From contig CANGOP010000004.1 in the NCBI GenBank assembly GCA_947455595.1, forward strand, positions 1 through 64,000: a stretch of 64,000 nt of DNA. The letters run 5' to 3'. Source of the DNA: Gammaproteobacteria bacterium. GTDB taxonomy: Bacteria > Pseudomonadota > Gammaproteobacteria > Steroidobacterales > Steroidobacteraceae. A program made the position numbers and the translations under genes. Below the pieces are notes generated by a model, which was given only the letters and a program-made list of their open reading frames with translations, was not told where the DNA came from and made no database searches. This document shows, one piece after another, positions 1-64,000 of this stretch (the first letter of the stretch is position 1; each line of letters opens with the position of its first letter).

Positions 1-125
1 CCGTGACCGCAAGGGCGGGTCTCCATGGGCACGCCTCGGCAACACCGACTTAGGTTTCGAAACGGTGCGGCCCTCGTCTGGTCAGCAGGGTATGCTGTGC
101 CACCGGCATCCGGACACCGCCTCCC

Positions 126-740
126 ATGATCCAGATCTCGTACGTCAGTCGCGCAACGGCACCCATGTCCTCCGAGGACCTGCTCTCACTGCTGCGCCAG
201 TGCCTGACGAACAACCCCGGCAGCGCCGTGACCGGCATGCTGTTCTACGCCAACGAGACCTTTCTCCAGACGCTCGAGGGCGAGGAAGCGGACGTCGACC
301 ATCTGCTGCAGCGGATCAAGGCCGACCCGCGCAATACGGATATCCAATTACTGCATCGGCGCACCATCGAGCGGCGCGACTACTCGGACTGGAGCATGGG
401 TTTCCGGCGCCTGACCGACGAAACCCTGGTGGCAGCCGGCGCACCGTCGGGCACCACGGTGGCCGACGTGAATCCGCTCTATCTGGTCCGTCATCGCGAT
501 ATTGTCGAGCAGCTCTTTCGTGAACATGTCGACCCCAATGCCCGCACACTCGATCTGATCGACGATCCCCGGGATCAACTCGCCCGTTATCTCAAGGCTG
601 AAAACACGCGCATGCGCGGACAGGTGGAACTGGCGCTTCTGATGCTCGAGAGCATCACGGACGCCACCCGCCATGGCGGCGTCACCGAACGGCATCTGCA
701 ACTGTGTGTCGAGGCGACGGCAGCGTTGCGCCGCGTCTAA
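126..740 (+). CDS. BLUF-domain blue-light sensor protein
   Basis: A 204-residue cytoplasmic protein with an N-terminal BLUF (flavin-binding blue-light receptor) domain at about residues 1-95. Tyr6, Asn30, Gln48, Trp89 and Met91 have the same spacing as AppA Tyr21/Asn45/Gln63/Trp104/Met106, so the flavin hydrogen-bond switch looks intact. TGMLFY and LEGE, typical of the family, are also present. Residues about 96-204 form an extra, probably helical C-terminal part that I do not recognise; there is no EAL or cyclase domain, so any output is probably through protein-protein contact. It is convergent with clpX and the two share a hairpin. The ATG at 126 lies just before the conserved first strand, so the start is well placed, although the ribosome site is weak. 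Confidence 0.9.
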   Translation: MIQISYVSRATAPMSSEDLLSLLRQCLTNNPGSAVTGMLFYANETFLQTLEGEEADVDHLLQRIKADPRNTDIQLLHRRTIERRDYSDWSMGFRRLTDETLVAAGAPSGTTVADVNPLYLVRHRDIVEQLFREHVDPNARTLDLIDDPRDQLARYLKAENTRMRGQVELALLMLESITDATRHGGVTERHLQLCVEATAALRRV

Positions 741-767
741 GACGCGAAGCCCAGCCCTGAAAACGAC

Positions 768-789
768 AGCGCCGCCCGAAGGCGGCGCT
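768..789 (-). terminator. Hairpin terminator between the BLUF gene and clpX
   Basis: A perfect 9-bp GC stem with a four-base loop (CGAA on plus, TTCG on minus) lies between the two convergent genes, about 25 bases past the clpX stop. On the minus strand it is followed by GTCGTTTTC, a short T-rich tract, so it best fits termination of clpX; it could also act on the BLUF transcript. Confidence 0.6.
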
Positions 790-813
790 GACCGGAAACG
801 GCGTCGCGTCTCC

Positions 814-2124
814 TCAGGTCGACCCGGTCCGGCGAGGCTCTTCTTCCTCAACCGGTTCGCTGCGATAGACGACGTACGGTCGGGTATCGCCACCAATCAC
901 CGATTCATCCACCACGACCTTATGGACGTTCTTCAGGCCCGGCAACTCGTACATGGTGTCGAGGAGCACGTGCTCAAGGATGGTGCGCAGACCGCGCGCG
1001 CCCGTCTTGCGGGCGAGTGCCTTGCGCGCCACGGCGCGCAGCGCCGGTTCCAGGAATTCGAGTTCCACGCCTTCCATGTCAAACAGTTTGCGGTACTGCT
1101 TGGTCAGAGCGTTCTTCGGCTCCATCAAGATCGAGATCAGGGCGTTCTCATCCAGTTCTTCCAGCGTCGCGACGACCGGCAAGCGGCCGACGAACTCCGG
1201 AATCAGACCGAACTTCACCAGATCTTCTGGCTCGACTTCCTTGAAGAGGTCGGCCGACGGACGGCGAGCATCATCCGCGGGTTTCACTTCTGAGGTGAAC
1301 CCGATGCCGCCCTTCGTGGTGCGGTTGGCGATAATCTTCTCGATACCGGCAAAGGCGCCGCCCACGATAAAGAGAATGTTCGAGGTGTCGACCTGCAGGA
1401 ATTCCTGCTGCGGATGCTTGCGACCACCCTGCGGCGGCACCGAGGCGACCGTGCCTTCGATTAACTTCAGCAGCGCCTGCTGCACGCCCTCGCCCGACAC
1501 GTCACGCGTGATCGAGGGGTTGTCGCTCTTGCGGCTGATTTTGTCGATTTCGTCGATGTAGACGATGCCGGTCTGTGCCTTCTCGACGTCGTAGTCGCAC
1601 TTCTGCAGCAACTTCTGAATGATGTTCTCGACGTCCTCACCGACGTAGCCGGCTTCGGTGAGCGTCGTGGCATCGGCAATCGTGAAGGGCACGTTCAGGA
1701 GGCGCGCCAACGTCTCGGCCAGCAGGGTCTTGCCCGAACCGGTCGGCCCGATCAGCAAGATGTTCGACTTCTGCAGCTCAACGTCGTCGCCCTTAGCCTT
1801 GCGCTCGCCCGGCGCGGTGCGGCTCTGGAGTCGCTTGTAGTGGTTATAGACGGCCACCGCGAGCACTTTCTTGGCGCGGTCCTGGCCGATCACGTATTCG
1901 TCGAGGACCTTCTTAATCTCGTGGGGCTTCGGGAGCTTCTCGCGGGTGCGCTCCTGCTTCTCCTCGAGCTCCTCACGGATGATGTCATTGCACAACTCGA
2001 CGCATTCGTCGCAGACGAATACGGAGGGACCTGCAATGAGTTTGCGAACCTCGTGCTGGCTCTTGCCACAGAAAGAGCAGTACAAAAGTTTGCCGTCGTC
2101 CTTGCCGCGAATATCGTCAGTCAT
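814..2124 (-). CDS. clpX: ATP-dependent Clp protease ATP-binding subunit ClpX
   Basis: The AAA+ unfoldase (436 residues) that recognises tagged substrates and feeds them to ClpP in the cytoplasm. The N-terminal zinc-binding domain has four cysteines at 16, 19, 38 and 41. Walker A (GPTGSGKT) is at 126-133, and Walker B plus the IDEIDK box follow. Length is normal for the family. A GTG two codons upstream is possible, but the ATG at 2124 has GAGGGTGA at good spacing. It lies about 157 bases downstream of clpP in the same direction, the usual tig-clpP-clpX arrangement, and is followed by a hairpin. Confidence 0.98.
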
Positions 2125-2281
2125 TCTCACCCTCGTCTGTGGCGAGGGGGCCCCCGATCACGGCGCCTACCCTCTGCCTTACGTATATAGCACGCGGCCC
2201 CGGTGCCTGTAAAAGCGCCGAGGCCGCAGTGTGAACTGTGTCTAAGTCAGTCAAGTCTTTGAAGAACTTCGCGATTCCGCT

Positions 2282-2896
2282 TCAGGTCCCGGCAATTTCG
2301 CCGCGCCGCGTAAAGACATGGTCCACGAGCCCGTACGCCTTAGCCGCCTCAGCACCCATGAAGTTGTCACGGTCCGTATCGCGCCCGATCGTCTCGATAT
2401 CCTGACCCGTGTGTTTGGCCAAAATACCGTTCAGACGCGCCCGCAGGTCCAAAATCTCGCGGGTGTGGATCTCAATGTCGGTCGCCTGACCTTGGAAGCC
2501 GCCGAGTGGCTGGTGGATCATGACGCGCGAATTGGGCAGCGTGTACCGCTTGCCCGGTGCGCCCGCCGCGAGCAACACAGCGCCCATCGAGGCCGCCTGA
2601 CCGACGCAAATCGTCGCCACCTGCGGCTTGATGAATTGCATCGTGTCGTAGATCGCAAGTCCCGAAGTGACCACACCGCCGGGACTGTTGATGTAAATGG
2701 CGATGTCCTTGTCCGGGTTCTCCGACTCCAAGAACAGGAGCTGGGCCACGACCAGGTTCGCCATGTGGTCCTCAATCGGACCGACGATAAAAATGATCCG
2801 CTCCTTCAGAAGGCGCGAATAAATGTCGTAGGCCCGCTCGCCGCGCGCGCTCTGCTCAACGACCATCGGAACGAGATTGAGAGCTTGCTCGAGCAT
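2282..2896 (-). CDS. clpP: ATP-dependent Clp protease proteolytic subunit ClpP
   Basis: The serine protease subunit (204 residues) that forms the double-heptamer chamber with ClpX. The triad is visible as Ser103 (in GQAASMG), His128 (in MIHQP) and Asp177, with the same spacing as E. coli Ser97/His122/Asp171. A short N-terminal propeptide is expected. The start has a GGGAG ribosome site. The gene is 15 bases downstream of tig and probably shares its transcript. Confidence 0.98.
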
Positions 2897-2911
2897 AAGG
2901 ACTCCCTCGGC

Positions 2912-4213
2912 TCAGGCGCCGAAGTTCATGATTTCCTTGAAGGTTGCCGGGGTTTCGACGACCTTCATCTGGGTCAACATCCAGTCGACCGCCTGATCTT
3001 CGAGGATCGTGCCCTCGATGTTCTGACGGAACTGGTCGTTGTCGCGAATCTGACGCATCGCCGCCTCTGGATCGGCGTAACCGACGGCCGCTGCTTCGAG
3101 GCGCTCCTCGAACTTCGCTGCATCCACCGTGATGCCCTGCTGCCGGATGACTTCACCCACCAACAAGCCCACGGCCACGCGACGACGCGCTGCCTGCTCG
3201 AACGGCTCGCGAGGCGGTGCCTGCTTGACGTCCTCCGGCTTTGCGCCAATGCGACGCAGCCAATCGATCTGCAGCGTGCGCACCTGCTCATCGACCGCTG
3301 CCGCCGGCAGATCAATCGGATGAGCCGCCCAGAGCTTGTCGAGGACCAGCGTCTTGGTGCGGTTGCGCAGGTTATCGGCGAGCTCGCGCCGCATGTTTTC
3401 CTCGACCTCGGCGCGCAACTGCTCGATACCGCCTTCGGTGATACCGAATGCCAAGCAGAAAGCATCGTCGATTTCGGGCAATTCGCTCTCATCGACCGAC
3501 TTCACGGTGACCGTGAAGTCAGCCGTCTTACCGGCCAAATTCGCCGCCTGATAATCAGCTGGGAATTCGACCGGGAAGGTCCGCGTCTCGCCAGCACTGG
3601 CACCCGTCACGCCCGCCTCAAACGGCTTGAGCATGCGTCCCTGGCCGAGAATGAAGGAAACGTTTTCACCCTTGCCGCCTTCGAACGCCACGCCATCCAG
3701 CGTGCCGTCGAAATCGATGACGACTCGGTCGCCCTCTTTCGCGGCGCCAGTGGACGCCTTCCAATTGAGACGCTGCTTACGCAGGGTCTCGATCATGGCG
3801 TCCACGTCCTCGACGCCGACGTCCGCAGCGGGACGCTCGACCTCGATGTCCGACAGTCCCTGCAGCGTGATCTGCGGGAACACCTCGAACACCGCCGCGT
3901 AGGCCAAATCCTGACCCGGCGCCAGTGACAACGGCTCAATACGTGGATTGCCGACCGGGAAGATCCCGCCCTGCGCGAGCGCCTGATTCAGGCTGTTCTG
4001 CAGCACCTCGGAGACCACTTCCTGACGGATCTGGCCACCAAACTGCTGCTCAACCACCTTCGCGGGCGCCTTGCCCGGACGGAAGCCCTTCAAGCGAGCC
4101 GTACGGCCGAACGCCTTCAAGCGGTCGCCGTAGACCTTGTCCACGTCTGCGGCCGGTACCGCGACTTCAAGACGGCGCTCAAGCGCTCCGGTCGACGTTA
4201 ACGATACCCTCAT
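2912..4213 (-). CDS. tig: Trigger factor, ribosome-associated chaperone and peptidyl-prolyl isomerase
   Basis: A 433-residue chaperone that binds ribosomal protein L23 and shields nascent chains. The N-terminal ribosome-binding domain carries the FRPGKAP signature (G-F-R-x-G-x-x-P) near residue 45. The FKBP-type isomerase domain starts around residue 155 (GDRVVIDFDG), and a helical C-terminal arm follows. A TTG two codons upstream is unlikely; the ATG at 4213 is preceded by an AGAGGATCTTGAGG stretch. It lies 13 bases after tRNA-Leu and may be co-transcribed with it. Confidence 0.97.
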   Translation of the reverse strand: MRVSLTSTGALERRLEVAVPAADVDKVYGDRLKAFGRTARLKGFRPGKAPAKVVEQQFGGQIRQEVVSEVLQNSLNQALAQGGIFPVGNPRIEPLSLAPGQDLAYAAVFEVFPQITLQGLSDIEVERPAADVGVEDVDAMIETLRKQRLNWKASTGAAKEGDRVVIDFDGTLDGVAFEGGKGENVSFILGQGRMLKPFEAGVTGASAGETRTFPVEFPADYQAANLAGKTADFTVTVKSVDESELPEIDDAFCLAFGITEGGIEQLRAEVEENMRRELADNLRNRTKTLVLDKLWAAHPIDLPAAAVDEQVRTLQIDWLRRIGAKPEDVKQAPPREPFEQAARRRVAVGLLVGEVIRQQGITVDAAKFEERLEAAAVGYADPEAAMRQIRDNDQFRQNIEGTILEDQAVDWMLTQMKVVETPATFKEIMNFGA

Positions 4214-4226
4214 CCTCAAGATCCTC

Positions 4227-4311
4227 TGGTGCGAATGGAGGGACTCGAACCCTCACGGGTTGCCCCACTGGAACCTAAATCCAGCGCGTCTACCAGTTCC
4301 GCCACATTCGC
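4227..4311 (-). tRNA. tRNA-Leu (anticodon UAG)
   Basis: Read on the minus strand this is a complete class II tRNA: 7-bp acceptor GCGAATG/CATTCGC, anticodon stem CTGGA/TCCAG around a seven-base loop with TAG, a long variable arm, the TTCGAGTC T-loop region and encoded CCA. It immediately precedes tig. Confidence 0.95.
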
Positions 4312-4362
4312 GTTTTTGGTTGGACGAAGCCGCCGTTGCCGGCGACCTCGGGTAAGCCATTC

Positions 4363-4391
4363 AGTATAGCGTGACCCACTCCGGCCCGAAA
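4363..4391 (-). promoter_or_regulatory. Candidate sigma70-type promoter for tRNA-Leu and tig
   Basis: On the minus strand a TATACT -10 box (4363-4368) is preceded at 17 bases by a weak -35 (TTTCGG, 4386-4391). The box ends about 50 bases upstream of the tRNA 5' end. The -10 is good and the -35 poor, so this is tentative. Confidence 0.4.
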
Positions 4392-4483
4392 GCACTCACT
4401 GCGATTCCGACGCCAGGGACTGCTGGCGCCCCCTGACCGGGGTAGAATTAAAATGGTCCACCTAACTGCCGAGGAGCCTTCCG

Positions 4484-5035
4484 ATGGCCGAAATCGAGAT
4501 CCACCACGAACATGCCCACAGCGCCGATCCGGCCGGAAAGTCCGTCGGATTTTTGGTCGGTGTCATCGGTGTTTTACTCGCCGTCGTGACGATCTGTGCC
4601 CACCGCGCGCATACGGCCGCCGTGATTCACCGCACCGAGGCCAACGATCAGTGGGCTTACTATCAGGCCAAAAAAATCCGTGAAAACACGGTGAGCACGG
4701 CCGGTGAGGTCCTCACGGCGCTTGCCCCGGTGGACCCGAAGAACGCGCAGGCCGGAAAAATCGCCGACGCGATCGAGAAATTCCACAAGCAGAGCGAGAA
4801 GTACGTCCGGGATGCCGCGGAAATCCAGGACAAGGCCAAAGAAAAAGACCACGAGACCGAGCACGACGAGGCGCTCGCCCTGCGCTACGACCTCGGCGAA
4901 GGTCTGCTGGAATTGGGACTAGTGCTGTCGTCCCTGTACTTCTTGGGACGCCAAAAGTTCTTCCCGCTCATCGGCAGCGTCGCGGCGCTCGCCGGCGTGG
5001 CCACCGCGCTATCGGTCTTCACCCTCGCCGGCTGA
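4484..5035 (+). CDS. DUF4337 family membrane protein
   Basis: A 183-residue protein with one membrane segment near residues 20-40, the family-typical stretch of conserved residues around 50-70 (NDQWAYYQAKKIREN), a charged coiled-coil middle (about 90-130), and two more hydrophobic segments at the C-terminus. This matches the DUF4337 layout. Function is unknown; inner-membrane location is inferred. A GAGGAG ribosome site sits before the ATG. It appears to be a single-gene unit between tRNA-Leu and the pilus operon. Confidence 0.85.
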   Translation: MAEIEIHHEHAHSADPAGKSVGFLVGVIGVLLAVVTICAHRAHTAAVIHRTEANDQWAYYQAKKIRENTVSTAGEVLTALAPVDPKNAQAGKIADAIEKFHKQSEKYVRDAAEIQDKAKEKDHETEHDEALALRYDLGEGLLELGLVLSSLYFLGRQKFFPLIGSVAALAGVATALSVFTLAG

Positions 5036-5166
5036 TCGGACCGGGCGCGCCGTGGTTGTGTGAACTGGCTCCCAGTTGCAGGCGCGCGCTCCAACACCGC
5101 GCCTTGCAGGCGAACGGCAAAGAGTATCCTTGGGGGTGCCGGGCGCGTGCCCGTCGCGAGGGCCCC

Positions 5167-5787
5167 ATGAGGCGAGTCAGCCACCACTCCCTGTTAAACC
5201 GCGTCGCACCGCGGTCGGCCGGGTACACCTTGGTGGAACTGATGGTCGTGTTGTCTCTGGCGGTGATCTTAGGCGCCATCGCCGTGCCGTCGATGCGCAC
5301 CTTGCTGCAAAATGGTCGCCTCACGAGCGCTACCAACGACCTGTTGGCGTCCATCAATCGGGCACGCACCGAAGCACTCAAGCTGCAGGTGCCCACGGCC
5401 GTCTGTTTCACGACCAACCCCGCGGCAGCCAGTCCGGTCTGTGATTACGGCGCGGCACGCGGCTGGATCGTCTTTGTCGACAGCAACGGCGACTGGGCGC
5501 ACCAATCCAACGAAGCCATACTCGAGCGTCACGCGACGATTGATGCGACGGTGACCGTGAAGACCGACGGAGACGCGGTGGTCGCCTTTTCGGCGACGGG
5601 CTTTGCCACTCCCTCGGCTGCGCATCAGGCCTTACGCAATGTGATCTTCTGCGATGCTCGTGGCGTCGTAGCGGCAGGCACGAGCTCAACGGCCCGTGCC
5701 CTGCTCATCGCGACCACCGGCCGCGGTCGCGCTGTGTCATCGGTTGCGGACGTCCAGTCCGCACTGGCAGGTTCTGCATGCCCCTGA
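5167..5787 (+). CDS. fimT: Type IV minor prepilin, FimT/GspH family
   Basis: A 206-residue minor pilin with a type III signal sequence: short positive leader, cleavage expected at the Gly in SAGYTLVELMVV (Tyr rather than the usual Phe at +1), Glu at +5, then the hydrophobic N-terminal helix. The remainder fits GspH/FimT, a pseudopilin that primes fibre assembly. An upstream extension in frame exists, but this ATG places the leader correctly. It is the first gene of a seven-gene pilus operon; the stop overlaps pilV. Confidence 0.88.
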   Translation: MRRVSHHSLLNRVAPRSAGYTLVELMVVLSLAVILGAIAVPSMRTLLQNGRLTSATNDLLASINRARTEALKLQVPTAVCFTTNPAAASPVCDYGAARGWIVFVDSNGDWAHQSNEAILERHATIDATVTVKTDGDAVVAFSATGFATPSAAHQALRNVIFCDARGVVAAGTSSTARALLIATTGRGRAVSSVADVQSALAGSACP

Positions 5788-6248
5788 TGCGCCGGACAGC
5801 TCAAGCGGGATTCACACTGGTCGAAGTGCTGGTCGCACTGGTCGTGCTGTCGATCGGATTGCTGGGCGTGGCCAAACTGTATGTTGTGACCATTCAGGGC
5901 AATGCGAGCGCGACGTCGCGCCTGTACGCGGTCAACCTCGCCTCCGATCTCGCTGACCGGATTCGTGCCAACCGCACGGCTGGTTCCGCGTATGCCGGTA
6001 CTGCCGCCAACAACAGTTGCTCCGGCGGCGCATTGCGCGCGACGCTCTGCTCGAGCGCGCAGATGGCCGCCCATGATCTTTATCTGTGGCAAGCGCAAAT
6101 CGCAGCACTGATGCCGCCTGGCACCACCGGTAGCGTCGCCGTTGCCACTGGCGGTACGAACTTACCCTCGACCTACACCGTGACCTTGGCCTGGCGTGAA
6201 GCCGGCACGGGCCAACAGCTTTCTTATACGGTGCGGGTGGTCATATGA
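5778..6248 (+). CDS. pilV: Type IV pilus minor pilin PilV
   Basis: A 156-residue minor pilin with the motif QAGFTLVEVLVAL, i.e. prepilin cleavage before Phe and Glu at +5, followed by the long hydrophobic helix. Size and position between FimT and PilW fit PilV, which helps initiate pili and place PilY1 at the tip. The ATG at 5778 overlaps fimT by 10 bases; a second ATG at 5787 is an equally good start. The stop overlaps the pilW start in an ATGA, implying translational coupling. Confidence 0.9.
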   Translation: MPLMRRTAQAGFTLVEVLVALVVLSIGLLGVAKLYVVTIQGNASATSRLYAVNLASDLADRIRANRTAGSAYAGTAANNSCSGGALRATLCSSAQMAAHDLYLWQAQIAALMPPGTTGSVAVATGGTNLPSTYTVTLAWREAGTGQQLSYTVRVVI

Positions 6249-7279
6249 AACGACCCTACCGAAGCCGCGGCCTGACCCTGATAGAGCTCATGATCGCCAT
6301 GACCATCGGTCTCGTGCTCGTGGGCGGCGCCTTCAAAATCTTCATGGACAGCTCGCGCACCTACGGTATCCATGAGACGGAAAGTCGTCTGGAAGAAAAC
6401 GCACGCTATGTCTACTCGGTCCTCGAGGCCGATGTGCGCATGGCCGGCTATTGGGGCTACGCCAAAGGCGTCAGCGGCATCATCGGCACGACGCCGCAGA
6501 CGGATCCGGCGGCAACAACGCTGGCGGGGGCTGCCGCCAGCAGTTGCGGCACGAACTTCGGCACTGACCTCGGCACGCCGTTAGAAGGCTCGAACGACCG
6601 CTACACGCTGGGCTGCGTGGCCTATCAAAGTCGTTTTATGCCCTCGGCCGACACGCTGACGGTACGCCGCGCCGGTTTGAATGCCAGCGCAGTCGGCGCC
6701 AACGCGATCGGCCCGTTGCGCATCTGCTCCACGCGCACCAACGTCTCGCTGGTGAATACGGTCAACGCCTGTCAGGCCGACCAAACAGTCGCCGAAAACT
6801 CCCCCGGCACGATTCACGATCTGGTCGTCCATACGTATTACGTGGCCCGTGACGCCTCGAGCGGCAGCAATGTGCCGACACTCTGGCGCAAATCGCTCAA
6901 CAACGTCGGCACGGTACCGACCTTTCAGGACGAGGAAATCCTCGCCGGTGTTGAAGACTTTCAGGTGCAATTCGGAATCGATTACACCGGCACGACCGGC
7001 GTCGCGCAACAATACGTCGATCCCGTCGCAGCCGGCGCACTGCCCAGTGGCGCGCAGATCGTTGCCGTGCGCCTGTGGGTCCTCATTCGCTCCGACACAC
7101 TGGAACCGGGTTTTACCGACAATCGCACCTACGTCTATGGCAACCGCTCGACCCAAAACGGAACCGTGAATGACCTGACCAGTGGCAGCAACGGGGGTCT
7201 CGCGTACCAGCCGAATGATCATTACCGGCGCCTGTTGGTTTCCCGGACTGTCATGATCCGCAACGTGTTGGGGACCTGA
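6245..7279 (+). CDS. pilW: Type IV pilus minor pilin PilW
   Basis: A 344-residue minor pilin beginning with a type III leader (SRGLTLIELMIAM, Leu at +1, Glu at +5). The large size, the early segment with MAGYWGY, and the C-terminal part with a VRLWVLIRSDT stretch are typical of PilW. It acts with PilV and PilX in the pilus tip complex. It starts inside the pilV stop and ends two bases before pilX. Confidence 0.9.
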   Translation: MKRPYRSRGLTLIELMIAMTIGLVLVGGAFKIFMDSSRTYGIHETESRLEENARYVYSVLEADVRMAGYWGYAKGVSGIIGTTPQTDPAATTLAGAAASSCGTNFGTDLGTPLEGSNDRYTLGCVAYQSRFMPSADTLTVRRAGLNASAVGANAIGPLRICSTRTNVSLVNTVNACQADQTVAENSPGTIHDLVVHTYYVARDASSGSNVPTLWRKSLNNVGTVPTFQDEEILAGVEDFQVQFGIDYTGTTGVAQQYVDPVAAGALPSGAQIVAVRLWVLIRSDTLEPGFTDNRTYVYGNRSTQNGTVNDLTSGSNGGLAYQPNDHYRRLLVSRTVMIRNVLGT

Positions 7280-7281
7280 CG

Positions 7282-7755
7282 ATGCGGGTCCCATCACCAC
7301 GCCACCCACGTCGAACACGCGGTGTTGCGCTGCCCATCGCGCTGATTCTACTGACGCTGCTGCTACTGCTGGCCACCGCCGCCATGCGCTCGGCGGGCTT
7401 CGGCTTTATCATGGCCGGGAACGAGCAATTTCGCGAAGCAGCGTTCCTCGCCGCGGAGACCGGCATCGAGCAGACCTATGCCATGGGCGCGTTCAACCCT
7501 GAGAACACGACACTGTCAACATCGGGCACGGTACCTGGCGCCAGTACGGACACGTACACAACCCAGGTCGTGACACAATTACAAGGGGCCCCGCAAGGTG
7601 CCGTCTATGGATCGAGCTGGAACGCGTTCTCCACCTATCATTTTGAAATTCGCAGCACCGGCCGATCGGCACGCGGCGCGAGCGCCACCAACGTGCAGGG
7701 CGTGGCGGTCATCGCACCGGCGGCCGTGGTGATCACCGGCGCCGGCGGACCCTGA
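7282..7755 (+). CDS. pilX: Type IV pilus assembly protein PilX
   Basis: A 157-residue protein with a short positive N-terminus and the segment RGVALPIALILLTLLLLLATAAMR, followed by the NEQFREAAFLAAETGIE motif characteristic of PilX. Like other PilX proteins it lacks the canonical Glu at +5. It is a tip-associated minor pilin in the pilV-pilW-pilX-pilY1-pilE set. Confidence 0.88.
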   Translation: MRVPSPRHPRRTRGVALPIALILLTLLLLLATAAMRSAGFGFIMAGNEQFREAAFLAAETGIEQTYAMGAFNPENTTLSTSGTVPGASTDTYTTQVVTQLQGAPQGAVYGSSWNAFSTYHFEIRSTGRSARGASATNVQGVAVIAPAAVVITGAGGP

Positions 7756-7765
7756 GGAGTTCATC

Positions 7766-8167
7766 ATGCCAGTACACCGTGATCGACTCTCTGCATGGCT
7801 GACAGCCATCGCGCTCATGGGTCTACCGATGAGCGCGATAGCGGCCCCCGTCACATCGCCGCCGGCACGGCTGCCGATGATCTCTGGCGAACAAGCCATT
7901 GAAACCGAGGCAGGGGCCATCGATCTTCCGCAAACCGTGGGCGGTCCGCTCAACCTGCATACGTGCGCCACGTGCCCCACGGAACGTTACGCAACCGACA
8001 CTCAAACCGTTTACTTGGCGCGTGGCGCGCGCCTCAGCGCCATTGAGTGGCAGGCATTGGCGCACTCGGCCGCGCACACACCAGCGACGGTGTTGTTGGA
8101 TGCGCGCACGCACGTGGTCACCCGCGTCCTGATTGACCTCGCTGCGCCCGCGCGGAGAACGCCATGA
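7766..8167 (+). CDS. Uncharacterised secreted protein between PilX and PilY1
   Basis: A 133-residue protein with an apparent Sec signal peptide (residues 1 to about 27, ending MSAIAA). The mature part has a CATC (CxxC) motif at about residues 72-75 and little other sequence character. I do not recognise a family. It has a strong GAGGAG ribosome site, sits 10 bases after pilX and overlaps the pilY1 start in an ATGA, so it is almost certainly made with the pilus tip proteins. A periplasmic role in pilus assembly, for instance metal or disulfide related, is only inference from context. Confidence 0.75.
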   Translation: MPVHRDRLSAWLTAIALMGLPMSAIAAPVTSPPARLPMISGEQAIETEAGAIDLPQTVGGPLNLHTCATCPTERYATDTQTVYLARGARLSAIEWQALAHSAAHTPATVLLDARTHVVTRVLIDLAAPARRTP

Positions 8168-11100
8168 AGACCGTATTCGGGTCGACCCTACGGCACCTCA
8201 TCTGTGGATGCCTCGTAGCCCTACTGACCGTGAGCAGTGCTCAGGCGGATGACAGCGAAATATTTGCCGCCCCATCGGCCGGTACGGTCGGCCCGAACAT
8301 TCTGCTGATTCTCGATACTTCAGGCAGCATGAACAGTGCTGTCTATAGCGCGGGGGACTACGATCCCACCGCCAGCTATCCCGTCACGACGGGTCTGAAC
8401 CCCAATACCGGCTACTGCACGACGGCTTTCGATGAGAGCAAGTTGTACATCGTCGCCGGGCAAGCGGCGCCCACCGTTGATCCGATCAGCGGCCTGCCCA
8501 CCAGCACGAATGTACCCTCGTGTCCCACGTCGCTCCCTTCCAGCGTCACCGTCATCCCAACCGCCCTCTTTCAGTGCACGGACGCCAACGCCGCCTTGTC
8601 GGGTGACACCGGATTTTCGGTCGAAACGCTCGTGCAATGGAAACGCAGCGGCAGCAGCTCGCCGTATACCTATTCCTGGACGCCGTCGCTGCGCACCAGC
8701 GCAACACAGACCAACGTGATGTGCCTTGCGGATTACCAGAACGCAACTGGCCCTTACCCCGCAACGCCGACCGACAGCACCGGCCTGAGCCTCACGACGC
8801 CCTACACCGTGGCGCTGGCCAGCAATGCCTACTGGGCTAAGAGTGGCTCGACCCAAACCGTCTACACGGTCTACAGCGGCAAGTACCTCAATTATTACCA
8901 CTACGACGCGTGGAAGACCGGCACCCGCATCAGCGTCGTACAAACGGCCGCCAAGAGCCTCGTGAACTCGCTGTCCAATGTGAACATTGGTCTGATGCGT
9001 TACAACACCTCGCAAAACACCGGCGGCCGCGTGGTCGTGCCCGTGACACCCGTCACGAGCAGCTCCCGAGCCACCCTCACCTCCGCTATCGACGCCCTCT
9101 CCGCGTCGGGCTTCACACCGCTGTCAGAAACACTCTACGAAGCCTATCGATACTATTCCGGACAAACGCCCACCTACGGGATCTCCCCAACCGCGAGTGT
9201 CTCCACCGCATTAGCGGGTGGCAAATACCTCTCGCCAATCCAGTACTCGTGTCAGCGCAACTTCGTCGTCTTCCTCACCGACGGTCTGCCCACGTACGAC
9301 GACGAACTGGTGACAAAGTCGTACTACTCATCCGCCATGGCGACCACCGGCGGCACATGCGATGCCTCGACAACATCACCCTACAACCTCAGCGGCTGGG
9401 GCACGGGCGGCAACCTCGGCACAACCACCGGATTTGGCGATCCCAACTCTGGGCGTTGCCTCGGCGCGATGGCCAAGTACATGTTCAACACTGATTTGAA
9501 CAGCTCACTGGCCGGTCAGCAAAACGTTCAAACCTACTTCATTGGATTTGGCGATGACCCGGATCTGCGGACCGCCTACAGCTACTTGCAAAATGCGGCC
9601 TCTAAAGGGGGCGGCCAGGCATTCACAGCGGCAGACCTGACAACGCTGCAGCAAGTGTTGACGGCAATCGTCTCGAACATCCTGCAGATTTCAACCACCT
9701 TTACGGCGCCGACGGTCGCCGTGAATGCGTTTAACCGCACGCAGACGCTCAATGATCTCTATGTGTCGGTCTTCCAGCCGGCCACGAACTATCACTGGCC
9801 AGGCAATCTGAAGCGCTACCTACTTCAGAACGGCAAGATCGTGGATGCCAATGGCCAGGATGCGGTGGATCCGGCGACGGGCTTCTTTAAATCCAGCGCA
9901 CAGAGCATCTGGTCCTCCAGTGTGGATGGCACCAACATCCCGATCGGTGGGGCGGCCAATCAGATTCCAAACTGGGATCCGTCGGCCAACCCCCATCGCA
10001 ATGTCTACACCTATCTGGGCGCCAACCCGGCGAGCCCCGTCACGCTGCCGGGCAACGATTTAATGGCGGTGAGCTCGGCCAACACGGCGCTGACAACAAC
10101 CGTATTGGGCATTACGAGCACGACGCTGCGGGACACTCTGATTGCGTACGCCCGCGGCGAAGACGTGCGTGATGAGAACAGCAATCAGTCGACCACGGAC
10201 AGCCGCCACACGATGGGCGACCCGTTGCACGCGCAGCCGGCGGCCGTTATCTACGGCGGCACACCCGCCAGCCCCGACGCATCGGACGGGGTGATTTTCG
10301 TGGCCGAAAATGACGGCTTTCTGCATGCCTTTCGCACGGACACCGGTACCGAATTGTGGTCGTTCATCCCGCAAGAGATCTTATCGAGTCTACGGCTCTT
10401 GTATTCGAACAGCCCGCAGACGCAGAAACACTACACGCTCGATGGCTCGGTGAAAGTACTGAAGTACGACGTGAATGGCGATGGCGTGATCGACCCGGCG
10501 GCCGGCGACCGGGTGTTTATCTACTTCAGCCAAGGCCGCGGTGGCAGCACGTACTACGCGTTGGATGTGACGGACAAACAGAATCCGAAGTTCATGTGGT
10601 CGCTGGGGGCTAATGAACTGCCCGGCATCGGTCAATCGTGGTCAAGCCCGCAACTGGCACGCGTGTCGGTGGGTGGGAACACGCAGACCTCCAAGCAAAA
10701 GCTTGTTCTGATCTTCGGCGGCGGCTACGACCCGGCCGAAGAAACCGAGCCCTACGCGGCCGCAGACTCGGTGGGCAATGCGCTTTATATGGTCGATGCC
10801 GTCGCGGGCACCGTGCTATGGCGGGCCGGCGGTACGGGCAGTGGTGCCGATCTGGTGCTGTCGGCCATGGATCATGCCATTCCCTCCGATGTGGCGGTCC
10901 TCGACACCAACGGCGACGGCTACGCGGATCGACTCTATGTCGGCGATCTGGGCGGGCAGGTCTGGCGCCTCGATATCACGAATGGCAACAGTCGCGGTTC
11001 ACTCGTCAGCGGAGGCGTGTTGGCGACGCTGGGCGACCATGATCTGTCGACACCGACGCTGACGGACAATCGTCGCTTTTATAATGCTCCGGACGTTTCC

Positions 11101-11769
11101 GTCGTCCAGCGCCGCGGCCTCCCCGCCTTCATCAATCTGGCGATCGGATCGGGTTACCGGGGACATCCTTTGAGTGTCGCCGCGCAGGATCGCTTCTATG
11201 CCATCCGCGATTATTCGCCCTTCACCACCCTGACCAACGCGCAATACGCAGCCCTGACACGCATCAAAGACAGTGACCTCACGGATATCACCAGTTCCGT
11301 GACACCCAGCATCTCGGCAACGGCAAAGGGCTGGAAACTGCTCCTCAATCAGCCCGGCTCCAGTTGGCAAGGTGAGAAAGTGCTTTCCAGTGCCACGACG
11401 CTCAATAACCAAGTGCTGTTCACCACCTACACACCCGGCGGCAACGTGGTCGGCCTCTGCCAACCCGCACTCGGCGTGAATAAGTTCTATGCCGTCAGCG
11501 TGATTGACGGCAGCCCCGTCGCAAATCTGAATAATCAGAACAATTCAGCGATCACCGATCGTTCGACGACACTGGCGCAAACGGGCATTGCCCCCAATTT
11601 GGCCTTTCTCTTCCCGGCGCCGGTTCCGGGCACGGATGCCAATGGCAACACCGTCCCCACCAGCAGCCAAAGCAATGTGCTGTGCATGTCCGGGGCCGAG
11701 ATGCTCGGCTCCTGCAAAGCCTTTTCGAGCCGCGTGAAGACCTACTGGAAGGAGTCGGACGCGCCATGA
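8164..11769 (+). CDS. pilY1: Type IV pilus tip adhesin/assembly protein PilY1
   Basis: A 1201-residue exported protein with a signal peptide ending near SSAQA. The N-terminal half holds a von Willebrand A domain with a MIDAS-type DTSGSMNS motif near residue 50 and a TDGLP segment near residue 370. The C-terminal half is the PilY1 beta-propeller, starting around residue 680 (HAQPAAVIYGG). A calcium-binding loop of the DVNGDGVID type is present near residue 765, and a second DTNGDGYAD loop near 915. PilY1 sits at the pilus tip, opposes PilT retraction and mediates adhesion. The start overlaps the upstream gene and the stop overlaps pilE. Confidence 0.96.
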   Translation: MKTVFGSTLRHLICGCLVALLTVSSAQADDSEIFAAPSAGTVGPNILLILDTSGSMNSAVYSAGDYDPTASYPVTTGLNPNTGYCTTAFDESKLYIVAGQAAPTVDPISGLPTSTNVPSCPTSLPSSVTVIPTALFQCTDANAALSGDTGFSVETLVQWKRSGSSSPYTYSWTPSLRTSATQTNVMCLADYQNATGPYPATPTDSTGLSLTTPYTVALASNAYWAKSGSTQTVYTVYSGKYLNYYHYDAWKTGTRISVVQTAAKSLVNSLSNVNIGLMRYNTSQNTGGRVVVPVTPVTSSSRATLTSAIDALSASGFTPLSETLYEAYRYYSGQTPTYGISPTASVSTALAGGKYLSPIQYSCQRNFVVFLTDGLPTYDDELVTKSYYSSAMATTGGTCDASTTSPYNLSGWGTGGNLGTTTGFGDPNSGRCLGAMAKYMFNTDLNSSLAGQQNVQTYFIGFGDDPDLRTAYSYLQNAASKGGGQAFTAADLTTLQQVLTAIVSNILQISTTFTAPTVAVNAFNRTQTLNDLYVSVFQPATNYHWPGNLKRYLLQNGKIVDANGQDAVDPATGFFKSSAQSIWSSSVDGTNIPIGGAANQIPNWDPSANPHRNVYTYLGANPASPVTLPGNDLMAVSSANTALTTTVLGITSTTLRDTLIAYARGEDVRDENSNQSTTDSRHTMGDPLHAQPAAVIYGGTPASPDASDGVIFVAENDGFLHAFRTDTGTELWSFIPQEILSSLRLLYSNSPQTQKHYTLDGSVKVLKYDVNGDGVIDPAAGDRVFIYFSQGRGGSTYYALDVTDKQNPKFMWSLGANELPGIGQSWSSPQLARVSVGGNTQTSKQKLVLIFGGGYDPAEETEPYAAADSVGNALYMVDAVAGTVLWRAGGTGSGADLVLSAMDHAIPSDVAVLDTNGDGYADRLYVGDLGGQVWRLDITNGNSRGSLVSGGVLATLGDHDLSTPTLTDNRRFYNAPDVSVVQRRGLPAFINLAIGSGYRGHPLSVAAQDRFYAIRDYSPFTTLTNAQYAALTRIKDSDLTDITSSVTPSISATAKGWKLLLNQPGSSWQGEKVLSSATTLNNQVLFTTYTPGGNVVGLCQPALGVNKFYAVSVIDGSPVANLNNQNNSAITDRSTTLAQTGIAPNLAFLFPAPVPGTDANGNTVPTSSQSNVLCMSGAEMLGSCKAFSSRVKTYWKESDAP

Positions 11770-12191
11770 CCCCCCGTTCACGCGGCTTTACGTTGATCGA
11801 ACTGCTGATCTCCATCGTGGTGCTGGCGATTTTGGCCAGCATCGCGATCGGCAGCTATCGCAGCTCAGTGCTGCGGGCAAACCGAACCGATGGCACCACA
11901 ACGCTGCTGCGCATTTCGATGGCCGAAGAGAAATACTTTTTGCAGAACAGTCAGTACACCACGGACCTCGCCAGCGCAGCGCCCATCGGACTGGGTCTGA
12001 GTACCACCTCACCGCTCGGCTACTACACGCTCGCCGTCACCGCCGGGGCGACGGGGTCGATTGCCACCTCCTGGAAGGTCACGGCGACAGCGACCGGCAC
12101 TCAGTTACAAGACAATGTGGCCTGCCAAACGCTGACCTTGGATGGCGAGGGCACCCGCACGCCCGCCGATTCGTCCGGTTGCTGGAAGTAA
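11766..12191 (+). CDS. pilE: Type IV pilin-like protein PilE
   Basis: A 141-residue pilin with a very short leader (SRGFTLIELLISIVVLAILASIA; Phe at +1, Glu at +5) and a C-terminal pair of cysteines (CQTL...SSGC) that would form the D-loop disulfide. The EEKYFLQNSQYT segment is typical of the PilE/ComP minor-pilin group. It is the last gene of the minor-pilin operon, overlapping the pilY1 stop by 4 bases. It is probably a minor rather than the major pilin, because the major one is usually elsewhere; that is inference. Confidence 0.9.
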   Translation: MTPRSRGFTLIELLISIVVLAILASIAIGSYRSSVLRANRTDGTTTLLRISMAEEKYFLQNSQYTTDLASAAPIGLGLSTTSPLGYYTLAVTAGATGSIATSWKVTATATGTQLQDNVACQTLTLDGEGTRTPADSSGCWK

Positions 12192-12219
12192 CGGGCCCAA
12201 CCCGATACCGACCTGTCGT

Positions 12220-12609
12220 CTAGTCGACGTCCGGACAGGCGTTCTCGATAAACCGCGTCAGCGCCACGCGATCATCCTCGTCACTGGCGACCCAGACAAA
12301 GCGATGGTGCGATACGTCGGCGCACAACAGAACCCGTCGCTGCGCCACGCCGTCCTGCAGTCGGCACGCCGCGCCCATGCGCTGGGGCGATGCCCCAACG
12401 CGGTCAGTGACGGCGCGCAATACGAGGGGACACCATTCCAAGATGGCATCGGGATTCACGCCGCTCAGGTCTTCCTGCAACCACTCAATGACTCGCTGCG
12501 CATCGGCTCCGGTGACATCGATGAGCGGCACCGCCTCATCGTCCGCAGACGCTGTGGCACTGCAGACCATCAGAGCCACGAGCACCCATCCCATTCGAAC
12601 ACGCTTCAT
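12220..12609 (-). CDS. Uncharacterised small secreted protein
   Basis: A 129-residue protein with a clear signal peptide (MKRVRMGWVLVALMVCSATASA) and a mature domain of about 107 residues with five cysteines, so disulfides in the periplasm are possible. No family is recognised. The start at 12609 has a strong GGAGGTGA ribosome site; a longer upstream reading would bury the signal peptide. It is convergent with pilE, 28 bases away, and not part of the pilus operon. Confidence 0.7.
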   Translation of the reverse strand: MKRVRMGWVLVALMVCSATASADDEAVPLIDVTGADAQRVIEWLQEDLSGVNPDAILEWCPLVLRAVTDRVGASPQRMGAACRLQDGVAQRRVLLCADVSHHRFVWVASDEDDRVALTRFIENACPDVD

Positions 12610-12727
12610 TGCGGTCACCTCCGTGATGGAACCATCCCTGCTATCCGGGTCGCTCACCGACCCGTACCGTCAGGGTGCGCGCTGCGCGCACCGCGGGCAT
12701 CCGCAACGTCCGCAATGCAGACCACCG

Positions 12728-13426
12728 TTAAAGGGATGTCGCGGGCTCTGGTGGTTCCTCACTGAGGGACGCGCGCACTCGGCACTCGAGCCGCAGGGTA
12801 GCGCCTGCGGCGAGGGTACTCGGCGCCAACAGCTGCAGAACCACCTGATCGGACACGCGCCGAACGGCCGTGCGTGCCAGCGGTGACTGGGCGCGCATTT
12901 CCAGTTGGTCGCCCCCTGAATAGCTGAGCATCGATCGGCGGGGCCACCCGAAGGGCGAGTCGCCGGAAGGTCTTTCATCGCCGCCGCCGAGCGTGCCCGG
13001 TGGCACTGTCAACGCCGACCCGATCGGCGCCGGCAGGTGAAATTCGAATCCGGTGCGCGCACTCAAAACGGCCGGCGAGACGTTCTCAAGAGCAACGGCG
13101 AGGTGCAAGCCACGCTCGTCGGCCGTGATGAGGTACGCCGCGATCCACTGCACCACGCCTGAGGGATCGCGGTGCACGCACGACAGTTCAACCTGATCTC
13201 GCGAACGACGCGCAACGTCCCACCGCGGCGGACAGGTCGAGAGGAAGGGCAGCAGGGGTCGCACGGACTCGTGCGCATCCGCTGCCCACCACACGCGCCG
13301 ACGGCTCGGTGTCTGCGACTCGAACTGCGTCACCTGAGCGCCGAGCTCCGGTCGAATCAGCGCGTATTGCCCGTCTTGACCGATCCGCAGACCGCTGAGC
13401 GACGGCGAGACGGCATCTAACAGCAT
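12728..13426 (-). CDS. Uncharacterised protein, possibly a beta-sandwich sugar-binding fold
   Basis: A 232-residue protein without signal peptide. Alternating short hydrophobic strands, a G-A-x-V-T-Q-F motif near residue 30 (ALIRPELGAQVTQFE) and a late segment (GATLRLECRVR) recall galactose-mutarotase-like beta-sandwich proteins, but similarity is too weak to assign function. The ATG at 13426 is favoured over a TTG at 13432 because GAGGG is 7 bases before the ATG. It is divergent from the LysR gene, so it is a possible regulatory target. Confidence 0.65.
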   Translation of the reverse strand: MLLDAVSPSLSGLRIGQDGQYALIRPELGAQVTQFESQTPSRRRVWWAADAHESVRPLLPFLSTCPPRWDVARRSRDQVELSCVHRDPSGVVQWIAAYLITADERGLHLAVALENVSPAVLSARTGFEFHLPAPIGSALTVPPGTLGGGDERPSGDSPFGWPRRSMLSYSGGDQLEMRAQSPLARTAVRRVSDQVVLQLLAPSTLAAGATLRLECRVRASLSEEPPEPATSL

Positions 13427-13507
13427 CAGCAATCCCTCAGGGCGAGTAGACGCGCAGGCTAAGAAAGGGCCCTTTTCGTCGTAAAGCGCTGATTTCTTGA
13501 GTTCCGG

Positions 13508-13520
13508 TCTAATTATTAGA
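13508..13520. promoter_or_regulatory. LysR-type operator candidate
   Basis: TCTAATTATTAGA is a perfect 6-bp dyad around one base and fits the T-N11-A rule of LysR-family binding sites. It lies in an AT-rich patch in the divergent intergenic region, 66 bases before the LysR start. Binding by that regulator is inferred. Confidence 0.45.
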
Positions 13521-13586
13521 TCTGAACGGCTCAGCCACCGGGACTCGCGCTAGACTGGGAAGCCCACCCGCCACCGCTGTCTGTCC

Positions 13587-14513
13587 ATGCGTCGACACCT
13601 GCCGCCCCTGAATGCGCTGAAAAGCTTTGAGACCGCCGCTCGGCTCGGCTCCTTCCGCGCCGCCGGCGATGAGATGTGTGTCTCACACTCCGCGATCAGT
13701 TACCACGTCAAACAATTGGAACAGCATCTCGGGCTTACCCTGTTCCACCGCGAGCCGCGCGCGCTCAGCCTCACGCCGGCGGGTCGTACGCTGTATGCCA
13801 GTGTGCGGGAAGCCTTCAATCGCATTGCCGATACGGCCGAGCGGTTGGTCGCGCCGCGCGGGGGTGACGTCCTCACCTTGCAGTTGTATTCGACGCTGAC
13901 CATCCGGTGGTTGATCCCGCGACTGCCGGACTTCGAAGCCCAACACCCCGAATTGCGGTTACGGCTCCTGACGTCACAATGGGACGTGGATTTCGGCCGC
14001 GAGGATGTCGATGCCTGCGTGCTCATCGGGCACCCACACTACGCCGACCTGGACTACACCTATTTATTCTCGAGCGACCTCTTCCCGGTGGCGAGCCCTG
14101 CATTTTTAGCGCGTTCGCCGTTACAGCAGCCCGCCGATTTGAAGGGGGCACCGCTCTTGCAAGTCCATCCCTCTCGCGCCGACTGGCAATACTGGCTGGA
14201 CCGCGCAGGACTGAGCGACCTGGATCCGGATGCAGGTCTGTCGTTCGACAGTTACGATCACGCCCTCGCGACGGCCCGTCAGGGGCTCGGCGTAGCGCTC
14301 GCCATGGAGGTCTATGTGGCAGATGAGTTGGCGCGCGGTGAGTTGGTGGAGCCTTTTGCGCCGCTGCGCGTCGCGCATCCCGGGGCGTGGTGGTTGGTGT
14401 GTCCACGCGCGCAGGTGGCGAGCCCGAAAGTACGGGCCTTTCGCGAATGGCTCCTCGCCGCGGTCGCCGCCGATCCACGCCTGACGCGTCTCGGCAGCGA
14501 ACACAGCTCATGA
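13587..14513 (+). CDS. LysR-family transcriptional regulator, GcvA-like
   Basis: A 308-residue regulator. The N-terminal winged helix-turn-helix (residues 5-65: PLNALKSFETAARLGSFRAAGDEMCVSHSAIS...) is close to the GcvA/AmpR subgroup. A LysR substrate-binding domain follows from about residue 90. The ligand is not predictable. The stop overlaps the antiporter start in ATGA, so the two are translated together. A dyad operator candidate lies upstream, and the divergent 12728-13426 gene could also be a target. Confidence 0.92.
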   Translation: MRRHLPPLNALKSFETAARLGSFRAAGDEMCVSHSAISYHVKQLEQHLGLTLFHREPRALSLTPAGRTLYASVREAFNRIADTAERLVAPRGGDVLTLQLYSTLTIRWLIPRLPDFEAQHPELRLRLLTSQWDVDFGREDVDACVLIGHPHYADLDYTYLFSSDLFPVASPAFLARSPLQQPADLKGAPLLQVHPSRADWQYWLDRAGLSDLDPDAGLSFDSYDHALATARQGLGVALAMEVYVADELARGELVEPFAPLRVAHPGAWWLVCPRAQVASPKVRAFREWLLAAVAADPRLTRLGSEHSS

Positions 14514-15682
14514 CCGCGCTGCTGTTCGTCGCAGGATTGCTGCTCGGCGTCGGGGCTCTGGCGTCACTCGCCGATCGCGTTGAGTCGCGCAGCCGCATAC
14601 CCGCCAGCGTGCTCCTGGTCGGTTTGGGCGGTCTGCTGGCGCTGACGCCACTGCGGCCGCCGGGTCTGTCGCGCGAAACGATGATGACCTTCCTCTTGGC
14701 ACCGCTGTTGTTCGAAGGCGCGCGCGCGGTCCACATCCCGACGCTGCGCACCGATGCGCGCGTCATCCTGAGCCTCGCGATCGCCGGTACGCTCATCGCC
14801 TCGCTGATCATCGCCGGCCTCCTGGCGGGTGGCCTCGGCTGGCCATTGGCCACGGTGCTGCCATTCGCCGCGCTGATCGCCGCCACGGATCCCGTTGCCG
14901 TCATTGCCACCTTTCGTTCCGTCGGGCTGGGCGGGCGCCTCTTGACCCTGGTCGAATCCGAGAGCCTCCTGAATGACGCTGTTGCCGCGGTGGTGCTCTC
15001 CCTCGTGCCCATGCTGCTCGGCACCCTTCCGGCGAGTGGTGCCGCCGTCAGCCACCTCATCGCCCTCGAAGTCGGGCTGGCCGTCATCCTCGGCCTCGGT
15101 AGCGGCGTCCTCTTGAGTGCGCTGACACGGCGCATCGAGCAGCCGAGCGTTGTCAGCGCCCTCCACTTACTCGGCACCGTGGCACTGGCCGCGATCTCGC
15201 AATGGCTGCACGCGTCAGCGGTACTGTCCACCGTGCTGGCCGGCCTTTGGGTCGCCTCCCGTGCGACACCGTCGCACAGCGCCCATCGGGATTGGTTGCT
15301 CCGCTACGGACATCTGGCCAATGCCGCCGTCTTCCTGCTGATCGGCTGGCTTGGGCTTCCCCGCGCGTGGGCGTTAGGACTACCGGTCGTCGTCGCCCTG
15401 CTCGCCGTCCTGCTCGCGCGAAGCGCCACCGTCTATCCGCTCGCCGCCCTGTTCACAGGTCGGCGGGATGCCCTGCCGAGCGCCTACCAGCACGTCCTCG
15501 TGGCCGGCAGTCTGCGCGGCGCATTGGCACTCGCGTTGGTCATGCCCTTGTCGGGGCTCAGCCTGAACCCCGACGGTTGGGATGCGCCCGACCTCACGGT
15601 CGCCGTCGTGGCCCTGTCGGTGCTCACCCAGGGGCTTGGCATCCGCACGGTGTTGCGTCGGACACACCTCTTACCGCGCTGA
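14510..15682 (+). CDS. CPA1-family Na+/H+ (cation/proton) antiporter
   Basis: A 390-residue inner-membrane protein with about 11-12 hydrophobic segments. The conserved antiporter core is visible: FLLAPLLFEGA near residue 60, the ATDPVAV motif near 125 with the ion-binding Asp, and ESLLNDAVA near 150. The NhaP/CPA1 family exchanges Na+ or K+ for protons in pH and salt homeostasis. The long C-terminal cytoplasmic tail of some relatives is absent. Translation starts in the LysR stop codon, which suggests that regulator controls it. Confidence 0.9.
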   Translation: MTALLFVAGLLLGVGALASLADRVESRSRIPASVLLVGLGGLLALTPLRPPGLSRETMMTFLLAPLLFEGARAVHIPTLRTDARVILSLAIAGTLIASLIIAGLLAGGLGWPLATVLPFAALIAATDPVAVIATFRSVGLGGRLLTLVESESLLNDAVAAVVLSLVPMLLGTLPASGAAVSHLIALEVGLAVILGLGSGVLLSALTRRIEQPSVVSALHLLGTVALAAISQWLHASAVLSTVLAGLWVASRATPSHSAHRDWLLRYGHLANAAVFLLIGWLGLPRAWALGLPVVVALLAVLLARSATVYPLAALFTGRRDALPSAYQHVLVAGSLRGALALALVMPLSGLSLNPDGWDAPDLTVAVVALSVLTQGLGIRTVLRRTHLLPR

Positions 15683-15744
15683 ATCGTTCAGCGCCGCAGC
15701 GACGGTGGCGATACCATCAGGCATCCACCACCGGGAGTTGCCTC

Positions 15745-17700
15745 ATGCTCTTTCGCGCCGCGCTCACGTCGATTGCCAGCGCCTGCTTCCTCTCCGTCGC
15801 CTTGGCCGGCACGCCACCCAAAGCCCAGTACCCGGCGCTGCCGTCGGAAACACCGGCGCACTTCGTCGCCGTGACCGATCGCTGGGATTTTGAAAAACGC
15901 GACGTGATGATCGCCATGCGCGACGGCGTCAAACTGCACACCGTCATCTTGATTCCCAAAGGTGCGCAGCACGCGCCGATCTTGCTGACGCGCACGCCCT
16001 ACGACGCGAACGGCATGACCGCGCACGGCCCATCAGCGCATTTGGCGCCCAACCTGGTCGGCTATGACAACGCGCTCTACACGATCATCGAAGGTGGCTA
16101 TATCCGCGTCGTGCAAGACATCCGCGGCAAATATGGTTCCGAGGGTGACTATGTGATGGCGCGCCCCGTCTCGGGCCCGCAGAACCCCACACCCGTCGAC
16201 GATGCCACCGACACCTACGACACGATCGAGTGGCTGGTGCACCACGTGCCCGAGTCCAATGGCCGGGTCGGCACGCTGGGTATTTCCTATGACGGCTTTG
16301 AGCCCCTCATGGCCGCCTATCACCCGCATCCTGCCTTAAAAGTCACCGTGCCCATGAACCCCATGGTCGACGGATGGATGGGCGATGACTGGTTTCATCA
16401 TGGCGCGTTCCGCCAGATCAACCTTCCCTATATTCATGACCAAGTCGCCACTCGCGATAACTCCGAGCACTGGTGGACGTCCAACGCCGATGATTATGCG
16501 CAGTATCTAGAGGGTGGATCCGCCGGGGACGTGGCGCATGCGCATGGACTCGAGCAAATCGGTTTCTGGCAGAAGCTTGTGGCCCATCCGGAATATGACC
16601 GGTTCTGGCAAGAACAGGCCATCGACCGACTGTTGGCCAAAGAGCCGCTCACAGTACCCATGCTGCTTGTGCATGGCCTCTGGGATCAGGAGGACATCTA
16701 CGGCGCCTTGGCGATGTATCGCGCGCTGAAACCCAAAGACACGGCGAACGACAAGGTGTTCCTCGCGATGGGCCCGTGGTATCACGGTCAGGAGATCGCG
16801 GATGGTACGCATTTAGGCCGCATTCGCTTTCCAAGCGACACGTCCTATGATTTTCAGCGCGAGGTCTTGCTGCCGTTCCTCGATCACTATCTGAAGGACA
16901 ACCCGCCACCGCTCAGCGTCGCGCCGGTCACGGCCTACGAAACGGGTACGAACACCTGGCGGCATCTCAAGACCTGGCCGTCCGCGCAGGGCGATCGCGC
17001 ACCGGTGACGACTCCGCTGTATCTGGGTGCGCAAGGCGCCTTGGCCTTTGCGGCACCCGGTGCCCATGACGGTGCCGATGCCTATGTGTCGGATCCAGCG
17101 AAGCCCGTGCCCTACCGTCAACGCCCGATCAATCCGGTGGATCCGGCAGACGGGTTCTCCGTCGGCGCGCCGTGGCATGAGTGGCTGACCGAAGATCAAC
17201 GCAATGTGGCGACGCGACCGGACGTCTTGTCCTACGTCACGCCGCCCCTCGAGGCGGCCGTGCAGATCGCCGGCGCGCCGATGGTGCATTTGCAGGCCGC
17301 AACGACCGGCACCGACGCCGACTGGGTGGTGAAGCTCATCGACGTCTATCCGGACGAAGTGGCGGGTGATGCCTTCATGGGCGGCTATCAGCTCATGGTC
17401 TCCGCTGACATCCTGCGCGGTCGGTATCGCGAAGGCTACACCGTGGCCCGGGCCATCACGCCGAACGTGCCGCTGGAGTACGCCTTCGACCTGCCGAACG
17501 CGAACCACGTGTTCAAGAAAGGTCACCGGATCATGGTGCAGATCCAGTCGAGCTGGTTCCCGGTCTACGACCGCAATCCGCAGACCTTCGTCCCCAACGT
17601 GTTTCTGGCGAAGCCCGCGGACTATCAGAAGCAGACCATGACCGTGCTGCACGATGCCGCACACGCCAGTCGCATCGACCTGCCGTTGATCGCGCACTGA
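15745..17700 (+). CDS. Alpha-amino-acid ester hydrolase-like CocE/NonD family enzyme
   Basis: A 651-residue secreted or periplasmic serine hydrolase with a signal peptide of about 21 residues. The alpha/beta-hydrolase domain has nucleophile Ser181 in GISYDG. The following PMVDGWMGDDWFHHGAFRQ region, the WDQED acid segment and the GPWYHG histidine region resemble alpha-amino-acid ester hydrolases of Xanthomonas type. The C-terminal jelly-roll domain (about 420-640) is the X-Pro dipeptidyl-peptidase C-terminal fold. Family members act on amino esters and some beta-lactams; the substrate here is not shown. The ATG at 15745 has GGGAG upstream. Confidence 0.9.
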   Translation: MLFRAALTSIASACFLSVALAGTPPKAQYPALPSETPAHFVAVTDRWDFEKRDVMIAMRDGVKLHTVILIPKGAQHAPILLTRTPYDANGMTAHGPSAHLAPNLVGYDNALYTIIEGGYIRVVQDIRGKYGSEGDYVMARPVSGPQNPTPVDDATDTYDTIEWLVHHVPESNGRVGTLGISYDGFEPLMAAYHPHPALKVTVPMNPMVDGWMGDDWFHHGAFRQINLPYIHDQVATRDNSEHWWTSNADDYAQYLEGGSAGDVAHAHGLEQIGFWQKLVAHPEYDRFWQEQAIDRLLAKEPLTVPMLLVHGLWDQEDIYGALAMYRALKPKDTANDKVFLAMGPWYHGQEIADGTHLGRIRFPSDTSYDFQREVLLPFLDHYLKDNPPPLSVAPVTAYETGTNTWRHLKTWPSAQGDRAPVTTPLYLGAQGALAFAAPGAHDGADAYVSDPAKPVPYRQRPINPVDPADGFSVGAPWHEWLTEDQRNVATRPDVLSYVTPPLEAAVQIAGAPMVHLQAATTGTDADWVVKLIDVYPDEVAGDAFMGGYQLMVSADILRGRYREGYTVARAITPNVPLEYAFDLPNANHVFKKGHRIMVQIQSSWFPVYDRNPQTFVPNVFLAKPADYQKQTMTVLHDAAHASRIDLPLIAH

Positions 17701-17862
17701 GGCCCATCGGCACGCCCGCTGCATGCCCAAGACCCCATCCAGCGGGCCAACCGTGATGCCAACGATCGCGTCTTGGCAGCGCGCAAAGTTGGGTGACGTG
17801 GGTGATCGCGTTGCGGCCGTTGGGAACCGGATATGAAATTCGATAAACGTCGAAATAATGGA

Positions 17863-17891
17863 GGCCGGACGGTGCGATCATCCGCCCGGCC
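17863..17891 (+). terminator. Imperfect GC hairpin after the ester hydrolase gene
   Basis: A 10-bp stem with one mismatch and a nine-base loop lies in the 233-base gap between two same-direction hydrolase genes. It has no T-run, and could be a weak terminator or a structure in the leader of the next gene. I see nothing else in this gap. Confidence 0.3.
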
Positions 17892-17933
17892 AATTCCCCT
17901 GCGAATGCCATCGCCCTTAGCACCCATCTCACC

Positions 17934-19463
17934 ATGCTGAAAAACCGTCGACTGCGCCGACTCATCCCGTTCGCTGTGGTGGCTATCGCCGTTGTCGCCG
18001 GTCAACGGCACCGGCTCGCAACGCCACCCGACGCGCCCACCGCGAGCCCGACCTCCGTCCCCGGCCCCGCCGCGGCACCGCGTACCTTGCTGCGTGGCTC
18101 CCTGCGTCTGACCGAATGCGACCTCGCCGCGCCACGCACGCCCTTCGCCTCCGTGGCCGCTTACTGCGCCAGCGTGCCGGTACCGGAAGATCGGTCACAT
18201 CCGCAGGGACGGCACATTTCGCTGCGCATCGCGCTCATCCCCGCGACCGCTGAAAAGCGCGCAACCGATGCGGTGACCTTTTTGGATGGCGGACCCGGCG
18301 GCGCGGCCCTCTCGGACTTCCCGCTCGTGGCCCATGCCTTCGCACCGCTGCTCAAATCACGCGACATCCTGCTCATCGATCAGCGTGGTACCGGCCAATC
18401 CAATGCCTTCGAATGCCCATCGAGCACGGAGACCGATGTCAGAAAACGGGTCAGTGCCTGCGCGGCCCACGTCTCGACCTACGCGGATCCACAATTCTAT
18501 ACGACTCTGGATGCGACCGCGGATCTCGATGACGTACGCGCCAAGCTCGGTTACCCGACACTGACGCTCATCGGCGTCTCGTACGGCACCCGGGTCGCCC
18601 AGATCTACGCGCGCGACTACCCCCGTTCGGTTCGGGCCATCGTGCTCGACAGCCCGGTGCCGAACACCCTCACGCTCGGGTCGGAGCACGCCCTGAATCT
18701 CGATGCGTCCTTGCAAGCGCGTTTTGCGATCTGTGTGAGCGATCGCCGCTGCCGCGACCGCTTCGGTGATCCACGCCGGATGCTGCAATCGCTGCTGGAG
18801 CAACTAGACGCCCATCCCCTCGATGTGACGGTGGACGATCCCGTCACCCACGCAAAACGCAGCGAACACCTCACGCGCGCAGGCCTTGCTCAGCTCGTGC
18901 GTTTCTACGCGTATAGCCCGCAAACCGCGGCGCTCCTACCGCTCACGCTCGACGAGGCGCGGGCGGGACGTTATCAGGCGCTCCTCGGGCAATTGCTGTT
19001 GGTACAAGGCGACCTGTCGACTCGCCTGGATGGGCCGATGGAGTTGTCCGTGCTGTGCAGTGAGGACGCTCCGTTATTACAGAACCGGCCGGAGGATGCC
19101 CAGACAATCCTGGGGCCTGCGTTCGTTCAGCAAGCCCAAGCCGCCTGCGCGGTCTGGCCGCATGCGCCGATGCCCAAAGACTTTCATGCGCCGCTGACCG
19201 GATCCGTTCCGACCCTGCTCCTCAGCGGAGAATTCGACCCGGTCACGCCACCCCGCTATGCACACGAGATCGCCCATCACCTCACGCAGGCGAGTGTCCT
19301 GGTACTGCCGGGTCAGGGCCACTCGGTCATGGGCATCGGCTGCGCGCCCGACGTGGTGGAACGTTTTGTCAGCCACGCCTCCCTCGTCAATCTCGAGGCC
19401 GAGTGTCTGCAGCGTGAACGCGCCACCCCGTTCTTTCTCGGCTATGCCGGAGCCGCACCATGA
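17934..19463 (+). CDS. Alpha/beta-hydrolase with TAP-like C-terminal domain
   Basis: A 509-residue exported hydrolase of the tripeptidyl-aminopeptidase (SlpD/SlpE) type. A hydrophobic N-terminal segment acts as signal or anchor (residues about 9-22). An oxyanion region with LDGGPGG lies near residue 120, the nucleophile elbow GVSYGT near 220, and a TAP-like C-terminal domain with the acid in SGEFDPVTPP near 425 and the histidine in GQGHSV near 465. Peptidase activity on peptides or an amide substrate is family-level inference. It overlaps the downstream ABC gene by 4 bases. Confidence 0.88.
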   Translation: MLKNRRLRRLIPFAVVAIAVVAGQRHRLATPPDAPTASPTSVPGPAAAPRTLLRGSLRLTECDLAAPRTPFASVAAYCASVPVPEDRSHPQGRHISLRIALIPATAEKRATDAVTFLDGGPGGAALSDFPLVAHAFAPLLKSRDILLIDQRGTGQSNAFECPSSTETDVRKRVSACAAHVSTYADPQFYTTLDATADLDDVRAKLGYPTLTLIGVSYGTRVAQIYARDYPRSVRAIVLDSPVPNTLTLGSEHALNLDASLQARFAICVSDRRCRDRFGDPRRMLQSLLEQLDAHPLDVTVDDPVTHAKRSEHLTRAGLAQLVRFYAYSPQTAALLPLTLDEARAGRYQALLGQLLLVQGDLSTRLDGPMELSVLCSEDAPLLQNRPEDAQTILGPAFVQQAQAACAVWPHAPMPKDFHAPLTGSVPTLLLSGEFDPVTPPRYAHEIAHHLTQASVLVLPGQGHSVMGIGCAPDVVERFVSHASLVNLEAECLQRERATPFFLGYAGAAP

Positions 19464-20191
19464 TCGACGTTCGCCACCTGTGTAAGTCGTACGGCGACCT
19501 AGTCGCGGTCCGCGACGTGTCCTTTCTGGCACGCGACGGCGAAATCACCGGACTGCTCGGGCCCAACGGGGCCGGCAAGACGACGACTTTGCGGATGCTC
19601 TATACGCTCCTCACGCCCGATGCCGGCGAGGTCCTGGTCGATGGCATCAACGCGCACGAGGATCCCTTGGGTGCACGTCGTCAGCTCGGCGTGCTGCCCG
19701 ATGCCCGCGGCTTATACCGCCGCCTCACCGCACGCGAAAACATTGAGTACTACGCCGAACTGCATGGCATCGAGGCGGGCGCTGCCCGGGCCAGGATCGA
19801 CCATCTGATTGAGCGTCTCGGCATGCAGAACATTGCCGAGCGCCGCTGCGAGGGCTTCAGTCAGGGCGAGCGCGTCAAGACCGCCATCGCCCGTGCCTTG
19901 ATCCACGCACCGAACAACATCGTCCTCGACGAGCCCACCAACGGACTGGATGTGCTGGCAACACGAGCGTTGCGAGATTTCTTGCGGGACTTGCGTGCTG
20001 AGGGTCGCTGTGTGCTGCTGTCGACGCACGTCATGCAAGAAGTGGCCGCCCTGTGCGATCGTGTCATTGTGATCGCGCACGGCGAGGTCGTCGCCAACGG
20101 CACGCCTGATGAGTTGCGCGCACAAACCGGCGAAGCGGCGCTGGAAGACGCCTTCATGCGCCTGATTGGTGGCCAGGGGGTGGCTGCGTGA
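19460..20191 (+). CDS. natA: ABC transporter ATP-binding protein, NatA-like
   Basis: A 243-residue ABC ATPase. Walker A (GPNGAGKTTT) is near residues 35-44, the signature motif is FSQGERVK near 134, and Walker B (IVLDEPTNGLD) near 155, followed by the switch histidine in LLSTHVM. Sequence character matches NatA, the ATPase of a sodium-exporting ABC-2 system. It is translationally coupled to the hydrolase before it and to the permease after it. Confidence 0.9.
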   Translation: MIDVRHLCKSYGDLVAVRDVSFLARDGEITGLLGPNGAGKTTTLRMLYTLLTPDAGEVLVDGINAHEDPLGARRQLGVLPDARGLYRRLTARENIEYYAELHGIEAGAARARIDHLIERLGMQNIAERRCEGFSQGERVKTAIARALIHAPNNIVLDEPTNGLDVLATRALRDFLRDLRAEGRCVLLSTHVMQEVAALCDRVIVIAHGEVVANGTPDELRAQTGEAALEDAFMRLIGGQGVAA

Positions 20192-21363
20192 GCGCGCTCA
20201 CCACCGTCTTTCGCAAGGAACTGCGGGAAAGTCTGCGCGACCGACGCGCCGTGCTGAACACGCTGATCATCGGGCCATTACTCGGGCCACTCCTGTTCTT
20301 AGTGATGATCCGGGTCATCATCAGCGAACAGATACAGACCTCGGAACGCCCCCTACCCGTGGCTGTGCAGGGCGGGCAATACGCCCCGAACCTCATAGCG
20401 GCTCTCACGAGTGCGGGTGCTGACATCAGCACAGCGCCCGCGGATCCGGCGCGAGCCGTGCGCAACGAAGAGGTGGATCTCGCGCTCGTCATCCCGAAGC
20501 AATACGCCGAGGACTGGCAGGCCGGTCAACCGGCGACCGTCTTCGTTTACTACGACTCGTCCCGCAAAGAGGCCGGCTCGCGGATCGGCCGGCTCAAAGG
20601 CATGTTGGAGGCCTACAGCCGTCAGACCGGGTCCATGCGTCTGATGGTGCGCGGCGTTGCGCCGATGGTGGCTTCGCCTCTCCTCATGGCGGATCGCGAT
20701 CAAGCCACGCCCTCCTCCAAAGGCGCGATGCTCTTTGCCATGCTGCCCTACATGTTGATCCTGACCAGCTTCATCGGCGGCATGTTCTTGGCCATTGACG
20801 CGACCGCCGGTGAACGGGAACGGCAATCCTTGGAACCGCTGTTTGCGACACCGGTCCGCCGCGAATCCATTCTGGCGGGCAAAGTACTGGCCACGGCCAC
20901 CTTTGCCGGCACGTCTGTCGTGATGTCGCTGATCGCCTTTCTGATCGTGGGTCGGTTCATGCCCACGCAGGATCTGGGTATGGCGATAGACTTAGGCTCA
21001 CGGTTTTTGCTGCTCGTCTTACCGGTCATGGTGCCATTGGTCTTGTTTGTCTCCGCCTTGCAAACGTTCGTGGCCGCCTTTGCCAAGACCTTCCGCGAAG
21101 CCCAAACGCAATTAGGCCTATTGCAGATCGTGCCCGTGGTACCCGTGCTGATCGTCACGGTGATGCCGTTCAAGACCGCCCTGTGGATGTATGCGATTCC
21201 GCTGGTGGGTCAGCAGCTGGTGATCACCCGTGCGCTGCGTGGGGATGCGGTCGGATTCCTGCCGGAGTTCCTGGTCGCGGGCACGACTCTGCTGGTCGCC
21301 GCAGTGGCCTATTGGGCGGCGCGGCGTGCCTACACCTCCGAGCGCCTGGCGATCTCCGGGTAA
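20188..21363 (+). CDS. natB: ABC-2 type permease, NatB-like
   Basis: A 391-residue membrane protein: one N-terminal membrane segment (about 20-45), a large extracytoplasmic loop (50-180), then five or more membrane segments. This is the ABC-2 layout and resembles NatB, the permease of NatAB Na+ export. It begins with GTG inside the natA stop. Substrate assignment as Na+ is family-level; other small exported molecules are possible. Confidence 0.87.
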   Translation: MSALTTVFRKELRESLRDRRAVLNTLIIGPLLGPLLFLVMIRVIISEQIQTSERPLPVAVQGGQYAPNLIAALTSAGADISTAPADPARAVRNEEVDLALVIPKQYAEDWQAGQPATVFVYYDSSRKEAGSRIGRLKGMLEAYSRQTGSMRLMVRGVAPMVASPLLMADRDQATPSSKGAMLFAMLPYMLILTSFIGGMFLAIDATAGERERQSLEPLFATPVRRESILAGKVLATATFAGTSVVMSLIAFLIVGRFMPTQDLGMAIDLGSRFLLLVLPVMVPLVLFVSALQTFVAAFAKTFREAQTQLGLLQIVPVVPVLIVTVMPFKTALWMYAIPLVGQQLVITRALRGDAVGFLPEFLVAGTTLLVAAVAYWAARRAYTSERLAISG

Positions 21364-21423
21364 CGGTGATCGCGCCCCCCTCGTGCGTGACCGCAACTGC
21401 TGCGGTCACGCCGTGGAGTCGGG

Positions 21424-22080
21424 CTACAGCGCGGGCGCCACCAGATCGACGCGCTCTTCGATCCGGCGGATGATCTCGTCGAGCCCGTGCCCTGTCTTGA
21501 GATTGCTAAAGACGAAGGGACGGTTCGGCCTCATCTTCTGCGCATCCCGGTCCATGACCTCCAGCGATGCGCCCACATACGGTGCAAGATCAATCTTGTT
21601 GATCACCAAGAGATCGGACCGGGTAATGCCAGGGCCGCCCTTACGGGGAATCTTGTCGCCGGCGCTCACATCGATCACATAGATCGTGAAATCCGAGAGC
21701 TCAGGACTGAAGGTTGCGGCCAGATTGTCCCCGCCGGATTCTACAAAGACGACTTCCAGGTCACCGAACCGGCGAGCCAGTCGATCGACCGCCTCGAGAT
21801 TAATAGAGGCATCCTCACGAATCGCGGTGTGCGGACAACCACCGGTCTCGACACCGATGATGCGCTCCGGCGAGAGCGCCTCATTGCGCACGAGGAACTG
21901 TGCGTCCTCCTCGGTGTAGATATCGTTGGTGACGACGGCAATACGCCGGCGATCGCGCAACGCTCGGCACAGCGCCAGCGTCAGCGCCGTCTTGCCAGAG
22001 CCCACGGGACCACCGATGCCCACCCGCAGGGGGCTCGCGTACGTTTTAGGAGCGGAAGAGTCGAGTGTGTTGGTGTTCAT
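21424..22080 (-). CDS. ureG: Urease accessory GTPase UreG
   Basis: A 218-residue SIMIBI GTPase that powers nickel delivery to apo-urease. The P-loop (GPVGSGKT) is at 24-31 and the nickel-binding Cys-Pro-His is at 82-84. The [15 protein letters not shown] and NKID segments are canonical. The ATG at 22080 gives the normal family length; it lies inside the end of ureF, a 35-base overlap. Last gene of the operon. Confidence 0.97.
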
Positions 22081-22726
22081 GGTGCATGGAGGCCAAGACT
22101 TGGCCGGGTAAGAAGTTGGTGAGGTGATCCAAAGGACAGTCCACCGCCGCTTGCGCCAAGGCAGGCAAGCGCTGACCGATTCGACTGAGTAATCGCTGGC
22201 CGGCGCTTTGACCCAGCGGCACGGTTTTAACGGCCGCAAGCACGAGATTCTCGAGCGTCGCATAGCCATATCCAATCAAGGCGGCGTTCGCCTGCACACC
22301 GCGCGCATGGGCCGCCACTGCCCACGTGAGCGGAAAACACACGCCGTCGCGTTCCTCGATTTGATTCAGCAGCTGCAGCACCGTGGCATTAACGAGACGG
22401 TCCGTCACGAGTAGCCGATGCATGGAGCGACCCATCTGCACGGTTTCGGCGAGAAGCTCACGGGTTTCGCGGCTCGCCAGACAGCGTGCGTTGATGCGCT
22501 CAAGCTGACTCAGGTCACCGTCTGCCAGGGCCTGCATCGTCCGCGCAACGATCACGGCTTCCGAGCGGGCAATGCCGTCCACGACGACGCACTCAATCCA
22601 ATCGCCAGCCGAGGCTTCATCGGTCACCCAGCCGGCTTCCACTGCCCACTCGAGGCCCTGGGAATAAGAAAACGCGCCGACGGGCAGCGTCGCACTCGAC
22701 AGTTGCAGTAGTGCGGCGAGCGTCAT
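22046..22726 (-). CDS. ureF: Urease accessory protein UreF
   Basis: A 226-residue all-helical accessory protein that joins UreD and UreG in the urease activation complex. The N-terminal [29 protein letters not shown] segment is the family signature. It overlaps ureE by 4 bases and ureG by 35 bases, so the accessory genes are tightly coupled. Confidence 0.95.
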
Positions 22727-23223
22727 GCGGGGCGATACTCGTGGATCACCGGCGCCAGACTGTGGCCGGCGCCGGCGTGAGCGTGGTCATGACCGTAGGC
22801 GCCACCCTCTGGCTCAAAAGGACCCACCTCGGCGGTGGGCGTGAGCCCCAGTCCTGCCAGTAATCGCCCCAGCACCGGGTCGTGGGCGATGCGCAATAAG
22901 CCCGGCGCGATCTGCACGGCGACATGGCGATTCCCTAAATGATAGGCCGCGCGCGCCAAGAGCAAGGCATCGGCCGTCATCACTTGCAGCAACGACTCGT
23001 GTGCCGCACGAATCGTGACCACAAGACCACTCTCGGTGATCCAGCACTCACCACCGCGCAGGACGCTGCCGCGGGGAACGACCACCGCGATGGGTCGACC
23101 ATCTTCCAGTTGCGCCACATAGCGCGTGCGCACGCGTTGCTCAAACGCGAGCACCAACTCGGCTGTCGCCGACCGGTCAGCAGGCGCCCGCCCAACCAAG
23201 CGTTCGGTCGGTGCGGTGGTCAT
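22723..23223 (-). CDS. ureE: Urease accessory nickel metallochaperone UreE
   Basis: A 166-residue nickel chaperone. The peptide-binding N-terminal domain and metal-binding C-terminal domain are both present, and a short histidine-rich tail (GHDHAHAGAGH) near residues 147-157 provides extra nickel ligands. The ATG overlaps the ureC stop by one base; the stop overlaps ureF. Confidence 0.94.
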   Translation of the reverse strand: MTTAPTERLVGRAPADRSATAELVLAFEQRVRTRYVAQLEDGRPIAVVVPRGSVLRGGECWITESGLVVTIRAAHESLLQVMTADALLLARAAYHLGNRHVAVQIAPGLLRIAHDPVLGRLLAGLGLTPTAEVGPFEPEGGAYGHDHAHAGAGHSLAPVIHEYRPA

Positions 23224-24926
23224 CAGAAGAGGAAGTAGCGTTGCGCGAGCGGCAGTTCCTGTGCCGGCTCACATTCGAGTTTCACACCATCGGCACGCAC
23301 CTCATAGGTCTCTGGATCCACATCAATGACGGGTGTGGCGTCGTTATGCACCATGTCGGCCTTGGTCACTGAGCGGGTTCCACGTACGGCGACCAGCGGT
23401 TTACCCAACCCCAAGGCTTCCAGCGAACCTAGGTCCAGGGCCGCTTGGGAGACGAAGGTGACCGAGGTCTTCAGTCCCTGCCCGAAGGCCGCAAACATCG
23501 GTCGATAGTGCACCGGCTGTGGCGTCGGAATAGACGCGTTGGGATCCCCCATGGGCGCCAGCGCAATCATGCCACCCTTGAGCACCATGGCCGGTTTCGC
23601 CGCGAAGAACGCCGGACGCCACAACACCAGATCGGCCAACTTACCTGGCTCGATCGAACCCACCAGATGCGAGATGCCGTGAGTGATCGCCGGGTTGATC
23701 GTATACTTGGCGATATAGCGTTTGGCGCGGGCATTGTCGGAGCGTGCCGAATCACCCGGAAGGCTGCCGCGCTGCTGTTTCATCTTGTGCGCCGTTTGCC
23801 AGGTGCGGATCACCACCTCGCCGACCCGCCCCATCGCCTGCGAGTCCGATGACATCATCGAAAAGACCCCAAGGTCGTGGAGGATGTCTTCCGCCGCAAT
23901 CGTCTCGCGACGGATACGCGATTCGGCAAATGCAACGTCTTCGGCAATCGACGCATCCAGGTGATGGCACACCATCAACATGTCCAGATGTTCATCCACG
24001 GTGTTGACGGTATAGGGACGCGTCGGATTGGTGGAACTGGGCAACACATTCGGCAGCGCTGCCGCCCGAATGATGTCCGGCGCGTGGCCGCCTCCGGCAC
24101 CTTCGGTGTGGAAGGTGTGAATCGTGCGTCCACCAATCGCCGCGAGTGTGGTCTCGACGAAACCCGACTCGTTGAGCGTATCGGTATGAATGGCGACTTG
24201 CACATCCATCTGATCCGCAACGCTGAGACAGGTATCAATCGCTTTGGGTGTGGTGCCCCAATCCTCATGGAGTTTGAGCCCGATCGCACCGGCCTCGATC
24301 TGCTCGATGAGCGGCGCTTTTGCACTGGCATTGCCCTTGCCGAGAAATCCGAGATTCATCGGGAAGGCTTCGGCCGCGCCCAACATGCGCGCGAGGTGCC
24401 ATGGACCCGGTGTGCACGTCGTCGCCGTGGTGCCGGCCGCAGGGCCCGTGCCACCACCCAACATGGTCGTCACACCGGAGGCCAACGCATCGTCGATCTG
24501 TTGGGGACAAATGTAGTGAATATGCGAATCGACGCCGCCGGCCGTGACGATCATCCCTTCTCCGGCAATGATCTCGGTCCCGGCACCGATGGGAATATCC
24601 ACACCCGGTTGCACGTCGGGGTTGCCCGCCTTCCCCACGCGCCAGATATAGCCATCTTTGAGGCCGATATCGGCCTTCACCACACCCCAGTAATCCAAGA
24701 TGACGGCATTGGTGATGACCGTATCGGCCACCTCGGCCGAACCCAGCTGGCTTTGCCCCATGCCGTCGCGGATGACCTTTCCGCCGCCAAACTTCACTTC
24801 CTCGCCGTACACGGTGCGATCCGATTCAATCGTGATCCACAACGCCGTGTCGGCCAAGCGAATACGGTCACCGGTTGTCGGTCCGTACATTTCAGCATAA
24901 GCCTTGCGACTCACTCGGATAGCCAT
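23223..24926 (-). CDS. ureC: Urease subunit alpha UreC
   Basis: The 567-residue catalytic subunit that hydrolyses urea to ammonia and carbamate in the cytoplasm. All active-site residues are present at Klebsiella numbering plus one: His135, His137, carbamylated Lys218, His247, His273, Asp361, and the flap Cys320-His321. The protein therefore looks fully active. It starts in the ureB stop and ends at the ureE start. Confidence 0.99.
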
Positions 24927-25231
24927 CAGAGCGCCCCCTCAACACGACCCGCAAAACCGTGAACCCGGCGACGTCCACCATAGGCGACCAAGCGCACGGT
25001 ACGCGTTTGTCCGGGCTCGAATCGCACCGCCGTACCGGCGGCGATATCGAGGCGCATGCCGCGCGCCTGGATACGATCGAACAGCAACGCATCGTTCGTT
25101 TCTGCGAAGTGATAGTGAGAGCCCACCTGCACCGGGCGATCACCGCTGTTCTTCACCTCGAGCGTGACGGTCGGCTGACCCACATTGAGTTCGATCTCAC
25201 CGTCCAGCGTTTCGATTTCACCCGGGCGCAT
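24926..25231 (-). CDS. ureB: Urease subunit beta UreB
   Basis: A 101-residue structural subunit of the bacterial three-subunit urease. It contains the conserved [10 protein letters not shown] and [10 protein letters not shown] segments. The start at 25231 is preferred because GAGGAG is 6 bases upstream and it lies just after the ureA stop; a longer reading from 25258 would overlap ureA. Confidence 0.96.
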
Positions 25232-25241
25232 GGGCGGCTCC

Positions 25242-25544
25242 TCAGAGGATGGGGTCATGAACGGTCACCAGCTTCGTCCCGTCTGGAAACGTCGCTTCCA
25301 CTTGAATCTCCGGAATCATCTCAGCCACTCCGTCCATGACGTCTGCGCGCATCAAGATCGTGCGGCCGTGATGCATGAGTTCGGCCACCGACTGTCCATC
25401 GCGCGCGCCCTCCAAAATAGCGGCACTGATGAGTGCGATCGCCTCGGGATGATTGAGCTTCAGACCACGCGCCCGGCGTCTTTCCGCGAGCAGTGCGGCC
25501 GTAAAGAGCAGGAGCTTGTCTTTTTCACGGGGAGTCAGATCCAT
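25242..25544 (-). CDS. ureA: Urease subunit gamma UreA
   Basis: A 100-residue small subunit, standard length, beginning with the invariant [12 protein letters not shown] and carrying the [11 protein letters not shown] motif. GAGGTGA lies at good spacing before the ATG. First structural gene after ureD. Confidence 0.97.
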
Positions 25545-25565
25545 CGGTCATCACCTCAACGTTCG

Positions 25566-26417
25566 TCAAACCGCCCAGATGCGCGGCGCCACCGCAATGC
25601 GCCCGAGCATAACCGGCCGCAAGACGGTCCACAGACTTTCAAACCAGGCATGCGCCGCTTCCGTCGACTGTCCGCGATAACGCGCACACAGGACATCCGG
25701 CAGGCGTGTCAGCCCCCCGTAACCTTCGCGCACCGGCAACGCTCGGCACTGTGCGAGGTCTTCCGGCGAGGGCTCGGCCCCCACCATCAGCAGGGTGCCG
25801 AAGACAGGCGCGCCACCCAACCCCGCCGGGGAGCGCCGCAGCAGACCGGCGCCCTCCACTTGCGCGTGTTCATACAGCACTTCGCGTCCGTCTACCGTCA
25901 ACCGCATGTGCGCCGTCACCAGACCCGACGCAAAGCGCTCGCCCGCATGCAGTCGACCTAAACACCACACGTCCCACGCCGCCAGACGGGCGTCAGCTGC
26001 CAAGTCGATCGACAGCTCGGCTTCAACCCGTGCGCCATCAAAGACGATGGCTTCACGCGGCAGATATTCGAGCGTCGCACCCCGATCGACACGCAAGTGC
26101 GTGCGACTGACGGCGAGCGGGCCCGCGCTGCGGTACCACTTGGCTGCCCCAGGCGTGGTGAGCAGAGCGGCCGACCGTTCGCCGACGGTCGTCTCGAGTA
26201 ACAACTGGTCCCCACCCACGAGGCCCGAGGGCGGATGCAACACGATGGCATGACAGGGCGCATCGCCCTCCGGATGCAACGCTTTCTGCACCAACAACGG
26301 GCCGGTGTGCCGGCGGCGCACCAGTTCGGTGCGCGTGCCACGCGCCTCGAACCCCAGCTCGAGACGGGCTTTCCAGCCACTGTCGGGTTGCAACGAGACG
26401 GGGGAGTTCGACGTCAT
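25566..26417 (-). CDS. ureD: Urease accessory protein UreD
   Basis: A 283-residue accessory scaffold that binds apo-urease and recruits UreF-UreG. LHPPSGLVGGD and the TTPGAAKWYRS motif are canonical UreD sequences. The start is uncertain: the ATG at 26417 matches the family length, while an in-frame ATG at 26474 has a better ribosome-like GGTGGGTG. First gene of ureDABCEFG. No nickel permease or urea transporter is adjacent. Confidence 0.93.
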   Translation of the reverse strand: MTSNSPVSLQPDSGWKARLELGFEARGTRTELVRRRHTGPLLVQKALHPEGDAPCHAIVLHPPSGLVGGDQLLLETTVGERSAALLTTPGAAKWYRSAGPLAVSRTHLRVDRGATLEYLPREAIVFDGARVEAELSIDLAADARLAAWDVWCLGRLHAGERFASGLVTAHMRLTVDGREVLYEHAQVEGAGLLRRSPAGLGGAPVFGTLLMVGAEPSPEDLAQCRALPVREGYGGLTRLPDVLCARYRGQSTEAAHAWFESLWTVLRPVMLGRIAVAPRIWAV

Positions 26418-26631
26418 TCGAGCAGCGTACACGTCGACGGTGCTTCCTGCCGGTTCACGCCACTCGCTGACCATTCACCCACCCTGCTTTATTGGCAGAC
26501 GCGTCCCATTCTTGACCAAGAGTCGTGCAAGTTCCGCGCCGCCCGTCGCCACTCGTCTCCCCCGCGACGGGACCATCGTCGCCAGGCATCACATCGGGCA
26601 CACTGCAAAAAGTCACGTTGAGGAATTCGCT

Positions 26632-28524
26632 ATGCCCTTGTCACGCCGTCGCTTCCTGCGCCTCGCTGCCCTGGGCGTCGTGGTGCCGTTCTTGCCGGCC
26701 CACGGACTCAGCATCCCGCACCGTCGCGTCCGCGAAGCCGTCGCGCTGTCGCGTGTCCGACTGCTGGACGGCCCTGTCCGTGACGCACTGACGGTGAACC
26801 GTGAGGCCCTGCTGCGACTGGATCCCGACCGCCTCTTGCACATGTTCCGGGTGACTGCGGGGCTGCCCTCCTCGGCGGAACCGCTCGGTGGCTGGGAAGC
26901 CCCGGAGAACGAACTCCGCGGCCATTACACGGGACATCATCTCTCAGCACTTGCCCTCCTGACCGCGCAAACCGACGACCCGCTGGCGCGTGAGCGTGCA
27001 CTGCATCTGCAGGAAGGCCTCGCGCAATGCCAGGCGGCACTCGGCACCGGGTACCTCTCGGCGTTCCCGGAAGAGCTCTTTGATCGCCTGCGCGCGGGAA
27101 AACCTGCGTGGGCACCGTTCTACACCCTGCATAAGTTGCTCGCTGGACTGCTCGATGTGCACGAACACATCGGCAGCCCACCAGCGCTCGAGATAGCCCA
27201 GCGCCTGGCCCTGTGGGTTGAGCGTTATACGCAGCCCCTGGGCGATGATGCGATGAGTCGCTTACTCGAGCGCGAGTACGGCGGCATGAACGAAGTGCTG
27301 TACCGACTGGCCGCGCTCACCCAAGACGAGCGCTTCGACGCCCTCGCCCGGCGCTTTAATCATGAACGCATCTTTGCGCCACTCGCCGCTGGACGGGATG
27401 AGTTGACGGGCCTGCACGTCAACACGACGATCCCGAAGATCATCGGCGCGCTGGCAGGATATCAGCGCAGTGGCGATCCCCGCCTGTATCAGGTCACCAC
27501 CACGTTTTATCGCACTGTCACCGACTCGCGTTGCTATGTTACCGGTGGCACCAGCAATGGGGAGAGCTGGAATACCCCAGCCGGCACCCTCAAAGGCGAG
27601 CTGTCGGGCTACACACAAGAATGCTGCGTGAGCTACAACTTGATGAAGCTCGCGCACCGCTTACATCTGCAGGACGGCGATCCACGCCGCATGGAGGACT
27701 ACGAGCGACTGCTGTGGAACGGTATTCTCGGCGTACAACACCCCAGTGACGGCGCCAAGTTGTACTACGTGCCGCTCGGCGGGGGCTTTTGGAAACTCTA
27801 CGGCACACCCTTGCACGACTTCTGGTGCTGCACCGGCAGCATGGCCGAGGCGCACGCAAAGCTAGGGGAGGCCATCTACTCTGAAACAGCCGATGGCATC
27901 GGCGTCGAACTCTTCATCTCCTCCACGCTGCGTGCCGGACGGCACGGCGTGGGCCTGCGTCAGGAATCGGCTTTCCCCGACATCGCGGCGACGCGTCTGA
28001 CGATCGACGCCGCGCGTCCGGCGCTTTGCGCGATCGAGATCCGCATCCCCAGTTGGTCCTGCGGAGGTATGGCCAAACTCAATGGCAAGCCCTTGGATGC
28101 TTTCGCTGCCCCCGGTGGCCGTCTGGTCGTAAGCCGCACCTGGCATTCGGGCGACACGCTGGAGATCACGCTTGAGCGGCAACTCGAAGTGGTCGAACTG
28201 CCAGGCGATCCTGCGCACGTCGCACTCCGATTCGGACCGATCGTCTTGGCAGCCCGACTCGGTCGAGAGGGACTCGATGCGGCGCATCTGCGCGCACCCC
28301 CTACCCCGCCACGCATGGTTCCAGAATACCCACTGGAGGCCGTTGCTGTGCCCACGATGAGTCCCGACATCCGCAGTCCCGCGCATTGGCTCGAACCCAT
28401 CCCTGGCAAGCCACTGGCGTTTCGGGCGCGTCGCCAACCGGAGCTTGAGTTTGCGCCGCTGTATCGGATTCAGGATGAACGCTTTGCGGTGTATGTACCG
28501 GTGGCGGACGCTGAGTTCGACTGA
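26632..28524 (+). CDS. Tat-exported GH127 family protein (beta-L-arabinofuranosidase-like)
   Basis: A 630-residue glycoside hydrolase of the DUF1680/GH127 type. It opens with a Tat signal (SRRRFLRL, then a hydrophobic stretch), followed by an alpha/alpha barrel and a C-terminal beta-sandwich. The zinc/nucleophile site of GH127 is visible as Glu330 and Cys332 (in QECC) and Cys399-Cys400 (in FWCCTG), so catalysis by a cysteine nucleophile is plausible. Known members remove beta-L-arabinofuranose from plant glycans; the substrate here is not shown. The ATG at 26632 puts the twin arginine at the N-terminus. It is divergent from ureD. Confidence 0.9.
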   Translation: MPLSRRRFLRLAALGVVVPFLPAHGLSIPHRRVREAVALSRVRLLDGPVRDALTVNREALLRLDPDRLLHMFRVTAGLPSSAEPLGGWEAPENELRGHYTGHHLSALALLTAQTDDPLARERALHLQEGLAQCQAALGTGYLSAFPEELFDRLRAGKPAWAPFYTLHKLLAGLLDVHEHIGSPPALEIAQRLALWVERYTQPLGDDAMSRLLEREYGGMNEVLYRLAALTQDERFDALARRFNHERIFAPLAAGRDELTGLHVNTTIPKIIGALAGYQRSGDPRLYQVTTTFYRTVTDSRCYVTGGTSNGESWNTPAGTLKGELSGYTQECCVSYNLMKLAHRLHLQDGDPRRMEDYERLLWNGILGVQHPSDGAKLYYVPLGGGFWKLYGTPLHDFWCCTGSMAEAHAKLGEAIYSETADGIGVELFISSTLRAGRHGVGLRQESAFPDIAATRLTIDAARPALCAIEIRIPSWSCGGMAKLNGKPLDAFAAPGGRLVVSRTWHSGDTLEITLERQLEVVELPGDPAHVALRFGPIVLAARLGREGLDAAHLRAPPTPPRMVPEYPLEAVAVPTMSPDIRSPAHWLEPIPGKPLAFRARRQPELEFAPLYRIQDERFAVYVPVADAEFD

Positions 28525-28526
28525 CG

Positions 28527-29396
28527 TTAGGAATCGCGGCTCGACGGCCACGTCGCAACAAGACCGCTGACCACGATCAGCACGATACCTGCCCACGTCA
28601 GGGGTGTGGGCAGATCTCCGAACATTACCGCGCCGGCCAAGACGGCGCCGACGATCTCGGTGTAGCCGAGCGGCGCCAGTTGCGAGGACTTCGCAAACCG
28701 ATGTGCTGCCACAATGCCGTAGTGCCCGACGGCGGCGATGAGCCCGACCGCCAGCAACAGCCACAGATCCAGCAGCGACGGCCAGGTAAAGACCGCCGGC
28801 ACGACCGCCGAATAGATCACCGCGCCGATGAGTGCCGACAGGGCCGTGGTGACCAAGGGAGATGACTCATCGGCCAAACGACGCGTCGCGAGCATCGACA
28901 GCGGATACAAGATCGCTGAACCAACTGCAAAGATCGCGCCATCGGCTAAGCCGTGAAAGGAAGGCCGCACCACGAGCATGGCGCCGATGAAGCCGCAGAT
29001 CACCATCGACCACTGCCGACGCGTGGGCCGTTCACCCAAGAGCAACGCCGACAGCGGTAACAGCACGACGGGATAACTCAGAAAGATCGCCATTGCATCC
29101 GCCACCGGCATGCGGGAGACCGCCATGAAGAAACAACCGGAGGCCAGACACATGCAGATGCCGCGCGCCAATTGCCACAGCGGATGGCGAGGCAGCAAAC
29201 CCCGTACACCGAGGCTTAAGAACGTCAGCGGCACGACGGCTGCCGCGTAGACAATATGCCGCGCCCAGACGATTTCCATCACCGGCAATCGCGTCGACAG
29301 CAACTTCGCGATCGCATCCATCAGCGGCAGGAACGCCAGTGACGCCGTAAAAATCAAATACCCGCGTCGAACGGCTGCCTGCGCGCGATCCGGCAC
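28527..29396 (-). CDS. EamA/DMT family transporter
   Basis: A 289-residue inner-membrane protein with ten hydrophobic segments in two EamA repeats, as in drug/metabolite transporters. SGCFFMAVSRMPVADA and LLLGERPTRRQW are typical of the family. The substrate is unknown. It starts with GTG, 4 bases after the M28 peptidase stop, so they form one operon; an amino acid or dipeptide product of the peptidase is a possible cargo, by inference only. Convergent with the GH127 gene. Confidence 0.88.
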   Translation of the reverse strand: MPDRAQAAVRRGYLIFTASLAFLPLMDAIAKLLSTRLPVMEIVWARHIVYAAAVVPLTFLSLGVRGLLPRHPLWQLARGICMCLASGCFFMAVSRMPVADAMAIFLSYPVVLLPLSALLLGERPTRRQWSMVICGFIGAMLVVRPSFHGLADGAIFAVGSAILYPLSMLATRRLADESSPLVTTALSALIGAVIYSAVVPAVFTWPSLLDLWLLLAVGLIAAVGHYGIVAAHRFAKSSQLAPLGYTEIVGAVLAGAVMFGDLPTPLTWAGIVLIVVSGLVATWPSSRDS

Positions 29397-29400
29397 GCGC

Positions 29401-30849
29401 TTATTCCTCGCTCTTCACGGGGAGGCCCAGCACAGGTTCCGGCAGATCGGCGAGGAAGTAGGCAAGAACGGCGAGCGTCGCCACCTCGGAGCGAAGATTC
29501 TCTGGGTTCACCTTGTCGAACGTATCAGCCGCGGTGTGGTGATAGTCGAAGTAATGGCGCGTGTCCAAGACGGGCGCGAAGCCCGGCACGCCATTTTTTT
29601 GGAGCGCGCGGATATCCGCACCGACACCGCCCTCGCGACGAACCATGAGCGATGCTCCGATCGGCTCCAAGGCGCGTGACACGGCCTTGAGTGTTTCCAT
29701 GGCTGCCGGCGCCACTGCGGCTTGCACGCCGAGCGCACGGCCGGCGCCCATATCACATTCAATCGCCGCGACTTGGCGACCCGAGCTCTTCGAGACGGCA
29801 TCAAAATAAGCACGCCCACCGCGACCACCATTTTCTTCGTTCGTGAAGGCCACGAAACGGATCGTTCGCCGCGGATGTAGACCCAATGCAGACAAGGTCC
29901 GGATGACGCCAGCCGTCGCCATGACACCGGCGCCGTCATCAATGGCCCCCGTACCCAAATCCCACGAGTCGAGATGACCACCCACCACCACGATCTCTTC
30001 AGGATGTTCTCGTCCGATCCAGTCCGCCACCACATTGGCGCTGTCGGCATCGGGCAAATGCTGCGGGGTCAACGTCAACCGTAGGGTCACGGGACCCTTG
30101 GCGGCCAGGCGATCCACGAGATCCGCGTCTTCCGCCGACAAGGCTGCGGCCGGCATCGGCGTCTGACCTTCCTCCCAGTCGGTCGCTCCGGTGTGCGGCA
30201 GTCGATATTGGGCGTTACCGACCGAACGGACGAGCGTGGCCAACGCGCCAAGCTTCGAGGCCACCATCGGGCCGACGAAGCGCGCCTCACCGGCGAGACC
30301 GTACGCATCACTAGCGTAGCCATTGTCTGCGAGTCGCTGATCGAAACGTTTATTGATCAGCACAATCCGACCTTTGATATCGGCGGCACGCTCACTGAGT
30401 TCTTCAACGCTGCGCACGACCACGACCGGCGCTTCGATGCCCTCTGCCGGTGTCGCGCCAGAGTCACCGAGCGCCGTCACGTGCAGCGACTGAACAACGC
30501 CCGGCGGACGACCGGGATAGCCCACCAATGACGCGGACTCCGCGCCACGCACCCAATGCGGCACTTGGGTGGGTTGCAAGCTCACCGTTGCCCCCAACGC
30601 ACGCATCCATGCCGCCACCTGCTGCACCGCCGCCTCAAGTCCGGCGGAACCCGACAAGCGAGGTCCAACACCGTCCGTCAATTCTTCCAAATGGGCATAG
30701 GACCAATTGTCCTGCATGGCCGAATCGCGAATTCGCCCCAGGACCGCCGGATCAACCGGGTTCGCTGCCGCGTGCACCAGAGTGATCCCCCAACCACTGC
30801 ACAAGAGTCCGACCGACAGGAGAGCGCGAACTCGATGAGCATTAACCAT
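29401..30849 (-). CDS. M28 family metallopeptidase (secreted aminopeptidase/carboxypeptidase)
   Basis: A 482-residue exported peptidase with a signal peptide of about 28 residues. A PA-type insert lies around 130-215. The two-zinc M28 core has His292 and Asp294 in GGHLDSWD, the bridging Asp in AIDDGAG (about 304), the catalytic Glu pair 338-339 in TNEEN, and a late zinc histidine in YFDYHHTAAD. It probably trims peptides in the periplasm. Downstream lies an EamA transporter with almost no gap. Confidence 0.93.
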   Translation of the reverse strand: MVNAHRVRALLSVGLLCSGWGITLVHAAANPVDPAVLGRIRDSAMQDNWSYAHLEELTDGVGPRLSGSAGLEAAVQQVAAWMRALGATVSLQPTQVPHWVRGAESASLVGYPGRPPGVVQSLHVTALGDSGATPAEGIEAPVVVVRSVEELSERAADIKGRIVLINKRFDQRLADNGYASDAYGLAGEARFVGPMVASKLGALATLVRSVGNAQYRLPHTGATDWEEGQTPMPAAALSAEDADLVDRLAAKGPVTLRLTLTPQHLPDADSANVVADWIGREHPEEIVVVGGHLDSWDLGTGAIDDGAGVMATAGVIRTLSALGLHPRRTIRFVAFTNEENGGRGGRAYFDAVSKSSGRQVAAIECDMGAGRALGVQAAVAPAAMETLKAVSRALEPIGASLMVRREGGVGADIRALQKNGVPGFAPVLDTRHYFDYHHTAADTFDKVNPENLRSEVATLAVLAYFLADLPEPVLGLPVKSEE

Positions 30850-31107
30850 GGAAGACCTCTAACAAAGCAGCCCGAGCGAGCCCGATTGTAGTGCGGGATT
30901 CTCGCTGCGGATGCGGTTTTCGCGCCTTTTTGACTACTTGCAGAATTCACGGCGTTCAATCTTCCGCTATTTGGCTCAGCCGCGACCGACATAAGTAACA
31001 GCCCTAATGTTCACAGTGACCGCACAAACCGCACATTCACCCATACCGGCTGCAAGATCGCGCCGGTGAGTGCAATCCCACTGATAGCGAAGCGCATGGA
31101 GGCCAAT

Positions 31108-31422
31108 ATGCCGCGAGCACATCACACGTCTGAAAATGGGGCCCACAAGGCCAAATCCATCATGGGCGCCCACAAGCGCCCTCACCGCACCAAGCACAAA
31201 GTCAGCCACTCGGACGCCAATACCTACGCATCCGAGACGGTAGCCGACATCGATAACGATCTGCGTCAGTCGATGATCGAAACCGCGGCATACTTTCTAG
31301 CAGAACGACGCCAATTCGAGCCGGGCCATGAACTGGAGGATTGGTGCACCGCGGAAGCATCCGTCGATGACCGACTCGGCCTGTCTTTCTCCTTGATGCG
31401 CGAAGAAGCCGACGCTCGCTAA
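31108..31422 (+). CDS. DUF2934-containing small protein
   Basis: A 104-residue protein. The basic N-terminal half (His/Lys/Arg-rich, about 1-35) is followed by the DUF2934 motif at about 48-80 (IETAAYFLAERRQFEPGHELEDWCTAE). Function unknown; the basic tail suggests nucleic-acid contact, as inference. The start at 31108 is set by GGAGG five bases upstream; an upstream GTG start lacks a ribosome site. A long hairpin follows the gene. Confidence 0.75.
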   Translation: MPRAHHTSENGAHKAKSIMGAHKRPHRTKHKVSHSDANTYASETVADIDNDLRQSMIETAAYFLAERRQFEPGHELEDWCTAEASVDDRLGLSFSLMREEADAR

Positions 31423-31438
31423 TCCAGGGCTGGGCGGC

Positions 31439-31469
31439 CCACCCAATGACGCTTCGCGTCATTGGGTGG
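31439..31469. terminator. Strong bidirectional hairpin
   Basis: A perfect 13-bp stem with a five-base CTTCG loop lies between the convergent DUF2934 and dienelactone-hydrolase genes, 17 bases after the first and 33 after the second. There is no T-run, but position and stability fit a shared terminator. Confidence 0.6.
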
Positions 31470-31501
31470 TCGCTCAGCCGTTGGGCCGGAAAAGTCGCGC
31501 G

Positions 31502-32368
31502 TCAGCGAAGATGCGCGGCGTATAACGCCAGCAACCGTAACCAGGCTTTTTCAGCCAAGCCGGCGTCATAGACCGGCGAATCCGGCGGACACCAACCATG
31601 CTGGCTGCCGGGATAGACCTCGATTTCCGCGCTCCGCGAGGCTGCTGCAAAGGACTCCGCGAGCACGCGCTTCGCATCCGGTTCGTGCGCGTCATCGTTG
31701 GCGGCAATCGCGATCAGCACCGCCGCGTGCAGAGTCGCCGCCAAACGATGGGGGCTCGACGCGTCCTCCGTGACCAAGCCGGCACCATGAAAGGACGCCG
31801 CCGCACCGACGCGGTCGGGCCATTGTGCCGCCGTGCGCAAGGCGATGGCGCCGCCCATGCAGTACCCCTGCGTGCCGATCTTGCGGGCCTTATCCACCGA
31901 TGCCTGCTGGTCCAGCCAACGCACGAACGCGGTCGCATCCGTGAATTGGATTGCGGGCGTCAGGGTCTGCATCAACGACATGAGCTTGTTACGTGTCGCC
32001 TCGTCCGCGACGGACGCCGACTCGGGCAGGACCGGCGCGGGTCGCGTCCGATAATAGGGATTCGGCACCAGCACCGAGTAACCGACCGAGGCCAAGCGCT
32101 GCGCCATGGCGCGGAACGCGGGCCTCAAGCCGCGCCAATCCGTCCACAACAACACGCCAGGATGCCGACCGGCCTTCGGGTGCACGAAATAGGCATCCGC
32201 CTCCCCATCCGGCGTGTGAATCACCACGTCCGCCTCGGCAAGGCCCGAACTGGCCGCTTGCGCGTACGGTGCCAGCAGCGCCGCAGCGCCGACGCCCAAG
32301 GCAGCGGCGCCAAACTGGCGGCGCGACAACTGTTGGATCATGTCATTCAAAGAATCTTGATCACACAT
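31502..32368 (-). CDS. Dienelactone hydrolase family protein with N-terminal export signal
   Basis: A 288-residue alpha/beta-hydrolase. Residues about 10-38 resemble a Tat signal (LSRRQFGAAALGVGAAALLAP). The dienelactone-hydrolase nucleophile is the Cys in GYCMGG (about residue 169), with the acid in ANDDAHEPD and the histidine in SQHGW. Function on a lactone or ester outside the cytoplasm is family-level inference; an exported member is less usual. An internal ATG ten codons downstream could be the true start. Confidence 0.85.
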   Translation of the reverse strand: MCDQDSLNDMIQQLSRRQFGAAALGVGAAALLAPYAQAASSGLAEADVVIHTPDGEADAYFVHPKAGRHPGVLLWTDWRGLRPAFRAMAQRLASVGYSVLVPNPYYRTRPAPVLPESASVADEATRNKLMSLMQTLTPAIQFTDATAFVRWLDQQASVDKARKIGTQGYCMGGAIALRTAAQWPDRVGAAASFHGAGLVTEDASSPHRLAATLHAAVLIAIAANDDAHEPDAKRVLAESFAAASRSAEIEVYPGSQHGWCPPDSPVYDAGLAEKAWLRLLALYAAHLR

Positions 32369-32483
32369 CGGAGGCCCCTGTCGGTCTGTCGTAGAAATTC
32401 AAGTCCGGCACCTCGTGGCGCCATTGATCGATCGGCTCAAAGCCATTCGCAGTGCCTGCCACGAGACAGGAGACAGTTCGTTG

Positions 32484-34220
32484 TCAGCCGCGAAGATGCA
32501 GCCACTTCGGATACCAGACCTCGTGTCGCCGCCAAAAATACCGCAAGCCACCGACCAACACGATAGTCGATAGCAGCGAGGCGGTGACAAGCCAGCGCGT
32601 ATGCTCGAAATGATTGGCCACGAGCAGGCCACCCACGAGCCATAACCCACCCACCAAGGTGCATTCTTCCTGCAATTTCGATCGAAATGACACCGGTTCG
32701 CGGCCCGTCATGACATCTCGGACCAAGCTACCGCCACAGCAGGTCAACCACGCGCAAAACGGCGCCCAGACCCATGGCAAGCCCAGGCTTAAGGGCACGA
32801 TGGCCCCAAAGGCCGCGACACAGGCGTATCCGATATCTTCCGCAATGGATTTGGTTAACTGGAAGGCGCGACTGTGCGTACCGAGCGGCAGGAAATACAC
32901 CAACACGCTGGCCGCCATCACGGCGCAAAAGACGCCTAACGGCAAGAGTGGATCAAGCAACCACGGGAACGGCAGCCGCGAACCGCCCAACAGCAAGTCG
33001 CGCAGCACACCACCACCCATACAGCCCACCGCGCTGATCACGATGCGGCCAACCAAGTTGTAGCCCGCTGCCGTCGCCCACAAACCACCGGCGAAGCCGA
33101 AAATCCAAATACCGGCGACCACGAAGGCGCGGAACCAATCGGATTCCATCAGGATCCGCAAATACTGGCGGGTCGACGATGTCAGGAGAGCACCACGGTA
33201 ATTCGGAGCCTTCACTTCTTCCATGAGGGACATTGTCCAAATCGGGTTGGAAACGAAATTGCGTGGACTTCTCAGTTTCAACGAAGCAACTTCCTGATCA
33301 TAGTCATGAATGTTGATCAGTCCAAATCCATCCGCATCCGTGGAAATGTTGGGAATTAGATCGTCCAACATCGCTTTCTGATAGGCGAACGTAGTAGAGA
33401 TCCCGCGGGTATACCGCAGAACGATGTTCGCGGCAGGTGCCGGCGATGCTTTTGCGTAGGCCCAACCCCGACGGAGCGCGCGAAGAAATTTCAGCAACCT
33501 TTCTCGAAATTCCGCAGACCGCAGTGAATCTGCACGAACATAAAGACCATCTTCCACATGAGAGATTCCGTTGTCATGAGGCGAAAACGTGATGATGTCA
33601 CTGGCGGGAATGCCGGCATCGACAACCCACAGCACCTCGTTATAACTGACACCTGTAATACACGGGGCGTCGCCTCTCAGCAGAGTTTCTCCATTCTTCG
33701 CGTTTTGCACCCATTTGATATGTTCTGCATCGACGTTCGCTGCTGCCAACATTGCGCGAATCGTGACGCGGTCACCCGGCCACGTCACGCTGATGGTCTT
33801 ACCGGCCAGATCATTAATCGACTGAATACCTGCACTCACCCTGCAGATAATTTCGAAACTGGATCCAGAAAATATCTGCGCAACATTGACCAGATCCGCG
33901 CCTTCAGCATTCGCGTCTAGCGCATTATCGAGCCACGACACGGCGACATCAACTTCACCACGCTGCAGTCGCTCCAACGGGTCGAGCTCGGGTCCGCCCT
34001 CGAGCAGTTGAATGCCAACACCTTCCTCGCGGAAGTAATTCTGAAAGTCCGCGACGTAATATCCGGCGAACTGGGATTGGTGGTACCACATCAACTGCAC
34101 GCGCAGCGGTGGCGACGTTGCGGGTTCGGCAGCTGCGCCACTCACGACGCTCAAGAACGTCGCAATAAGTAAGCACGCTAGCGACAGAATCGAACCGTAC
34201 ACGCCCCAACGCTTGAACAC
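32484..34220 (-). CDS. Fusion of NMT1/THI5-like substrate-binding domain and TRIC/UPF0126 membrane domain
   Basis: A 578-residue protein. A signal segment (about 10-31) leads into an ABC-type periplasmic binding domain of the NMT1/THI5 group (about 37-330: VQLMWYHQSQFAGYYVAD, EVDVAVSWLDNAL, ISVTWPGDRVTIRAML). The C-terminal 210 residues form about seven membrane segments with two repeats of the TRIC cation channel/UPF0126 motif: GGGVLRDLLLGG at 402-413 and GGSLVRDVMTGREP at 496-509. The known families are a solute receptor for pyrimidine-, nitrate- or sulfonate-like ligands and a trimeric channel/glycine-transporter-like protein. A ligand-gated channel or receptor-transporter is inference. 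It starts with GTG (34220), with AAGAGGGG upstream. An IS lies 121 bases upstream. Confidence 0.88.
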   Translation of the reverse strand: MFKRWGVYGSILSLACLLIATFLSVVSGAAAEPATSPPLRVQLMWYHQSQFAGYYVADFQNYFREEGVGIQLLEGGPELDPLERLQRGEVDVAVSWLDNALDANAEGADLVNVAQIFSGSSFEIICRVSAGIQSINDLAGKTISVTWPGDRVTIRAMLAAANVDAEHIKWVQNAKNGETLLRGDAPCITGVSYNEVLWVVDAGIPASDIITFSPHDNGISHVEDGLYVRADSLRSAEFRERLLKFLRALRRGWAYAKASPAPAANIVLRYTRGISTTFAYQKAMLDDLIPNISTDADGFGLINIHDYDQEVASLKLRSPRNFVSNPIWTMSLMEEVKAPNYRGALLTSSTRQYLRILMESDWFRAFVVAGIWIFGFAGGLWATAAGYNLVGRIVISAVGCMGGGVLRDLLLGGSRLPFPWLLDPLLPLGVFCAVMAASVLVYFLPLGTHSRAFQLTKSIAEDIGYACVAAFGAIVPLSLGLPWVWAPFCAWLTCCGGSLVRDVMTGREPVSFRSKLQEECTLVGGLWLVGGLLVANHFEHTRWLVTASLLSTIVLVGGLRYFWRRHEVWYPKWLHLRG

Positions 34221-34331
34221 TGAAATACCCCTCTTGGCTCGCGACCGCCCTCAGTCTACCGGTCCGAATCTTCCATCGCGAGTAACACGTCAGAAGCAAG
34301 CTCCACTTTCTCCTGCCCCGATGTTTCTTTT

Positions 34332-34340
34332 ATTGACAAC
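34332..34340. repeat. Left copy of 9-bp target-site duplication
   Basis: ATTGACAAC directly abuts the left inverted repeat of the IS and is repeated exactly beside the right end, the footprint of transposition. Confidence 0.9.
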
Positions 34341-34363
34341 CAGTAGTGTCCGGACGTTAGTGG
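34341..34363 (+). repeat. Left terminal inverted repeat of the IS
   Basis: 23 bp identical to the reverse complement of 35643-35665. The transposase stop codon lies inside it. Confidence 0.93.
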
Positions 34364-35523
34364 AACAAATTCATCTGGTTGGGCGCGTCGGCATCGTTTT
34401 GGACGGCCCGGATTTGAGCAAACAAAGTATCCAAAGGGGTTTGCTCGAACATGGTTAGGCTCAGGATCTGTAGCATTTCGTAGAGGCTGGCTTGGATCTT
34501 CAACCTCTTCCTGACGATCGCGACGAGCACGTAGGTCGAGACTGCGGTCCAGATCTGTGTCTTCACGGCGTTCTCGGTCGTGCCGTAGAACTGCTTGATC
34601 CGAAGATGCTGCTTGATCCACTTGAAGAAGAGTTCGACCTGCCATCGGCAGCGATACAGCTCCGTGATCGTCAGTGCCGGCAAGACGAAGTTGTTCGTCA
34701 GGAACACCAGCCGCTTGCCGGTCTTCGGGTCGGTGAATCGGATGCGACGCAGAGGCGTGTCGAAGTCCTGCCTGGAGTAGACACCCGTCAGGACTATCGT
34801 CTGGTCGCAAATAAGACCGGTGCTTCGATCCACCGGACGCGAATAGCGACGCTGAACCCTGAGGTGCGACTTGGCGCGGGTCACGAAGAAGCTGCCCGCA
34901 GTGTGAAGCCGAAAGAGCCTCTTGAAGTCCAGGTATCCCCGATCCATGACGTAGAAAGCGCCGGCTTCCGGAAGCAGCTGATCGAGGATATTGACCTCGT
35001 GCATCTTGCCGTCGCTGATGTGGATAAATGCCGGGATATTGCCGCGCAGATCGAGCAGCGTGTGCAGCTTGACGGCCGCCTTCGTCGTGCGGAACGGCGC
35101 CCAAGGAAAGACCGACAGGCACAGATCGATGGTCGTGGCGTCCAACGCGTAGACCGTCTCGTTGAGATCCACGCCGAACGGCTCGTCGATATACAGCTTC
35201 CGCGCCATCGTGATCAGGCGCTGCGCGAACGCGGCGTGGATGCGCCAGTCGCGAGCTTCGTTCGCATCCGCGAGCGTGCTGCGCGAGATCCGGCTGCGGA
35301 TCCCCATGTGATACAGCTTGTCGCTCTGTGCTCTGAGGCAGGCCTCGATGTCGCGAAGGCTCTCGCGGTAGGTGAGCTGCGCAAAGGCCAGGCAGAGAAA
35401 TTGTTCGAGACACGAGAAGCTCTTGACCTTGTGCTCGCCGCCGTACGCCGCCACGCAGCGACGAAACGTCGACAGCGGCAGATGGCTCGTCAACTGCGCG
35501 AAAACCAGCTTGCCGGAGTGCAT
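34357..35523 (-). CDS. IS4-family transposase
   Basis: A 388-residue transposase with an N-terminal DUF4372-type region (about 5-75) and a DDE_Tnp_1 catalytic domain. The catalytic residues are visible: Asp in YALDATTIDL (about 148), Asp in YVMDRGY (about 200), and Glu in the Y-x2-R-x3-E-x6-K signature (YRCRWQVELFFKWIK). It is intact, with the ATG at 35523 and the stop within the left inverted repeat. It carries out cut-and-paste movement of the element. Confidence 0.96.
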   Translation of the reverse strand: MHSGKLVFAQLTSHLPLSTFRRCVAAYGGEHKVKSFSCLEQFLCLAFAQLTYRESLRDIEACLRAQSDKLYHMGIRSRISRSTLADANEARDWRIHAAFAQRLITMARKLYIDEPFGVDLNETVYALDATTIDLCLSVFPWAPFRTTKAAVKLHTLLDLRGNIPAFIHISDGKMHEVNILDQLLPEAGAFYVMDRGYLDFKRLFRLHTAGSFFVTRAKSHLRVQRRYSRPVDRSTGLICDQTIVLTGVYSRQDFDTPLRRIRFTDPKTGKRLVFLTNNFVLPALTITELYRCRWQVELFFKWIKQHLRIKQFYGTTENAVKTQIWTAVSTYVLVAIVRKRLKIQASLYEMLQILSLTMFEQTPLDTLFAQIRAVQNDADAPNQMNLFH

Positions 35524-35642
35524 TGGAAACGTCCGCGAACAGGGTCTTCGCAGGGTCGCACCGGCGCATGCCGAAGTCGAAATCGAGACCAGACAAAGTC
35601 ACGATTTATCCTAAACGGATCAGTCATTTATGGGCATGTCGC

Positions 35643-35665
35643 CCACTAACGTCCGGACACTACTG
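35643..35665 (-). repeat. Right terminal inverted repeat of the IS
   Basis: 23 bp, a perfect inverted copy of 34341-34363; on the plus strand it ends in ...GGACACTACTG, directly followed by the target duplication. Confidence 0.93.
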
Positions 35666-35674
35666 ATTGACAAC
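35666..35674. repeat. Right copy of 9-bp target-site duplication
   Basis: ATTGACAAC, identical to 34332-34340. It contains TTGACA, which matches a -35 consensus, but no convincing -10 follows at 16-18 bases. Confidence 0.9.
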
Positions 35675-35919
35675 AATGGAAATGAACTGAATTCCGACGA
35701 TTGTAAAATTTTTGACGAAAGTCCGTAAAAACCACAATGACGCGGTGTGTCTTTAATTGTTTTAATTGAACCGTCGAGTCGATACTTACCAACGCAATGA
35801 AGCGCTGGGACGTTTCGCAAGACGCCCGGCAACGGAGTCAAATCTTGGATTTGCGTTGTCTCAAGGAAAGCGTCTCGACAACTGTTCGAGCACCAAAATG
35901 GAAGTTGGAGAACTCTGCC
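35675..35919 (+). other. AT-rich leader between the IS and flp
   Basis: A 245-base stretch, noticeably more AT-rich than its surroundings, with no supported gene. A TTGACG at 35713-35718 is a possible -35 but its -10 is poor. It likely holds the flp promoter and 5' leader, which the IS now separates from whatever lay upstream. Confidence 0.4.
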
Positions 35920-36081
35920 ATGAACACAATTCGCAAATTTGTCGCCGACGAATCCGGTGTAACGGCCATTGAATATGGTCTGATCGCCGCCCTGATCGCT
36001 GCTGCCATCGTCATCTCGGTGACTTTGCTCGGCACGAACATCAGCGCTTTGTTTACGAAAGTCGCTGGGAAAATCGTGTAA
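35920..36081 (+). CDS. flp: Flp/Fap-type pilin, Tad pilus major subunit
   Basis: A 53-residue prepilin. A 10-residue basic/acidic leader region precedes DESGVTAIEYGLIAALIAAAIVISV: cleavage is expected after the Gly, leaving the conserved Glu-Tyr pair of Flp pilins in the hydrophobic helix. It is matured by the prepilin peptidase just downstream and assembled into bundle-forming pili. The ATG at 35920 has a TGGAG ribosome site. First gene of the Tad locus. Confidence 0.95.
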   Translation: MNTIRKFVADESGVTAIEYGLIAALIAAAIVISVTLLGTNISALFTKVAGKIV

Positions 36082-36103
36082 CCGACAGTCGATCGCCGCT
36101 GAC

Positions 36104-36122
36104 CTGGGGGCGACTGCCCCAG
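36104..36122 (+). terminator. Hairpin between flp and cpaA
   Basis: A 6-bp CTGGGG/CCCCAG stem with a seven-base loop, 22 bases after the flp stop and without a T-run. Such a structure may be a leaky terminator or mRNA stabiliser that lets flp be made in excess over the assembly genes; this role is inferred. Confidence 0.4.
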
Positions 36123-36231
36123 CCGTCTCCAGATCAGCGCTTCGAAAGACCCCAAATTCGGCACGGCGAATGGACTCGCTGAACGCGCGGAACCAACCGT
36201 CAGGCGCCGTCGCCGCGAAAAGGATATACGC

Positions 36232-36756
36232 ATGGGCGCGTTTTTTGACCTCGGCTTGCTCGGGCTTGTCTCGACCGCAACCGTCACGGACGTCCTGTAC
36301 CGGCGTGTTCCTAATCTCTTGATACTGGTGAGTGCCATCATCGCCCTCGGTTTGGCGATTGATTCAGCGGGACTACTGGGTGTCATCCACGCAGTCAGCG
36401 GATTCATCGCTGGACTGGCCTTACTCCTCCCGCTCTACGCGCTCAGCGCACTCGGTGCCGGCGATGTCAAATTAGCGGCCGCCATCGGCGCCTACAGCGG
36501 GGCGACGGGACTCATTCAGATTTTGCTGGCTAGCGCCATGGCAGGCGGCATCCTCGCGCTGCTCTATGCGGCACGCGACCGACGGGTCTCCCAGCTGCTC
36601 GCCAATCTCGGCCACGCCCTATTCGGCGCGTGGATCACGGCTGCCCACGGCACGTCGTCAGCCATTCACACCGAATCATCGATCGGCTCAATGCCCTTCG
36701 CCCCATGTCTAGCCATAGGCTGCTTGGTGTGGCGGTTCAAGCTGCAAAACGCATGA
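36232..36756 (+). CDS. cpaA: A24 prepilin peptidase, CpaA/TadV
   Basis: A 174-residue inner-membrane aspartic peptidase that cleaves the Flp leader. The two catalytic aspartates are in TDVLYRRVPN (about residue 20) and GAGDVKL (about 79). Four to five membrane segments are present, and the methyltransferase domain of PilD is absent, as usual in Tad systems. AAAAGGA precedes the ATG. Confidence 0.93.
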   Translation: MGAFFDLGLLGLVSTATVTDVLYRRVPNLLILVSAIIALGLAIDSAGLLGVIHAVSGFIAGLALLLPLYALSALGAGDVKLAAAIGAYSGATGLIQILLASAMAGGILALLYAARDRRVSQLLANLGHALFGAWITAAHGTSSAIHTESSIGSMPFAPCLAIGCLVWRFKLQNA

Positions 36757-36883
36757 AAATCCAAACGAATACTCAGGGGATACCGGGTTTGTGCCCGATC
36801 GGCTCGGTCAGATCAATCGACCGACCACGCCACGTGGACGCTGCCCTTCAACCAGTGCCCGAGACCGACGGCGGAGAACACGC

Positions 36884-37774
36884 ATGAGCAAGTTAAGAGC
36901 CATTCTGACCATTGTGGCCGCGTTGGTCCTCGCTTCCTTCGCGGCGGTGCTCGCTGGACGATATGTCGGCAATAAAACCCGACAAAACACTCACCAAGTC
37001 GCGGTTGCCAAAAGCACCATCGAACTGGGCACACCGCTCAGCACGGATCTCGTGACCATGATTGACTGGCCGCGCGACAGTACGCCGGACGGAACTTTTT
37101 CTACACTCACGCCACTGCTCACGGAACCCACCACCAAAGCCCCGCGCGTCGCCCGCACGACGATACTCAAAGGCGAGCCCATTCTGGAACTCCGGCTCGC
37201 CCCGATCGGCAGCCTCGGCGGACTAGCGGCCGTCATTGCGCCTGGCAATCGGGCCATCACGGTGCGCGTCAATGACGTGGTCGGCGTGGGCGGATTCGCG
37301 CTACCCGGCTCGTACGTGGACGTGCTCGTCAATACGACCCAGACCAGCGGCTCCAACACGGTTTTGGATGAGAGCATTTCCAAAATCGTCCTGAACCACA
37401 TACTCGTATTGGCGGCCGCTGAAGAAATTTCGCGCGACGAATCCAAGCCCAAAGTGGTGAATGCTGTGACCTTAGAGGTGACGCCGGAGCAGGCGGAACG
37501 GATTGATCTTGCTCGCAGCGTCGGCACGCTCTCCCTCGTGCTGCGTAATCCGATGGACGTAGGACAGTCCGGATCGCTCGGCGTCGACAAAAGAATGCTC
37601 CTTGGTAATGGCCCCTGGGATCGAGGCAAAGCGGTAGTGCCGACGCCTGATAGTCCCGAAGTCACGCCAGTTCCGCCGGTACCTGTCGCCAAGGCGAAGC
37701 CGACTCGGTCCGGGAAGGAACGCATCGAGGTCATTCGCGGCACCACTCGTGGCACTCAGAGTGTTGAGCGATGA
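36884..37774 (+). CDS. cpaB: Tad pilus assembly protein CpaB/RcpC
   Basis: A 296-residue periplasmic protein with an N-terminal membrane anchor (about 6-26), a SAF domain (about 38-105) and the RcpC/CpaB domain after GNRAITVRVNDVVGVGG (about 128). It is thought to stabilise or gate the outer-membrane secretin. The ATG at 36884 gives the normal membrane start. The stop overlaps an upstream candidate start of cpaC. Confidence 0.93.
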   Translation: MSKLRAILTIVAALVLASFAAVLAGRYVGNKTRQNTHQVAVAKSTIELGTPLSTDLVTMIDWPRDSTPDGTFSTLTPLLTEPTTKAPRVARTTILKGEPILELRLAPIGSLGGLAAVIAPGNRAITVRVNDVVGVGGFALPGSYVDVLVNTTQTSGSNTVLDESISKIVLNHILVLAAAEEISRDESKPKVVNAVTLEVTPEQAERIDLARSVGTLSLVLRNPMDVGQSGSLGVDKRMLLGNGPWDRGKAVVPTPDSPEVTPVPPVPVAKAKPTRSGKERIEVIRGTTRGTQSVER

Positions 37775-37848
37775 ACGCGCCGAACGCATCCATCACGGGC
37801 TCAGTGGCGAGGCCATTGCTGCCGAACGAACACCGCCGGAGCACCCCC

Positions 37849-39282
37849 ATGACCATTCGTTGCCCCCGATCGTTGTTGATCACCGCAGTGTGCTGCAGCG
37901 CCATCCTGGTCGGCGCCGGTGCCACCGCAGAAGCCCCTCCTCTCACGTCCCTGTCAACCGCGGATGCCGCGGCTACGACGACGCCGGTCGTGTCTGCCGC
38001 AGCCGCGGTCATTCCAAGTCACGCGCCGCTATCCGTGCAAGTCATGCTGCACAAGTCCGTGCTGGTGCACCTTGAAGAGCCGGTCAGCCGGGTATCGACT
38101 GGGGATCCAGAGGTGGCTGACATCTTGCTGATTAACCCCACGGAATTGTATGTACTCGGGAAAGCCCTGGGCACGACGAATCTCGTGGCCTGGGACAAGC
38201 ACGGCACTGGATTGCCGATGGACGTCGATGTGCGTTTAGATACGTCGGCGCTCAGTACTGCGCTGAAAAGCATCATGCCCGATGAATCGGACTTGAGAGT
38301 CTCGACGCTTGGAAATTCCATTGTACTGAGTGGATCGGTCCAGGATGGGTTTCGTGCCGAACGAGCCATCACCATGGCCGAGTCCTTCTCCAGTGAGAAA
38401 AAGGTCGTCAATCTGTTGCGCACGACGGCGCCGCAGCAGGTGCTTCTTGAAGTGAAGATCGCGGAAGTCTCGAAAACCTTGATCGATCAACTAGGGGCCG
38501 ATTTTTCGGCCACTCATCTCGCCTCGGCCACGGGCATGGGTTGGCAACTCGCCGGCGGCTATCTGTCCGGTGCGGCCGGGATCGGTCAGATCTTCAAGCC
38601 CGGCATGACGAGCACCCAAATCCAAGTGGATGCCAACAACAAGCACGAGATCGTGAAGGTGCTGGCCGAGCCAAACATCATGGCGATCAGCGGTCAGGAG
38701 GGATCATTCCTTGCCGGCGGAAAAATCTACTTTCCGATCCCTCAGGGTATCGCCGGAGCCATGTCGATCACGCTCGAGGAGAAAGAATATGGCATCGGGA
38801 TTCGGTTCACGCCAACCGTTCTGGAAGACGGCCGTATCAACTTGCGGGTGAGCCCCGAGGTCTCGGACATCAACCAGCAAGGCATCATCATCAGCGCGCT
38901 CGGCGCCGGCCAGTCCGTGCTGCCATCGATCACGACCCGCCGCGCCTCCACCACCGTGCAACTGCGTGACGGACAAACCTTCGCGATTGGCGGACTGATT
39001 AAAAACAACGTCACGGAAACGGTTAAGCGGTTTCCAGGCCTAGGAGAGTTACCCATCCTCGGGGCACTGTTCCGCAGCAGCGCCTTCCAGAATGACAAAA
39101 CTGAGTTGCTCTTTGTCATTACCGCGCATCTCGTCAAGCCGATCGGCAATGACTACCGAATGCCGACGGATGGGTTCGTCCCACCGGAACGCGCTGACTT
39201 TCTCTTGAAAGGCAATCTTGAGGGGCGCCCTCAACTAACGCCGCCACCAGCCGCTCAACCCTTAGCGTATACGCCCCAGTAG
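37849..39282 (+). CDS. cpaC: Tad pilus outer-membrane secretin CpaC/RcpA
   Basis: A 477-residue secretin. After a signal peptide (about 1-25) come the pilus secretin N-domain (about 60-130), a BON-like segment (about 140-185) and the C-terminal secretin domain with VLAEPNIMAISG and FLAGGKIYFPIP. It forms the pore through which Flp pili leave the cell. The ATG at 37849, with CGGAG upstream, gives a clean signal peptide; an ATG at 37771 overlapping the cpaB stop would add 26 residues. Confidence 0.93.
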   Translation: MTIRCPRSLLITAVCCSAILVGAGATAEAPPLTSLSTADAAATTTPVVSAAAAVIPSHAPLSVQVMLHKSVLVHLEEPVSRVSTGDPEVADILLINPTELYVLGKALGTTNLVAWDKHGTGLPMDVDVRLDTSALSTALKSIMPDESDLRVSTLGNSIVLSGSVQDGFRAERAITMAESFSSEKKVVNLLRTTAPQQVLLEVKIAEVSKTLIDQLGADFSATHLASATGMGWQLAGGYLSGAAGIGQIFKPGMTSTQIQVDANNKHEIVKVLAEPNIMAISGQEGSFLAGGKIYFPIPQGIAGAMSITLEEKEYGIGIRFTPTVLEDGRINLRVSPEVSDINQQGIIISALGAGQSVLPSITTRRASTTVQLRDGQTFAIGGLIKNNVTETVKRFPGLGELPILGALFRSSAFQNDKTELLFVITAHLVKPIGNDYRMPTDGFVPPERADFLLKGNLEGRPQLTPPPAAQPLAYTPQ

Positions 39283-39319
39283 GGCATCCACGCCCAAACT
39301 TCCCAAGGATGGAACCGTC

Positions 39320-39634
39320 ATGCACGCCCTCATTAGACCAATAGGCACGGCCGCCATCATTCTGGCGATTAGCGGCTGCACGTCCCCAACTCCGCGACTC
39401 GATGCGGAGTTTGGCATCAGCATTCGCCAATCCGTCGACGTACAACTGATCAACCCCTGCGCGCTGTACGACCTGAACCCGGTCAACGGTCTCGATGGCG
39501 TGGCCGCCGTGAACGCTGCACGACGCTACGAGTCCTCATTCGCAGCACCACCGGCCCCGGCCAACGTGTTCGCCGTCGGCGTCGGCAGCGGCGCAGCCTT
39601 AACGCAAGCGCCGGCTGTCCCAGCCAATCAATGA
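39320..39634 (+). CDS. Small Tad-associated lipoprotein
   Basis: A 104-residue protein with a lipoprotein signal (LAISGC; lipidated Cys about residue 20). The mature part has FGISIRQSVDVQLINP and NPVNGLDGVAAVNAARRYESSF. I recall similar short lipoproteins in proteobacterial Tad loci, where they occupy the CpaD-like position, but no activity is known to me. Outer-membrane location supporting the secretin is inference. It lies between cpaC and cpaE. Confidence 0.75.
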   Translation: MHALIRPIGTAAIILAISGCTSPTPRLDAEFGISIRQSVDVQLINPCALYDLNPVNGLDGVAAVNAARRYESSFAAPPAPANVFAVGVGSGAALTQAPAVPANQ

Positions 39635-39647
39635 ATCGGAGTGTCCA

Positions 39648-40814
39648 ATGAAAATCGTGATCGTGGGCATCGACCCAAACCGTCTCGCCACACTCTCCCA
39701 ATTGCTGACCGACGCGCTACAACCGGAACGCCTCATCAAAAGCCGCGAAACTGGCCTCCTCGGTCTAGCCGCTGTGGTGGCGCAAGAATTGCCCGACCTG
39801 GTGATCGTAGATCAGCTCTGCAGCAACACCGAGCAGGTGATGCAGCTCGCACCCATTGCCGCTCAATACCCGGGAATTTCTTACATTCTGCTCGGCGATG
39901 GCATGATTGCCGAGACCCTCATGCACGCCATGCATGTCGGCGTTAAGGACGTCTTACCGATGCCCTATCCCGACGATAGACTCGTCGCGGCGGTAAAACG
40001 CATCGAGCAGACTCGCTCCATCGGTACGAACATCGCCGCAAGAGCACATGTGTCGGCGTTCATCCCCTGCAAGGGCGGCAGCGGTTCTACCTTTATTGCG
40101 ACCAACATCGCCTATGCGATGGCGGCGGAATACAACAAGCGGACGTTGTTGGTGGATCTAGATTGGTCATCGGGGGATGCATCGTTATTCATCGCCAAGG
40201 CACCGGGCACCTCGACGATCTCAGACCTCGCGAAAAACATGTCGCGGCTGGACACGGAGCTCCTCAAAGCGAGCGCCGTCCATATCCTGCCGAACCTTGA
40301 CGCCCTCGAAGCACCCGAGAGTCTCGAATTGGGGCTTGGTGTCCGCCCGGAACATTTGGACATGTTGCTCAACCTGGCCGGCTCAACCTACGACTGCGTC
40401 GTATTCAACCTAGGACGAACCTTCGATCCGGTCACCGTCCGCGTGCTAGACCGCTCACATGCGATCGTTGCCACGATGCAAATGGGCATCCCGTATTTAC
40501 GTGCCGCCAAAAGGGTATTGGCGACAACCACAGCCCTCGGCGTCGATGAGAAAAACACGCACCTGATCGTGAATCGATTTAAGGCAAATGACGATATACA
40601 CGTTGAGGATGTCGAGCAAGCACTGTCCAGAAAGGTCTCCTGCCTCATACCCAGCGACTACGCAACCGTATCAGGCACGATCAATCGAGGGGTTCCCTTA
40701 ATTTCAAGCCACCCTCGTCATCCGATTTCGCAAAAGCTCAGAGTGGTTTGCGAAACCCATTTCGGAATGGAGCCCACCGAAAAGCGAGGTTGGTTTAAGC
40801 AATTTGCGAAATAA
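39648..40814 (+). CDS. cpaE: Tad pilus localisation ATPase CpaE/TadZ
   Basis: A 388-residue protein with an atypical receiver domain (about 1-120) and a MinD/ParA-like ATPase domain starting near residue 133. The deviant Walker A (KGGSGSTFIATN) and the VDLDWSSGDA segment are visible. TadZ positions the Tad machinery in the cell, often at a pole. CGGAG lies before the ATG. Confidence 0.93.
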   Translation: MKIVIVGIDPNRLATLSQLLTDALQPERLIKSRETGLLGLAAVVAQELPDLVIVDQLCSNTEQVMQLAPIAAQYPGISYILLGDGMIAETLMHAMHVGVKDVLPMPYPDDRLVAAVKRIEQTRSIGTNIAARAHVSAFIPCKGGSGSTFIATNIAYAMAAEYNKRTLLVDLDWSSGDASLFIAKAPGTSTISDLAKNMSRLDTELLKASAVHILPNLDALEAPESLELGLGVRPEHLDMLLNLAGSTYDCVVFNLGRTFDPVTVRVLDRSHAIVATMQMGIPYLRAAKRVLATTTALGVDEKNTHLIVNRFKANDDIHVEDVEQALSRKVSCLIPSDYATVSGTINRGVPLISSHPRHPISQKLRVVCETHFGMEPTEKRGWFKQFAK

Positions 40815-40891
40815 AAACAGCCGCAGTAAGACGACTGCCCAAGATTTTTATTTAGTTCAAGAAATTCCAAACCGGCGCTGCGGATACAAAA

Positions 40892-42187
40892 ATGCTAAAT
40901 CCTCCGAATAACAGCCAAGTCCATCAAGAAGTTCGTTCGCGAATCCACCATCAACTCCTTGATAAGGTCAATTTAGCTGAATTAGAACGGATGGCGCCGC
41001 AAAAAGTGGTCTCTGAACTGCGCCGAATTGTCGAACGGCTGCTCGCGTTAGATCCCACCCCGCTAAATGCGCAAGAGCGAACAACAGTCATCCAAGCGAT
41101 TCAAGACGAGGTCCTAGGATTAGGACCGCTGGAACCCTTGCTTGCCGATGAGAGTATTTCGGACATCCTGGTCAATACCGCGAACTCGGTCTATGTCGAA
41201 CGGCACGGGCTTCTTGAAAAGACAAGCGTCTGCTTCGAAAACGACACTCATTTGATGAAAATTATCGACAAAATCGTCTCCGCGATTGGGCGTCGCGTCG
41301 ACGAGTCGAGCCCCATGGTCGACGCACGCCTCAAAGACGGCTCGCGCGTCAATGCCATCATTCCGCCGCTCGCGATTGATGGACCCATTTTATCGATTCG
41401 TCGATTCTCGAAAATTCCGCTCAAAATGACCGATCTGATCGCCAATCAGACCTTAACAGCGCCTATGGCCTTCATCCTAGAGGGTTTGGTCCGCGCTCGC
41501 ATTAATTTGCTTCTCTCCGGTGGCACAGGCACCGGCAAAACAACGCTACTGAATGTGTTGTCCAGTGCCATCTCAGCGGACGAGCGCATCATCACCATCG
41601 AGGACGCGGCCGAACTTCGCTTGCAGCAGCCCCACGTAGTTCGGCTCGAAACCCGACCCCCGAACGTCGAGGGAAAGGGCGAGATCAACCAGCGCGCCCT
41701 GGTCCGCAACAGTCTGCGAATGCGACCGAACCGGATTATCGTCGGTGAGGTGCGTGGCGCCGAAGTGCTCGACATGTTGCAAGCCATGAACACCGGTCAC
41801 GACGGTTCCATGGCGACGGTCCATGCGAATAGCCCTCGCGACGCCCTGACCCGTCTCGAAAACATGGTCGGCATGGCCGGCTACGCAATGTCGCCGCGAG
41901 CAATCCGCCAGCAAATTGCCTCCGCGCTCACGGTCATCGTTCAAATCTCCCGGCTCAGTGATGGCAAACGCAAGATCGTGAGCATTCAGGAACTGACTGG
42001 CATGGAGGTTGAGGTGATCTCCATGCAAGAGATTTTCACTTTTGAGCAAACTGGGTTGTCACCCGATGGGAAAGTGCTCGGGAATTTTCGCGCCACCGGA
42101 ATCCGCCCCCAGTTTGCAGAACGACTCCGCATCCGGGGGATCGCGGTATCGGCCGACATGTTTGACCGGTCCATCCACCGAGGGTGA
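40892..42187 (+). CDS. cpaF: Tad pilus assembly ATPase CpaF/TadA
   Basis: A 431-residue hexameric secretion ATPase that powers Flp extension and probably retraction. Walker A (GGTGTGKT) is at 210-217, with the Asp box, the [20 protein letters not shown] His-box region and a family-typical N-terminal domain. Its stop overlaps a GTG upstream of tadB. The ribosome site is weak. Confidence 0.96.
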
Positions 42188-42192
42188 CTCCC

Positions 42193-43167
42193 ATGGACAA
42201 TATCTCCTACCTTTGGCTTGTCTTTCTCTTCTTCTCTGTGCTTCTGCTGCTCGACGGATTAAGGGCCGGATGGAGGAGCTGGTTTGCCAATGAGCACCGC
42301 CGGTTGAAGCCACGATTCCGGGCAATTCGAGGCATGACGGCTCCCTCCAGTGGGCCCGGATTGCTGAAGCTCCGAAATCTTTCGGGATCAGCAACGCTTG
42401 ACGCGACATTACGTCACCTTCCCTGGATTGCTCACCTTGACCAATTGATTCTCCAGGCGGGCTACGAATTCAATGTGGCACGGCTTTTGGGCGTCTCGGT
42501 ATTCGCGTCGTTCATCGCGATGATCGGTACGCTGGCCATGAATGCGGCAAGCTTATTCACAATACTCGGGCCGATCGCTGCCCTATTGGCCCCCACCCTT
42601 TGGCTGATTCAGCGCAAATCCAATCGCCTCGCCGTGATTGAGGAACAACTGCCTGCCGCGCTCGACATGCTGGCTGCGGCCATGCAAGCCGGCCATGCAT
42701 TCCCAAGCGCGCTCAAAATGGCGGGAGAAGAGTTACCCGATCCTATCTGCGCGGAATTTCAAACCGCATTTGATGAGATTAATTTTGGTTTGGATCACAC
42801 GCTTGCACTCGGAAATTTCGCGAAACGGTTACCGATCGAGGACGTTCGCCACTTTGTGTTGGCAGTGATGATTCAAAAGGATACCGGAGGAAATCTCTCG
42901 GCGCTGCTGACCAAGATCGCCACGTTGATGCGGTCTCGCGCCAAATTCCGTCGTTCAGTCCGCATTCTCACGGCCGAGGGCCGCCTCTCGGCCTGGATAC
43001 TCATCCTTCTCCCGTTTGCCTTGGGATTCGTTTTACACGTCCTCAATCCGGGATTTTTCGACATTCTCTTCAAGGATCCGCTCGGCCAGCGCTTAGTCGG
43101 CACTGCTCTACTGATGATGTGTGTTGGGATTTTTTGGATGTCCCGTGCGATCAAGATCCAAAGTTGA
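42193..43167 (+). CDS. tadB: Tad inner-membrane platform protein TadB
   Basis: A 324-residue GspF-type platform protein with an N-terminal membrane helix, two more around 105-135, and a C-terminal pair. The GspF domain (about 150-275) contains LPAALDMLAAAMQAGHAF and FVLAVMIQKDTGGNLSALL. It forms the inner-membrane base with TadC. The ATG at 42193 is preferred over the GTG at 42184 because GAGGGTG precedes it. Confidence 0.92.
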   Translation: MDNISYLWLVFLFFSVLLLLDGLRAGWRSWFANEHRRLKPRFRAIRGMTAPSSGPGLLKLRNLSGSATLDATLRHLPWIAHLDQLILQAGYEFNVARLLGVSVFASFIAMIGTLAMNAASLFTILGPIAALLAPTLWLIQRKSNRLAVIEEQLPAALDMLAAAMQAGHAFPSALKMAGEELPDPICAEFQTAFDEINFGLDHTLALGNFAKRLPIEDVRHFVLAVMIQKDTGGNLSALLTKIATLMRSRAKFRRSVRILTAEGRLSAWILILLPFALGFVLHVLNPGFFDILFKDPLGQRLVGTALLMMCVGIFWMSRAIKIQS

Positions 43168-43193
43168 GCATCGGCCAACTCAGAAGAAAATTT

Positions 43194-44141
43194 ATGTATG
43201 ACACTGAAATACTGATCTTTGTCACAGTCTTCGCGGCGGCACTCGCTGCGCTCTATCTGATTCGTCGGTTCCGGCATGGTGGCGACACTCGCGCCCGATT
43301 AGCGGAAATCTTCAACGACCAAGCCATTGATACGTCGAACCGGTCACTGATCGCCTGGAAAACACGGCTCGCGCATCTGGCGGGATTACTGACCCAACTC
43401 TCCGTACCCTCGGGCACGTGGCAGGACTTGCCGGAGCGTGTCCGTTTTATGAATGCAGGGCTACGGAGTGAACGCGCGCCGGTCATATTTTTTGCGTCAA
43501 AAACGGCTATCACGTTCCTCCTTCCGCTCATTTCACTGACCTCCATCGCAATGATCGGGCACCATATTGAGCGTCCAGTCCTCTACTCCATCGTTGTCAT
43601 GAGCGCGGGATTGGGGTATTTCCTCCCTAATTTTGTGCTCAATCGACTGATTGAAGCTCGCCAAAAAACCTTGGTGGCGCATTTCCCAGACGCGCTGGAT
43701 TTGATTACCGTGTGCGTGGAGGCTGGTTTATCGCTCGATTCCGCAATCGACAAAGTATCGACAGAGTCCTTCGAGAAAAGCCCACCGCTCGCGGAAGAGT
43801 TGCATCTCGTGACTCTAGAGATGCGTGCCGGCAGCACTCGAGAACGTGCTCTGCGCAACCTTGCGTTACGCACGGGCACCCATGACATCGGCCTTCTGGT
43901 CGCCATGCTGATTCAGTCGGAGCGTTTTGGCACCAGCGTCTCTGAATCACTCACGGTCTATGCGGAAGTACTTCGCTCCAAGCGCGCCCAAAATGCAGAG
44001 GAAGAGGCGGCGAAAGTCGCCACGAAGCTTCTGTTCCCACTAATGTTTTGCGTCTTCCCGGCGATGTTGTTGGTCCTGATGGGGCCGGCCATGTTGAACA
44101 TCTACCACTCTCTGATGCCCACCCTCACATCGGGCCAGTGA
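43194..44141 (+). CDS. tadC: Tad inner-membrane platform protein TadC
   Basis: A 315-residue partner of TadB with the same GspF-like layout: HFPDALDLITVCVEAGLSLDSAI near residue 160 and LLVAMLIQSERFGTSVSESL near 230. Membrane helices lie near the N-terminus, around 95-135, and at the C-terminus. It begins 26 bases after tadB and its last base is shared with the next ATG. Confidence 0.92.
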   Translation: MYDTEILIFVTVFAAALAALYLIRRFRHGGDTRARLAEIFNDQAIDTSNRSLIAWKTRLAHLAGLLTQLSVPSGTWQDLPERVRFMNAGLRSERAPVIFFASKTAITFLLPLISLTSIAMIGHHIERPVLYSIVVMSAGLGYFLPNFVLNRLIEARQKTLVAHFPDALDLITVCVEAGLSLDSAIDKVSTESFEKSPPLAEELHLVTLEMRAGSTRERALRNLALRTGTHDIGLLVAMLIQSERFGTSVSESLTVYAEVLRSKRAQNAEEEAAKVATKLLFPLMFCVFPAMLLVLMGPAMLNIYHSLMPTLTSGQ

Positions 44142-44584
44142 TGAACGCCAATCGCATCATCTTGAAGTCAAATGTTCGTGGGGTCGCACTGGTCGAATTC
44201 GCGTTGATTAGCGCCATGTTTTTCGCCCTGATCGCAGCGGTTTTTGATTTCAGTTATTTGCTCTATATCAATCTGACCATGCAGCATGCGGTTCGTGAGG
44301 GCGCACGCGTCGCGGCCGTCCATGGCGACTACAGCACGGCAATCGCGCGAATCCAGGATCAGTCCATGGGCCTTTGGACCACCTTATCCCCGACAGTGTC
44401 TATCTCCGTGGTCAATGCCAATGGCGGTGTGACCGCATTGCCGCCGAAATCTTCTGGTGTTTCAGCCGACATCATTGTGCTGACCGTCAACTGCTCGTCC
44501 ACCTTGATGACCGGATTTATCGCCGCGTTCTTTCCGAATGGCATCTACAGCTTCAGCGTCAGCACGACGATTCGGAATGAGTGA
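44141..44584 (+). CDS. tadE: TadE-like pseudopilin (first copy)
   Basis: A 147-residue pseudopilin with the motif RGVALVEFALISAMFFALIAAVFDFSYLLY: cleavage expected after the Gly, with Glu in the helix. TadE-like proteins are minor pilins processed by the CpaA peptidase. Start overlaps the tadC stop by one base; the stop overlaps the next pseudopilin start. Confidence 0.88.
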   Translation: MNANRIILKSNVRGVALVEFALISAMFFALIAAVFDFSYLLYINLTMQHAVREGARVAAVHGDYSTAIARIQDQSMGLWTTLSPTVSISVVNANGGVTALPPKSSGVSADIIVLTVNCSSTLMTGFIAAFFPNGIYSFSVSTTIRNE

Positions 44585-45135
44585 TGAAAATCAGATCCCC
44601 ATTGTCGGTCTCTCGGCCAAGCCACTGTCGGGGAAACACCCTGATCGAATTCGCACTCGTCTTGCCAATATTGTTGCTGCTTATATTCGGTGTCGTTGAC
44701 TACGGACGGGCAATACAGTTCGCCAATATTCTGACCGGCATCAGCGGCGAATCGGCGAACCTTGCCGCGCGCACACCCGCACTCCCGGATTTCATCATCA
44801 GCGCGACGAGCTCAACCGCATCGCCTCTCAAAATCACCACCCAGGGGATGATTTACATCACGGTGCTGATCGGACGTTCCGATGGACGTGGGATCGTGGT
44901 TTCGCAAAACCGGATGGCTGGAGGCGATCCGTCTCAGGCTAGTCGAGTCTACGTATGTCCGGCCTGGTCAGGCACTGGTTGCGTCGTGCCGGGTAATTCC
45001 GTCTCCGTTGCGCTGCCGATGACCCTCTCTCCGGGCGAAATCGTCCATGTCGCCGAGGCTTCGTTCAATTACACGCCGCTCGCCTTATATATTTCGAGCG
45101 CCGTGATCCCCCTGTATTCCATCAGCCTCCTATAG
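44584..45135 (+). CDS. TadE/TadF-like pseudopilin (second copy)
   Basis: A 183-residue pseudopilin with RGNTLIEFALVLPILLLLIFGVVDYGRAIQ near residue 18. It is a TadE-family minor pilin and could serve as TadF. Two cysteines lie at about 118 and 125. Translation coupled to the first TadE copy. An alternative GTG at 44581 is one codon upstream. Confidence 0.88.
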   Translation: MKIRSPLSVSRPSHCRGNTLIEFALVLPILLLLIFGVVDYGRAIQFANILTGISGESANLAARTPALPDFIISATSSTASPLKITTQGMIYITVLIGRSDGRGIVVSQNRMAGGDPSQASRVYVCPAWSGTGCVVPGNSVSVALPMTLSPGEIVHVAEASFNYTPLALYISSAVIPLYSISLL

Positions 45136-45148
45136 AGGGAGTCCCGTC

Positions 45149-46486
45149 ATGCACCTCATGCGTTTTTATAGTCGGGGCGCGGTCGCCATCATGTTTCTAC
45201 TGATGTTGATCGTGCTGATCGGGATCGTTGGGCTCGCGATTGATACGGGTCGTGCCTATGGAGTTCGGGCCAAGCTATCGCACGCCTTAGATGCGGCCTC
45301 CCTAGCCGCTGGTCGGGCGTTGGCCACCGGTGCCTCTGACGCTGATCGATCGTCGGCAGCGATCACCGCTGGGACCCGCTATTACAACGCGAACTATCCG
45401 GTCGGCTATATGGGCTCGACGCTCGGACCAGTCTCGTTGACCGCGGTTCACGATGCCAGCGGTTACTGGACCGTCGTCGCCACCGGTAGCGCCACGGTGC
45501 CGATTACGTTATTGGGCGCTCTGGGCGTCGCGGGACCTACCTTGGTCACGGCTAGCGCAACGTCGGTGCGCCGCGATATTGATGTCATGTTGGTCCTCGA
45601 TAGCTCTGGCTCTTTAGCGACTCCCGCCAGCACCCTACCGAACCTCAAAGCAGCTGCAATTAATAACTTTGTTCAACGTTTTGCAGCAGGGGTTGGCGGT
45701 GACCGGGTGGGTGTATTGACCTTTGCCTCGGGCGCCGTGGTGAGCGTACCAATCGATAAAACGGTGTCACGCGGCTTCAATTTGGCGAACGTCACCGCAG
45801 CCATTAACGCGGTACAAGCTGCCGGCAGTACCGCACAGGCCGAAGGGCTGCGGGGTGCGCTCGGTGAACTGGACGCCATTCCCGTGAACTTGAGGTCGAG
45901 TCTTAGGGTGATCGCATTTTTCAGCGACGGCGCCCCAAACGATGTTTCAGCGGCCTTCGTCCGGGTGCCCAGTAACGCCACGGTGACGGGTGATCTTTAT
46001 TCGGAGACCGGGGGCCCTGCGACCGCGCGGGCGACACGTCTTTACTCAAACACCGCGGTCAATACCCAAACCGGCACCTATTCAGACATTGCGACACTTC
46101 CGACGCTGGGGATCGGTGGAATCCCCCTCGCCAGCTATAACGGCCTTCGCACACTGAGTGGCAGTCCCGTGACGAACACCCAATGTAACGTCAATAAGGC
46201 GGCGAGAAATATGGCCGAGAATGTGGCGAATATCGCACGGTCCGAGGGCGTGATCGTCATGACGGTCGGCTTAGGTGCCGCCTTAACCGCTAACGAGCTG
46301 ACCTACTGCGGTTACGGCGCGTCAGAATATGGCGCAAATATTTTGAATCGTTTCGCAAACTCAAGCGCTTCCGATACCTACAATGGCACTCAGCCCAAAG
46401 GCATGTACTGTTACGCCGCAGACTCCACCCAGCTCAGTACCTGTTTCAATCTGATTGCGGACGCCGTGTTGCGATTAACCCAGTGA
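45149..46486 (+). CDS. tadG: TadG-like protein with von Willebrand A domain
   Basis: A 445-residue protein with an N-terminal Tad-type hydrophobic helix (RGAVAIMFLLMLIVLIGIVGLAIDTGRAY) and a VWA domain from about residue 145 with the MIDAS motif LDSSGS and FFSDGAPND. It is the last gene of the Tad operon; TadG-type proteins are thought to be minor or tip components. Several cysteines sit near the C-terminus. A GAGGGAG ribosome site precedes the ATG. Confidence 0.88.
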   Translation: MHLMRFYSRGAVAIMFLLMLIVLIGIVGLAIDTGRAYGVRAKLSHALDAASLAAGRALATGASDADRSSAAITAGTRYYNANYPVGYMGSTLGPVSLTAVHDASGYWTVVATGSATVPITLLGALGVAGPTLVTASATSVRRDIDVMLVLDSSGSLATPASTLPNLKAAAINNFVQRFAAGVGGDRVGVLTFASGAVVSVPIDKTVSRGFNLANVTAAINAVQAAGSTAQAEGLRGALGELDAIPVNLRSSLRVIAFFSDGAPNDVSAAFVRVPSNATVTGDLYSETGGPATARATRLYSNTAVNTQTGTYSDIATLPTLGIGGIPLASYNGLRTLSGSPVTNTQCNVNKAARNMAENVANIARSEGVIVMTVGLGAALTANELTYCGYGASEYGANILNRFANSSASDTYNGTQPKGMYCYAADSTQLSTCFNLIADAVLRLTQ

Positions 46487-46772
46487 GCGCTAGATCTCGG
46501 CACTCACGCGCGACCGATGGTCGGAGCTGATTTAGTCGACTCGTCGCTGGGGGAGCCTAATCCGGGCGATGACGGCACCTTATATGCTGAACGAGGGCAC
46601 TGCCGACTCCTCGCAACCGCTCCAATGGACGGGCGGAATAACTGCCGCTGGGCGATCCGTTGAACTGCAAGCCCGCGTCGGCGCATTCGGCGTAACTGGT
46701 AGCATGAGGATCCCGCCTCCAGTCGCCGAATCCGGCCACCTTAGCGGCGTCGACCGAAATGAGTTCCCCGCC
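46487..46772 (+). other. Gap between tadG and the helicase gene
   Basis: 286 bases with no convincing gene. The reading frame of the downstream helicase stays open back to 46569, but that stretch has no helicase homology and no ribosome site I can support. It presumably carries the helicase promoter. Confidence 0.4.
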
Positions 46773-47912
46773 ATGACCTTTTCCGAATTATCCGTTTCAC
46801 CTGCGCTGATCGCCGCTCTAGCGAGGCAAGATATACAGGAACCGACCCCCATCCAGATCGCCGCCGTACCGGCGCTGGCCGCCGGACAAAATCTTTACTT
46901 ACAGGCCGAGACCGGGACCGGCAAGACACTCGCCTACCTGCTGCCGCTGTTTATGAGAATTGACCCATCGCGGGCGGAGACTCAGGTGGTCATCGTTGCA
47001 CCAACACATGAATTAGCGCTCCAGATTCATCGCCAAGCTTGTGAACTGGCTTTAAACGTAGCGTGTCCCATACGTTCCGTATTGCTGATCGGTGGCACGG
47101 CAACGGATCGACAGATCGATAAGCTCAAGTCTAAGCCACACGTGGTCGTTGGCACTCCTGGCCGCCTCGTCGAACTTATCGAACGCGGCAAGCTGAAGAT
47201 TGCTCATTTACGGGCGGTCGTCCTCGATGAAGCCGATCGACTGCTGAGCGATGAATGCCTGCATTGGGTTCAAAAGATCTTCGGTGCAGCGCCGCCAGGC
47301 CGGCAACTCATCTTTGCTTCGGCAACGATAGAGCCACAGACGAGCCAAGTGTTGGAAACGCTCGCGCCTAGCACCGAGTTGGTTCGCGCGGGCGTTGCAG
47401 CGATCAACCAAAACATCACGCACCTCTTTCTCGTCTGCGAAGCCCGAGATAAGCCGGAGATTTTGCGAAAATTGCTTCATGCCTTCGACGTCCCGCGATC
47501 GATTGTTTTCGTCCATCGAAACGACATGGCCGAGCAGGTTGCATCTAAATTAAGTCATCACAAGCTTGCCGCAGCGGACTTGAATTCAGAACTTTCAAAA
47601 ATGGATCGAAAGCGGGCGATGGATGGGATTCGTAACGGCTCAATCCGCGTCATGATCTCGTCGGACCTCGCCGCGCGCGGACTGAATCTGCCCGGCGTCA
47701 CGCACGTGTTTAATCTTGACGTCCCGACGATGAGCAAAGCCTACCTGCACCGGGTCGGCCGCACTGGTCGGGCTGGCGCGAAAGGCACAGCGGTATCCAT
47801 CGTCACTGACACTGAGGCGCGCCTCATCCGTCGATATGAGCAGGAGCTTGGAATTTCATTGCAGTGCGTACGACTTGCCAATGGCGAAATTAGACCGACC
47901 AATTTCGATTGA
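46773..47912 (+). CDS. DEAD-box RNA helicase
   Basis: A 379-residue RNA helicase. Q-motif region (EPTPIQ, 23-28), motif I AETGTGKT at 45-52, PTHELA (Ia), DEAD at 152-155, SAT at 183-185, and motifs V and VI (SDLAARGLNLPGVTHV, HRVGRTGRAG) are all present. It lacks the long C-terminal extensions of DeaD or RhlE, so it is a minimal core, probably acting in mRNA decay or ribosome assembly. The ATG at 46773 starts exactly before the conserved MTFSEL. Confidence 0.93.
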   Translation: MTFSELSVSPALIAALARQDIQEPTPIQIAAVPALAAGQNLYLQAETGTGKTLAYLLPLFMRIDPSRAETQVVIVAPTHELALQIHRQACELALNVACPIRSVLLIGGTATDRQIDKLKSKPHVVVGTPGRLVELIERGKLKIAHLRAVVLDEADRLLSDECLHWVQKIFGAAPPGRQLIFASATIEPQTSQVLETLAPSTELVRAGVAAINQNITHLFLVCEARDKPEILRKLLHAFDVPRSIVFVHRNDMAEQVASKLSHHKLAAADLNSELSKMDRKRAMDGIRNGSIRVMISSDLAARGLNLPGVTHVFNLDVPTMSKAYLHRVGRTGRAGAKGTAVSIVTDTEARLIRRYEQELGISLQCVRLANGEIRPTNFD

Positions 47913-48155
47913 GGTAGGGTGCCGCCGGAATGGCGGGGTTGTGATGACGGCATCGGTCATTGGCGGCCAAAAATCAATTTACATCAATGCATTAGCGACG
48001 GCAGCCAAGCCGGTAATAAATAAAGGAATCGATTCCCCGTCACGATCTGCCATCAAGCGGATGTTCGGCAATGGATGTCGGCGGCCACTGCCCTAGATCG
48101 CGCGACGACGCCCGCACCCGCAATAAGGCAATTTGCTGAATGGCTTAACGAGAAT

Positions 48156-48231
<76 letters not shown>

Positions 48232-48344
48232 GTCTTCTTGACTGCGGTACCTGCCGGTCCATCCAGCAGGGCGCGCATTATTCATTCTATCGGTCTGAGA
48301 CGCAAGCGCCAGAGCCGATAAAACTTCCCCTGGCGTCGATAAAG

Positions 48345-48420
48345 TGGGGTGGACGATGGGGCTCGAACCCACGACGGCCGGAATCACAATCCGGGGCTCT
48401 ACCAGCTGAGCTACGTCCAC
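48345..48420 (-). tRNA. tRNA-His (anticodon GUG)
   Basis: Acceptor GTGGACG/CGTCCAC with C at the discriminator position, as tRNA-His requires; loop TTGTGAT gives anticodon GTG; CCA is encoded. The base just before the 5' end can supply the extra G-1. Confidence 0.94.
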
Positions 48421-48465
48421 CACAAAACATCAACTCTTACCACCGCCATCCGCCCGAAGGTCGAA

Positions 48466-48542
48466 TGGCGCGCCCGGCAGGATTCGAACCTGCGACCACC
48501 GGCTTAGAAGGCCGGTGCTCTATCCGGCTGAGCTACGGGCGC
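48466..48542 (-). tRNA. tRNA-Arg (anticodon UCU)
   Basis: Acceptor GCGCCCG/CGGGCGC, loop CTTCTAA giving anticodon TCT (reads AGA/AGG), T-loop GTTCGAATC, encoded CCA. Confidence 0.95.
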
Positions 48543-48594
48543 TCGCGCTCCCGACTCTACCGACTAACCGGACCCCGGTACTACCCGTGATCGT

Positions 48595-48671
<77 letters not shown>

Positions 48672-48695
48672 ACGACCCGGAACACGGGACACGCA

Positions 48696-48724
48696 ATCTT
48701 ACGGTCGACGCCCCTCCCCGTCAA
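48696..48724 (-). promoter_or_regulatory. Sigma70 promoter of the tRNA cluster
   Basis: On the minus strand TTGACG (48719-48724) and TAAGAT (48696-48701) are separated by exactly 17 bases and sit 25 bases upstream of tRNA-Pro. It is the best sigma70 match I noticed in the window. Confidence 0.75.
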
Positions 48725-48901
48725 ACCCGATGTGCAATTCCGCACACCCGAAGGCAGCCCTGACGACAGGACGGTCGACAATCGATGCATCGGTTTACCG
48801 AAAGCCACTGCGGTCACTCGCGCCACATTGGGCGCATGGCCCGCAGTGATGAGGAGTAGACTCAGGCGAACCGCGCACGATGTTGCCGTTGAAATAGGGT
48901 G

Positions 48902-49417
48902 ATGTCAGTGGAATCGGAAAGCGAACGACGGATCTACGAGAAACTCCAGTCGATGGAGGAGCGGATAGACGATTTGAAGAGCGGGTATCTGCTCATTAAC
49001 CAGCGCTACAGTGAGACGCTCAGTGTACTCAAGCGCCTCACCTCATCAACGCTTGAAGCGGCCACCCGAGCCGCCGTGTCGGCGGAAAAATCGGCTGATG
49101 CCTGCCAGAACGCGATGGATGCTGCAATTGCAGCGGCCGATGCTCCGTTGGTCGCCGCCTCGATTGCGGCCGCCGAGTCGGCGGGCTTAAGCGCCATTGC
49201 GGCATCAGAAGCAGCGGCAGCGGCCTCTGCCGCCGCAGCCGCCGCCGCGGAGGCGGCGGCCATTCAGGCAGAAGACACTGCGTTACAGGCCTCAGCGGAA
49301 GCCTCGAAAGCCACGATGCGAGCCAGCCGCGCGGCGGCTCGTGCCGCTACCATGGCCAACCAAGCGGCTGTCGCAACAAACAGCCTGCGCCTGGCGGCGG
49401 TCAGGAAACCTTCCTAA
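48902..49417 (+). CDS. Alanine-rich coiled-coil protein of unknown function
   Basis: A 171-residue protein. Residues 1-45 are charged and helical (ERRIYEKLQSMEERIDDLKSGY), then a very alanine-rich helix (about 55-165) in which Ala makes up roughly half the residues, with Glu, Ser and Lys spaced among them. No signal peptide and no membrane segment. It looks like a long amphipathic helix or coiled coil; I do not recognise a family. It resembles phasin-like or structural proteins only in composition. Convergent with cfa, 18 bases apart. Confidence 0.65.
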   Translation: MSVESESERRIYEKLQSMEERIDDLKSGYLLINQRYSETLSVLKRLTSSTLEAATRAAVSAEKSADACQNAMDAAIAAADAPLVAASIAAAESAGLSAIAASEAAAAASAAAAAAAEAAAIQAEDTALQASAEASKATMRASRAAARAATMANQAAVATNSLRLAAVRKPS

Positions 49418-49435
49418 GTCACCCACGCTGAGCGC

Positions 49436-50575
49436 TCAACGTTGCTCGGCTAAGCCGCCCACTACCCCGTTTGGTGACAGCAGCACTTGCCAGAGGTGCA
49501 GGTCCCGTGAACGGAACGAGGCCGCCGATACGGCGAGCCAGTAGCGCCACATGCGCCCAAAACGTTCGCCATAGCGCCCCACCAGAGACGGCCACGCCCG
49601 CTCAAAGTTCGCCCACCACGCCATCAGCGTGCGATCGTAGTCGGGGCCGAAGTCATGCCAGTCTTCGACGACGAAACGCGGCTCCAGCGCCTTAGCCACT
49701 TCGCTTTGGGCAGGAATGTAGGAATTGGGAAAGATATATTTCTCGATCCACGGATCGTTGCCCGGCCGTGGCGTCCGATGCCCGATGGTGTGCATTAAGA
49801 ACAGGCCATCCGGCAACAACAGGTGCCGAATCACATCGAAATACTGAGCATAGTTGCGCCTACCCACGTGCTCGAACATCCCTAAGGAATAGATACGATC
49901 GAACCGACCTGTGAGTCCCCGGTAATCCTGCAGGCGCACTTCGAAATTGGCATTCAGTGAGTGCGTCTGGCAGACCAAGGCCTGATTTCTCGACACCGTG
50001 ACCCCCAGTACGTGCACGCCGTATCGGTTCGAAAGGTAAGCGCCCGCCCCGCCCCAACCACAGCCCACGTCCAGAACTCGCATACCCGACTGCAAGCGCA
50101 ATTTGCGCGCCACGAGATCGAGTTTCGCCTCCTGCGCGGCCGCAAGTGTGTCGGCTTCCGCCCAATAGCCACAGGTATAGACCATGCGCGGGTCGAGCAT
50201 CGCGCGATATACATCGTCACCCACATCGTAGTGCACCTCGCCTACCCGAAAGGCACGACGGACGGCCTGGCGGTTCATGAGCCAGGACTTGAGCCCCAAC
50301 CAGCGTTCTGGAACCGTCGATAGTCGTGCGTCAACGCGGGCGCGCATCGCACGGAACAGCAATTCGTCCAGTTGAGCGCAATCCCAGTCACCGTCCATGT
50401 AACTTTCCCCAACGCCCAACGAGCCGCCGAGCAATGCCCGCGCATAGACTCGTTCGCGATGAACCTGAAGGTCCCACGGACGATCGCCATTTACTCGGAT
50501 GTCGGCCGCCGCGAGACGATCTCGCAAGGTGTCCGCCAAGAGTCGACTGGAACGTATCGAAACAGCGTTCTCCAT
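49436..50575 (-). CDS. cfa: Cyclopropane-fatty-acyl-phospholipid synthase
   Basis: A 379-residue SAM-dependent enzyme that adds a methylene to unsaturated lipid chains in the inner membrane. The SAM-binding motif LDVGCGWGG is near residue 165, and the family segments YDVGDDVYRAMLDPRMVYTCGYW and SLGMFEHVGRRNY are clear. Length matches E. coli Cfa. Of two adjacent ATGs, that at 50575 has AGGAGG at the best distance. It lies 33 bases downstream of the truncated CpaB gene. Confidence 0.95.
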   Translation of the reverse strand: MENAVSIRSSRLLADTLRDRLAAADIRVNGDRPWDLQVHRERVYARALLGGSLGVGESYMDGDWDCAQLDELLFRAMRARVDARLSTVPERWLGLKSWLMNRQAVRRAFRVGEVHYDVGDDVYRAMLDPRMVYTCGYWAEADTLAAAQEAKLDLVARKLRLQSGMRVLDVGCGWGGAGAYLSNRYGVHVLGVTVSRNQALVCQTHSLNANFEVRLQDYRGLTGRFDRIYSLGMFEHVGRRNYAQYFDVIRHLLLPDGLFLMHTIGHRTPRPGNDPWIEKYIFPNSYIPAQSEVAKALEPRFVVEDWHDFGPDYDRTLMAWWANFERAWPSLVGRYGERFGRMWRYWLAVSAASFRSRDLHLWQVLLSPNGVVGGLAEQR

Positions 50576-50608
50576 CATCGCCTCCTGCGATAACGTCTGT
50601 GGAACGTC

Positions 50609-51007
50609 TTAGTGCGACAAGGCCACAAAGACCCCGATGATCTTGATGGCCGCCGGCACCAGGGCGGCCAGGATGCTGCCGCTCTTGCGATCCACAAAGC
50701 GCGGCCGCGCGAGGATTTCTCTTGCGTAGAGGCGCTGTGAGGTAATGAGACCGAGTACGTCCTCTTCCTTCGAAAAATGCGGCACGGCGGTGGCGTCGGT
50801 CGGCAACGACAAGCGTCGGATGTGTTCCGACCCGATGCGCGTCGCGAATGGAATATCGACGCGCGCGACGATGACGCTTTCGATGCCTACGCCTCCGCTG
50901 CGCGCTCTAGACAGGCTGTTGTTCAGGTAGCTGCGCGCCATCCAGACTGCGGCGATAGCTACCAAGACGGATAACGTGCCCATCGACCACGTTCGATATT
51001 TGCTCAC
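50609..51007 (-). CDS. Truncated CpaB-like SAF-domain protein
   Basis: A 132-residue protein: one membrane helix (about 8-25), then a SAF-domain-like part (VIVARVDIPFATRIGSEHIRRLSLP) and a final LAALVPAAIKIIGVFV that parallels the point in full CpaB where the RcpC domain begins. The family is normally 260-330 residues, so the C-terminal half is missing. The GTG start overlaps the upstream stop (GTGA). It belongs to the reduced Flp cluster; whether it is functional is unclear. Confidence 0.65.
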   Translation of the reverse strand: MSKYRTWSMGTLSVLVAIAAVWMARSYLNNSLSRARSGGVGIESVIVARVDIPFATRIGSEHIRRLSLPTDATAVPHFSKEEDVLGLITSQRLYAREILARPRFVDRKSGSILAALVPAAIKIIGVFVALSH

Positions 51008-51639
51008 GTTCGTATCCCTAGATAAAGGTCGGGCATCCATTCCTTCGCGTCGGAACGCCGTCGCCCGGCTGCACACGCGTTGCCTGCGCACGTGCCATAC
51101 GACCCACCTTTCGGCAGCGCCTCCCAACTCAGACCCAACAAGCGGTGGATCAACATCGGCGCCTGGCTGCCGAGATCTCGAACACGATTGAAGGGTTCAA
51201 GATCACTGAAAATATCGTCACGCCGTGCCTCACAGTCGGGTCCGCGTGGGCACACGAGGCACGTGAGCGAAGAGTCCGTGAGCTGCGACAATCGCCGGCA
51301 AGGCCGATCCACCTCGGCGCACGTCATGTCCACACAACGCGACACGCCGAGCAGGCTGACGTCCAAGATCACTTGCGTGGGCCCAGCGGATCCGACGGGC
51401 GAATCGCCGTTCGCGGCTTCGCCGATGTGTAACAACCGAAACATATCGACGGCATGCGGCTGTAAGAAGCGAATCAAAGCGCCCTCGCAGGCCGCGGAAC
51501 TGGAGACCTCGACGACCTCCCGGCTCATGCCTTGCAACACGTTAATGTTGCTAATGCGCCCATTGGGCACGGCGGAGGCTGGTTGCAAGGACTCGATGGG
51601 TCCGTGCCCGAGCATCGTCCAGATGAACAGCGCCCTCAT
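51004..51639 (-). CDS. Unrecognised cysteine-rich protein in the reduced Flp cluster
   Basis: A 211-residue protein with nine cysteines, including CVDMTC and CLVC pairs, and no family I recognise. The N-terminus is mildly hydrophobic but not a convincing signal peptide. Its start overlaps the prepilin-peptidase stop (ATGA) and its stop overlaps the CpaB-like start, so it is translated with them. The opposite strand is also open over much of this stretch (51080-51823), but with Ser/Thr/Arg/Pro-rich antisense-like content. Metal binding or disulfide formation is possible inference. Confidence 0.55.
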   Translation of the reverse strand: MRALFIWTMLGHGPIESLQPASAVPNGRISNINVLQGMSREVVEVSSSAACEGALIRFLQPHAVDMFRLLHIGEAANGDSPVGSAGPTQVILDVSLLGVSRCVDMTCAEVDRPCRRLSQLTDSSLTCLVCPRGPDCEARRDDIFSDLEPFNRVRDLGSQAPMLIHRLLGLSWEALPKGGSYGTCAGNACAAGRRRSDAKEWMPDLYLGIRT

Positions 51640-52160
51640 GACAGCGACTCCCGATAGCACGCCAGTAGCGAGCCGATCGCAATTGCCGGTCCGTACGGAA
51701 TTTCCGTGTAGGAAGACGCCGCCAGTGGTGTGTGGGGGCTTGGGGAATCTTGAGCGCTGTGGGATGTCGACCCGGGTGCAGTGCGTTGCGCACGTCCCGC
51801 CACCAACCAAACGATCGCGATAAATCCACCGGCGATGACGGTCATCAAGACGGCAGAGAAGGCCAGCGTGGGGCCTGCAAAAGCGCCGACCACCGCCATG
51901 GTTTTTACATCGCCGCCGGCCACACCACAGGCCCAGTATCCGGGTAGCAGCAGCGCACCACCGACGATCGCACCGGACAGGGCTGTCAGCAGGCCCGGCA
52001 AGCCTCGTTCGGCAAAGGACGCCCCTAGCGCGCCCATCGCGCCCAACATCACATGACCATTGGGAATCCGCCGTAACGCGACGTCGAGAACGGCTGCCGC
52101 GATTGAGAAAGCGGCGAGCAAATAGAACTCGAGCTGTGAAACCGACCCGTGCATGTCCAT
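51636..52160 (-). CDS. A24 prepilin peptidase, second CpaA/TadV-like copy
   Basis: A 174-residue inner-membrane peptidase. The first catalytic Asp is in LDVALRRIPN, the second in AGGDVKT; the usual first Gly of GxGD is Ala here, with the Asp retained. About five membrane segments. The start is uncertain: ATG 52160 begins just before the first hydrophobic segment, while in-frame starts at 52229 or 52235 would add a non-membrane leader. It would process the adjacent Flp-like peptide or pilins of the main Tad locus. Confidence 0.75.
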   Translation of the reverse strand: MDMHGSVSQLEFYLLAAFSIAAAVLDVALRRIPNGHVMLGAMGALGASFAERGLPGLLTALSGAIVGGALLLPGYWACGVAGGDVKTMAVVGAFAGPTLAFSAVLMTVIAGGFIAIVWLVAGRAQRTAPGSTSHSAQDSPSPHTPLAASSYTEIPYGPAIAIGSLLACYRESLS

Positions 52161-52250
52161 TCCCCCCCAAGGCGGTTGAAGTTGGGCGACCATCCCTGGT
52201 CGCCACTCCAAAGTCCCGTTCGCCTCCATGCGCACGGGAACCTTAGTCGG

Positions 52251-52343
52251 TTACTTCAAGGCCGCTGTGATCGAGTTGATCACGGTGGTCAAGCCGCGTT
52301 CATCGCGGCACAGCGCTTTTAATCGCAGATTGATGCTGTTCAT
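52251..52343 (-). pseudogene. Truncated Flp-type pilin gene (30 codons)
   Basis: An ATG with a good AGGAG ribosome site opens a 30-residue peptide with a Flp leader-like part (LKALCRDERGLTTV, compare DESGVTAIEY of flp) but ends before the hydrophobic helix. The Glu-Tyr pair is absent and the frame stops at TAA. Position directly upstream of a prepilin peptidase matches flp-cpaA order. Best read as a decayed flp gene; a functional micropeptide cannot be excluded. Confidence 0.5.
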
Positions 52344-52371
52344 TTTCCCTACTCCTGTTTCGAAGGCCATC

Positions 52372-52387
52372 AACTGGATTTCCAGTT
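52372..52387. promoter_or_regulatory. Palindromic operator candidate upstream of the Flp-like gene
   Basis: AACTGGATTTCCAGTT: a 7-bp perfect dyad around two bases, 28 bases upstream of the Flp-like start. A second imperfect hairpin (CGCGGC/GCCGCG, 52391-52411) adjoins it. Binding by the divergent AraC-type regulator is a guess. Confidence 0.35.
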
Positions 52388-52626
52388 CTTCGCGGCTTTC
52401 CACTCGCCGCGATAAAACAGTAGGGCGGATTCACCGAGCGCCGTTAGGAGGTTCGTGCTGAAAATTAGGACTTTTTTCTCTTAAACAGAATCAACGATAA
52501 AAATGAAACCGTGTATTCGTGATTTACGCGGGTTCTACATATACGGTTTCGGAAATCAGGTTCACAGTTTTGTCGGTACTGGCGCACAGTGCCACGCAAG
52601 GGAATGAGAACAACAAGGAAGGCGCC

Positions 52627-53472
52627 ATGGAACGCATCGGACAGATACTGTGGATTTCGTCGAAGCCATCAGACTTCGAGTGCCCAACACGTCTCCTGTT
52701 TGCGACCAAAGGGAACTTGACCGTCTGCGAACCGGCAGAGGTGCAGACTCCGATGTTCGAAGGCCCCAATGCGCCGCAGCTGATCTGTTGCGCTTTCGAA
52801 TACGTGCTGCTGGGTGAATTGACCCTCATCACGGCTTTACGGCGGCGTTATCCGGAAATCCCTATAATCCTGATCACGCGGAGGCCCTCAACAGACTTGG
52901 CTCTCTGGGCCTTGCGGACTGGCGTTCACGACCTCCTCTGCTCACCGGTGAGTGAACGTCACATCGATCACATCTGCGAATTCGTCTTGCGCCAGCGCGA
53001 GGAGCGCAGCGCACCGCCATCGCAACTGGCGGCTGTGACACCCATCACCGGAAAAATTGCGATCCTGCCCCGCAGCCACGATGCACGCCTGCGACAGTTG
53101 CACGCCGTTCGTCAGCAATTTGAAAGTCACCCTGAGCAAGATCTCGCCCAAGAGGAATGTGCGAACCAGTGCCATTACTCGGCGAGTCATTTTTCACGAC
53201 GATTCCGCGCCGAATTCGGTGAAACGTTTGCACGCTATAAGCTCAAATGTCGAATTGAGCGCGCCTGCGAACTCCTGCTGGTACCGGGACTCACCGTGTC
53301 CGATGTGGCAACGCTGGTCGGATTTACCGACCCGTCGTATTTCACCCGTGTATTCCGCCAGAGTGTGGGCCTCACGCCCTCGCAGTTTCGCGACACTGGC
53401 AATGAAAAAAAGTTGTTGTCGCCTAATCTACCGCTGCCGCCTGATCAACCGAATCGAGTGGTCAGTGGATAG
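52627..53472 (+). CDS. AraC-family regulator with pseudo-receiver N-terminal domain
   Basis: A 281-residue regulator. Residues about 5-125 look like a receiver fold (RRRYPEIPIILITRRPSTDLALWALRTGVHDLLCSPVSERHI) but the phospho-acceptor Asp position is not conserved (ICCAFE), so it is probably a pseudo-receiver. The C-terminal AraC domain has two helix-turn-helix units (about 170-265), with SASHFSRRFRAEFGETFARY and DPSYFTRVFRQSVGLTPSQFR. AAGGAAGG precedes the ATG. It is divergent from the reduced Flp/Cpa cluster, so that cluster or the main Tad locus is a likely target. Confidence 0.88.
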   Translation: MERIGQILWISSKPSDFECPTRLLFATKGNLTVCEPAEVQTPMFEGPNAPQLICCAFEYVLLGELTLITALRRRYPEIPIILITRRPSTDLALWALRTGVHDLLCSPVSERHIDHICEFVLRQREERSAPPSQLAAVTPITGKIAILPRSHDARLRQLHAVRQQFESHPEQDLAQEECANQCHYSASHFSRRFRAEFGETFARYKLKCRIERACELLLVPGLTVSDVATLVGFTDPSYFTRVFRQSVGLTPSQFRDTGNEKKLLSPNLPLPPDQPNRVVSG

Positions 53473-53548
53473 AAAAAACGAGCTTGTTCCAGCGCAGGTC
53501 AAGTTCAGTGATCGATTGTGTCGTCACATCAGGAAGAGGATTTCCGCC

Positions 53549-54055
53549 ATGTACGCTCTTCATGTCGTTGTTGCAGAAGCATCAAACGCCCGCATTTACC
53601 AATCCGGCCCGTCGCCCGATTCCTTGGTGCTCATCGAAACGCTCGCCAGTCCCGCCGCCCGTAGTCACGAGCAGGCCCTCGTGTCATCGCGCCCGGGCCG
53701 CATGGTCAACAGTGCGTTAGGGCGCGGCGTCTCGTTGGGTACCCGTCATTCTGCCCGTGAACTCGAATTAGACCGTTTCGGACGACGCATCGCGCGGCGT
53801 GTCGGCGCCCTCGGCACGGCATCGCCGGGGTCTGGGCTTGTCCTCATTGCAAGCGGTCGACTCCTTGGATTGATCGAGCGGCATCTGTCGGCCCCGTCCG
53901 CGGCGCGGGTCGTGGGAACACTCGCCAAGGATCTCTTCCAGACCGACCGCAACGATCTGCAAGCCCGGGTGGCGCAGCTCATGCGAACCGCCAAGCGGCC
54001 CATTGCGCGACGCGCCGATATCGGCAGCACCACACAGGCGATTCGCCACCGGTAG
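53549..54055 (+). CDS. Host-attachment (baeRF-like) family protein
   Basis: A 168-residue protein resembling the family annotated as required for attachment to host cells, related to bacterial eRF1-like (baeRF) domains: an N-terminal strand with [13 protein letters not shown], a middle helix with [19 protein letters not shown], and [19 protein letters not shown]. The annotation name is historical; the activity is not established. AGGAAGAGGA precedes the ATG at 53549. Confidence 0.75.
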
Positions 54056-54171
54056 CGTTTACCGCGACATTCCTCGGATTCCGTTCGACGGCACGCCGGC
54101 CGATAGTCACCTGCGGTCCTGGCATGCGAGAATGGCGTAAGACCATTCATTCGAATTCTGAGGAATGTTTC

Positions 54172-55038
54172 ATGACCGCGAAGCTGATTGACGGTAAGGC
54201 CATCTCCAAGCAACTCAAGACCGAGGTGCGCGCCGATGTCGAGGCGTTGGTGGCCTCCGGCGGCCGGCGTCCCGGTCTGGCGGTCGTGATCGTCGGTGAT
54301 GATCCGGCCTCCCACATTTATGTGAAGAACAAGCGCTTAGGCTGCGAAGAGACGGGCGTCTACTCGGTCTCCCATGACCTTCCCGCGTCGACCTCGGAAG
54401 CCGATCTCTTGGCGCTCATTGATCAGCTGAATGCCGACCCCCTCATCGACGGCATCCTCGTCCAGTCGCCGCAACCCAAGCACATCGATCCGAACAAGGT
54501 GATCGAGCGTATCGACCCCTCCAAGGATGTCGACGGATTTCATCCGTATAACGTTGGCCGTCTAGCCACGCGCCAGCCACTGCTGCGGCCCTGCACACCC
54601 TATGGCGTGATGATCATGCTGCAGAAGGCGGGCATCAGTGTGGCCGGCAAGGACGCCGTCGTCGTGGGTCAATCCAACATCGTCGGTCGACCCATGGCAC
54701 TGGAACTTCTCATGGCGGGCGCCACGATCACGGTCTGCCACTCCAAGACGCGCGATCTGAAGGCAGAAGTCGGCCGTGCTGAGATTTTGGTGGTTGGCAC
54801 GGGCAAGCCGGAAATGATCCCCGGTGAGTGGGTGCGTGAAGGCGCCGTCGTGATCGACGTCGGGATCAATCGGCTGCCATCTGGCAAAATTGTGGGTGAC
54901 GTCGAATTCGCTGGGGCCGCCGCGCGCGCCTCTGCGATCACCCCGGTTCCTGGCGGCGTTGGGCCGATGACCATCGCCACGCTGATGCGCAATACCCTCG
55001 AGAGCGCACTGCTCCGGCAGGGACGCGCCGTCCGATGA
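54172..55038 (+). CDS. folD: Methylenetetrahydrofolate dehydrogenase/cyclohydrolase FolD
   Basis: A 288-residue bifunctional enzyme interconverting methylene-, methenyl- and formyl-tetrahydrofolate. The catalytic Lys is in YVKNK (about residue 55), followed by the VQSPQPKHI and [11 protein letters not shown] segments, NADP-binding [11 protein letters not shown], and C-terminal [15 protein letters not shown]. Usual length. A GAGGAATG ribosome region sets the start at 54172. The stop overlaps the next start in ATGA. Confidence 0.97.
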
Positions 55039-55820
55039 ACCCGGCGCGTCTCGCGCATCGGCTCGCTGCGGTCGGTCTGATGCTGTGTGCCGCCACGGCA
55101 TCCGCCGGCGGCCACATGGTCTATATCCCGCAGTTCTACGTGATCCCAGGCCAAAAGCCGACGCAGGATGAAGTCTGCGTGACCGCCGATGTGGCGGTGG
55201 GCGCAAAATCACGCAGCCAAAATGGCGACGTCATGGAAATCATCTCGCTGAATGGCACATCGGCCATGTGCCGCAATAAGGACAAGGCCATTCTGGCGCA
55301 CGTACTATTGACGCCAGCAAGCGACTTCACGTCATCGCTAAAAATTGGATTGCCGCCGGGCTTTCGAGAACTGCCGATCAGCGATCGCAATCGTTTCTAT
55401 GGGGAGCGCTTTGAGGCAGAGGATCCCAAGCGTCATCTGCACGTGTGGATCAAGAGCTGGCGCCGCGATAACGCGGCCAGTTTCAATACGTGGATTCAGC
55501 GCGAGCGCGGCAGCCAAGTGGATGGCAACGAACGCACGCAGTCACGGACCGAGACCTTCGATCTGGATGGCATCGAAGGACGTCGCTGGGACATCATCGA
55601 TGCACCGGCGAAGGGCCTGTTTGCGAAACGCAAGGCGTGGGTCATGACCTACCTGAAGGGCGACAAGGAATTGGTTCGCATCGAAGTCGCCGCGAATGCC
55701 GATGATCTCGAGAAGGTTCGCGAGGAAATCACGGCGATCGCAGAACACCTCGAAGGTCTGCGCGCCGACCGATCGCCTAGCGAGACATCCGAATCGGTGC
55801 CGACGCCACCGGCGAGCTAA
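55035..55820 (+). CDS. Uncharacterised secreted protein coupled to folD
   Basis: A 261-residue protein with a signal peptide (1 to about 24, ending ATASA). The mature part is mixed alpha/beta with a run of charged residues near the end. Two cysteines at about 48 and 79. I do not recognise a family. It starts in the folD stop codon, so it is made from the same mRNA, which is odd for a periplasmic protein and a cytoplasmic folate enzyme. Convergent with cysS. Confidence 0.7.
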
Positions 55821-55865
55821 GCCTCGACGAGGCGCATCTACGCCGTGGCGTGACGCGCCCCACCC

Positions 55866-57269
55866 TCAGCGATAACGCCAGGTCGTGCCCTTGGGCCCGT
55901 CCTCCAAGACGACATTGCGCTCGAGTAATTCATCTCGAATACGATCGGACTCAGCGAAATTCTTGGCCTGACGCGCAGCCTTGCGAGCAGCCACCAAGGC
56001 ATCGATTTCGGCGGCTGCCGGATCCGCCGCTGGGGCGTCCATCGACTGCCCGGGACGCGCCTTCAACCAAACATCGGCATCGACGTTGAGAATGCCGAGC
56101 ACTTGCCCCAGAGCAATCAGCTCTCCTGCGAGCGCCGCTGCGCTCGTCGCATTCCCCGCCGCTTTTGCCACGTTCAAATCACGCGCCAGTGCCAGAAGGA
56201 CCGCCAATGCCTCCGGTGTATTGAAGTCGTCGTTCATCGCCTCGGCAAACCGTGCCGTGGCCGCGGACATGGCACCGGCAAGGGGCGGTACTTCCCGAAG
56301 GGCGGTATAGATCCGCTCGAGCGCACCATCGGCCTGACGGAGGTTTTCATCCGAGTAATTGATCGGGCCCCGGTAGTGGCTACCGAGCACGAACATGCGC
56401 ATCACTTCCGGGCGCAATGTTTTCAATACTTCACGTACGGTGAAGAAGTTGCCGAGTGACTTCGACATCTTCTCCGCATTCACGTTCACGAAACCGTTGT
56501 GCATCCACGTATTCACGAATCTTGAACCACAGGCCGCGCAGGTCTGCGCAATTTCATTCTCGTGGTGCGGAAACTTAAGATCCATACCGCCACCATGGAT
56601 GTCGAAATGGTCGCCTAAGAGCGCCACCGACATCGCCGAACACTCGATGTGCCAGCCCGGACGGCCATCGCCCCATGGAGACGGCCACGCCGGCTCACCA
56701 GGCTTGGCCCTTTTCCAGAGCACGAAATCCAACGGATCACGCTTGGCTTCGTTGATCTCCACGCGTGCACCTGCCCGCAGATCCGCGAGCCGCTTACCCG
56801 ACAGTTGTCCGTAGCCGTCAAATTTTGCGACCGCATAGAGCACGTCACCGTCGCTGGCGACATAGGCATAGCCCTTCGCGATGAGGCGCTCGACCATCGC
56901 GACGATGGCGCCGACATAGTCTGTCGCGCGCGGTTCGTGCTCCGGTGATTCGACGCCGAGCGCGCGGCAGTCCTCATGCATGGCCGCGATGAAGCGTTCC
57001 GTGAGCGCGTGCATCGGCTCACCATTCTCATTGGCCCGCTGGATGATCTTGTCATCGATGTCCGTGATATTGCGCACATGCGTCACGCGATAGCCGGCGT
57101 AGCGCAGGTAGCGGCGCACCGCATCAAAGACGACCAGTGAACGCGCGTGCCCGACATGGCAGTAGTCGTACACCGTCATTCCACACACATACATGCGCAC
57201 ATGCGCAGGCTCGATCGTGACGAGCGGTTCCTTGCGGCCCGTCAGGGAGTTATGAATCTGAATCGTCAC
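55866..57269 (-). CDS. cysS: Cysteine-tRNA ligase
   Basis: A 467-residue class I aminoacyl-tRNA synthetase. The zinc Cys29 is in YVCGMTVYD, the HIGH motif is HVGH (38-41), and KMSKS is near residue 270 (EKMSKSLGN). The C-terminal anticodon-binding domain ends with the usual GTTWRYR. Its start overlaps the gltX stop by 4 bases, so gltX and cysS form one operon. Confidence 0.98.
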
Positions 57270-58681
57270 GTCGCATTCCTTTGAGTACAGCGCGCAGCCA
57301 GTTGTCTTGCGGCGTCAAAACGGGTGTGCAGCGTCGCAGGCGACAAAAGCGCCACGATGGGTCGCATCTCAGGACCCTCAAGCGTGCCCGTCAACGCAAG
57401 GCGCAAGGGCTGAAAGAGACCTTTGCCCTTCGCGCCGGTAGCTTTACCGGCCTCAACCAGGTTGTCGTAGGTCGGCTCAGCGACGGCCATGAGCGCGACC
57501 CAGAAGGCCTCCCCCGCCGCTGCCATCAGCGCCGACGACGCGGCATCCGGGGCCGGCAGGTCGCCATACAACCGTTCGCACCAGGCCTCGGCATCGGCCA
57601 CCAGCAGCACGTTCTTGCGGATGGCCGCGATCGTCTGCGCCTCGGCACCGACGGGGGTACGCCCCTTCACCCACGGGATGAGCGCCGTATCCGCTGTCCG
57701 CGCCAGCGCTTCGTGCTGCCAGTGATTGAGTTGGTGTTCGTCGACCTGCGCCGGTGCATGGCCAAGCGCTTTCACATCGAATTGCGCCGGCATCTGCGCG
57801 ACGTCGTGATAGCCGTCGCTCGCCCCGGAATGCCCCAAGCGCAACAGCAGGTTGGCAACGGCGCCTGGCAAATAGCCCCGCTCGCGCAGGCCGCGGACGC
57901 TCATCGCGCCATCGCGCTTGGACAGGGGTGCGTGGGACGGTCCGACGAGCAGTGGCAGGTGCCCGTATTCCGGTGGCGTGAGGCCGAGCGCCTCGATCAG
58001 CGCCCGTTGCCGTGGCGTGTTCGCCACGTGGTCTTCGCCGCGCAGCACCAGGGTAATGCCCATATCGGCGTCATCAATCGCATTGGAAGACAGGAACGAC
58101 GCCGTCCCGTCCGCCCGACGGATCACGAAATCCCCTAGGTCGTCGGCACGAAAGCTCTGTGGCCCCCGCACCCAGTCGGTCCACTGCAGCCGCGACCCGC
58201 GGGGCATGCGAAAGCGCAGCGACGCCGGCCGACCTTCCGCCGTGAGACGCGCCCGCCCCGCCTCATCAAGTGCCGCACAGCGACCCGAGTAGCGCGGCGC
58301 ACGCTTTTGGCGCAACGCTGTTTGCCGCTCCGCCTCCAGTTCTGCTTCGGTGCAGTAGCACGGGTAGGCCTGTCCTGAGGCGAGCAGGCGCGCGAAGGCG
58401 GCCTCGTGACGGTCGGCCCGCTCGGTCTGCCGATAAGGCCCTGTGCCGTCATCCCGGCCCGGGCCCCCGTCCCAGTCGATGCCGAGCCACCGCAGGTCAT
58501 CGATGAGCTCCGTGATCTTGGACTCATCCGACCGTTCCCGGTCGGTATCCTCGATACGCAGGACGAAACGCCCATCCCGTGCGCGGGCGTACAGCCACGC
58601 ATAGAGGGCGGTTCGAAGATTCCCGAGGTGCAGGGACCCTGTCGGGCTCGGGGCAAAACGCGAAGCAACCGGATTGATCAT
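57266..58681 (-). CDS. gltX: Glutamate-tRNA ligase (GluRS)
   Basis: A 471-residue class I synthetase. HIGH is in [11 protein letters not shown] (start of the protein), the SWIM-type zinc site has CYC and a later Cys near 125 (YSGRC), and the KMSKS equivalent is LSKRDGAMS. Sequence is GluRS, not GlnRS. The ATG at 58681 places the HIGH motif at the usual N-terminal position; the frame stays open upstream but is antisense to the cyclophilin gene. The position, between cysS and the cyclophilin gene, is where Pseudomonas has glnS; a role in Glu-tRNA-Gln formation is possible. Confidence 0.95.
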
Positions 58682-58690
58682 GGGGGCGAG

Positions 58691-58696
58691 TATAAT
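58691..58696 (+). promoter_or_regulatory. Candidate -10 box for the cyclophilin gene
   Basis: A perfect TATAAT in the 45-base gap between divergent gltX and the cyclophilin gene, 31 bases before the ATG. No good -35 lies at the right distance, so confidence is low. Confidence 0.35.
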
Positions 58697-58726
58697 GCGC
58701 CATCCACCTCTACACGCGGTTCCCCC

Positions 58727-59365
58727 ATGTCCCGAACGCTCATTCGTCCCCTGATCGCCGTTTTGGCGTTGCTCACCGCCAGTTTCGCGCTCGCCGGCAA
58801 GCCGGCTGACACCAAGCCCGCTGACAAAGCTGCCGCGGCCGCTGCAGCCGAGAAGCCGGTTGAGCCCCCGCCGTCGCGCGTGCGGGTTGACACGAATCTC
58901 GGCAGCTTCACGATCCAACTTGAACTGTCGCGCGCGCCGCTCACGGTCTCCAACTTCGTGCAGTACATGCGTGACGGCCACTACAACGGCCTTGTTTTCC
59001 ATCGCGTCGTCAGCAACTTCATTGTGCAGGCAGGCGGCTACGACAAGAACCTGAGCCAACGGTCGGCCATCCGTTCGGTCGCCAACGAGTCCGGCAACGG
59101 GCTGTCCAACAAGCGCGGCACCGTGGGTTTGGCGCGCACCGATGCCCCGCACTCGGGCAACGCCCAGTTCTATGTGAACCTGACCGACAACGAGGAACTG
59201 GATCCGACGCCACTGCGGTGGGGCTACGCCGTCTTCGGCCGGGTCATCGACGGTTTCGACGTGGTCGAAAAGATCGGCAAGGTGCCCACCGGCTCCGGTG
59301 GCCCTTTCGGCAAGGATGTGCCGCTCGATCCCGTCATCATCGAGTCGGTTACGCCGATCCAGTAA
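58727..59365 (+). CDS. Cyclophilin-type peptidyl-prolyl isomerase, exported
   Basis: A 212-residue isomerase. A signal peptide (about 1-23, ending FALA) and an Ala/Lys/Pro-rich linker (25-50) precede the cyclophilin domain (about 52-210), with the FHRVVSNFIVQAGGY core and the AQFYVNL segment. It acts in the periplasm as a PpiA-type folding factor. In Pseudomonas a cyclophilin gene (ppiB) sits at the same place next to lpxH. Confidence 0.94.
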   Translation: MSRTLIRPLIAVLALLTASFALAGKPADTKPADKAAAAAAAEKPVEPPPSRVRVDTNLGSFTIQLELSRAPLTVSNFVQYMRDGHYNGLVFHRVVSNFIVQAGGYDKNLSQRSAIRSVANESGNGLSNKRGTVGLARTDAPHSGNAQFYVNLTDNEELDPTPLRWGYAVFGRVIDGFDVVEKIGKVPTGSGGPFGKDVPLDPVIIESVTPIQ

Positions 59366-59371
59366 GTCGTC

Positions 59372-60103
59372 TTGCACGCGCTCGTCGTCTCGGATCTGCA
59401 CATCGACGCCGCACAGCCGGCAATCGGTGAGCAATTCATCGCGTTTCTCGATAGCGACGCGCGTGCGGCCGGCGCGCTGTACATCCTCGGCGATCTCTTT
59501 GAGGCCTGGATTGGGGATGACGACGACGATCCGCACCGCGCGGCCGTCTTGGACGCCCTGCGCCGCCTGACCGATGGGGGCGTGTCGCTGTACGTGATGG
59601 CCGGCAACCGGGATTTCCTCTACGGGCCAACGTTCGAGCAGCGCACGGGCGCGATGCTGCTAGCGGATCCATGCCTGGTGACGCGATTCGGGCGACGCGT
59701 GCTGTTCACCCACGGTGACGCGCTGTGCACCGACGATCTGCCCTATCAGCGACTGCGGGCCATGGTACGAGATCCGGCCTGGCAGCAACGATTTCTCGCC
59801 CTACCCCGCTCCGCACGAGCGCTCTTGGCCGGTGCGGCCCGTGCGGGGAGCCAGTCCCATACGAAGCGGCAAGCGGCGATGCTCATGGACGTCAATCCGG
59901 AGGCAGTCGAGGACGTCTTACGCCGCGCCAATGTGGACGCGCTCTTGCACGGCCACACCCACCGCCCCGGCTGCCACACGGTCGTGGTGGATGGTCGGAC
60001 CTGCGTGCGCTGGGTGACGGGCGATTGGCACGCCGCCCCGATCATCGCCCGCTGGGATCACCAGGGCCTTCGTCTGCAAACGCTCGACGGCACGCCAGCC
60101 TAA
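59372..60103 (+). CDS. lpxH: UDP-2,3-diacylglucosamine pyrophosphohydrolase LpxH
   Basis: A 243-residue peripheral membrane metallophosphoesterase that makes lipid X in lipid A synthesis. All metal-binding motifs are present: SDLHID, GDLFEAWIGDDD, GNRDF, HGD and HGHTHRP. Its start is TTG at 59372, 6 bases after the cyclophilin stop; no ATG fits the family start. Confidence 0.95.
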   Translation: MHALVVSDLHIDAAQPAIGEQFIAFLDSDARAAGALYILGDLFEAWIGDDDDDPHRAAVLDALRRLTDGGVSLYVMAGNRDFLYGPTFEQRTGAMLLADPCLVTRFGRRVLFTHGDALCTDDLPYQRLRAMVRDPAWQQRFLALPRSARALLAGAARAGSQSHTKRQAAMLMDVNPEAVEDVLRRANVDALLHGHTHRPGCHTVVVDGRTCVRWVTGDWHAAPIIARWDHQGLRLQTLDGTPA

Positions 60104-60114
60104 GATCCGCTCGC

Positions 60115-60705
60115 TCACGCGGCGGTGGGTGGCCCCGAGTGAAAGCGGAACTGCGGATCGGGTCGCGTACACAACTCCGCCTCCACCTCCGCCAAACGAC
60201 GCAGATGGGCGGCGTGATCCAGCCCATGTAACTCGGCATGCGCCGTCGCCATCTGCGCATAGAGCGACGTATGGCGTGCCTCTGCCGCCTCCAGCCCGCG
60301 ATAGAAGGTCGCGATATCCTCTGGCAATCGCGGGATCAAACCATGAAAGCGCTCCGACGAGCGCCCTTCGATAAGTTGCCCTGCGATGAGCAGATCCAAT
60401 TTTCGCGCCGGCTCATTGGAGCTGAGCGCACGACGCAACTCGCCGGCGTAGCGACCCGGCGCCATGCGGACATAGGGGACGCCGCGTCGCTTCATCAATG
60501 CCAGGACCTGTTCGTAGTGCCGCAACTCTTCGCGTGCCAGACGAGCCAGTGCCAACCCCAAGCCCGTGTCATCGGCATAGGCGAACATCAGACCTAACGC
60601 CGTGGAGGCAGCTTTCTTTTCGCAATTGGCATGATCGACCAACAACGTCTCCAACGATCTGGACGCCAGATCAAACCACGTCTCTGGGGTCGTCGCCATG
60701 AGCAT
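60115..60705 (-). CDS. miaE: tRNA-(ms2io6A37) hydroxylase MiaE
   Basis: A 196-residue non-heme di-iron hydroxylase that hydroxylates 2-methylthio-N6-isopentenyl-adenosine at tRNA position 37. Iron ligands are visible in a ferritin-like fold: Glu in CEKKA, EELRH, the EGRSSERFH region and EAAEARHTSLY. The start at 60705 has GGAGG six bases upstream and shares its first base with the kinase stop, so it is coupled to it. Confidence 0.93.
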   Translation of the reverse strand: MLMATTPETWFDLASRSLETLLVDHANCEKKAASTALGLMFAYADDTGLGLALARLAREELRHYEQVLALMKRRGVPYVRMAPGRYAGELRRALSSNEPARKLDLLIAGQLIEGRSSERFHGLIPRLPEDIATFYRGLEAAEARHTSLYAQMATAHAELHGLDHAAHLRRLAEVEAELCTRPDPQFRFHSGPPTAA

Positions 60706-61940
60706 CAGAATCCTCCCTCCAACCTGTCCATCGCTGCCAATAGGCTTGCCGCATCCGGATAACGGTCGTCCGGATGTTTGGCGACCAGACGCTCCCAAAT
60801 CGGGCCCCAACGCGCATGCTCAACGGGCAACTTTGGAATCGGCGCATGCGTGTGCTGCCAGATCACGGCCATCGGTGTGGCGGCGAGATAGGGTTTACGC
60901 CCGGTCAGCGACTCGTAGAACATGATGCCGATGCTATACAGATCCGAGCGCGCATCCGTCGGCTTGCCATGCCCCTGTTCCGGGCTCATGTAGTACGGCG
61001 TCCCAAAGATCTCGCCACTACCCGTGATTTCCGACTCCAGCGCCAATTGTTTGGCGAGGCCAAAGTCAATCAGTGCGAGTGAACCGTCGTCGCGCATCAT
61101 CACGTTGCCCGGCTTCAAGTCCCGATGCAACACGCCGGCCCGATGTATCGCATCGAGCGCACCGGCCATCTGCCGCAAGATCCGCGGCGCTTCGGCCGAC
61201 ACGAGTCGGCGCCGCAATCGAGTCCGTAAATCACCTGCCGGAAAATATTCCATCTGCAGGTACGCATGGTCGTCGGCCACGCCGAGCGCATAGATCTTCA
61301 CCACATTGGGATGATGAATGCGACGGATGATGTCGTATTCCTGCAGAAAGCGATCAAAGGTGCCCGGCTTGTCGCCCAGATCTGGGATATGCCGCAGCAA
61401 CTTGAGCACGACAATGCGGCATTCGCGTTCACTTTCCGCCAAATAGACCGTCGACATCGCGCTTTGCGCCAGCGGGCGTATACAACGGACGCCCTTGATC
61501 ACGGTGGAACCAAAGCGATAAGCCGCCAGGGCTTCGGGACTGGCGCGGAAGGCAGCGCGTACCCGGTTCTGCAAGCGCGCACCATCCTTGACGAGATTCA
61601 CGAACGCGCGGTTGCCAATTTTGCGCTTAACGATGCATCCGTAGGCACCGACATCGATCGCTGCCTGCGCACGCACGCCATCCGAGACGGGCAGCAGCAG
61701 AATGATCGGCGGGAACAGCAAGCGCTGACGGAATTCCCGAATCCAGTCGATCGCGTCGCCACCCGGAACGTGATCGTCCATGAGCACCACGTCGTAGCCG
61801 GCGGCATGAAACTCACGCGCCAACGGACCGTGCTCGGAAGGCACATGTGCGACGACGGTCAGGTCATCCACGCCCGTTTCGAGATGGTGCTGGTAGAGCG
61901 CTCGCTCTTGCGCATCATCAACGATAAGTAACACTTTCAT
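60705..61940 (-). CDS. Response-regulator receiver/Ser-Thr protein kinase fusion
   Basis: A 411-residue cytoplasmic protein. The receiver domain (1-120) has Asp8-Asp9, the phospho-acceptor Asp55 (DDHVPG) and Lys105. A eukaryotic-like kinase domain (about 145-405) follows with the VVLK lysine at 180, HRD at 272-274, DFG at 292-294 and the GTPYYMSPE segment; both domains look intact. The usual bacterial glycine-rich loop is poorly conserved (LAQSAMSTVY). Two-component input controlling a kinase is inference from the fusion. No histidine kinase is adjacent. Start overlaps glycerate kinase, stop overlaps miaE. Confidence 0.94.
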   Translation of the reverse strand: MKVLLIVDDAQERALYQHHLETGVDDLTVVAHVPSEHGPLAREFHAAGYDVVLMDDHVPGGDAIDWIREFRQRLLFPPIILLLPVSDGVRAQAAIDVGAYGCIVKRKIGNRAFVNLVKDGARLQNRVRAAFRASPEALAAYRFGSTVIKGVRCIRPLAQSAMSTVYLAESERECRIVVLKLLRHIPDLGDKPGTFDRFLQEYDIIRRIHHPNVVKIYALGVADDHAYLQMEYFPAGDLRTRLRRRLVSAEAPRILRQMAGALDAIHRAGVLHRDLKPGNVMMRDDGSLALIDFGLAKQLALESEITGSGEIFGTPYYMSPEQGHGKPTDARSDLYSIGIMFYESLTGRKPYLAATPMAVIWQHTHAPIPKLPVEHARWGPIWERLVAKHPDDRYPDAASLLAAMDRLEGGF

Positions 61941-63226
61941 GCAGCGATGGCCTCGGCACGAGCAGCGGTCATCTTCAGTCCGATCATGAGATCCCCGACA
62001 TTCGTGAGGGTCGGCCCCGTGTGCAGCAAGTCGCCGCTGGCGTGCAAAAACGCCCCGGAATCGGCGCGCCGCAGACAGTCATCGGCATCGAGTGACTCCA
62101 GCGCCGCACGCTCAAGCGTGCCGCCATCCACGATGGCACCGGCATCCACACTCGCGCCGTCGATACCATCGGACCCGGCGATCAGCAGACTGACATCCGC
62201 TCGTCCCTGCAACGGCAAAGCCGCAGCGAGCGCCAGATGCTGACAGCGTCCGCCGACGCCCGGTGTGGTCGGTAACACCACGGTGGTCTCCCCACCGGCA
62301 ATCAACACATCCGCCGTCAGGTTCAATAAAGACGCCGCGAGCTCGGTGGCCGCGCGCACGGCCAGACCCTCTACGCGATGGGCCTGTCGCTGCACCGTCA
62401 TGCCAAGCGCATGGGCACGTGCCTCGATCGCATCGAGCGCTTGGGTCAGCGAGGCGACGACCGTCGTCGGCAGCGTCGCTCCGGCCGGAGTCGGCAGGGT
62501 GGCGAACAACGCTTGCAGCCGCCCCGGCAGATCAGCCGGTAGAGGCGCCTCCTGTCCCGCTCGGCACGCCACGAGTCCGGAACCGATGATACTGGGATCA
62601 TCCCCCGGCACATCGGAGATGAGCAGTGCCCAGGCGGAGCGGCCCGCCAATTGCGCAGCCAAGCGTCCGCCTTTGATCGCCGAGAGACGGCGACGCAGGC
62701 CATTCAGTTGACTGATCGGCACGTTGCGAGCGAGCGCCCATTGATTCAGGGCTGCAAGATCCCCAAGCGTCACGCCCGGCAAAGGATCTTCGATCAAGCT
62801 CGACGCACCACCCGAGACCAGTACGCATACCGGCAGGTCGGCGGGCAGAGTCGAGACAAACTGCCCCAGCGCAGCACCGGCCGCCAAGCTGGCAGGGCCC
62901 GGCACCGGGTGATCGCCCCGATGCACGTGCACGCGCGCATCTGCCGCCAACACCGGCTCCGTACCGGGTGCTGTCACCACGAAACCTGTACGCAGATGAA
63001 CGCCCAAGGCATCGCGAGCACCGGCCATCATCGCGGCCGCCGCTTTACCGATCGCGATCACGGCGGTGTCGGCACGCGGCATCTGGGCCAGCGCGTGGGC
63101 TACGCAACGACGGCCATCGACCGCACTGAGCGCGGTCTTGTAGAGATCTAGGAGCAGACGCCGACGCGGGTCATCACCCACCGGCGATGCCGCATTAGAC
63201 CGGCGCACCGGCCCGCGCCGATTCAT
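61937..63226 (-). CDS. Glycerate 2-kinase, MOFRL family
   Basis: A 429-residue enzyme that phosphorylates D-glycerate, in the GckA/TtuD family. The N-terminal DUF4147 domain includes [14 protein letters not shown] and [12 protein letters not shown]; the C-terminal MOFRL domain includes [20 protein letters not shown]. The ATG at 63226 overlaps the purF end by 32 bases; a GTG at 63181 is also plausible, and neither has a strong ribosome site. Overlaps the receiver-kinase start by 4 bases. Confidence 0.92.
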
Positions 63227-64000
63227 CGGCGCTCTCAGGCTGACGACGGCGTGCCTTGGCATCATCCGAGCGTTCTTTGGCCAGTCGCGCGAAGTACTCA
63301 GGCCCCACATCGCCGGTGACGTATTCACCGGAGAAGCAGGAGGTGTCGAAATTCTCGATCCGTGCCTTGTCATGACGAACCGCGGCCACGAGGTCTTCCA
63401 GATCCTGATACACGAGCCAGTCAGCACCGATCAGCGCAGCCACTTCCTCGTCCGTGCGGCCCGATGCGACCAACTCGTTCTTGGCCGCCATGTCGATGCC
63501 GTAGACATTCGGATAGCGCACGGGTGGCGCGGCCGATGCAAAATACACTTTGGCGGCACCCGCTTCACGGGCCAGATCAATGATCTGAGCCGACGTCGTG
63601 CCGCGGACAATCGAATCGTCCACGAGCAAGACATTGCGGCCACGGAATTCCAAGGGGATGGGATTCAACTTGGAGCGTACTGATTTCTTGCGCTGCTCTT
63701 GTCCGGGCATGATGAAGGTGCGACCGATGTAGCGGTTCTTCACAAACCCTTCGCGGAATTCGATACCCAGATCCAAGGCCAACTGCATTGCGCTCGTCCG
63801 GCTGGTATCGGGGATCGGGATCACCACATCAATGTCGTGATCGGGTTTGAGGCGACGAATCTTATCCGCCAGCTTTTCACCCATGCGCATGCGCGCCTTG
63901 TGCACGGAGATGTTGTCGATGATCGAATCGGGGCGGGCGAAATACACGTATTCGAAGACACACGGCGTATGCGGAATTAGTGGCGCACAGCGCGCGCTAT
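63195..64000 (-). CDS. purF: Amidophosphoribosyltransferase PurF, C-terminal part
   Basis: The window holds the last 268 codons; the gene starts beyond the right end. [14 protein letters not shown] precedes the phosphoribosyltransferase domain with the PRPP-binding [14 protein letters not shown] motif. PurF makes 5-phosphoribosylamine from PRPP and glutamine, the first step of purine synthesis. The glutaminase N-terminus is not in the window. The C-terminal tail is Ala/Arg-rich. Confidence 0.95.

Follow-up and report, generated by a model that had tools for sequence, protein, structure and literature searches.

Prokaryotic TRIC proteins (SaTRIC, SsTRIC, CpTRIC and RsTRIC; PF03458, UPF0126, E. 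coli YadS; YicG) have two PF03458 repeats and R-D pairs, and their TM2 and TM5 are kinked at glycines. Their role in bacteria is unsettled: structures and recordings point to a K+ channel, and transposon genetics to glycine use. A natural fusion of a TRIC to a binding protein with a guessable class of ligand offers a handle on this role, in that the ligand would be either gate or cargo. Among ABC systems, binding domains tethered to the membrane protein that they serve are found in GlnPQ, and OpuA is likewise a fusion of a solute-binding protein (SBP) and a permease. GluR0 and the ionotropic glutamate receptors combine a bilobed periplasmic or extracellular SBP domain and a cation pore in one chain, and in GluR0 an inverted K+-channel pore is inserted between the SBP lobes, as set out in PMC6385376 and PMC13099474. 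A binding protein fused to a TRIC was not found in the open-access literature, as represented by titles, the starts of abstracts and mostly the best matches of many.

We analyzed such a fusion in a 64,000-nucleotide stretch of a gammaproteobacterial contig, hereafter the window. The original prediction, that one polypeptide joins an NMT1/THI5 receptor to a TRIC/UPF0126 domain, was borne out by domain searches for both halves. The gene (32484-34220, minus strand) is a single uninterrupted frame of 578 codons without an internal stop. In Pfam, PF09084 (NMT1) matches residues 49-261 with 124.1 bits (E 9.5e-36; cut-off 20.5), and PF03458 (Gly_transporter/TRIC) matches two stretches, the best being residues 461-527 with 58.4 bits (E 6.5e-16; cut-off 23.5); both PF03458 repeats are above cut-off, in the genome search as well. 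In a PDB sequence search, residues 39-269 match 3ix1, a formylaminopyrimidine-binding protein, and the C-terminal half matches five TRIC chains (5h35, 5wtr, 5wuf, 5wuc and 5h36); among the chains listed, none spans both halves. With both domains in one open frame, the fusion is real. The predicted export signal and the two glycine motifs are also present, the former as a hydrophobic segment at residues 11-29. The features are as follows.

32484..34220, minus strand: whole fusion gene, 578 aa, GTG start, with spanning relatives in 6 further genomes
34122..34220, minus strand: N-terminal export signal, residues 1-33, from hydropathy, with a putative cleavage site
33321..34106, minus strand: NMT1/THI5-type solute-binding domain, residues 39-300, from the PF09084 and 3ix1 matches and conservation
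33843-33845 and 33660-33662 in the window: C126 and C187, from conservation
33636..33644, minus strand: Y193-N194-E195, part of a motif common to ABC-type NMT1 binding proteins (7/7 fusions, 24/24 ABC-type rows)
33141..33320, minus strand: linker, residues 301-360, with a dN above those of the SBP and TRIC domains (window versus G004)
32535..33140, minus strand: TRIC domain, residues 361-562, from the two PF03458 stretches and the five PDB TRIC chains
32997..33017, minus strand: GGGVLRD, residues 402-408, the TM2 kink motif (SaTRIC GGG48-50), from the alignment
32760..32774, minus strand: W483-x-W485-x-P487, class signature in the TM4-TM5 turn, on the periplasmic side by predicted topology
32715..32735, minus strand: GGSLVRD, residues 496-502, the TM5 kink motif and R139-D140 pair, with Ser as the third glycine in the window
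32664..32678, minus strand: plug region, residues 515-519, with Q517 instead of the plug Tyr (SaTRIC Y155) and E519, a class signature

The protein thus differs from other prokaryotic TRICs in the exported binding domain placed before TM1. The closest sequence kin of its N-terminal half are the NMT1/THI5 binding proteins of ABC systems (ThiY-like, 3ix1), from which it differs in being tied covalently to a TRIC. The absence of adjacent ABC genes, noted previously, held for the nine neighbors that we scanned for domains, which encode GH127, EamA, M28 peptidase, DUF2934, DLH (dienelactone) hydrolase, IS4 transposase, A24 peptidase, CpaB and secretin; there is no ABC permease or ATPase gene among them, and visual inspection around the other fusions showed none either. 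Unlike GlnPQ-type fusions, the protein contains no ABC permease domain (Pfam scan) and no ATPase. Unlike in GluR0, the pore is an unrelated TRIC that follows a whole SBP; hence the protein may work like GluR0 but is not a member of the GluR0 family.

To describe the distribution of the fusion, we searched genomes of the window's phylum, scoring the top candidates from an initial pass. Three of the 15 genomes of the genus carry it, namely, the window, G004 (65% identity) and G009 (56%; protein search). A profile of these three gave spanning matches in 6/217 genomes of the family and 7/396 of the order, adding G548, G614, G617 and G639. These four are 31-37% identical to the window protein (identities of all six relatives: 65, 56, 37, 35, 34 and 31%) and, together with the genus members, span two families. 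All frames are uninterrupted, two of them ending at contig ends (G009 at the end, G639 at the start); a TGA noted for G617 lies ahead of its start codon. The spanning relatives rule out a frame error or local join, and the fusion belongs to a small, rare group. At a threshold of E 1e-12, the matches in 369 genomes of the class included no further NMT1 fusion, and neither did the matches listed for 398 genomes of the phylum. With a profile of the fused-type TRIC domain, the window was the sole fused-type score (327 bits; next 116) in 194 genomes of its class. Several other candidates were discarded: in the long frames of G010, G088 and G470, Pfam finds a TRIC alone; those of G180, G282, G203 and G1342 appear by eye to be ordinary TRIC C termini after noncoding-looking stretches (G282 and G203 came from the 194-genome list); and G616 has an NMT1 protein that ends at a contig end, beside what looks by eye like a permease frame.

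Between the window and G004, dN and dS are 0.234 and 1.79 for the binding domain (dN/dS about 0.13), 0.204 and 2.29 for the TRIC domain (about 0.09), and 0.487 and 1.55 for the linker, which is under weaker constraint than either domain. By these estimates both the SBP and TRIC halves are under constraint, with ratios that are rough because dS is near saturation.

A second architecture emerged from the phylum scan: G928 has a 543-codon frame in which Pfam recognizes SBP_bac_3 (PF00497) followed by TRIC. Relatives occur in 4/76 genomes of its order, and fused-type copies occur in 8/190 genomes of its class, which differs from that of the window (fused-TRIC-domain profile). SBP_bac_3-TRIC fusions are present in six of these 190 genomes (G928, G1387, G1332, G1272, G1129 and G1101), and nine such genes are confirmed by Pfam. 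G1129 has three, and both it and G1101 carry a tandem pair (L180 6888-10227 and L182 6523-9759, respectively). Fused-type copies score 136-275 bits in the 190 genomes and others at most 104, except for the very divergent third G1129 copy (L181 4891-6372), which scores 58 bits and is nevertheless a fusion according to Pfam. G1220 and G1232 were assigned by identity (82% and 67% over most of the length), and in G1202 only the TRIC half is recognized by Pfam. The remaining two of the eight genomes, G1302 and G1418, have free fused-type TRIC genes without a binding domain (L183 5584-6336 and L179 about 6426-7180); no split or recognizable SBP gene lies beside them in the fetched stretches. For the SBP_bac_3 half of G1387, the best matches are amino-acid binding proteins of ABC systems, and chains named as glutamine ABC permease and substrate-binding protein occur among all its matches.

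We then asked how the TRIC domains of the two architectures are related, using domains cut at TM1 so that the linker was excluded. In an 89-row tree (without L085, which had a wrong motif cut), a branch with support of 100/99 parts 68 stand-alone TRICs from seven NMT1-type, 12 SBP3-type and two free sequences. In a tree rooted with an archaeal outgroup, which also holds Bacillota, Bacteroidota and one betaproteobacterial TRIC and omits L085 and the very long branch of L181, 20 fused-type rows, comprising both types and the free copies, form one clade (97/94). Both trees gave long-branch warnings, and a long-branch effect on the fused-type clade is conceivable. One comparison set excluded duplicates of one gene as well as L026 and L116. 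Three residues accompany the clade: position 485 is Trp in 20/21 fused-type rows (Tyr in the remaining one) and in none of the 68 stand-alones; P487 is found in 19/21 versus 1/68; and E519 is found in 20/21 versus 0/68. The free copies of G1302 and G1418 retain all three. At position 483, Trp is confined to the NMT1 type (7/7). Mean TRIC identity between the NMT1 and SBP3 types (24.7%) is no higher than that between the NMT1 type and the stand-alones (25.0%); therefore, the fused-type clade rests on the tree and the signature. On that evidence, one TRIC lineage has used two binding-domain families, and the domains appear interchangeable. The tree and the common signature speak against unrelated, separate fusions of the two receptor types; they fit a pair of fusion events within a single TRIC clade as well as one fusion followed by a receptor swap.

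In a 62-row NMT1 tree, which was built without L010, L031, L093, L005, L069, duplicates and rows failing the coverage filter, the seven fusions join 24 ABC-type binding proteins with support of 91/81; support for the fusions as a group is weak (84/63), and this tree, too, gave long-branch warnings. Within the ABC-type set, neighbors were listed for six loci and searched for domains at two. A QFAGYY motif had hinted at an origin from sensory NMT1 proteins, which is disfavored, as 21 long sensor-labeled proteins (those with >110 residues after the NMT1 domain) form their own clade (100/99). Residues common to the fusions and the ABC-type proteins are W45, Q48, Q50, N112, Q115, C126, C187, Y193-N194-E195, G225, Y227, G252 and W253, of which Y193-N194-E195, C187, G225, Y227, G252 and W253 are kept in 7/7 fusions and in 23 or 24 of the 24 ABC-type rows. 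N150, present in 24/24 ABC-type rows, is instead D in 7/7 fusions. C126 is kept in 6/6 fusions; both it and C187 are present in 24/24 ABC-type SBPs, and other residues mostly occupy the two sites in 20 sensor-type rows. The two cysteines perhaps form a disulfide. Two ABC-type loci have adjacent permease or ABC genes and a dihydropyrimidinase gene. Given the ABC-type kinship, the shared residues and these two loci, the ligand of the NMT1 type is probably pyrimidine-like. It need not be a nutrient, since none of the seven NMT1-type carriers has a dihydropyrimidinase above the model cut-off (G639 and G548 have weaker amidohydrolase matches); likewise, no catabolic genes of that pathway were seen by eye beside the fusions.

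Next, we compared the pore with the characterized channels, mapping SaTRIC numbering through HMMER alignments and the numbering in passages of PMC5477506. In the NMT1 type, the TM2 GGG, R407, D408 and D502 are kept in 7/7 and R501 in 6/7, so that both R-D pairs (R407-D408 and R501-D502) are present in the window; in TM5, GG is kept in 7/7 and the third Gly in 6/7, the exception being the window (GGS496-498). In contrast, three residues of other prokaryotic TRICs are each replaced in 6/7 NMT1-type proteins. The position of D99, the M4 Asp, is E (E461 in the window); the F106 filter position is I, L or V; and the plug Tyr155 position is F, Q or R. The window protein accordingly lacks the plug Tyr and M4 Asp of the prokaryotic lock network, which is a conserved subfeature and not the definition of the TRIC family. 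The plug Tyr is present in 67/68 stand-alones, 13/14 SBP3-type rows and 1/7 NMT1-type rows; with the two free copies included, the SBP3 type mostly retains all three sites (D 13/14, F/Y 13/14, Y 13/14). Passages of PMC5401562 report that alanine at SsTRIC D97, F104 or Y153 (the D99, F106 and Y155 sites) gives gain-of-function growth phenotypes and that Y153A opens more; passages of PMC5477506 report more frequent opening for SaTRIC Y155A, reversed current for D99A, and wild-type-like behavior for R139A and L148A. None of the NMT1-type replacements introduces alanine, and conservative changes (D to E, Y to F) account for several of them; either altered permeation or a lost pore could follow. 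Going beyond the original prediction, the sequences indicate that the architecture is conserved as a class, that this class includes a second type of receptor, and that the window's type has altered TRIC lock residues.

The same structures bear on topology. According to passages of PMC5477506, the H2,3 helix of TRIC lies outside and the H5,6 helix inside, which implies that the TRIC N terminus is outside and the binding domain periplasmic; an approximate count of charges is in line with the N-out topology. In the pore-lining TM5, W485 and P487 fall at the beginning, on the outer side by this topology, which is where the binding domain would have to lie, and E519 adjoins the cytoplasmic plug. 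These signature residues may be in contact with the binding domain.

The data favor a protein whose binding domain acts on the pore that it is joined to. The two forms of action raised in the original prediction, a ligand-gated channel and ABC-independent uptake, are our leading readings; we consider the former to have somewhat less than an even chance and the latter to be a close, somewhat less likely rival. As a ligand-gated channel, the fusion would be a single-chain receptor-pore protein, in which a periplasmic receptor controls a TRIC cation pore in the manner of GluR0. The short, more variable linker joins the binding domain to the N-terminal end of TM1, which would be periplasmic. As is usual for TRICs, three copies would assemble into a trimer in which every subunit has a pore. 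Each pore would have the binding domain of its own chain above its external opening, close to the TM4-TM5 turn that carries W-x-W-x-P. On ligand binding, the binding domain would close and pull on the linker and TM1, and this pull would open a pore for monovalent cations (K+/Na+). In the NMT1 type, the cytoplasmic lock that resides in ordinary TRICs would be rebuilt, with the receptor taking over part of the gating. Control of the cation pore is the most likely form because two receptor families serve one pore lineage and the lock is rebuilt; receptor exchange on one pore lineage also fits a ligand that acts as a signal. Against gating, the NMT1 half is most closely related to ABC-type binding proteins rather than to sensory NMT1 domains, and the link of UPF0126 to glycine use points to solute transport. 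If gating holds, bacteria would have built ligand-gated channels from binding proteins a second time, on an unrelated pore. A more far-reaching version is tentative: the fusions would form a new class of trimeric ligand-gated channels, with a TRIC pore in each subunit gated by its own tethered receptor, that arose once and then exchanged receptors of the amino-acid and pyrimidine types, in parallel with the origin of glutamate receptors.

In the case of uptake, the tethered domain would feed its ligand into the outer vestibule of the TRIC in the same chain, and the pore would pass the ligand itself, namely, amino acids in the SBP_bac_3 type and a pyrimidine-like compound in the NMT1 type. A passage of PMC12173739 reports that stand-alone UPF0126 genes are important for glycine use in 11 bacteria, which agrees with such a role, as do the kinship of both receptor halves with ABC-type binding proteins and a filter residue that tracks the receptor type. 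The three genus carriers have no other TRIC above cut-off (the window genome is 88% complete), which also suits uptake. Yet the recorded prokaryotic TRIC pores pass K+/Na+, according to parts of PMC5477506 and PMC5401562; a high-affinity binding protein would presumably bring a passive pore little; and the carriers show neither a dihydropyrimidinase above the model cut-off nor, by eye, neighboring catabolic genes of its pathway. Alternatively, the TRIC half could be a trimeric membrane anchor with a dead pore, the ligand being reported through protein contacts. The changed lock and filter residues of the NMT1 type would allow this, and NMT1 is an input domain elsewhere (six of six sensor-labeled proteins checked in Pfam have GGDEF [four] or PAS [two]). 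The retained glycine and R-D motifs, a constraint on the TRIC half at least equal to that on the binding half, and the lack by eye of a conserved partner gene beyond the genus make such a scaffold improbable. Most improbable of all is a join that arose by chance or is decaying and serves no joint function: the distribution is patchy even within the genus, and G036 has a decayed remnant of the fusion, but the fusion has been kept across two families down to 31% identity, dN/dS is low in both halves, and a sister architecture exists in another class. The gated single-chain pore remains the reading that we favor.

A conserved operon partner was also sought: EamA and M28 peptidase genes adjoin the window's fusion and, by eye, that of G009, and none was recognized beside the other fusions. 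About 120 bases upstream of the start of the fusion gene lies an IS4-family element (34341-35665; DUF4372 and a DDE transposase) with terminal inverted repeats of 23 bases, flanked on both sides by the 9-base direct repeat ATTGACAAC (by eye). It may have cut the gene off from its own promoter. Riboswitch control was also considered, and Rfam gave no riboswitch family in the window at the gathering threshold. Among the TRIC proteins collected, G024 encodes one of 443 aa (L116 2462-3793) whose N terminus holds a TRIC repeat and whose long C-terminal part has no Pfam match. Elsewhere in the window, positions 24488-24774 match the 5' ureB sRNA family of Rfam with 98.8 bits.
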